DNA from: a virus
Direction: 5' to 3' (one strand)
IMG/VR virus record: IMGVR_UViG_3300023174_000646
Location: 1 to 23,447 of that record
Length of the DNA: 23,447 nt
Shown in pieces: positions 1-23,447 of this stretch (position 1 is its first letter; each line of letters begins with the position of its first letter). Position numbers and translations under genes: made by a program. The notes beneath the pieces were generated by a model. The model was not told where the DNA came from. It saw only the letters and a program-made list of their open reading frames with translations, and made no database searches.

Positions 1-9
1 ATATGCGTC

Positions 10-648
10 TCAGACGGGGGCTGGGGGCGTGGCGGGGGGCGTGGTGGTGTCCATGGCCTTTCCTCTTGGTTTGCGGCGTTTCATTCGAACGTGGCGCGCT
101 TTACCGGAAGACTTTTCGTTTTCTAATGGCATTGATGTTACAATAGTTTGCGTTGCATCTGTCGCACAATAGCTATTGTATTTACTTTTGTGTTGCTCCA
201 ATGGCTTAACATTCTGGCACTCAATAACTTGCGCCTTCTTTTCCGCTCTTCTAGATGCAAGACCCGCAAGCAGTTGGGCGAAGCCTGCGCCGGCATTATG
301 TGTGACAGAAGTGTCTACAGTTAAGCGACTTGAAGGGATTGCATGATGATAGATTCGCTCGGCCAACCATGCTTTAGCTTGCCATGATTTCTCGCCCGCT
401 TGCTCGATGGACTTTAGGAGTGACAATTCGTGGTTTTTTCTCGCTGTCTCCACCCTTTCTCCAAACTTTGGCATCCTTTGAATCCAAGTGCGAATAGTGG
501 ATGGATTCACGCCAACTAAAGCACCAGCCTTTTCGATAGTAAAACCGGAACCGCAAGCATCTAATATCTTCGCTTCAATTTCGGGCGTGAACTTAAACTT
601 CCCATTCTTCGCCTTATGTGCGGTTGGAGTTCCGCTTGGTTCATCCAT
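10..648 (-). CDS. HTH protein, terminase small subunit-like
   Basis: A 212-residue protein with an N-terminal helix-turn-helix at about residues 20-60: a stretch beginning FTPEIEAKILDAC, then IEKAGALVGVNPSTIRTWI. This arrangement is typical of phage small terminase subunits and of transposase-type HTH domains. The sequence after about residue 110 is polar, then basic, and ends in a Pro/Thr/Ala-rich tail. The small terminase subunit binds the packaging site and hands DNA to the large subunit. Transcription runs off the left edge, where a large terminase gene would be expected but cannot be seen. It is divergent from the plus-strand block, with 76 nt between start codons. The start is preceded by an AT-rich leader without a strong ribosome-binding site. 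The HTH is clear; the terminase role is an inference from domain type and position. A DNA-binding regulator is the alternative. Confidence 0.6.
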   Translation of the reverse strand: MDEPSGTPTAHKAKNGKFKFTPEIEAKILDACGSGFTIEKAGALVGVNPSTIRTWIQRMPKFGERVETARKNHELSLLKSIEQAGEKSWQAKAWLAERIYHHAIPSSRLTVDTSVTHNAGAGFAQLLAGLASRRAEKKAQVIECQNVKPLEQHKSKYNSYCATDATQTIVTSMPLENEKSSGKARHVRMKRRKPRGKAMDTTTPPATPPAPV

Positions 649-724
649 ATTAGTTTCACTTATATCATCAAAATAGTCAAAAGAAAGTGCTTGCCATGCG
701 TTCCGCTTGCATTACGATGAACCC
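649..724. promoter_or_regulatory. Divergent intergenic region with a plus-strand promoter candidate
   Basis: This gap separates the leftward HTH gene from the rightward block. On the plus strand TTGCCA (691-696, 5 of 6 to the -35 consensus) is followed after 16 nt by TACGAT (713-718, 4 of 6 to the -10 consensus). Only 6 nt separate the -10 box from the ATG at 725, so the transcript would begin at or next to the start codon. No ribosome-binding site is visible. On the minus strand the stretch before 648 is AT-rich and includes TTGACT and TATAAG, but their spacing is poor. Confidence 0.4.
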
Positions 725-940
725 ATGAAAGCAACACAAACCAACGCCGAAGCTGGAACGGCCAAAGATTCCCGCATCAAAGAATTGTTGGAAGTCATCG
801 CCACGATGAAATCCACGCTTGAGGAGTGTTATGAGTTCACGCAAGAAAAGATGAACTTCGACAATCCGAAAAGCCGTGAATCTCGCCTAGTTGAAAGCAT
901 TGATGAGGCGATTTTTCAAGCCGATGAGGTTTTGAAATGA
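725..940 (+). CDS. Small acidic helical protein, unknown function
   Basis: A 71-residue protein starting MKATQTNAEAG. A TTG codon at 707 would add six residues, but the ATG at 725 is preferred because a promoter-like -10 box lies just upstream. The sequence is rich in Glu, Lys and Leu and looks largely helical, with a possible short coiled coil (SRIKELLEVIATMKSTLEE). It is the first gene of the plus-strand block, and its stop overlaps the next start as ATGA (937-940), which suggests translational coupling. I do not recognise the family. Confidence 0.65.
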   Translation: MKATQTNAEAGTAKDSRIKELLEVIATMKSTLEECYEFTQEKMNFDNPKSRESRLVESIDEAIFQADEVLK

Positions 941-1113
941 ATTACATTAACCCCGATCTTACTTGCGAAGAAAGAGGCGAGGGGAAGTTAATCAGAGGCG
1001 TTAGGGTGATAAAGTTCACCGATCTGAAAACTTATCTTGAGCTTAGGAATGACGGCTGGAAAACTATATGGGCGGGTGAGGGGAAAATCGCCCTTCGCCC
1101 CCCGCAAGAATAA
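937..1113 (+). CDS. Small protein of 58 residues, unknown function
   Basis: The frame opens at the ATG of an ATGA overlap with the preceding gene and runs 58 codons to TAA. The product starts MNYINPDLTCEERGEGK and ends ALRPPQE, with a centre (VRVIKFTDLKTYLELRNDGWK) that could form a small alpha/beta fold. No ribosome-binding site is needed if translation is coupled. No known motif is visible. Confidence 0.6.
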   Translation: MNYINPDLTCEERGEGKLIRGVRVIKFTDLKTYLELRNDGWKTIWAGEGKIALRPPQE

Positions 1114-1144
1114 CCCAAAAACCAAAGAAAGGAAACGCACACAC

Positions 1145-1867
1145 ATGAAAACAAAACAAAGCAGAAAACTATCCGATGCCTCGGATCTAATTGAAGCCAT
1201 GCTGAAAGAAAATACAGGGACACACTTCATGGATTCTGGCGGGAGTTCTGGCAGGGCTTGGCAAAGGAATCAAACAAGGGATTTTGCCAAGGAGCCACAA
1301 GTTGAGCTGGAAGTGAATGAATGGACGGACTCGGAAGGCAAGGAACACTTGGAGCCTAGCTTCTCCGTCTCCACCTATCACTATCTATGTGCCTTCCTTG
1401 CCTTGAACGATGTTTGCAAACGATTCAATAAAATTCCCTGCAAGGATTGGGATTCCGATCTTGCGTATGGAGTATCTAAAAAGGGCGAGGAGTTTTTAAG
1501 TAGAATCGGGGCGGAGGTTAAAGAGGCCGTGAATACTTATAACTATGACTGTCCGCTTGACCAGGTGCTTCAATTCTCGCCAGTTGAAATTGACGGGGAG
1601 GATTATGTTCTCCTACAAGTTCACGGCGGGGCTGATGTTCGGGGAGGATACACCGATGCGAAGTTATTCACCTTCAAACATTATGCAGAACCGCAAGCGT
1701 TCGGGAGTGTAGATGTTTATGGAACCATAAACGGAAGAAGCGTATCCAACACCCACAAAGGAGGAACCTCCCTAAACTATGACGATGACAACGGAGCAAC
1801 CTCGGAGGACATTAAAGTCCTGGGCAAGGGTAAGGATGAGGCATTTTTGGAGATCATGGGAATATGA
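1145..1867 (+). CDS. Conserved phage protein of unknown function (MDSGG...GRAWQRN type)
   Basis: A 240-residue protein starting MKTKQSRKLSDASD. The upstream leader AAAGAAAGGAAAC (1124-1136) is a good ribosome-binding site, so this ATG is chosen over an in-frame upstream start at 1037. The N-terminal motif TGTHFMDSGGSSGRAWQRNQ matches, from memory, a motif shared by uncharacterised proteins in diverse phages, where similar words follow a short helical lead. The middle (about residues 60-160) is helical with conserved-looking Trp and Tyr, and the C-terminal third has a beta-rich segment with QVHGGADVRGGYTDAK. No catalytic motif is recognised. It is the largest gene of the plus-strand block. The stop overlaps the next small gene as ATGA. 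Confidence 0.75.
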   Translation: MKTKQSRKLSDASDLIEAMLKENTGTHFMDSGGSSGRAWQRNQTRDFAKEPQVELEVNEWTDSEGKEHLEPSFSVSTYHYLCAFLALNDVCKRFNKIPCKDWDSDLAYGVSKKGEEFLSRIGAEVKEAVNTYNYDCPLDQVLQFSPVEIDGEDYVLLQVHGGADVRGGYTDAKLFTFKHYAEPQAFGSVDVYGTINGRSVSNTHKGGTSLNYDDDNGATSEDIKVLGKGKDEAFLEIMGI

Positions 1868-1992
1868 TCTGCTTCTGCATATACTCCCGTGCCGGTTCCT
1901 TCCTCCTTCGCTTCTCATCGCTTGAGCGTGCCGAAGCGTGGAGAAGGGAAAGAGGGGTTGAAAACTACACAATACGAAAGGAGAAATGGTAA
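1864..1992 (+). CDS. Small protein of 42 residues, unknown function
   Basis: This frame opens in an ATGA overlap (1864-1867) with the preceding gene and fills a gap that would otherwise be 126 nt. The product starts MICFCIYSRAGSF and ends NYTIRKEKW; the second half (LERAEAWRRERG) is charged and probably helical. An imperfect hairpin lies within it (arms 1911-1923 and 1934-1946, 11 pairs with a 2x2 internal loop). Support is the coupling and the fit to the gap. No family is recognised. Confidence 0.5.
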   Translation: MICFCIYSRAGSFLLRFSSLERAEAWRRERGVENYTIRKEKW

Positions 1993-1993
1993 A

Positions 1994-2278
1994 ATGAAAG
2001 AAAGCACCAAAGGAAAGCCCGACTTTTTATTAGAAGCTTGTGGCCACTTCCTGTCAGATTGGAATGATGAGAAATATAAAACAGCAGAAGAAATCATTGA
2101 CGGGATGCTTGCGGAGGGTGACTCTGGAATCTTTCCAGAAGAGTTTGAGCCTTGGCAACCATTCGAAACTTATCCCGCCGATGAACTCACCGACATGATA
2201 AGACATATGGCAGTCACTTATTCAGAAATGTTTGACGCTGGAGTCAGGCACGGATTGGGCGGGGAGGCAGTCAAATGA
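1994..2278 (+). CDS. Small acidic protein, unknown function
   Basis: A 94-residue product starting MKESTKGKPDFLLEACG. GAAAGGAGAAA at 1976-1986 serves as ribosome-binding site. The track-like extension upstream to 1889 is rejected because it lacks a ribosome-binding site and would overlap the 42-residue gene. The protein is acidic with two helical segments, a central Pro/Trp/Phe-rich stretch (FEPWQPFETYPADEL) and a C-terminal helix. It is ATGA-coupled to the membrane microprotein downstream. Function unknown. Confidence 0.7.
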   Translation: MKESTKGKPDFLLEACGHFLSDWNDEKYKTAEEIIDGMLAEGDSGIFPEEFEPWQPFETYPADELTDMIRHMAVTYSEMFDAGVRHGLGGEAVK

Positions 2279-2370
2279 TCGCAGAAATACACGGCGCAGT
2301 ATATTTCGCGCACGGCCTGATCCTTGGCGGGATTCTGGCCGCGTTTGCGATGTTTGTCGGGCGGAAATAA
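2275..2370 (+). CDS. Membrane microprotein, 31 residues
   Basis: The frame starts in an ATGA overlap with the preceding gene and encodes 31 residues. One hydrophobic span, about residues 8-28 (VYFAHGLILGGILAAFAMFV), is followed by GRK, so a single membrane helix with a positive end is likely. Its size would fit a small holin-like or regulatory membrane peptide, but position in an early-type block away from the lysozyme gene argues against lysis. Function is not known. Confidence 0.55.
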   Translation: MIAEIHGAVYFAHGLILGGILAAFAMFVGRK

Positions 2371-2394
2371 AACAATAAAGAAAGGAAACACATA

Positions 2395-2616
2395 ATGAAA
2401 AAGAATCCGTTTGAGGGAATCGACTTCTCCAAAAATGCGGAGAACGCAGAAACTTGGCTGGCCGCAAAAGTTAGGCTCGAAGAAATAAGGCAGTCGATAT
2501 GCGAGAGAAATGTCTCATATGGAGAATTGGCGGAGCTTGAAAGTCTGGCCGACTACATAGATTCGGGAGATGTTCAACTCCTCGAATGGGCGGGGGTTCC
2601 AGAGTTCAGAGACTAG
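2395..2616 (+). CDS. Small acidic protein, unknown function
   Basis: A 73-residue protein starting MKKNPFEGIDFSKNAEN. The leader AAAGAAAGGAAAC (2377-2389) is the same 13 bases as before the 240-residue gene. The sequence is mostly charged helix (LAAKVRLEEIRQSICERN, YGELAELESLADYID). No enzymatic motif is seen. A hairpin lies just downstream at 2628-2649. Confidence 0.7.
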   Translation: MKKNPFEGIDFSKNAENAETWLAAKVRLEEIRQSICERNVSYGELAELESLADYIDSGDVQLLEWAGVPEFRD

Positions 2617-2627
2617 TCTCCCCTTGT

Positions 2628-2649
2628 CCTCCCCTTTCAACGGGGGAGG
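2628..2649 (+). terminator. GC-rich hairpin, possible terminator or attenuator
   Basis: CCTCCCC (2628-2634) pairs with GGGGAGG (2643-2649) around an 8-nt loop. No U-run follows, so an intrinsic terminator is not supported on the plus strand. The right arm contains GGAGG, which lies 5 nt before a possible GTG start at 2655, so the stem could hide a ribosome-binding site. Confidence 0.35.
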
Positions 2650-2654
2650 CAAAG

Positions 2655-2744
2655 GTGAGATTCGATAGAATCAACCTAATAAACCGAACCGCGGCCGGGT
2701 CAGTCCTGGCGGTGGGGATGAACAAGAAAGGGAACACAATATGA
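2655..2744 (+). CDS. Possible 29-residue coupled peptide
   Basis: A GTG at 2655 lies 5 nt after GGAGG and opens a 29-codon frame ending in TGA that overlaps the next start as ATGA (2741-2744). The peptide would begin VRFDRINLINRTAAG. Support comes only from the ribosome-binding site and the exact overlap. It could be a leader peptide for the next gene or chance. Confidence 0.3.
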   Translation: MRFDRINLINRTAAGSVLAVGMNKKGNTI

Positions 2745-2956
2745 AAATGAGCAGTCAAACAAGATGCGTATTTTACGCATACCCATCCAGTACATACGGA
2801 GGGAAGAATGGCGGATGGTTCGCAGCCACGTATAAAAACGCACTAGCAACTGAACCGCATGAAATGAAGTTTCACGATACCAAGGAAACGGCCATTGAAT
2901 ACGCTCAAACAACTTGGCCGGATTATCCTTGGGATAAGTTTAGGCATTGCGAATAA
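2741..2956 (+). CDS. Small aromatic-rich protein, unknown function
   Basis: A 71-residue protein starting MKMSSQTRCVFYAYP; a second ATG two codons later is possible. CAAGAAAGGGAAC at 2723-2735 is a near copy of the leader seen before two other genes of this block. The protein has many aromatic residues (YPSSTYGGKNGGWFAATY, TTWPDYPWDKF). Compact beta structure is plausible, but no family is recognised. Confidence 0.7.
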   Translation: MKMSSQTRCVFYAYPSSTYGGKNGGWFAATYKNALATEPHEMKFHDTKETAIEYAQTTWPDYPWDKFRHCE

Positions 2957-2989
2957 CAAGCACCAAGGGTTCTATCCCCTTGCCACCAT

Positions 2990-3350
2990 AAACGGCAGCC
3001 CAGGCATTCCGCCTTTACAATAAACGGCAGTGTGGCCTATAAGGAATCAATCAAAACATGACAGAAGACCAAATTATCAAAGCCTATCTTTCGCGCCTAG
3101 GCAAGAAGGGCGGGAGCGTTACCGGTCCCACCAAGGCTCGCAAGATGGGCAAGGAACACTATCAAATGGTAGCGCAAAGACAGCGGGAGCGTTGGGATAA
3201 GTGGCGGCTAGAAAACGGTAGGCCAGCCATTAAACGGGAGCGTTAAGGTCTCTATAAGGACGCTATAAAGACGCATAGCCTATAAGGGCTATGTAAAACG
3301 GAAGCCTAGCGACCTATCCTACAGCAACACGCTCTGTTGCCTAACGGAAG
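2990..3350 (+). repeat. Interspersed 9-nt repeat AAACGGNAG
   Basis: AAACGGNAG occurs at 2990-2998, 3022-3030, 3213-3221, 3232-3240 and 3296-3304, with a one-mismatch copy (TAACGGAAG) at 3342-3350. Two copies fall in the 3' end of the 62-residue gene; the rest are intergenic. CAGGCATT follows at 3001-3008 and again at 3353-3360, and CCTATAAGG occurs at 3036-3044 and 3279-3287. These are candidate protein-binding sites or the decayed remains of a duplicated segment. Confidence 0.4.
3058..3246 (+). CDS. Small basic protein, unknown function
   Basis: A 62-residue protein starting MTEDQIIKAYLSRLGKKGG. It is very basic, with a Gly/Lys stretch (GKKGGSVTGPTKARKMGKEH) followed by an Arg/Lys-rich helix (AQRQRERWDKWRLEN). 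Such composition is common in small nucleic-acid-binding proteins, so DNA or RNA binding is a reasonable inference. It is last in the plus-strand block. GGAATC about 12 nt upstream is only a weak ribosome-binding site. Confidence 0.6.
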   Translation: MTEDQIIKAYLSRLGKKGGSVTGPTKARKMGKEHYQMVAQRQRERWDKWRLENGRPAIKRER

Positions 3351-3474
3351 GTCAGGCATTGGAGGCTTCTCTACCTTAAATTTAACCACCGGAAGGTCTC
3401 TGGTATCACGTTTGCCACCAAAACGCCTAGAAACGGCCTTAGAACGCGTTTTTCGGGCATCCTGGCGCATTGTT
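3247..3474. other. Convergent intergenic region with a small hairpin
   Basis: The plus-strand block and the minus-strand small genes converge here. No frame on either strand looks coding. CATAGCC (3274-3280) pairs with GGCTATG (3287-3293) around a 6-nt loop, without a T-run. Copies of the AAACGGNAG repeat lie at 3296 and (one mismatch) 3342. The hairpin could help end one of the converging transcripts. Confidence 0.4.
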
Positions 3475-3705
3475 TTACCAGTTCTTGCAGGACCAGTACC
3501 TAGCCGACATCTTACTAGGCGGCTTAGAGTCGCACTTGTGCCTAGCCCGAAAGCTACGCCTGCGGTCTGGGTTAGACTTCTTAATGGTCATGTCTGGGTC
3601 ACCATACCGGATAGTCTTTGACTGCCCATTCTGGCAAGCCATTACTCTGAACTTCTTGCTACCACCAGGGGTACGCACAGGTTTGTTGCAGGGTAATTCG
3701 CTCAT
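3475..3705 (-). CDS. Small basic phage protein (GDP-M-IK ... RARH ... ARYWSC type)
   Basis: A 76-residue protein. Key words are KKFRVMAC near residue 17, YGDPDMTIKK, RRRSFRARHKCD and ARYWSCKNW at the C-terminus. From memory, this pattern (GDP.M.IK, P.RR.SFRARH.C, ARYWSC..W) recurs in small or C-terminal domains of diverse tailed phages, often near capsid or protease genes; its function is not established to my knowledge. The spaced Cys and His residues could bind metal. The start is well placed: AAAGGGAG precedes it and it overlaps the stop of the upstream gene as ATGA. It lies here with origin-proximal small genes rather than virion genes. Confidence 0.75.
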   Translation of the reverse strand: MSELPCNKPVRTPGGSKKFRVMACQNGQSKTIRYGDPDMTIKKSNPDRRRSFRARHKCDSKPPSKMSARYWSCKNW

Positions 3706-3956
3706 TCGCTCCCTTTCAGTTGGCTGCTCAACGCCGCAATCCTAGCCTGGTGGCTAGCCAGAAACTCTCCCAACCCCTCCAGATCATCAGTAAGTGTAGC
3801 CATGTTCGCTTCATAAACCTCTCTAGAGCAGTTCGCAAGTATATCGCCAAAGAACCTATCCACTAGCCCAATAGTCTTATGTAGTCGGCTGTTCTCAGTT
3901 AAGAGCAGTTCGATGTAGGCCCAAGCCAGGTCAGTCTTTAGAGGCTTCAAACCCAC
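3702..3956 (-). CDS. Small helical protein, unknown function
   Basis: An 84-residue frame with a GTG start. The product is helical with a possible coiled coil at both ends (AWAYIELLLTENSRLHKTIG and LGEFLASHQARIAALSSQLK). The GTG overlaps the end of the 46-residue gene upstream by 26 nt; a TTG two codons further is an alternative start. Its stop overlaps the next start as ATGA, so the two downstream genes are probably co-translated. Family not recognised. Confidence 0.6.
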   Translation of the reverse strand: MGLKPLKTDLAWAYIELLLTENSRLHKTIGLVDRFFGDILANCSREVYEANMATLTDDLEGLGEFLASHQARIAALSSQLKGSE

Positions 3957-4071
3957 CTTTTTTAGCCTTCATAAGCTTCCACACCCTTGGCTTAATGGTG
4001 GATTCGCTCTTTGGCCTGCTGGTCCCAGCCTTCTTTCTTGCATTGATGTTTGCGTATAGTCCTTGTTTCAT
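3931..4071 (-). CDS. Small basic KGLYANIN-type phage protein
   Basis: A 46-residue protein starting MKQGLYANINARKKAG and ending GGFEASKD. The opening M-K-x-GLYANI(N/H)A-(K/R) followed by a basic AGTSRPKSEST segment is, from memory, a recurrent signature of small uncharacterised proteins in many tailed phages. The function is unknown; the strong basic charge suggests nucleic-acid binding. It is the first gene of the leftward unit after the repeat region. No ribosome-binding site is visible, and a -10-like TATACT lies 6 nt before the ATG. Confidence 0.7.
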   Translation of the reverse strand: MKQGLYANINARKKAGTSRPKSESTIKPRVWKLMKAKKGGFEASKD

Positions 4072-4077
4072 GTGGGT

Positions 4078-4105
4078 AGTATAGCATGACCAAAAATACC
4101 ACCAA
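4078..4105 (-). promoter_or_regulatory. Leftward promoter candidate for the small-gene unit
   Basis: Read on the minus strand, TATACT (plus-strand AGTATA, 4078-4083; 5 of 6 to consensus) sits 6 nt before the ATG at 4071. TTGGTG (4100-4105; 3 of 6) lies 16 nt further upstream. The position would give a transcript starting at the start codon. The -35 match is weak. Confidence 0.4.
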
Positions 4106-4122
4106 ACCTACCCCAACCCCAC

Positions 4123-4139
4123 GTTTTCATTTTGAAAAC
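4123..4139. repeat. Short perfect inverted repeat
   Basis: GTTTTCA (4123-4129) and TGAAAAC (4133-4139) form a perfect 7-bp inverted repeat with a 3-nt spacer, directly beside the repeat cluster. It may be an operator or form a small hairpin between the origin candidate and the leftward promoter. Confidence 0.4.
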
Positions 4140-4328
4140 ACTTACGCAAGATTTGCCTTGTCGCTTTCAACCCCACTACCGCAGAAAAGATTTTGAACTG
4201 CCGCAACAATACCGCAGAAATACCCCTATAAGGGGTATTTCTTGCGGTACTTGCGGTAGCGGGCAAATATCGAATTGTTGCGGTACCGCAGAAATAATTG
4301 TTGCGGTATGTCCATTTCTTGCGTAAGT
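4140..4328. repeat. TTGCGGTA repeat cluster flanked by a 12-bp inverted repeat: candidate replication origin
   Basis: TTGCGGTA occurs directly at 4242-4249, 4251-4258, 4278-4285 and 4301-4308, and as TACCGCA plus A or G in inverted form at 4177-4184, 4210-4217 and 4284-4291. The longer word ATTGTTGCGG occurs at 4275 and 4297 and inverted at 4201-4210. The whole cluster is bounded by ACTTACGCAAGA (4140-4151) and its exact reverse complement TCTTGCGTAAGT (4317-4328). A DnaA-box-like TTATCAACG (7 of 9) follows at 4348-4356. The cluster directly follows the primase-helicase gene. Iteron-like arrays beside a replication gene are typical of origins in plasmids and phages. An operator array or termination structure is the alternative. 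Confidence 0.6.
4211..4248. other. Long 16-bp hairpin within the repeat cluster
   Basis: ACCGCAGAAATACCCC (4211-4226) pairs with GGGGTATTTC (4232-4241) and, after one bulged T at 4242, TGCGGT (4243-4248). The loop is TATAA. The outer arms are two of the TTGCGGTA-type repeats. It could extrude as a cruciform, be a nicking or priming site, or end transcription from the primase-helicase operon. It lacks a T-run directly after the stem. Confidence 0.6.
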
Positions 4329-4358
4329 CGCATTTCTGCAAAAACCATTATCAACGAC

Positions 4359-6290
4359 TTATGAAAGATTTGTGATCTCCCAGCCTTCGCCAGACTTGCT
4401 TATTGTCCCGTCCTGTTTTGCGGCTGCGAATAGCTCCTGAGCCTTGCGTTTCGAGCAGGCAACCGAAGCCACAATATGCTCAATGCAGTCGTTATAGCCA
4501 TGTCCCTTTGGCCAGTCTGGGATAGCCTGTTCTATGGTTAGTTCTGGCCTTCCCCTTCCCTTGTTCTCAGGTCCATCAGACTCCTCCCACGCCATCCACT
4601 CCTCTGCGTGCTTGAGCCATACATGGGTTGCGTATTTGCTGGCATGCAGATCGGTGTCGCCCTGCGGCCAAGGAATAGCCGCTCTCCCCCCCCTCTTTGG
4701 GAAAGACAGCTTAAAATGCCCTTCCTTGACCGCCTGGAGGTACACCACAGCCCTTGCCCAGTTGGTAAGCTCACTTGACCCTATCCCAGCATAGGCAAGG
4801 TCATAAAGCACCTGTGACCCCTGCCCTTCCTTGGGTGGCTTAGGCGTGTGATGCATTACCATCCAAGTCACACCTGTCGCCACACTTATCGGGTTTAGGC
4901 AATGCCGAAGGAACATTGTCATGTTTTCCTGGGCAAGCGCATCCCCTCCCATAAAGGATAGGAGTGGGTCTATCCATGAAAGGTCAGGTCTATGGACACC
5001 TATAAGGGCAGCAGCCATCTTTGCGAACTCTTGCCCTGTCTTTGTCGAGTCCCTGACAATAATCACATTGGCAAGCATCAATGCGGACTGCTCTTCAGTT
5101 AGAGTTAACTTGGCCTTGAGGTGTCGAAGCACACCTTGAGCCATTTCAGCAACGTCACCAAGATCGTTCTCTGCTTGGATTAGCAGACTACGAAGCGGCT
5201 TCTTGGGCGTGATGCCAAGGAACGGCAAACCGATTGCCCAAGTCATCATGGCTTGTAGGCAGAGTGTGGACTTGCCAAGACCGGAGCCGCCGACCCAGAC
5301 GCAGCTTCCGCCCCTGCACAACCAGCGATTGCCAAGCAAGCAATCACCGTCCTCTTCAGCCTTGAACCCCAAGATGTCCGGCCAAGGCGTTTGCTGTGGC
5401 AGATTCATCGCCTCCATGTGCGCCTTCCACTCGCTCCAACTACTGCGCCCAGTGTTCGTTGCCAGCAACGCTTGGTGGGCATTGGCGAGTTTCCTTGGCG
5501 CGCCTGGGAGTCGGGATAGCCTGGATGCGTCCTTGTTCTTTGGATCAATGTCGAACTGCGCCATCTTGGAGTACAAGTAGGCAACCCGTTCTTGGTGTTC
5601 ATTGGAATCTTTGGCATCTACCTTGACCCAAGCATGGACTGACCTTGAGCCGGAATGGATAACCACTGAGCATGGAAGCTCAAGGGCAGTGATGATCGAC
5701 CATTGCTCCTCCATCGTTCCGCTATCAAACTCAATTAAGGCATGGCGAAAGCTGGTGATGTCGTCCGCCTTGCGGGATTCTCCGCATGGATTGATGCAGA
5801 CATAAGCACCAACATAGGAGTCTGGAAGTTCAACACCGGAGTGGAACTGCTTTAACCATTCCTCGCGTGTCTTGATCGTTCCCTTGCCTGATGGCCTTTC
5901 TGAATCGTCCTGGTGGACTGCCCCAACAATGCACACCCTGTCGCCTTCGTTGAATGCGGTTAGCAGGAATCGCCTGACATCATCTGCATGGTGGCTTGGC
6001 GTTGGGCATGGGGTCATCTCGATCTTGACAGGTTGCTGGATCTTGAATGGGTTGACACCTTGAGCTATCGGCTGCCTAGCTGACCGCCTATAAGCTGATC
6101 TAATAGCTGATTCTATTTCCCTTTCTTTGAGTCCTGAGGCTAGGGCTGAGTTGAAAAGCTTGTCGGTGGCTGTGGATTCATCCATTCCGGCATCCCTTAA
6201 CTGCTGGGCGGCCATGAATAGCTCCTCGTTGCGCTGCCCCTCATGTGCTCCGTTTGTGATGAATTGCTGCGTTCTTGCTGGTATTCTCAT
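4359..6290 (-). CDS. Primase-helicase (AEP-type primase plus RecA-like helicase)
   Basis: A 643-residue replication protein. The first ~90 residues are helical. An archaeo-eukaryotic-primase-like region follows: ALIEFD at about 184-189, then HSGSRSVHAWVKVDA at 212-226, in which the SGS-x-H pattern is typical of AEP active sites, and RLSRLPGAPR near 257-266. The C-terminal half is a RecA-fold ATPase like the RepA/AAA_25 group, with Walker A GGSGLGKST (334-342), an acidic strand LIQAEND (370-376), Walker B LSWIDPL (437-443) and HHTPKP near 480. The last ~80 residues look like a winged-helix tail. The enzyme should unwind DNA and lay down primers at phage forks. Its start overlaps the HNH gene by 50 nt. 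The repeat-rich origin candidate lies immediately downstream. Confidence 0.9.
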   Translation of the reverse strand: MRIPARTQQFITNGAHEGQRNEELFMAAQQLRDAGMDESTATDKLFNSALASGLKEREIESAIRSAYRRSARQPIAQGVNPFKIQQPVKIEMTPCPTPSHHADDVRRFLLTAFNEGDRVCIVGAVHQDDSERPSGKGTIKTREEWLKQFHSGVELPDSYVGAYVCINPCGESRKADDITSFRHALIEFDSGTMEEQWSIITALELPCSVVIHSGSRSVHAWVKVDAKDSNEHQERVAYLYSKMAQFDIDPKNKDASRLSRLPGAPRKLANAHQALLATNTGRSSWSEWKAHMEAMNLPQQTPWPDILGFKAEEDGDCLLGNRWLCRGGSCVWVGGSGLGKSTLCLQAMMTWAIGLPFLGITPKKPLRSLLIQAENDLGDVAEMAQGVLRHLKAKLTLTEEQSALMLANVIIVRDSTKTGQEFAKMAAALIGVHRPDLSWIDPLLSFMGGDALAQENMTMFLRHCLNPISVATGVTWMVMHHTPKPPKEGQGSQVLYDLAYAGIGSSELTNWARAVVYLQAVKEGHFKLSFPKRGGRAAIPWPQGDTDLHASKYATHVWLKHAEEWMAWEESDGPENKGRGRPELTIEQAIPDWPKGHGYNDCIEHIVASVACSKRKAQELFAAAKQDGTISKSGEGWEITNLS

Positions 6291-6741
6291 CTTTCCTTTC
6301 CCTGTGGCATTTGAAGCACACAGCAGTTAAATTTTTAAGTTCTGGTGTTCCGCCATCTCGGACGCTGACAATGTGATGGATTTCAAGTTCATCGGTTGAA
6401 CCGCACAGCGTGCATTTGTCCTTGCACCTTGCAAGCACCTTCTTGCGTACTGCCCACCAGGAATCCATCTGCTCATGCAAATCCTCCATCGTGGTCCCAT
6501 CATCATCTTTGCGTGTCACCCACCTTCTGACAACATTGTAGGTTTCGGATGATCTGGTGTATCCCTTGCGATACATATTTAGGAACACTTCCGCGCAGTC
6601 CATGACTCCGCGCATGTACGCACGCTCCATGTCCTCCTTGATAAACTCTGGGAATTTTATTGATTGAAGCTCCGCAAAACTGTGCGGGCTTGTCGGTGGC
6701 TCAACATGTCTAAACCACCGAATGATTTCTTCATCGGTCAT
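6241..6741 (-). CDS. HNH endonuclease
   Basis: A 166-residue protein with an HNH domain in its C-terminal half: WAVRKKVLARCKDKCTLCG, then LEIHHIV, GGTPELKNLTAVCFKCHRER. The CxxC pair and the second C-x-x-CH pair should bind a structural zinc; HH and the Asn and His downstream form the HNH core. The N-terminal 90 residues are helical and unlike a known DNA-binding module. HNH proteins in phages act as homing nucleases, packaging-linked nickases or host-DNA nucleases. The location between a GIY-YIG gene and the primase-helicase fits a homing or nicking role. It has a ribosome-binding site (AGAAAGGCAGG) 7 nt before the ATG. Confidence 0.88.
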   Translation of the reverse strand: MTDEEIIRWFRHVEPPTSPHSFAELQSIKFPEFIKEDMERAYMRGVMDCAEVFLNMYRKGYTRSSETYNVVRRWVTRKDDDGTTMEDLHEQMDSWWAVRKKVLARCKDKCTLCGSTDELEIHHIVSVRDGGTPELKNLTAVCFKCHRERKDENTSKNAAIHHKRST

Positions 6742-6767
6742 TTCACTACCTGCCTTTCTGGTTTTGT

Positions 6768-6908
6768 TTATACTACCAATTCTATTGATCGCAAGTCATG
6801 CCCCTTTGTTTCAGATGTGGGTAGTGTCGCACAGCCGCAGAATCTCTCTGCGTACCATTCGGGGCATTTGTTCATAATCTCTTCAGCTTGCCGTTGTGCG
6901 GTTGTCAT
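6768..6908 (-). CDS. Small Cys-containing protein, 46 residues
   Basis: The frame starts at ATG 6908, inside the end of the GIY-YIG gene, with GGAG 10 nt upstream, and ends in TAA before the HNH ribosome-binding site. The product is MTTAQRQAEEIMNKCPEW... and includes ERFCGCAT, giving three Cys residues. It fills an otherwise empty gap in a packed operon. No family is recognised; metal binding is possible but unsupported. Confidence 0.5.
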   Translation of the reverse strand: MTTAQRQAEEIMNKCPEWYAERFCGCATLPTSETKGHDLRSIELVV

Positions 6909-7359
6909 TTATTATTAACTCCAATTTCTTAATAAACGAATCTATAAATTTTGGTTTAATCCAATGTTCCATTTGCTTCAAGATTTCAATGGCAATTGTA
7001 AACTTGCGGCATAACTCATTATGCTTTCTGACCAATGAAACATATTTGCTATGACTTTCAATCATTTCCCTTACTATTCCAACCTCAAATTCAGACAACT
7101 CAAACCACTCGGTTCTTCCAGAACCCTTCCAAGTTCTTCTTCGGTTGTCTAATAAATTATGAGCGTGTACTTCCGTGCCATTACAATAATCTGGATGCGA
7201 GCTATAAATAATAGAACAATCTCCGCTTCCTATTGTTGCGCATCTTTTGTCTGGATCTTTTGAGCATCCAATTTTATAGAAGCCACTCATTGCATTATCC
7301 TTGGCTATATAAACCTTGGATCTTCCAAGCCAATCCATGCTTTTTAATGCTGTCTTCAT
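6883..7359 (-). CDS. GIY-YIG-like protein (T5orf172 / MUG113 type)
   Basis: A 158-residue protein. VYIAKD (16-21), FYKIGCSKDPDKR (27-39), TEVHAHNLL (62-70) and EWFEL (84-88) follow the order of the T5orf172/MUG113 branch of the GIY-YIG nuclease fold: first Tyr, second Tyr-Lys-Ile-Gly, catalytic Arg39, and Glu63 as the likely metal ligand. The C-terminal half is helical. Members are found in phages as stand-alone or fused domains; nuclease activity is likely but not proven for most. The base composition is more AT-rich than that of the neighbours, which suggests separate acquisition. The start has only a weak ribosome-binding site. Confidence 0.8.
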   Translation of the reverse strand: MKTALKSMDWLGRSKVYIAKDNAMSGFYKIGCSKDPDKRCATIGSGDCSIIYSSHPDYCNGTEVHAHNLLDNRRRTWKGSGRTEWFELSEFEVGIVREMIESHSKYVSLVRKHNELCRKFTIAIEILKQMEHWIKPKFIDSFIKKLELIINDNRTTAS

Positions 7360-7415
7360 ATTTAAAACTCAAACCGGCTCTGATTCAAGAGGAGAACACA
7401 CTAGAGGAAATCCCG

Positions 7416-7434
7416 ATGCAGGATCTCCCTGCAT
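7416..7434. other. Hairpin between methyltransferase and GIY-YIG genes
   Basis: ATGCAGG (7416-7422) pairs perfectly with CCTGCAT (7428-7434) around a 5-nt loop, in the only sizeable gap (7360-7456) of this part of the operon. No T-run follows on either strand. It may be an mRNA processing or attenuation site that separates the two genes. Confidence 0.35.
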
Positions 7435-7456
7435 ACCACATCGCCGGTTAGTTAAA

Positions 7457-7909
7457 CTACATTCTGTAACTTCCTTTTTGTTTTTCTCCATCAAGAATAA
7501 AGCAAGCGATATGCCTTCCAGTGCCAGGACCAACAGATCCGTCCTCGGTTGCAATCCATTTAACATCCCTCAAATTCCTAACCTTCGCACCAGCTTCAAG
7601 CAGCATTAAAACCCACTTATCAATTGGATATACCATAACAACTTTCTTCCCCTTCTTGCTCTCCTCAATACATTTCCTAGCCCAAGCAGTAGCACCCTTC
7701 TTCTTTCCTTTGTGAAGGACAACACCAAATGGAGGATTCACATAATTTGATTCACCCCACTCAGCGTCAAGGCCATCAAAGTTATCTGGCTTTGGATATG
7801 GGCAAGGATCAAATGTAAATGCAAACTCATCGTTGAGTTGCCCATAAAGTTCTGGAGGAGTAAGCCAGTAATGCTTGCCATCCTTGCTGTTGCCTTTCTC
7901 AAAACTCAT
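7457..7909 (-). CDS. Phage DNA N-6-adenine methyltransferase (Dam-like)
   Basis: A 150-residue protein matching the short phage N-6-adenine methyltransferase family (Dam, PF05869). WLTPPELYGQL (15-25), FTFDPCPYP (31-39), EWGESNYVNPPFG (50-62) are the family's hallmarks; NPPF is the catalytic (D/N)PP(Y/F) motif. VVMVYPIDKW at about 90-99 is a further core strand. It should methylate adenine in DNA from S-adenosylmethionine, probably to protect phage DNA from restriction. Its start overlaps the zinc-protein gene as ATGA (7906-7909), so both are likely made together. Confidence 0.9.
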   Translation of the reverse strand: MSFEKGNSKDGKHYWLTPPELYGQLNDEFAFTFDPCPYPKPDNFDGLDAEWGESNYVNPPFGVVLHKGKKKGATAWARKCIEESKKGKKVVMVYPIDKWVLMLLEAGAKVRNLRDVKWIATEDGSVGPGTGRHIACFILDGEKQKGSYRM

Positions 7910-8457
7910 TTCAACCCTCGGCTCTTTTGCTCTGCCTTAATAGCAGCGTCAATCTTTTCGCATTCAGACATAAAGAAAAACTCATCCTTACACTCAGGGC
8001 ATTGTGTTCTGGTTATGTTCGGCACTGTAAAAGGCTCTCCGTTCAGCTTGCAAACCGAATCCATCTTAATATCGCCAGTAACCTCAACTGTGTTTGACTT
8101 GCGACAAGTAGGGCATAGTTCAACCGGCTTCTTCAATGCCTCCAATACTTTATCAACCCTATCAACCGATTGCCAAGGCAGAATGGTATGTCTGCACCTT
8201 GGGCATCTTTCTAGGTCTAGGTCTTTAATGGTTGTACCTCCTATGTGGTAGTCCTCGACTATTGCTTCGTAAGTTCCCCTCCAACATCCGGCACATAAGC
8301 CTTTAGGCGGAAGCATCCCATTCTCCATGGCAAGCTCGTCCATGCCCTTTAGCATTCTATCCGAAATGTCGGATGGGCCATCCTCAAGCCAGCAATCGTC
8401 TTGGGTTACGCAAAGGGTGTAGGTTTCTTCGCCCCAGCGAAACTTTACTTTATTCAT
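7906..8457 (-). CDS. Four-CxxC zinc-ribbon protein
   Basis: A 183-residue protein with four CxxC pairs: Cys55/58 (CAGC), Cys85/88 (CPRC), Cys115/118 (CPTC) and Cys153/156 (CPEC), which would bind two zinc ions. The last two pairs flank VTGDIKMD and FTVPNITRTQCPEC, an arrangement reminiscent of the YgiT/MqsA zinc finger. The N-terminal part (VKFRWGEETYTLCV) looks like a small beta domain. No HTH is apparent. It sits between the methyltransferase and the GT9 gene, coupled to both by ATGA overlaps. A nucleic-acid-binding or scaffold role is inferred; no enzyme motif is seen. Confidence 0.7.
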   Translation of the reverse strand: MNKVKFRWGEETYTLCVTQDDCWLEDGPSDISDRMLKGMDELAMENGMLPPKGLCAGCWRGTYEAIVEDYHIGGTTIKDLDLERCPRCRHTILPWQSVDRVDKVLEALKKPVELCPTCRKSNTVEVTGDIKMDSVCKLNGEPFTVPNITRTQCPECKDEFFFMSECEKIDAAIKAEQKSRGLK

Positions 8458-9572
8458 TTCTTTTCCTCATGTTGCTTATCCTCCAACTCCAATGCCTTCA
8501 TGGACGCTTCGACAATATCCTGTGCCGTGATATGACGCAGCGCGTTACACCACATTTGGGTCTTCGGTGTCTTATTGCTCGCGTCTTTGCACTTCGCCTG
8601 CGGCAAGCCCGCATGTGGGCGGCACGGTGCGTGTGGGCAGGTGTCGGGTTTGAACACTGATACGTTCTTTGGGTAGTGGGTCATGCGATCATCGGGGTGG
8701 TACGATCCCCACAGCGACACGCAAGCCGTGTCAAGACCCGCTGCGATGTGGTTGACACTGCTATCAGGTGCCACCACAAAGTCTGCATTGGCTATCACTG
8801 GGAACAGCGAGCGGATAGCTTTAGTCGTGTTGAATAGGTCGATCACTCTTGGATGATCCACTTTGAAGTTGTTGGAGTTGTCTAGGCCAATGATGACAGC
8901 GTGATGGTTTGGGTGCGCCTCAAGCAATGCAAGCACCGCTTCTTGACCCATCGCTGGTGGGTAGGTCCGTGTGGGTCCAGAACTGCTGACATGATAGGCG
9001 AAGAACTGCTTTGGTAGCGGCCACTTGCCTAGCTCCTTTAATTCGTTGTGGTCGGGGTCGATGAGGTAAAGATGCGGACGTTTGTACTTAGGGTCTACGT
9101 CACCGGCATTCATCCAAGTGTAGATGCGGTCGTAGCAGTTGCCACCGCCTGTTCCCAACTTTGTATTCCCAACCTGACCGCTGAACAGATCATCGGTGCA
9201 TAGGTGAGCATCGTAACTATCAAACGCCTCCAGCGTGCAAGGCAATGGGTAAAGCTTGGCACCTAGTCCTGCGTATAGAGGAAGGTTGCGGGCGGGCGCG
9301 TAGACATCCACCACCCCGCCCGATTCTTGAACCAGATAATGTACGAAGGCCGTTGCTATAACCGCATCCCCGATTGCTCCAGCGCGGTAGACAGCCGTAG
9401 CCCCGCCTGTAGCGCGGCCTGGATAGTAAGGTTTGATCTTGTGCGGACATGGGATGGAATCGTCCCAAGTCGGTCCTGTCAATTCGTCTGGCAACACATA
9501 GGTATTGCGTGTGTGAAGCAGGTTATCGTCAACCTTGTGGATTTGATTTGTGTTGTTGGTCCAGAGTTTCAT
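8454..9572 (-). CDS. GT9-family (heptosyltransferase-like) glycosyltransferase
   Basis: A 372-residue GT-B enzyme resembling ADP-heptose:LPS heptosyltransferases (GT9). Near the start of the first Rossmann domain is YRAGAIGDAV (62-71), close to the family's G-(A/S)-(I/L)-GD motif. The second domain begins after FFAYHVSSSG (200-209) and contains VVIG-like HHAVIIGLDN, then FVVAPDSSVNHIAAGL (275-290), the sugar-nucleotide binding loop. The C-terminal CPHAPCRPH segment has several Cys and could bind metal. It transfers a sugar from a nucleotide donor; the acceptor here is unknown. A phage copy could alter host lipopolysaccharide, virion or DNA. ATGA overlaps join it to both neighbours. Confidence 0.85.
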   Translation of the reverse strand: MKLWTNNTNQIHKVDDNLLHTRNTYVLPDELTGPTWDDSIPCPHKIKPYYPGRATGGATAVYRAGAIGDAVIATAFVHYLVQESGGVVDVYAPARNLPLYAGLGAKLYPLPCTLEAFDSYDAHLCTDDLFSGQVGNTKLGTGGGNCYDRIYTWMNAGDVDPKYKRPHLYLIDPDHNELKELGKWPLPKQFFAYHVSSSGPTRTYPPAMGQEAVLALLEAHPNHHAVIIGLDNSNNFKVDHPRVIDLFNTTKAIRSLFPVIANADFVVAPDSSVNHIAAGLDTACVSLWGSYHPDDRMTHYPKNVSVFKPDTCPHAPCRPHAGLPQAKCKDASNKTPKTQMWCNALRHITAQDIVEASMKALELEDKQHEEKK

Positions 9573-9703
9573 TTTGATCTTTCCTCCATAATAAAGAACA
9601 CAGCAAGAATTGCTGTGACTATTGTGATAACCGCAATTGCAACAAGAAGCTTACCTATTGCTAATCCTGCGCCAACAGCAATCCATTCCATGAGTGTGTT
9701 CAT
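9569..9703 (-). CDS. Membrane microprotein, 44 residues
   Basis: The frame starts at ATG 9703 with AGAAAGGA 8 nt upstream and ends in an ATGA overlap with the GT9 gene. The product has one long hydrophobic span, about residues 6-38 (including LLVAIAVITIVTAILAVFF), with a short charged end MEERSK. A single membrane helix is likely. It could anchor the glycosyltransferase translated right after it or act as a small membrane effector. Confidence 0.6.
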   Translation of the reverse strand: MNTLMEWIAVGAGLAIGKLLVAIAVITIVTAILAVFFIMEERSK

Positions 9704-9717
9704 TTGTCGTATCCTTT

Positions 9718-10071
9718 CTAGTTACCCATATACCTCGCACGCCATCCGTTGACCTTGGCGTGGTAGACAGTTCCGTGGTCAACGCTCCAGGCTCTTGCAA
9801 TCTGGGACATGGTAAAACCGCACTTAAATAACACCTCCCAAACTCGGTACCGCTTGTCCACGATCTCCGCCTTCTTCCCAATAAACTTCAACGAATCGCA
9901 AACTCTCAACTCCCGCGAGTTTTCGATCTGCTCAATGCCAGACTTCATAAAGACCTGCTTCTTCAGTTCTTCATTGGCCGCCTGGACTTTCCTCAATTCC
10001 TCTTCTAACCCATTCAACCTAGCGGTCAGAATGTGGATTGGGTTAACTGGTTGTTTCAATAGTGCGTTCAT
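9718..10071 (-). CDS. HTH protein with DnaA-domain-IV-like DNA-binding end
   Basis: A 117-residue protein starting MNALLKQPVN; GGAG 6 nt upstream decides this start over 10089. Residues 17-42 form a likely coiled coil (ARLNGLEEELRKVQAANEEL). The C-terminal HTH (about 85-106, FTMSQIARAWSVDHGTVYHAK) resembles the DnaA domain IV signature, where RDHTTVxHA contacts the DnaA box. It therefore looks like a dimeric DNA-binding protein, perhaps acting at the origin candidate or on phage promoters. Full DnaA ATPase domains are absent. Confidence 0.7.
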   Translation of the reverse strand: MNALLKQPVNPIHILTARLNGLEEELRKVQAANEELKKQVFMKSGIEQIENSRELRVCDSLKFIGKKAEIVDKRYRVWEVLFKCGFTMSQIARAWSVDHGTVYHAKVNGWRARYMGN

Positions 10072-10255
10072 TCTTTTCTCCTTTCCCAATCAATTCCCAT
10101 GCAATCACCATCGCAGAATCAATCTGCGCGATGATGTTGTTAATTTCTATAGCCTGACCGTGGCCAACGTCACGTCTTAAATTAACCAGCAGTCTTCTGG
10201 CTTCATTCAAAACGTCACGTTGCCACGAGAGGCGTTGCGTCTCCGTTACGATCAT
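10043..10255 (-). CDS. Small helical protein, unknown function
   Basis: A 70-residue protein whose start overlaps the preceding stop as ATGA (10252-10255). The sequence is helical and polar (SWQRDVLNEARRLLVNLRRD, EINNIIAQIDSAMVIAW). The C-terminal end overlaps the next start by 29 nt, so its last residues are constrained by that gene. Function unknown. Confidence 0.6.
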   Translation of the reverse strand: MIVTETQRLSWQRDVLNEARRLLVNLRRDVGHGQAIEINNIIAQIDSAMVIAWELIGKGEKNERTIETTS

Positions 10256-10437
10256 TTGCCCATCATGCGAAACTTGCGGCCACCGGCCTTGGGCTTGACC
10301 CCAGCCGAGCGCAGTGCGATGGCTAGGATCTGCTTCTCGCTGCGAGGCGTACCGCTAGCACCGCGAGCCTTACCCTTCTTCATGTTATCCGCGCGTAGTT
10401 CCTTGATGTTCTTTCCGATGTCTTTTCCTAATGGCAT
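10252..10437 (-). CDS. Small basic protein, DUF6496-like
   Basis: A 61-residue very basic protein starting MPLGKDIGKNIKELRADN. The segment RSEKQILAIALRSAGVKPK resembles the RSxKQAIAIALSxARxAG signature of small basic proteins classed as DUF6496 (from memory). Their role is unknown; charge suggests nucleic-acid binding. AGGAGA 6 nt before the ATG is a strong ribosome-binding site, and the gene is ATGA-coupled to the next. Confidence 0.65.
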   Translation of the reverse strand: MPLGKDIGKNIKELRADNMKKGKARGASGTPRSEKQILAIALRSAGVKPKAGGRKFRMMGK

Positions 10438-10439
10438 GG

Positions 10440-10646
10440 TTATTCTCCTGTTGTTCTCACGAATCTACCGGTTAGAAGATCCAACTCCCAACCGTGTCCG
10501 TGAAATTTGTCGTAAAGCATTTGATTCATAATGTAAGCCAGATGTCCAGCATCCTCTCCCATCAACCTTCCTGGCTCGCACTGGCCTTCCGCCAGAATGT
10601 TTTCCAATGCCTTGATGTGTCGCCTGTCTATTTCTTCGTGATACAT
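10440..10646 (-). CDS. Small protein of 68 residues, unknown function
   Basis: The chosen start gives MYHEEIDRRHIKALENILAEG, with GAGG 4 nt upstream. Longer upstream starts overlap the previous gene without need. The body (EDAGHLAYIMNQMLYDKFHGHGW) is helical with several His residues and ends LLTGRFVRTTGE. No known motif. It overlaps the upstream gene by 19 nt. Confidence 0.55.
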   Translation of the reverse strand: MYHEEIDRRHIKALENILAEGQCEPGRLMGEDAGHLAYIMNQMLYDKFHGHGWELDLLTGRFVRTTGE

Positions 10647-10810
10647 TTGACCTCGGATAAAAATGAGCAGTAGGTGTACCCATTGAGCCAATAATAAACT
10701 GCCGAATTTTCTGGCGTTGCATCCATGCACACAATCCAGTTCCCGCCCCAGACCTTGCGACCATCAATAAAAACGTCCTTTGTTGTGTCCGGTTCATTTT
10801 GCTTGGGCAT
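10628..10810 (-). CDS. Small protein of 60 residues, unknown function
   Basis: The product starts MPKQNEPDTTKDVFIDGRKV, with CGAGG about 7 nt upstream. Later segments GNWIVCMDATPENSA and YYWLNGYTYCSF are aromatic and beta-like. It overlaps both neighbours slightly (17 and 19 nt), as is usual in this operon. Function unknown. Confidence 0.5.
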   Translation of the reverse strand: MPKQNEPDTTKDVFIDGRKVWGGNWIVCMDATPENSAVYYWLNGYTYCSFLSEVKCITKK

Positions 10811-11018
10811 AGTGTGGCCTCGGTTGTTGTGGAGCGTCAATACAAAAAGAAGGGTTCTCGCACCGGCGGCAATCTTTAATATCAAAATCAAGAATCTCAC
10901 CAGAGTTAAGCATGATGGTAAATATCTTGTTATGATCCATCCCGTAATCCGTCACCAAAAACGCCAACCCCTCGCCCTTCGGAGTCATCATCCAAAGCTC
11001 TGGGTTAAGCTGAGTCAT
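10794..11018 (-). CDS. Small Cys-rich protein of 74 residues, unknown function
   Basis: The chosen start, MTQLNPELWMMTPKGEG, lies in an ATGA overlap (11015-11018) with a tiny membrane-peptide frame; longer starts to 11147 conflict with that frame and the oxygenase gene. The first part looks like a short beta fold (LAFLVTDYGMDHNKIFTIML, GEILDFDIKDC), then CRRCENPSFCID gives a Cys cluster that might bind metal. No family is recognised. Confidence 0.5.
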   Translation of the reverse strand: MTQLNPELWMMTPKGEGLAFLVTDYGMDHNKIFTIMLNSGEILDFDIKDCRRCENPSFCIDAPQQPRPHYAQAK

Positions 11019-11086
11019 TTTTCGAAGTATGTTACAATCGCGGTAAATACCACGATCCAGATGCAGGCTATAAGCCAATCGTTCAT
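11015..11086 (-). CDS. Possible membrane peptide, 23 residues
   Basis: A 23-codon frame joined by ATGA overlaps at both ends (11083-11086 with the oxygenase, 11015-11018 with the next gene). Residues 4-20 (WLIACIWIVVFTAIVTY) are hydrophobic, so one short membrane helix is possible. The double exact overlap is the main support; the size leaves room for chance. Confidence 0.45.
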   Translation of the reverse strand: MNDWLIACIWIVVFTAIVTYFEK

Positions 11087-11658
11087 CGCCATTGCGGTCC
11101 CGTGATCCAAGCCACCAGCACCCAGCGCGTTCCAAATATAGGTGCACGGGCGCAATGCTTCATCCAAGACGGAAAGAAGCTTGCGGCTCCTTGATCTTCT
11201 GCGTGTTCCACATTGTGCCAGTTTCCATCAACCCTTAATCCTCCAAGATAATAATCGCTTGGTTTTGATAGGTTAATAACCATCGTCATCTTGCGGATGT
11301 CACCCTCAGTCTCGATGGCATCAAAGTGCCAACGAAACCATTGCCCTGGGCGGTATCGCAAGACCTGCAACTGCTGCATGTCGGTAATATCGAACTGATA
11401 ATGCTCGTTGTTAACTTCGTCTGTGACGGCGGCCACATAGTTGTAAAGCCATTTGAATAGGTCAGACTTTGGCACCCAGCACGAATCGCAAGTACGATTC
11501 CAGCTTCTTACATTCCGACCATCCTTACCCAATACTGGCGCACGCTTCATCCCGATTGCGCTGGCATCGTGAATCACCAACTCGCACTGCGAGGAGGTTA
11601 ATACTTTCGGTACCGTTACCGCCGTGAGCGTTTTTTGTTTGAACTTTTCTTGGTGCAT
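11083..11658 (-). CDS. 2OG-Fe(II) oxygenase (PKHD-hydroxylase-like)
   Basis: A 191-residue protein with the double-stranded beta-helix signature of 2-oxoglutarate and iron-dependent oxygenases. LQVLRYRPGQWFRWHFDA (97-114) supplies His111 and Asp113, MKHCARAP (166-173) supplies distal His168, and GTRWVLVAW (176-184) supplies Arg178, which binds 2-oxoglutarate. MTMVINLSKPSDYYLGG (125-140) is the core strand region. Overall it resembles the prolyl-4-hydroxylase/PKHD group, common in marine and freshwater phages. The substrate is unknown; a protein, DNA base or small molecule are possible. The start has GGA 5 nt upstream and overlaps the previous gene by 43 nt. Confidence 0.88.
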   Translation of the reverse strand: MHQEKFKQKTLTAVTVPKVLTSSQCELVIHDASAIGMKRAPVLGKDGRNVRSWNRTCDSCWVPKSDLFKWLYNYVAAVTDEVNNEHYQFDITDMQQLQVLRYRPGQWFRWHFDAIETEGDIRKMTMVINLSKPSDYYLGGLRVDGNWHNVEHAEDQGAASFFPSWMKHCARAPIFGTRWVLVAWITGPQWR

Positions 11659-11855
11659 TTCTTTCCTTTAGTTTGAATGAATCGCTTTATTGCCTGATTA
11701 AACCCATAGTTAAACAACGCATCGCCATCGCTTGTTATCTCGCGCAAGGCAGCATGACAAACTGTGTCTCTGGTCTTATCATCAACCTCGATGTCCAGTT
11801 CAACCATCTCCACCTTGCGCTCGGCAAGGATTTGAATTTTACCTAATCCATCCAT
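11616..11855 (-). CDS. Small protein with basic tail, unknown function
   Basis: A 79-residue product starting MDGLGKIQILAERKVEMVEL; GAAAGGA upstream supports this start over 11939, which would run through the membrane-protein gene. The first half is acidic and beta-like (VEMVELDIEVDDKTRD), the second a helix and then a Lys/Arg/Ser tail (KGKKCTKKSSNKKRSRR). The tail is encoded in the overlap with the oxygenase gene. A basic tail on a small domain may bind nucleic acid. Confidence 0.55.
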   Translation of the reverse strand: MDGLGKIQILAERKVEMVELDIEVDDKTRDTVCHAALREITSDGDALFNYGFNQAIKRFIQTKGKKCTKKSSNKKRSRR

Positions 11856-12004
11856 GTTGATTTTTCCTTTCTCGCGCGGTCCAAGAGCCAGAATAGAAAG
11901 CCCCCCAGGAACGCTATGATTGCTGTCGTGATTCCGCATAACACGACCATGATTCCAATCTGCGCGATGCAGTCAAGCGCAAATTTTGCATATTCAGTTA
12001 ACAT
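11843..12004 (-). CDS. Membrane microprotein, 53 residues
   Basis: The frame starts at ATG 12004 with GAGGTG about 6 nt upstream and overlaps the previous gene by 11 nt and the next by 13 nt. The product begins MLTEYAKFALDCIAQ, then has one strongly hydrophobic span, about 15-41 (IGIMVVLCGITTAIIAFLGG then FLFWLL), and a charged tail DRARKEKSTWMD. One membrane helix with a cytoplasmic positive tail is likely. Function unknown. Confidence 0.6.
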   Translation of the reverse strand: MLTEYAKFALDCIAQIGIMVVLCGITTAIIAFLGGFLFWLLDRARKEKSTWMD

Positions 12005-12308
12005 TGCCTACACCTCTTTTGATTACCCTGTTCAGCGTGGCTTGGTCAATCCTGACTCCGGCGACCTTGCACCAGAATAATACAGTCCCATTCTTGACAT
12101 CCCTGACAAGTGACCTGACCTCCTTAATGTCCCGATAGCAGTTGCAATCCGAAAGTTTACCAATGCGGTTCTTGGTGAGCCTGAGTCCATCCAGCACACC
12201 TCTGCGCTGTAGAAGCTTGATGTCTTGCATGGCTCGGATGGCGACTTCTCCTGCGAGTTGTTTGATTCGATCATCTTCATCTCCTCTGGTGAATTGTGCT
12301 GAAATCAT
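11994..12308 (-). CDS. Small helical protein, unknown function
   Basis: A 104-residue protein. The N-terminal half is helical (IKQLAGEVAIRAMQDIKLLQ). The C-terminal half (SLVRDVKNGTVLFWCKVAGV then RIDQATLNRVIKRG) resembles the end of small phage proteins with an xFL...W....G.....V...I pattern and could be HTH-like. No firm assignment. It starts in an ATGA overlap with the gene before it. Confidence 0.6.
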   Translation of the reverse strand: MISAQFTRGDEDDRIKQLAGEVAIRAMQDIKLLQRRGVLDGLRLTKNRIGKLSDCNCYRDIKEVRSLVRDVKNGTVLFWCKVAGVRIDQATLNRVIKRGVGNVN

Positions 12309-12526
12309 CTGCGCTTACGCTTCCCGCTGCGTTCTTGGCACCACATGGCGTAGGCGTTCCAAAGATCGGCTGCGTCCTGCGCCTTGGCTTTATCCTCAAA
12401 CAAATCTTCAATGGATGGCAACCCATTTGGAGGCACAGCACCCCACAAGCGCGGTCCAATCGGGTTTCCGGCCATGGTGGTCACACGCCACTTGCCGTCC
12501 TCCCGCTGGACTCGCACGGGAGTCAT
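12305..12526 (-). CDS. Small protein of 73 residues, unknown function
   Basis: Joined by ATGA overlaps to the glycosyltransferase upstream (12523-12526) and the next gene (12305-12308). The sequence starts MTPVRVQREDGKWRVTTM, a short beta-like N-terminus, and continues with a helix (EDKAKAQDAADLWNAYAMW) and a basic end (SGKRKRR). Function unknown. Confidence 0.65.
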   Translation of the reverse strand: MTPVRVQREDGKWRVTTMAGNPIGPRLWGAVPPNGLPSIEDLFEDKAKAQDAADLWNAYAMWCQERSGKRKRR

Positions 12527-13203
12527 CGACCAAGTTCTTTCAGTTTGGCATCGTCTGCCTTGATGGTTTCGATAAGTTTGTTCATGTCCGCGCTCTGACC
12601 TGCGTAATGGATAATCATCGCATCCTTGTAGCGATCCAAGCCAAAGTGTTCCTCTGCGCTGGTCATGCAGTTATAGATCGGATCTATGCTGCATGTGGCC
12701 GTGGCCCACAGGTGCAGTTGTAGGTTCATCCAGGTCTGCTCTGCAAAGTGGTTAGGGAACAGGCCAATAGGCGGCTGGCTCAATGCGCCAACAGCCTTGG
12801 GCGTGATGACGAATACTCCGGTATTGTAGTAGAAGCTAGGTTGCCATCCTGGTACGAATCCAAAGGCATCAGCCAACCCGCGCAACCCAGGCTTGCGGTC
12901 TAAATACGACCCCTCATCCAGTGCCATGAAAGTGCAGTCTGGTTCCAGCAATGCACCAATGTCATGGCAATCTTCTGTCACCAGAACGTCACAATCCAGA
13001 AACGTAACCTGCTCGTATCCCTTGGTTGCAATGATGTTTCCTATGGCCAGCTTGCTGTACTGCACTGGCTCGACCAGCGGCTTCTCAAAAGTGATAAGAT
13101 CAATCTTGTGCCGTTGGCAGTAGGACTCCATGCGCGGCTTGGTTAGCTCCAGCACCAAGTGCCACTTGTCTCCGAATGCTTGCGTGACTAATGCTTTCTT
13201 CAT
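12523..13203 (-). CDS. GT-A-fold glycosyltransferase
   Basis: A 226-residue protein. The strand VTFLDCDVLV (66-75) carries Asp70-Cys-Asp72, the metal-binding DxD of GT-A enzymes. FYYNTGVFVITP (124-135) matches the acceptor/donor loop of GT8-like and related families, FAEQTWMNL (153-161) resembles the following helix, and IIHYAG (197-202) supplies the usual C-terminal His. Overall it is like phage and bacterial nucleotide-sugar transferases of the GT8 type but short. It transfers a sugar from a nucleotide donor; the acceptor is unknown. AAGGA precedes the start, and the stop overlaps the next start as ATGA. Confidence 0.8.
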   Translation of the reverse strand: MKKALVTQAFGDKWHLVLELTKPRMESYCQRHKIDLITFEKPLVEPVQYSKLAIGNIIATKGYEQVTFLDCDVLVTEDCHDIGALLEPDCTFMALDEGSYLDRKPGLRGLADAFGFVPGWQPSFYYNTGVFVITPKAVGALSQPPIGLFPNHFAEQTWMNLQLHLWATATCSIDPIYNCMTSAEEHFGLDRYKDAMIIHYAGQSADMNKLIETIKADDAKLKELGR

Positions 13204-13355
13204 TTAACGTCCTTCCATATAACTCCCTTATCGTCCAGATCGCTGCTGAGAAGCATTATTTTATTGTACAGCGAATAACCATAGCCATAACGCGACACGC
13301 CATAGCTAAGAATGTCGCCAATGTGGTAGAGCAACCAAGAAAGCGCAAGCTTCAT
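13200..13355 (-). CDS. Small conserved-type phage protein (GD...YN.LM..S)
   Basis: A 51-residue protein starting MKLALSWLLYHIGDIL. The pattern LLY..GD..S followed by LYNKIMLLSSDLDD and a Trp near the end recurs, from memory, in short uncharacterised proteins of many tailed phages. The N-terminus is moderately hydrophobic and could associate with the membrane. It is ATGA-coupled to both neighbours. Function unknown. Confidence 0.65.
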   Translation of the reverse strand: MKLALSWLLYHIGDILSYGVSRYGYGYSLYNKIMLLSSDLDDKGVIWKDVK

Positions 13356-13534
13356 TTATTGCTGCAATCGTAGTCTTCCCAAGTGAAACGCCAGCATGCC
13401 TGGACCGCATCATCGCGTGTCTTGTAAGTATCGAAGTGCGACCATTCCGACTCATTGCTCTCGCCGGTTTTGTCTATATAAACAGCCCACTCCGGCTTGC
13501 CTTCCTCATCTAGTTCTTTCTTAATCCATCTCAT
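13352..13534 (-). CDS. Small acidic protein of 60 residues, unknown function
   Basis: The product begins MRWIKKELDEEGKPEWAVYI and is rich in acidic and aromatic residues, with WSHFDTYKTRDDAVQACWRF in the second half. It reads like a small beta-beta-alpha domain. ATGA overlaps join it to the genes on both sides. No family is recognised. Confidence 0.65.
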   Translation of the reverse strand: MRWIKKELDEEGKPEWAVYIDKTGESNESEWSHFDTYKTRDDAVQACWRFTWEDYDCSNK

Positions 13535-13830
13535 AGTTTAGGTAATCCTTTCTTTAATTGCATCCATGCAAACAATGCCCTTACCACCGCACGTTCCAAG
13601 TGGTCAAGCGCATTCTCTCCGGCCTCGTCTGGGTTTGGGTGGTTAAGGTGTATTTGTTGTTGTGCTGTGACTGCGTGCTTGATGCAGCGCGTGATGTGGT
13701 AATCGTAGGTTGGCTTATCTTTCCAGAACCATTCACCATACGCAGACTTGGCGGACCCATTGCCCATCACCCTCCACACAATCTCTGAGGCAGCATTACC
13801 CATCTCTTCGATTGTGGGAGGGTTTTCCAT
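13531..13830 (-). CDS. Phage protein of unknown function, possibly DUF5664-like
   Basis: A 99-residue helical protein. YDYHITRCIKHAVTAQQ (42-58) and NPDEAGENALDHLERAVVRA (66-85) contain spaced His, Asp and Glu residues. The helix pattern is faintly like DUF5664, a domain linked with dATP/dGTP pyrophosphohydrolases in phages, but the match is from memory and weak. The ATG overlaps the exonuclease stop by one base (TAATG), so the two are coupled. Confidence 0.6.
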   Translation of the reverse strand: MENPPTIEEMGNAASEIVWRVMGNGSAKSAYGEWFWKDKPTYDYHITRCIKHAVTAQQQIHLNHPNPDEAGENALDHLERAVVRALFAWMQLKKGLPKL

Positions 13831-14654
13831 TACAACTTCATTCCTGGTGGGGTATATTCCTTAACCCACGACCAAACCTTCTGCATGGCGCAGAAAGCTA
13901 TTCCTGCTTGGTACAATTCATCCTCGTTCCACTGGTGATGCTTTATGTATTCTGGATCATTTGATGCTAGTACCACAGAGACGCAGGCACACTGCGGATT
14001 CTCGCTCGCATTTCTATAGGCCCATAATTGCTGTGCATCGGTTGGATAGAATGGAGACGTGTTATATTTTTTGTTGATTTTGCGGTTTTTCAGATCAATG
14101 ACTGCATCTCCAATTCCCTTTAGTCTCACGTATGCGTCACAACGTCCTGCATAACCTGGACCAACAAGGCTTTTCTCGCACCAGTAGGTTTTCTCGACAT
14201 TCTCTTCTGCCCAATTTTTGAATGTCTTGATGTACGGAGCAAGAGTTTCGTCCGTGGAAACAGATCTTCCAAGGAGAATGTTCTCCATGCACTCGTGCAT
14301 GCGACTCCCGTGCTCTGCTGCTTTTGTTGTTTGTTCCTTACTGTCCTTGACAACTCTTTTCGCATATTCTCCTAAATCCTCTCCATCTTCTCTTGGAAGA
14401 GTTAATGCAGACATTATGGCTTGTTCGATGCGCCAAGATACCAGTTGCTCTTTATGTAAGATTCCTTGGACGCTAGTAACCGATGGGAGTAACCCCATCT
14501 TACGCGCATCGGCAACCGTGGTGTTACGCTCAACTCCATTCTTGCCAACCATGATATGAGCAGAACAACCTGCCTCTGTATACCAATGGCCTGCATCTTC
14601 GCTCTTCACCAACCTGGATTGAACAGGTTCTTTTGATGTAATGGTGAGTGCCAT
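13830..14654 (-). CDS. PD-(D/E)XK exonuclease, RecB/YqaJ-like
   Basis: A 274-residue protein with the order of motifs seen in phage RecB- or Cas4-like exonucleases. AAEHGSRMHE (112-121) is the N-terminal helix with Gly and His; YAGRCDAYV (168-176) supplies Asp173; AVIDLKNRK (184-192) supplies the D-x-K pair Asp187 and Lys189; DAQQLWAYR (206-214) supplies the Gln motif. Such enzymes resect double-stranded DNA ends to load an annealing or single-strand binding protein. It follows the single-strand binding protein gene with a one-base TAATG overlap, which fits a recombination pair. Confidence 0.88.
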   Translation of the reverse strand: MALTITSKEPVQSRLVKSEDAGHWYTEAGCSAHIMVGKNGVERNTTVADARKMGLLPSVTSVQGILHKEQLVSWRIEQAIMSALTLPREDGEDLGEYAKRVVKDSKEQTTKAAEHGSRMHECMENILLGRSVSTDETLAPYIKTFKNWAEENVEKTYWCEKSLVGPGYAGRCDAYVRLKGIGDAVIDLKNRKINKKYNTSPFYPTDAQQLWAYRNASENPQCACVSVVLASNDPEYIKHHQWNEDELYQAGIAFCAMQKVWSWVKEYTPPGMKL

Positions 14655-15310
14655 TAGAATGGCATCGTGTTGCCGTCCACGTCCTTGTTATCAACAGGGC
14701 TAGCCTTACCATGCGGTGCGCTGGCCGCACCGGACAACTCCTTGCTTTCCAGAATGCTTTTCTGTAACCATTCCGGCAATTCAGAGAATGCTCCTCCCGT
14801 GCCTTCCTCGATCTCGTAAAACACCTGTTTATTCTCGGTGGTGGTAGGTGCCTTGACTGACTTGGGCAACTTGGCCAAGCCTTGAATGGAGCAATAATCG
14901 CGCCCAGCTTGGCTGGTCTTGTTAACCAACGTAAGCATTGCGGCCTTGCCCAAGAGATTCTTTAGGTTAAAGGAAGCAAGTTCTTTGCTGGTGAATGCCT
15001 GACCACGCCAAGTCTCTAGGTGCTTGCGGAGTGTGGCACGCTCGCCAAGGCTGCGGGTCAACTCCATGCTGACGACCATAGGCTTGGTGACTTTGGTGGT
15101 CTTGCCGTTCTCGGTCACCTCGCCTTCGATGGTCTGCTCTGGCAATTCAAATGCCAAACGCACCTTGGGCATATATTTTTCCTGTCCGTCCCAATTTGTT
15201 TTCTGATTCCCCTTATCCACGATGCTGAAACACACCCCAATGGTGGCTCCAGCTTCGGGCAGTTGGCGTTCCTTATTGTTTGATTCGGTTGCGCTGATGG
15301 TTAGACTCAT
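14654..15310 (-). CDS. Phage single-strand DNA-binding protein (NGO0469-like)
   Basis: A 218-residue protein. The N-terminal half has GATIGVCFSIVDKG (21-34), KVRLAFELP, PMVVSMELTRSLGERATLRK and TWRGQAFTSKEL (100-111), a pattern that resembles the NGO0469-type phage replication or ssDNA-binding family. The fold is probably an OB-like barrel. The C-terminal tail is flexible and ends VDGNTMPF, similar in style to the acidic PF-ending tail of bacterial SSB (for example DDDIPF), which recruits partners. It is ATGA-coupled to the resolvase gene and overlaps the exonuclease start by one base. Role: coating single strands during replication and recombination. Confidence 0.75.
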   Translation of the reverse strand: MSLTISATESNNKERQLPEAGATIGVCFSIVDKGNQKTNWDGQEKYMPKVRLAFELPEQTIEGEVTENGKTTKVTKPMVVSMELTRSLGERATLRKHLETWRGQAFTSKELASFNLKNLLGKAAMLTLVNKTSQAGRDYCSIQGLAKLPKSVKAPTTTENKQVFYEIEEGTGGAFSELPEWLQKSILESKELSGAASAPHGKASPVDNKDVDGNTMPF

Positions 15311-15762
15311 GTCATGTCTCCTTTATTGATGGTTGGTTGTTGGTTTAGTTGATGTGAAGTTACTGAAATGCCTTGGGCTACAGTTGTGGCATAAGGTGGT
15401 GGGTAAACCAGGTCAATCTTTAAGTTTGGAGGAGCGATGTGACGCGCAATCTCGCAAACGTCATCGGCTTGTAGGATGACCAGCCACTTCTTCTCTCCGT
15501 TGCGCCGAAAAAATACGGATGGGATTTTGCTTGCTGGACAATCAGCCTTCGCCTGCGACATCCACTGTTCTGGTTTAATCTGCTGGCAACGCTTGCCCTC
15601 AATGTGAAATGGAAAGTTGTCGCAAACCACATCCCCGCTACCGCCCTCTGGATTTCCAGCGTATTGGCATGTACGCCTAGCTTTCTGCCAGCCTTGTTCC
15701 CTTAAATAATTGGCAAGCTCGCGCTCACCCGCCGCACCCTTACGCCTAGAATTGATCGCCAT
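15307..15762 (-). CDS. Holliday-junction-resolvase-like nuclease (Hjc/PD-(D/E)XK)
   Basis: A 151-residue protein starting MAINSRRKGAAGERELA. Glu13 in KGAAGERELANYL, Asp44 in GSGDVV (41-46) and Glu55-Gly-Lys57 in FHIEGKR (52-58) form the archaeal Hjc-like PD-(D/E)XK site. ARRTCQYAGNPEGGSGD is close to the family's loop between helix and strand. The C-terminal 50 residues are non-conserved. It should cut branched DNA during recombination or packaging. A TTG at 15786 would add eight residues; the ATG at 15762 fits the family start. Directly upstream, TTGACT and TAGCGT lie 18 nt apart, 5 nt before the ATG, as a possible promoter. Confidence 0.85.
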   Translation of the reverse strand: MAINSRRKGAAGERELANYLREQGWQKARRTCQYAGNPEGGSGDVVCDNFPFHIEGKRCQQIKPEQWMSQAKADCPASKIPSVFFRRNGEKKWLVILQADDVCEIARHIAPPNLKIDLVYPPPYATTVAQGISVTSHQLNQQPTINKGDMT

Positions 15763-15789
15763 GCCCCACGCTAGGGGCGGTGTCAAATA

Positions 15790-15981
15790 TCAGTCAAGCT
15801 TCTTTTTTAAGTCTTCTTTCATCACGGCCATAAGGCCGGTGCCTGACAATTTCTTGCAGATTTGCGGGTTGTCGATCACCCACTTGGCACAAGCCTCAAA
15901 TGATTCCATATTCTTGAGTGCATCCTCAAAGGTGCGCCATGCTCTGATGGATTCTTTTAGAGATCGTTGATTATTCGCCAT
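15790..15981 (-). CDS. Small helical protein of 63 residues, unknown function
   Basis: The start is uncertain: MANNQRSLKES at 15981 is chosen, with an alternative eight codons upstream at 16005. The product is helical (AWRTFEDALKNMESFEACAK, KKLSGTGLMAVMKEDLKKK). It lies between two nuclease genes and overlaps the upstream one by 25 nt. No family is recognised. Confidence 0.55.
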   Translation of the reverse strand: MANNQRSLKESIRAWRTFEDALKNMESFEACAKWVIDNPQICKKLSGTGLMAVMKEDLKKKLD

Positions 15982-16337
15982 GACGACCCTGTGCTGATCT
16001 TGCATTTCTTATTCTTTGACTTGCATTGGTGCGGTTTGAAAAGCCAAAATAAATCCTCGTCCATGGCATAACAAACAATGTAATCAACAATGGACTTGCT
16101 GTACAGATTTTTATTCTCGCTTCCAACCGATGTCATAAATCCGTACCTGTTTCTGGATAAGTCCTGCTTCTCGCTGGTCTTGACTTGGATGCGGTGAAAC
16201 TCGCCATCCCTTTCAGCCACCAAATCGTAACCTGCAAAATCCTCCATTGGCGTAAGCACACTGTAACCATTCCTAAATAACACGCCTGCCACCCTAGACA
16301 CGCCTACGGCCCCTATTTGCCGGTTAGATAATTTCAT
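15957..16337 (-). CDS. PD-(D/E)XK endonuclease-like protein (PDDEXK_5-like)
   Basis: A 126-residue protein. The order IGAVGVSRVAGVLFRNGYSV, YDLVAERDG (37-45) with Asp38, and HRIQVKT (48-54) with Gln51-x-Lys53 matches group-I-intron-type and related PD-(D/E)XK endonucleases (PF11645), in which the second acidic residue is often replaced by Gln. The C-terminal third (DYIVCYAMDEDLFWLF) is a typical following strand. Restriction-like cleavage is plausible, but the target is unknown. It is the first gene of the leftward operon; the opposite-strand secreted-protein gene starts 37 nt away. Only weak ribosome-binding signals are seen. Confidence 0.8.
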   Translation of the reverse strand: MKLSNRQIGAVGVSRVAGVLFRNGYSVLTPMEDFAGYDLVAERDGEFHRIQVKTSEKQDLSRNRYGFMTSVGSENKNLYSKSIVDYIVCYAMDEDLFWLFKPHQCKSKNKKCKISTGSSWRIINDL

Positions 16338-16339
16338 GC

Positions 16340-16368
16340 TTGACGGATTGGTTCTTTGGGTAGAGACT
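16340..16368 (+). promoter_or_regulatory. Promoter candidate for the secreted-protein gene
   Basis: TTGACG (16340-16345, 5 of 6) is followed after 17 nt by GAGACT (16363-16368, 3 of 6), and ATG lies 6 nt beyond. This geometry equals that before the gene at 725. The -10 match alone is weak. The leftward nuclease gene starts at 16337, just beside the -35 box. Confidence 0.35.
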
Positions 16369-16374
16369 TTTTAC

Positions 16375-16734
16375 ATGAAAGCAATAATAATCGCAATGGC
16401 GGTGCTAGTGGCACCGGTGATGGGGGAGGATGATGATGGTGACGCTGCTGATTTTGTGGGAGCAGTGTTGAAGCGCAATGGATTCTCGTGTGGTCGTGGA
16501 TGTGTCATATCTGAGGATGGTGGGATGGCTTATTCATCGTCATCTGGTAGGTCAATAATTTCAACTGATGGTTTTTACTATAAGTCTGGAAGTAGTGTTG
16601 TTGGCAAAGATGATACATTCATATCCAAGTCTGGGAATTTCTTTTATGGAACTTCCGCAACGATTAAGGCTGGTTCTGCCTATATGAATGGAGATGCTGT
16701 TTGGGTTGGATCTCAAGAAGAGGACAATGATTAA
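16375..16734 (+). CDS. Predicted secreted Gly/Ser-rich protein
   Basis: A 119-residue protein whose ATG at 16375 opens a signal-peptide-like N-terminus (KA, then IIIAMAVLVAPVMG), with likely cleavage after residue 17. The mature part starts EDDDGDAADF, carries a CGRGC motif (Cys39 and Cys43, a possible disulfide) and then repeated short strands rich in Ser, Gly and aromatic residues (SSSSGRSIISTDGFYYKSG and later units), which could form a small beta-solenoid. It is the only plus-strand gene in the 3.5-23.4 kb part and sits between the replication and virion blocks, like a phage moron. Its 3' end overlaps the convergent lysozyme-like gene by 4 nt. A host-envelope or superinfection-blocking role is a guess. 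The family is not recognised. Confidence 0.7.
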   Translation: MKAIIIAMAVLVAPVMGEDDDGDAADFVGAVLKRNGFSCGRGCVISEDGGMAYSSSSGRSIISTDGFYYKSGSSVVGKDDTFISKSGNFFYGTSATIKAGSAYMNGDAVWVGSQEEDND

Positions 16735-17495
16735 GCTCCAAATAGTGCGAGCCTATTCCGTATTCTGTTCTCTAGTCCACCTATAAATTTCTTTCTGGCT
16801 GGGTTGCGTTGAGCCATTCTGTATTCGTCCTCAAGCTGGGCTTGGCTGGCCGCGCGCATTAATGCCTTTGGCTCAACCTGGTTGATCGCAGCCAATGTCT
16901 TTGGACCTAACCCTCCATCTACCGCCACCTTCTGCCCCAGCGTGTTTAATCCTTGCTGGATGTACTTCGTTGCACCGCCCATCCCGCGATTAAACGCGAG
17001 ATCCTGCGCGAATGGCTGGACTTCTTGTGGGAGTTTGGAGACGAATGGGCTAGTGTATTCTTTGACGTATTGTGCCGCAGCCTGCGCTCTTTCTTGCGCT
17101 GGGAGCGATGAGATTCTTTTGAAGGCATCTGGATGATACTTATCGTTAATACCTGCAACCTCAAAATTACCACCCATATCACCGGCTGGCAATTTATAGA
17201 CCTGCACGTTTCCTTGCTTGTCCTTCCTTGCCTCAAAATCAATCGTCTTTAACGCTGCTATTTGCAGTGCATCTTGTTCTGGTTTTGTTTGCATAGCTTG
17301 TGGTTCCTCTACAAAGTCGAGTTCTGGTTGTTTTACCGGCTGGATAGATTGATTGGCGTACTCCTTAGCCTTCTCAATTGGAGCAATCTTTTTAACCTCT
17401 TCTGGCACTGCCTCATATCCAGTTCCAGTAAGCTCTCTTGCTACCATATCCTTGCGAAGCTCTACATCCCTAGACGGGTTCATTGCGAATTTCAT
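16731..17495 (-). CDS. Virion-associated lysozyme-like protein (GH108-like)
   Basis: A 254-residue protein. Residues 1-75 are a polar, probably disordered lead. The catalytic region resembles the GH108/Zlis muramidases: Glu88 in IDFEARKD at the place of the catalytic Glu, GDMGGNFEVAGIND (105-118) at the D-x-GG-x(4-5)-GI motif, and helices through FAQDLAFNRG (162-171). The C-terminal part, VDGGLGPKTLAAIN (192-205), is a peptidoglycan-binding PG_binding_3-like repeat, with NPARKKFIGGLENR near the end. It should cut peptidoglycan, during DNA entry or lysis. Direct ATGA coupling to the ejection-type protein gene favours a virion role. The active-site Glu assignment is tentative. Confidence 0.65.
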   Translation of the reverse strand: MKFAMNPSRDVELRKDMVARELTGTGYEAVPEEVKKIAPIEKAKEYANQSIQPVKQPELDFVEEPQAMQTKPEQDALQIAALKTIDFEARKDKQGNVQVYKLPAGDMGGNFEVAGINDKYHPDAFKRISSLPAQERAQAAAQYVKEYTSPFVSKLPQEVQPFAQDLAFNRGMGGATKYIQQGLNTLGQKVAVDGGLGPKTLAAINQVEPKALMRAASQAQLEDEYRMAQRNPARKKFIGGLENRIRNRLALFGA

Positions 17496-20400
17496 TGTTT
17501 TTGGCCTCTCTTGATTGCTAATTCATTACTCATCAAAAATTCTTTTCTTGCGTCACTTCCAACTTGTGAATATGCGCTCTTTAATGCCCTAACCTTATCT
17601 TCACTTCCAAGTCTCTTGAAGCCAATATCACCAAGCAATGCCTCAGCAGCAGCGCGGTTGGCTCGGCCTCTTATCTTTGAATATTTTTCATATAACTCTG
17701 GAGATAGTCTATACTTTTCATTGCCAATCATAAATTGCTCCAAAGGCTTTGGTGGAACCACATCTCCATTCTCAGTTTCCTTGAACAACTTGTAAATTGC
17801 CAAGGTGGTTTTATCGTATGTTGCCTCCCTTGACTTGGTGAAATCAAAAAAGTTATACATTATCGGATCAGCACCTTCCGGTGTTTGTGGTATTTCTCTT
17901 CCCCATATATCAATCTTTCTTGGCAGATCCTCTGCATACCCAGGAATCTTTCTCTTGAGCACTTCTCCAAATAAATTTAGCGTTTTTTCTGTCGTATCTT
18001 CACCCTCAATATCTTTAATCTTTATTTTTTCAGGCAATGAATCGCTCATAGCCCTTGACACAGCACTAAGCGTATTTGGGAAAACTATTGAAGATACTGT
18101 TCCAAAGTAATTGGAAATCCACTTATCCATCCTATCCCTCTTCCCATCAAGCATGGCCGAAAGAAGGCTGTTTGTTCCCTTCAAGAAGCTTTGGTTCATC
18201 GCAAATGACAGTGTTTCTGGAACAAGTGCAGTTAAAAATTCTGGACTTATAAACTCACCATTATCTGTTGCCTTGCTTGCCTCATTCCAAGTTGCAAGCA
18301 TTCCTCCAACAATCCCCATTTTCTCAAGATTCATAACACGATCACCAGGCTGGAGTTCTGTAGAATCGCCTTCCGCAAATCTTTCCAACGCACTAAGGTT
18401 TATTGTTCTGGGTGGAAGTGTTTTATATTGTATGTCCCTGGTCTTTTCGGAATCCTCTGCTGACCCGCCAATTACTCCAGCGTCCGATAATGTTTTTGCG
18501 ACTGCTCCTATGGTTAGGCTTGTTAATGTTTTTCCTATTGCCATGTGTACGCCTCTAGCGTCCTTGGATTGCATTGCTGGTATTCCCTTTGTAACGAGTG
18601 CATAACCAGGAAGCGAATAATCAAGCATTTCATCAATCACATTTGCTGGTGTCTTTGCGTATGGGATAATTGTCTTTCCAAGAGTCCTAGCCAATCCAAC
18701 CCTATTACCAAGGCCAAACATATTTGATACGCTCAACGCCGCTCTTGATAGTGGCGTATCCTGCTGGAACACGGCCTCTGCTGCCTCTTGCTCTATTTTT
18801 CCTAAAGCTTCTGCTGATGGAAGTCTTGTTGCAACAGAAATAGCTTTACCAGTTTGACCAGCAAGCTGTGCAGATTCAGCTAAAAGTCTTGCTTGAGCCA
18901 TTCTTCTGAATGGAGTATCGCCAAGCTGAAGTAGGCGCAACATTGTTTCTGGAGGTACGCCAAGCACTGTTTCAGCGGCCAGTCTAGCCCTATCAAGCCC
19001 AGCTTGCCCCAATCCTTTCCATCCGTTGAGAACTGGTTGAGCCAAGCCAGATCCTGTCCAGAATTGCCTAAACGCCTGGGCTGGTTGGAATCCCCTTATT
19101 TTCTCTCCAGACAACAATCCTTCAGCACTAATGCCTCTTTTTAGCCCAACTAATCCCTCTCCGCCTCCACGAACAAATGCCTTAACTGTTTCTCCAACTC
19201 TTCTTGCTCCAGCCAAAGATATTGGTGAGGATACAGTTCTTTCTCCAACCGGCATTCCAACTGATTTCTTAAATGCCCGTGCTACCTCTTGGCTTATAAA
19301 CGCGCCTTGTCTTCCAATCGCTCTTGGCAATGAACTTACCGCATTACTCCAAAGATTTGTGACCAATGACAAAGGAGCAAGAAGATTTCCTTGTATTACG
19401 GTTGGCAGAGTTTCGGCAAAAAACTTCTTGGGAACAAGTCTTGACTCAAAATTCTGGAATCTAAACGCACTTTCAACAAATCTTTTCTCGGCTTGAATTG
19501 CTTTTTGTATGTCAATATCATCCAGCGTGTTTCTTGCTTTTTCAGCAAGAGTTTCATAAGTTGACCTAGTTCTGGATTGAAGCTTGAAGAGATTTCTAGC
19601 TTTTATAAGAAGAGGCTGAGTAAGTGTTCTTCCATTCTTATCAAGAAAAACGCTTAATGTTGCAAGGTATCCATTTTCAGTTGCCGATGGAAGAGTTCTC
19701 ATTGCTGCAACAGTTTGTGCAGCTTCTGTGGGTAGTTTTATTCTTGTCTTTGCAAGATCAATCAATGATTTAACATCATTCTGTTTTGATGCTCGGTTAA
19801 TTAGTTCTGCATTGGCAACTACTTTTTGTGGAGCAGTTCCGCTTTCAAAAACTCCCCTTACAACATCATCCGACTCGTTTGCTAGGGCATCTTGCAGTGC
19901 CTTCTGACCAAACTTTGCGTACTTTATGTCCTCACTTTTTGCAAGCTGTTCTCTCACGCCTCTGTCAAGGAATGGATCTTTAACCATCTTTACGCCAGCT
20001 TGCCTATATCCAATACCCTTCTGTAGTGCTGGCAATTCAATCGGCAATTCAACAGGAGGAACACCAGCCTTTGCTGCTGCTTGTTCTGCCTTCGGAGCGA
20101 CAGCCTCAACTGCCCTCGGCAAAACACCCTCAACCGCTGGAGTAACAGCAGGGGAAACAGCCATTGCTGCTGGTGCAACCTTGCCAGTAAATCCTTCAGC
20201 AACTCCTCTTGCCAATCCAACCAACCCACCACCAGTAGGCGTGAGAATGGATGCAGCCGTTGTGGTTATTGGATACTTTTCAACATCACGTTGTAATACT
20301 TCGCTAATCCGTGCCATACGCTCTGGGCCTAGCAATGCTTTGCCAACAGCCTCTTGACCCTTCTGGCCTGCAATAAATCCACCAATACCGGCAATGGCAC

Positions 20401-21034
20401 CAGTAGCCAACTTAGGAAGAATGCCACCAGGAGTTAGGGCGGCAGCAGCTTCCGCTGCAACTCCTCCAGTAGTGGCAGGAATTATTTGGCTCGCAACAGT
20501 GCGTGCAATAGCTCCTAATCGGCTTGGCTCTTCTGGTTCAAGTTCAAATGAGTCAACAACTCCATTCTGATCTGCTTCAAACCTTACAACTTTGCCATCC
20601 TTATTTCTTCCAATAGCAAAACCAACGCCGGTATTCTTATCAGTTCCAGAGGAAACAGTTTCAATCCCAAGACGTTGCGCTTCTTTGACTGCTGGGATTG
20701 CTGCCTTTTCAATGATCCTTTCAGCCAACGCCTGCGCTGTTGGCTTGTATCCTTCGGCTATCGTTCCATCCGGCCTACGGATCGTACCCATCGCATCTAC
20801 GGCCTTGCCAGCCTCAATGGATGCCTGCTGTGGAGTTGCGCCTGCTTGTAATTGACGTTGTGTTTCTTGGTCAAGAATCGCTTTGCGTTCTGGCGAGATA
20901 ACATCCTCTAGCTTTCCGCCAGATGCCAAATAATCAGCCTTAGTTAAGTTTCCAGCTTCTTCTTGCGAAAGTGGAGCAAACTCTAAATCTTGTTCCTGCT
21001 CTGGAACGAACTCAAGCTCTGGCCCTATAGCCAT
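17492..21034 (-). CDS. Large internal virion / DNA ejection-type protein
   Basis: A 1180-residue protein. The N-terminal ~150 residues are polar and acidic. Residues about 175-260 are Ala/Gly-rich and hydrophobic (TTGGVAAEAAAALTPGGILP, then AIAGIGGFIAGQKG), followed by a Pro/Ala-rich linker (SPAVTPAVEGVLPRAVEAVA). The rest is mainly helical, with PTVIQGNLLAPLSLVTNLWS, then IIPYAKTPANVIDEMLDYSL and a long C-terminal helical part. The size, composition and position among virion genes match large internal or ejected proteins of podovirus-like and related phages, which enter the cell with DNA. It may form a channel across the envelope. No enzyme motif is seen. GAGGAAG precedes the start. Confidence 0.7.
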   Translation of the reverse strand: MAIGPELEFVPEQEQDLEFAPLSQEEAGNLTKADYLASGGKLEDVISPERKAILDQETQRQLQAGATPQQASIEAGKAVDAMGTIRRPDGTIAEGYKPTAQALAERIIEKAAIPAVKEAQRLGIETVSSGTDKNTGVGFAIGRNKDGKVVRFEADQNGVVDSFELEPEEPSRLGAIARTVASQIIPATTGGVAAEAAAALTPGGILPKLATGAIAGIGGFIAGQKGQEAVGKALLGPERMARISEVLQRDVEKYPITTTAASILTPTGGGLVGLARGVAEGFTGKVAPAAMAVSPAVTPAVEGVLPRAVEAVAPKAEQAAAKAGVPPVELPIELPALQKGIGYRQAGVKMVKDPFLDRGVREQLAKSEDIKYAKFGQKALQDALANESDDVVRGVFESGTAPQKVVANAELINRASKQNDVKSLIDLAKTRIKLPTEAAQTVAAMRTLPSATENGYLATLSVFLDKNGRTLTQPLLIKARNLFKLQSRTRSTYETLAEKARNTLDDIDIQKAIQAEKRFVESAFRFQNFESRLVPKKFFAETLPTVIQGNLLAPLSLVTNLWSNAVSSLPRAIGRQGAFISQEVARAFKKSVGMPVGERTVSSPISLAGARRVGETVKAFVRGGGEGLVGLKRGISAEGLLSGEKIRGFQPAQAFRQFWTGSGLAQPVLNGWKGLGQAGLDRARLAAETVLGVPPETMLRLLQLGDTPFRRMAQARLLAESAQLAGQTGKAISVATRLPSAEALGKIEQEAAEAVFQQDTPLSRAALSVSNMFGLGNRVGLARTLGKTIIPYAKTPANVIDEMLDYSLPGYALVTKGIPAMQSKDARGVHMAIGKTLTSLTIGAVAKTLSDAGVIGGSAEDSEKTRDIQYKTLPPRTINLSALERFAEGDSTELQPGDRVMNLEKMGIVGGMLATWNEASKATDNGEFISPEFLTALVPETLSFAMNQSFLKGTNSLLSAMLDGKRDRMDKWISNYFGTVSSIVFPNTLSAVSRAMSDSLPEKIKIKDIEGEDTTEKTLNLFGEVLKRKIPGYAEDLPRKIDIWGREIPQTPEGADPIMYNFFDFTKSREATYDKTTLAIYKLFKETENGDVVPPKPLEQFMIGNEKYRLSPELYEKYSKIRGRANRAAAEALLGDIGFKRLGSEDKVRALKSAYSQVGSDARKEFLMSNELAIKRGQKQ

Positions 21035-21037
21035 TAC

Positions 21038-21754
21038 TTACTTCCTCGCTTGCAGTCGCCCTGGCTTTCCGTTGATGTAAATAAGTTGTCCAGGCTTTAC
21101 GCCCGCTGCTTTTGCTTCTTGAAGGCTATTGAAATTCTTTGGTGCTTGTGGTTGGGCTGGCTGCTGTTCCGTTGCTGGTGCAGTAATAGCAGGCGCGCTA
21201 GACTCTGTCGCTACGGGAGCGATTTCTGGAGCTTGGGTCTCCATCTGTCCAGTCTGTCTATTAAATCCAAGCTCTGCCATTCTTCCTTGAAGCACTCCAC
21301 GCTCGGACTCAATTTCTTTCATTACATCGGATCTTTTTTTCATCCCCACTAAACCAAGACCAAGCTCCATTGCTCCTGTGCGAGTATCTCCTTTTGCAAT
21401 CTCAAGTTCTTGCTTCAATTTTTCATTGGAAAGTTTTGTCAATCTTTCATTGATTGCTTCTCTTTGAGCATTAATGTCTTCGTTTTCCAAGGATTGCTGA
21501 TTTGTAATCGTGCTACCAATCCCAGCAAGGTAAGGTGCAAATGCAGGGTCTTGGCTTAACGCTGGTAGATCCTTCAGCTTCCCCTTTACCTTCAGCCCAC
21601 CCTTTTCAAAACTAAAGTCAACATCTGGCTGTTCTTTCAATGCCATTGCACGCTCTTCTAATGCTTGCTTCCTTTGCGCCTCAGCTACGGCTTGTTTCTG
21701 CAACTCATCTTGTCGAAACATATTCATCAATTCTGGTACATCAATTACTGCCAT
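21038..21754 (-). CDS. Coiled-coil virion protein, unknown function
   Basis: A 238-residue protein with a strong ribosome-binding site (AAGGAG, 5 nt before ATG). It starts MAVIDVPELMNMFRQDELQK, then an Ala/Gln/Glu-rich helix. A second coiled coil follows (INAQREAINERLTKLSNEKL). A Pro/Ala/Gln-rich linker (about 175-205) leads to a short C-terminal unit with PKNFNSLQEAKAAGVKPGQL. The position between two structural-type proteins suggests a virion component, perhaps an internal core protein. Confidence 0.6.
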   Translation of the reverse strand: MAVIDVPELMNMFRQDELQKQAVAEAQRKQALEERAMALKEQPDVDFSFEKGGLKVKGKLKDLPALSQDPAFAPYLAGIGSTITNQQSLENEDINAQREAINERLTKLSNEKLKQELEIAKGDTRTGAMELGLGLVGMKKRSDVMKEIESERGVLQGRMAELGFNRQTGQMETQAPEIAPVATESSAPAITAPATEQQPAQPQAPKNFNSLQEAKAAGVKPGQLIYINGKPGRLQARK

Positions 21755-21762
21755 AAATCTCC

Positions 21763-23400
21763 TTATATCTTGATTAAGTTGCCAAGGCCAGTAGCAATCT
21801 GACCAAATTGTTCAGCACCACTCGGCTGCCTAGAAATCGCCCCAACCTGCGCCCCGTAAGTATTGGCAAGATAATTAGCCTGCGACCCATAAAGATTCGC
21901 AAACGTATTGGTAAGGTTAACGGGGATGCCTTGATCCACCGTTTGATAAAACGGCTGTGCCGTACTCGGAGCCTGTCCAAACTGACCAGGCAACGCTTGG
22001 TTGGCCTGCACATAGTTCTGGAACGCCGATTGCTGTGCGCCAGTGCGTGCTTGGCCTAGGTTGTACAGTGAAGGACCACCAGCGATAAAGCCAGAAGCTG
22101 CACCAAGGCGGCTTTGCAATAACGCATCGCGGAAAGCCAAATCAGCCTTAAGCGCATCGGAAGTATTCTGACCAGAAGCAAGAAATTGAGTAGCAGCCCC
22201 ATAACGCGCAAGCTTGCGTTGTTCACCGGCTGCACCCGTAGTAACCGCCTCCTCGACCGCTGGGGCAACTCCAAAGATGTTGCCTCGGGCGGTCTGGGCG
22301 GCGCGAGCAGCCTGCTGATATTGTCTCTGCTCTTCCGCCCCAAGCTGTGATCCAAGCGCAAGCTGATTGATTGCCTCTTGTTCTAGGTTGCTACGGAGTT
22401 GTTCGGTCTGCGCTGACTTGGTTTCTCCAATCGGAGCGGTAGCCATCTGGCGATAACGCTGGCCAAGCGCAACGGCAGTTTCGTATGACTTGGGATCAAT
22501 CTGGCGTAACTGCTGGGTAGCGCGTTCTTCGGGCAACTGGAGGTATTCGCGGAAGGATGTGATCTGGCTAGCGGCTTCTGGCGTTCCAATCGCAATAGGC
22601 TTAAATTCCTTGATCTGCGTGTTGGCCCCAGTAATGGCATCCGTAACGCTTTTTAGGTCGGAATTTAATTGGTCAACATAAACCTTGGACGAAGTGTAAC
22701 GAGGATCATTCTTTGGCAACTGATCCAACAATGTCTGGGCTGCATTCAGCCTTTGCTGAATACCTGCAACCTGTGTGTTGCCTTGTTGAACAATGCTATT
22801 TAAGCGACCAAGCTTTGTGTTATTGTAATCGTCAAGAATCTGCTGGTCGGATACTTGGAAGTTTAGCTTATTTGCAAGCGGTGATGTTGCATAATTATTA
22901 CCAGCAGAAAGCGCGGTGATGGCTGGATTTTGCGCCAAGGCTAACTGTGAAATGCCACCGCTGATTGCATCAAGAGCAGAGGAGGAAAGACCTGCTGGTA
23001 ATTGGGCAGGAGCAGAAAGATTTGCTGGCAATGCCTGAGATACCGCACCGATTGTTGTTCCAGGCTGATTGCCGCCTGAAAGTGCGGCAATCTGTTGTGC
23101 CAATGCGTTGTTGGTGCTTTCCCTGCTGGAAATATCTGCAAGCTTTTTGTCGTAATCCGCGCGCAAGGCATCGATTGATTTTTGCGTTTTCATGTCTTGC
23201 TGTGCGCGCTGTGCGTCAGCAAGTGATTGATATGGGTAATTTCCAATCCTTGAATTAAAATCTGCCACAGAAGGAGGGGATGCTTGGTATCCCAATGAGG
23301 TGTCTCGACTTCCTCCATTTCTTTCAGGAGTTGATATTGAATCAATGCTTCCGTCAGGAAGAACTCTCCATGCAACTGTTTGGCTTGGTTTATATGCCAT
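21763..23400 (-). CDS. Gln/Ala-rich structural protein
   Basis: A 545-residue protein. The N-terminus (MAYKPSQTVAWRVLPDGSID) is followed by a Ser/Gly region, and from about residue 60 by long Ala/Gln/Asp-rich helices with coiled-coil character (LADAQRAQQDMKTQKSIDAL; QQRLNAAQTLLDQLPKNDPR). The C-terminal third (about 430-545) has short repeats of Ala/Gln/Gly/Tyr/Asn (FANLYGSQANYLANTYGAQV). Composition fits internal virion or tail-core proteins. No catalytic motif is seen. The start has no strong ribosome-binding site and lies 2 nt after the preceding stop. Confidence 0.6.
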   Translation of the reverse strand: MAYKPSQTVAWRVLPDGSIDSISTPERNGGSRDTSLGYQASPPSVADFNSRIGNYPYQSLADAQRAQQDMKTQKSIDALRADYDKKLADISSRESTNNALAQQIAALSGGNQPGTTIGAVSQALPANLSAPAQLPAGLSSSALDAISGGISQLALAQNPAITALSAGNNYATSPLANKLNFQVSDQQILDDYNNTKLGRLNSIVQQGNTQVAGIQQRLNAAQTLLDQLPKNDPRYTSSKVYVDQLNSDLKSVTDAITGANTQIKEFKPIAIGTPEAASQITSFREYLQLPEERATQQLRQIDPKSYETAVALGQRYRQMATAPIGETKSAQTEQLRSNLEQEAINQLALGSQLGAEEQRQYQQAARAAQTARGNIFGVAPAVEEAVTTGAAGEQRKLARYGAATQFLASGQNTSDALKADLAFRDALLQSRLGAASGFIAGGPSLYNLGQARTGAQQSAFQNYVQANQALPGQFGQAPSTAQPFYQTVDQGIPVNLTNTFANLYGSQANYLANTYGAQVGAISRQPSGAEQFGQIATGLGNLIKI

Positions 23401-23402
23401 GA

Positions 23403-23447
23403 TTAAGCCTGTAAATTTGGATTGGCTATATTGGTTCCAATCGTTCC
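23403..23447 (-). CDS. C-terminal end of an upstream virion-type gene (partial)
   Basis: The last 14 codons of a leftward frame that enters from beyond the right edge and stops with TAA 2 nt before the next start. The visible end reads GTIGTNIANPNLQA. Only the frame and the tight junction support it; nothing can be said about function. Confidence 0.4.
   Translation of the reverse strand, partial: GTIGTNIANPNLQA

Follow-up and report, generated by a model that had tools for sequence, protein, structure and literature searches.

An iteron and stem-loop cluster downstream of a phage primase-helicase gene as a probable replication origin

Introduction

Replication origins are hard to locate in phages known from metagenomes. 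The window, by which we mean the whole stretch of 23,447 nucleotides analysed here (IMG/VR virus record IMGVR_UViG_3300023174_000646), contains a dense cluster of short repeats next to a primase-helicase gene, and the initial annotation proposed that this cluster is an origin. Is it, and which protein would read it? Comparison with other phages strongly supports the proposal, as the repeats (iterons) are replaced as a set along with the adjacent C-terminal part of the primase-helicase, a predicted DNA-binding domain. We put the probability that the cluster is the phage replication origin, read by its own primase-helicase, at roughly 0.88. Here, the initiator gene would point to the origin. All records searched are fragments or unclosed contigs.

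Results

Layout of the cluster

We identified two opposed iteron arrays around a central hairpin, with minus-strand copies on the left, plus-strand copies on the right and one extra opposed copy at 4284. The features of the locus are as follows.

4140..4151, unstranded: outer site ACTTACGCAAGA, near-palindrome CTTRCGYAAG
4177..4184, minus strand: iteron, left array (TACCGCAG on the plus strand)
4200..4207, minus strand: degenerate iteron, left array (GCCGCAAC on the plus strand); a TGCGGC copy in relatives
4210..4217, minus strand: iteron, left array, running into the hairpin
4216..4242, unstranded: central hairpin AGAAATACCCCT-ATA-AGGGGTATTTCT, perfect 12-bp stem and 3-nt loop
4242..4249, plus strand: iteron TTGCGGTA, right array, running out of the hairpin
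4251..4258, plus strand: iteron TTGCGGTA, right array
4278..4285, plus strand: iteron TTGCGGTA, right array
4284..4291, minus strand: iteron overlapping the one at 4278..4285, giving the palindrome GCGGTACCGC
4301..4308, plus strand: iteron TTGCGGTA, right array
4317..4328, unstranded: outer site TCTTGCGTAAGT, near-palindrome CTTRCGYAAG
4349..4361, plus strand: sequence fitting the IHF consensus without mismatch (TATCAACGACTTA), across the primase stop codon
4359..6290, minus strand: primase-helicase gene (643 aa) with PriCT_1, an AEP-like primase region, a RecA-like AAA_25 helicase and a predicted C-terminal winged helix; proposed initiator
4362..4565, minus strand: predicted winged-helix domain (residues 576-643); proposed iteron reader, from AlphaFold and from divergence that tracks the iteron sequence

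The 7-bp core TGCGGTA (TACCGCA on the other strand) occurs seven times, at 4177, 4210, 4243, 4252, 4279, 4284 and 4302. The seven copies originally counted between 4177 and 4308 are thus correct for this core, but not for the 8-mer then given, TTGCGGTA, which is exact four times (4242, 4251, 4278 and 4301, all on the plus strand; 0.56 expected by chance in the window). Three of the seven cores have the form TACCGCAG, one mismatch from that 8-mer, and an eighth, degenerate copy at 4200 reads GCCGCAAC. On the two strands together the longer form ATTGTTGCGG has three copies, as had been reported (4201-4210 in reverse, 4274-4283 and 4297-4306), and the original coordinates of the repeats, the hairpin and the outer 12-bp inverted repeat held on re-check. 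When the 6,904 7-mers of the window are ranked by local repetition, TACCGCA is first, with 7 copies in 140 nt; the runner-up has 4 and is an overlapping word. Only two further copies of TACCGCA occur in the rest of the window.

The spacings of the iterons outward from the hairpin are 10 and 23 on the left and 9, 27 and 23 on the right, and the layout is near mirror-symmetric. The flanking iterons lengthen the hairpin stem across one bulge, and the top of the stem is CCCC/GGGG. A 199-nt segment folds far better than its shuffles (z = -7.4 as DNA, -7.3 as RNA). Relatives differ inside the cluster by single-base indels, and we therefore agree that it is non-coding. It lies directly downstream of the primase-helicase gene, about 30 bp past the stop codon, and in the same place in all relatives examined. 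Several short repeats clustered in non-coding DNA (seven cores in 140 nt) are what an iteron-type origin has.

GC skew, proposed earlier as a check, is not used here as independent evidence. The cumulative skew does turn near the cluster, but this turn is a maximum instead of a minimum and falls where the genes change strand, making it uninformative.

The predicted initiator

The primase-helicase matches PF08708 (PriCT_1), PF13481 (AAA_25) and the DNA primase family PHROG 2597; the AEP-like match is weak. The full-length structure model was unusable (pLDDT 44). The C-terminal ~65 residues are predicted to form a winged helix: their AlphaFold model (pLDDT 83) has the order H-H-H-strand-strand, that is, three helices and a two-strand wing. 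Fold-library matches of this part are weak (best E 0.065), with several winged-helix DNA-binding proteins among them. Also on the minus strand, 6241-6741 encodes a small protein of the HNH type, which partly matches the IscB nuclease family at a score short of the family cut-off (E 4.6e-14).

Conservation in close and distant relatives

The first set comprised 39 IMG/VR loci, and the cluster was scored in those extending past the primase-helicase gene. It is kept in 20/20 distinct close relatives (type A), with 5-7 cores in each, directly after the primase-helicase. By column, conservation is 98% in the iteron cores, 98% in the hairpin and 79% elsewhere in the cluster (cores versus other cluster columns, Mann-Whitney P = 5e-10). 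In 20-base blocks, much of the cluster is conserved at or above the level of the neighbouring coding sequence and clearly above the downstream flank. The main check asked for in the initial annotation, a conserved cluster beside diverging sequence, thus comes out in favour of the proposal, with all 20 relatives retaining the cluster and the divergence seen in the flank beyond it. Two long records, of 37.8 kb (G001) and 39.0 kb (G002), have exact TTGCGGTA in the cluster only.

More distant relatives, reached by profile and protein searches, have primase-helicases 43-46% identical over the catalytic part. Right after the primase stop codon they show an equivalent layout, with different iterons and a hairpin of their own.

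Type B: iteron TAGTGCA/ACTGCAC, hairpin AGGCCC-TTTA-GGGCCT
Type C: iteron CCCTCAA, around a CAAGATCCCCC hairpin
Type C': iteron CCCCCAA
Type D (L149): iterons GATATCC/CCTATCA
Type E (L225, contig titled Planctomycetota MAG): iteron CTGCCAC, nine copies

Between types C and C', CCCTCAA becomes CCCCCAA in all four copies together. In the type E contig (JACCZE010000187.1), a primase-helicase of 40% identity is followed by the nine CTGCCAC repeats and a 9-bp hairpin; this contig may come from a prophage, or be phage DNA that was binned into the Planctomycetota MAG. Tyrosine integrase was identified in five type B/C records (G012-G016), and no match was obtained in four type A records (G000-G003), suggesting that the type A and type B/C records differ in lifestyle.

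Six cultured phages, with primase-helicases 26-35% identical, also have clustered repeats in the gap that follows this gene. The maximum 7-mer counts in these gaps are 4-10, versus mostly 0-3 in controls from the same loci: AGGGACA is present ten times in Javan355, AATGAAA seven times in Bacillus phage BCJA1c and AATAGCT six times in EFC-1. Aster (5), Lugh (4) and Hayley (4) have lower counts, and the repeats of the last two are modest. Because cultured phages that infect Gram-positive bacteria have a similar layout, the question can be approached by experiment.

Iterons follow the C-terminus of the primase-helicase

The iteron type tracks the C-terminal ~65 residues of the primase-helicase and not its catalytic part. 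We compared pairs of loci, scoring an iteron as shared when there was a common repeated 7-mer, and C-termini as similar at >=70% identity (that is, at least 70%) and as different below 50%. Among pairs >=95% identical in the catalytic part, the iteron is shared in 279/279 with similar C-termini versus 0/98 with different ones; at 85-95% identity the counts are 858/858 versus 0/442. As the pairs are non-independent and the C-terminus and iterons are neighbours, this co-variation is an association and no proof of binding.

Natural exchanges are visible at individual loci. Between the L177 and L200 proteins, identity is 99.3% in the catalytic part and 34% in the C-terminus; the DNA of the two loci is about 90% or more identical before the C-terminal region and about 35-45% through the C-terminus and origin. 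In L149 and L120 the downstream gene begins nearly alike and the cassette differs (by eye). At the sequence level, the C-terminal domain and the probable origin thus move between phages as one specificity cassette. Such swaps are ready-made matched and mismatched pairs for the study of origin recognition.

The co-variation could reflect linkage only, with one recombined segment holding the C-terminus and the cluster and no functional interaction between them. The two are adjacent, and the exchanges span both. We consider this unlikely, however, as the iteron copies change as a set even between closely related C-termini (types C and C'), the cluster is kept in every lineage, and the layout recurs in the cultured phages with much more divergent proteins. 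Even if true, linkage would give no argument against origin function.

Less probable still is a role in transcription control, in which a phage regulator would use the repeats as operators and act on the promoter that drives the next operon, one of small genes. Between the cluster and the next gene there is indeed a conserved -10 element resembling TATACT, and the C-terminal domain could double as a regulator. However, seven cores and a hairpin in two opposed arrays exceed what an operator needs, and a promoter scan returned nothing between the cluster and the next gene and one weak match at the primase end. In every type, moreover, the repeats change in step with the C-terminal part of a primase-helicase.

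The central hairpin

A hairpin was identified in every type, as in pRN1-type origins, where a stem-loop lies 3' of the gene and structure is kept over sequence. Type-B relatives have six stem/loop forms, each perfectly paired along a 6-bp stem. Among ten distinct type-B hairpin sequences, both partners have changed in four of the base pairs: this is seen in 13 cells, against 5.1 in shuffles (reached in 0/500), and sliding the partner by 1-3 columns leaves none. These compensatory changes show that the paired structure is selected in type B, and they fit a hairpin or cruciform better than a site read by its sequence. The window-type hairpin is nearly invariant, so the structural argument is transferred to it from type B.

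Could the primase transcript instead end in this hairpin, as a terminator or as part of a structured RNA? A strong hairpin soon past a stop codon, low folding energy and the type-B changes would fit, but there is no T-run after the hairpin and no terminator-like site was found. Rfam and tRNA searches gave no matches, and a terminator has no need for repeats that change along with a protein C-terminus; we regard this reading as very improbable. The hairpin pattern was also tried on its own as a family marker and was rejected: the non-relatives that it retrieves are mostly ordinary T-tailed terminators, and in most of the unrelated phages that share such a hairpin the T-run is present.

Outer sites and flanking sequence

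The 12-bp inverted repeat reported at the two ends of the cluster is present, and its arms (4140-4151 and 4317-4328) are exact complements. Its interpretation as the ends of a single paired stem was not retained, because arm-arm complementarity falls in 8/20 close relatives, and in 7 of these 8 one outer site becomes a perfect palindrome (CTTACGTAAG or CTTGCGCAAG). This is weak evidence that the elements may be two separate near-palindromic protein sites, a better fit than one stem. A third, weaker CTTRCGYAAG near-palindrome lies at about 4358-4367, over the primase stop codon. The IHF-consensus sequence beside the cluster occurs in 18/20 close relatives and is absent from the other origin types; we treat it as a candidate site and a lead only. 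No DnaA boxes were found.

Downstream of the cluster is a small gene on the minus strand (start codon about 4071, beginning MKQGLYANINARKK). It has 78.7% DNA identity over 75 nt (3994-4068) with a small gene of Methylophilales phage MEP301, which sits beside head genes in that phage. The MEP301 match was set aside, as it falls in the small gene and outside the cluster.

That the cluster is a packaging (cos/pac) or integration (attP) site is the least probable reading: such sites are also non-coding, repeated and palindromic, but the co-variation partner here is a replication protein, the terminase small-subunit gene is about 3.5 kb away, and no tyrosine integrase match was obtained in the window and three close relatives (incomplete records).

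Discussion

The best reading of these comparisons is an iteron and stem-loop origin that would be recognised by the C-terminal domain of its own initiator and inherited as a swappable cassette. From the co-variation, we infer that the C-terminal winged helix binds both opposed iteron arrays beside its gene. SaPI Rep and P4 alpha suggest, by analogy, that the bound arrays gather hexamers of the RecA-like helicase, probably one for each array, and that the DNA is opened. The hairpin, extruded or exposed as single-stranded DNA, could be the structure on which the primase domain loads or primes, much as the ssi stem-loops of RSF1010. Host polymerase probably extends the primers, as no family-A polymerase was found in 11 (incomplete) records.

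The alpha protein and origin of satellite phage P4 offer one parallel: a single protein unites primase and helicase with a winged-helix domain at the C-terminus that binds the origin, and the origin has iterons. The helicase of P4 alpha is of the SF3 type. Its primase is of the TOPRIM type, a difference from the protein of the window (PMC4234260).

An origin just 3' of the initiator gene has several precedents (PMC4234260, PMC6092414, PMC7581432). In SaPI/PICI elements (Rep or Pri-Rep with ori), as here, the origin is directly 3' of the initiator-helicase gene and two iteron sets surround a central element. SaPI Rep reads its iterons via the C-terminal domain (PMC7581432, PMC6092414), and we propose the same for the phage protein. 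Unlike the central element of those islands, an AT-rich stretch, that of the phage cluster is a hairpin and is not AT-rich. The helicase is AAA_25 (RecA-like) rather than of the DUF927 or D5/Primase_Cterm type, and the system is found in phages rather than in islands.

The pRN1 origin has an essential stem-loop directly downstream of the initiator gene, and a similar arrangement is proposed for Bordetella phage BIP-1 (PMC4234260). In both, as here, one gene encodes primase, helicase and winged helix (C-terminal, and predicted in the phage protein of the window), the stem-loop is just past that gene, and the structure of the stem-loop is kept while its sequence varies. However, pRN1 is without iterons and has an SF3 helicase, whereas the cluster of the window has prominent iterons, a shorter hairpin and an AAA_25 helicase. 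The Streptococcus thermophilus Sfi21-type ori, or PER element (PMC6356513), is alike by description, as a non-coding phage origin within a replication module.

Like the RSF1010 oriV with RepA, RepB' and RepC (PMC4234260), the system combines a primase, iterons and a stem-loop with a helicase that may likewise be hexameric; RSF1010 has three separate proteins and the phage one polypeptide. AAA_25 is a RecA-like family related to or grouped with RepA (PMC8965321), whereas a PDB sequence search with the helicase gave no significant match, RepA included. Tentatively, and with the odds somewhat against it, the phage system may be a single-polypeptide counterpart of RSF1010: primase, RecA-like helicase and iteron reader would be fused and would act on an iteron origin with a covarying priming hairpin, and the reader and origin would be exchanged as a replication-specificity cassette, perhaps avoiding hijacking or interference by related replicons. 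By analogy, the system shares features with the SaPI/PICI and pRN1 origins, but with a RecA-like helicase.
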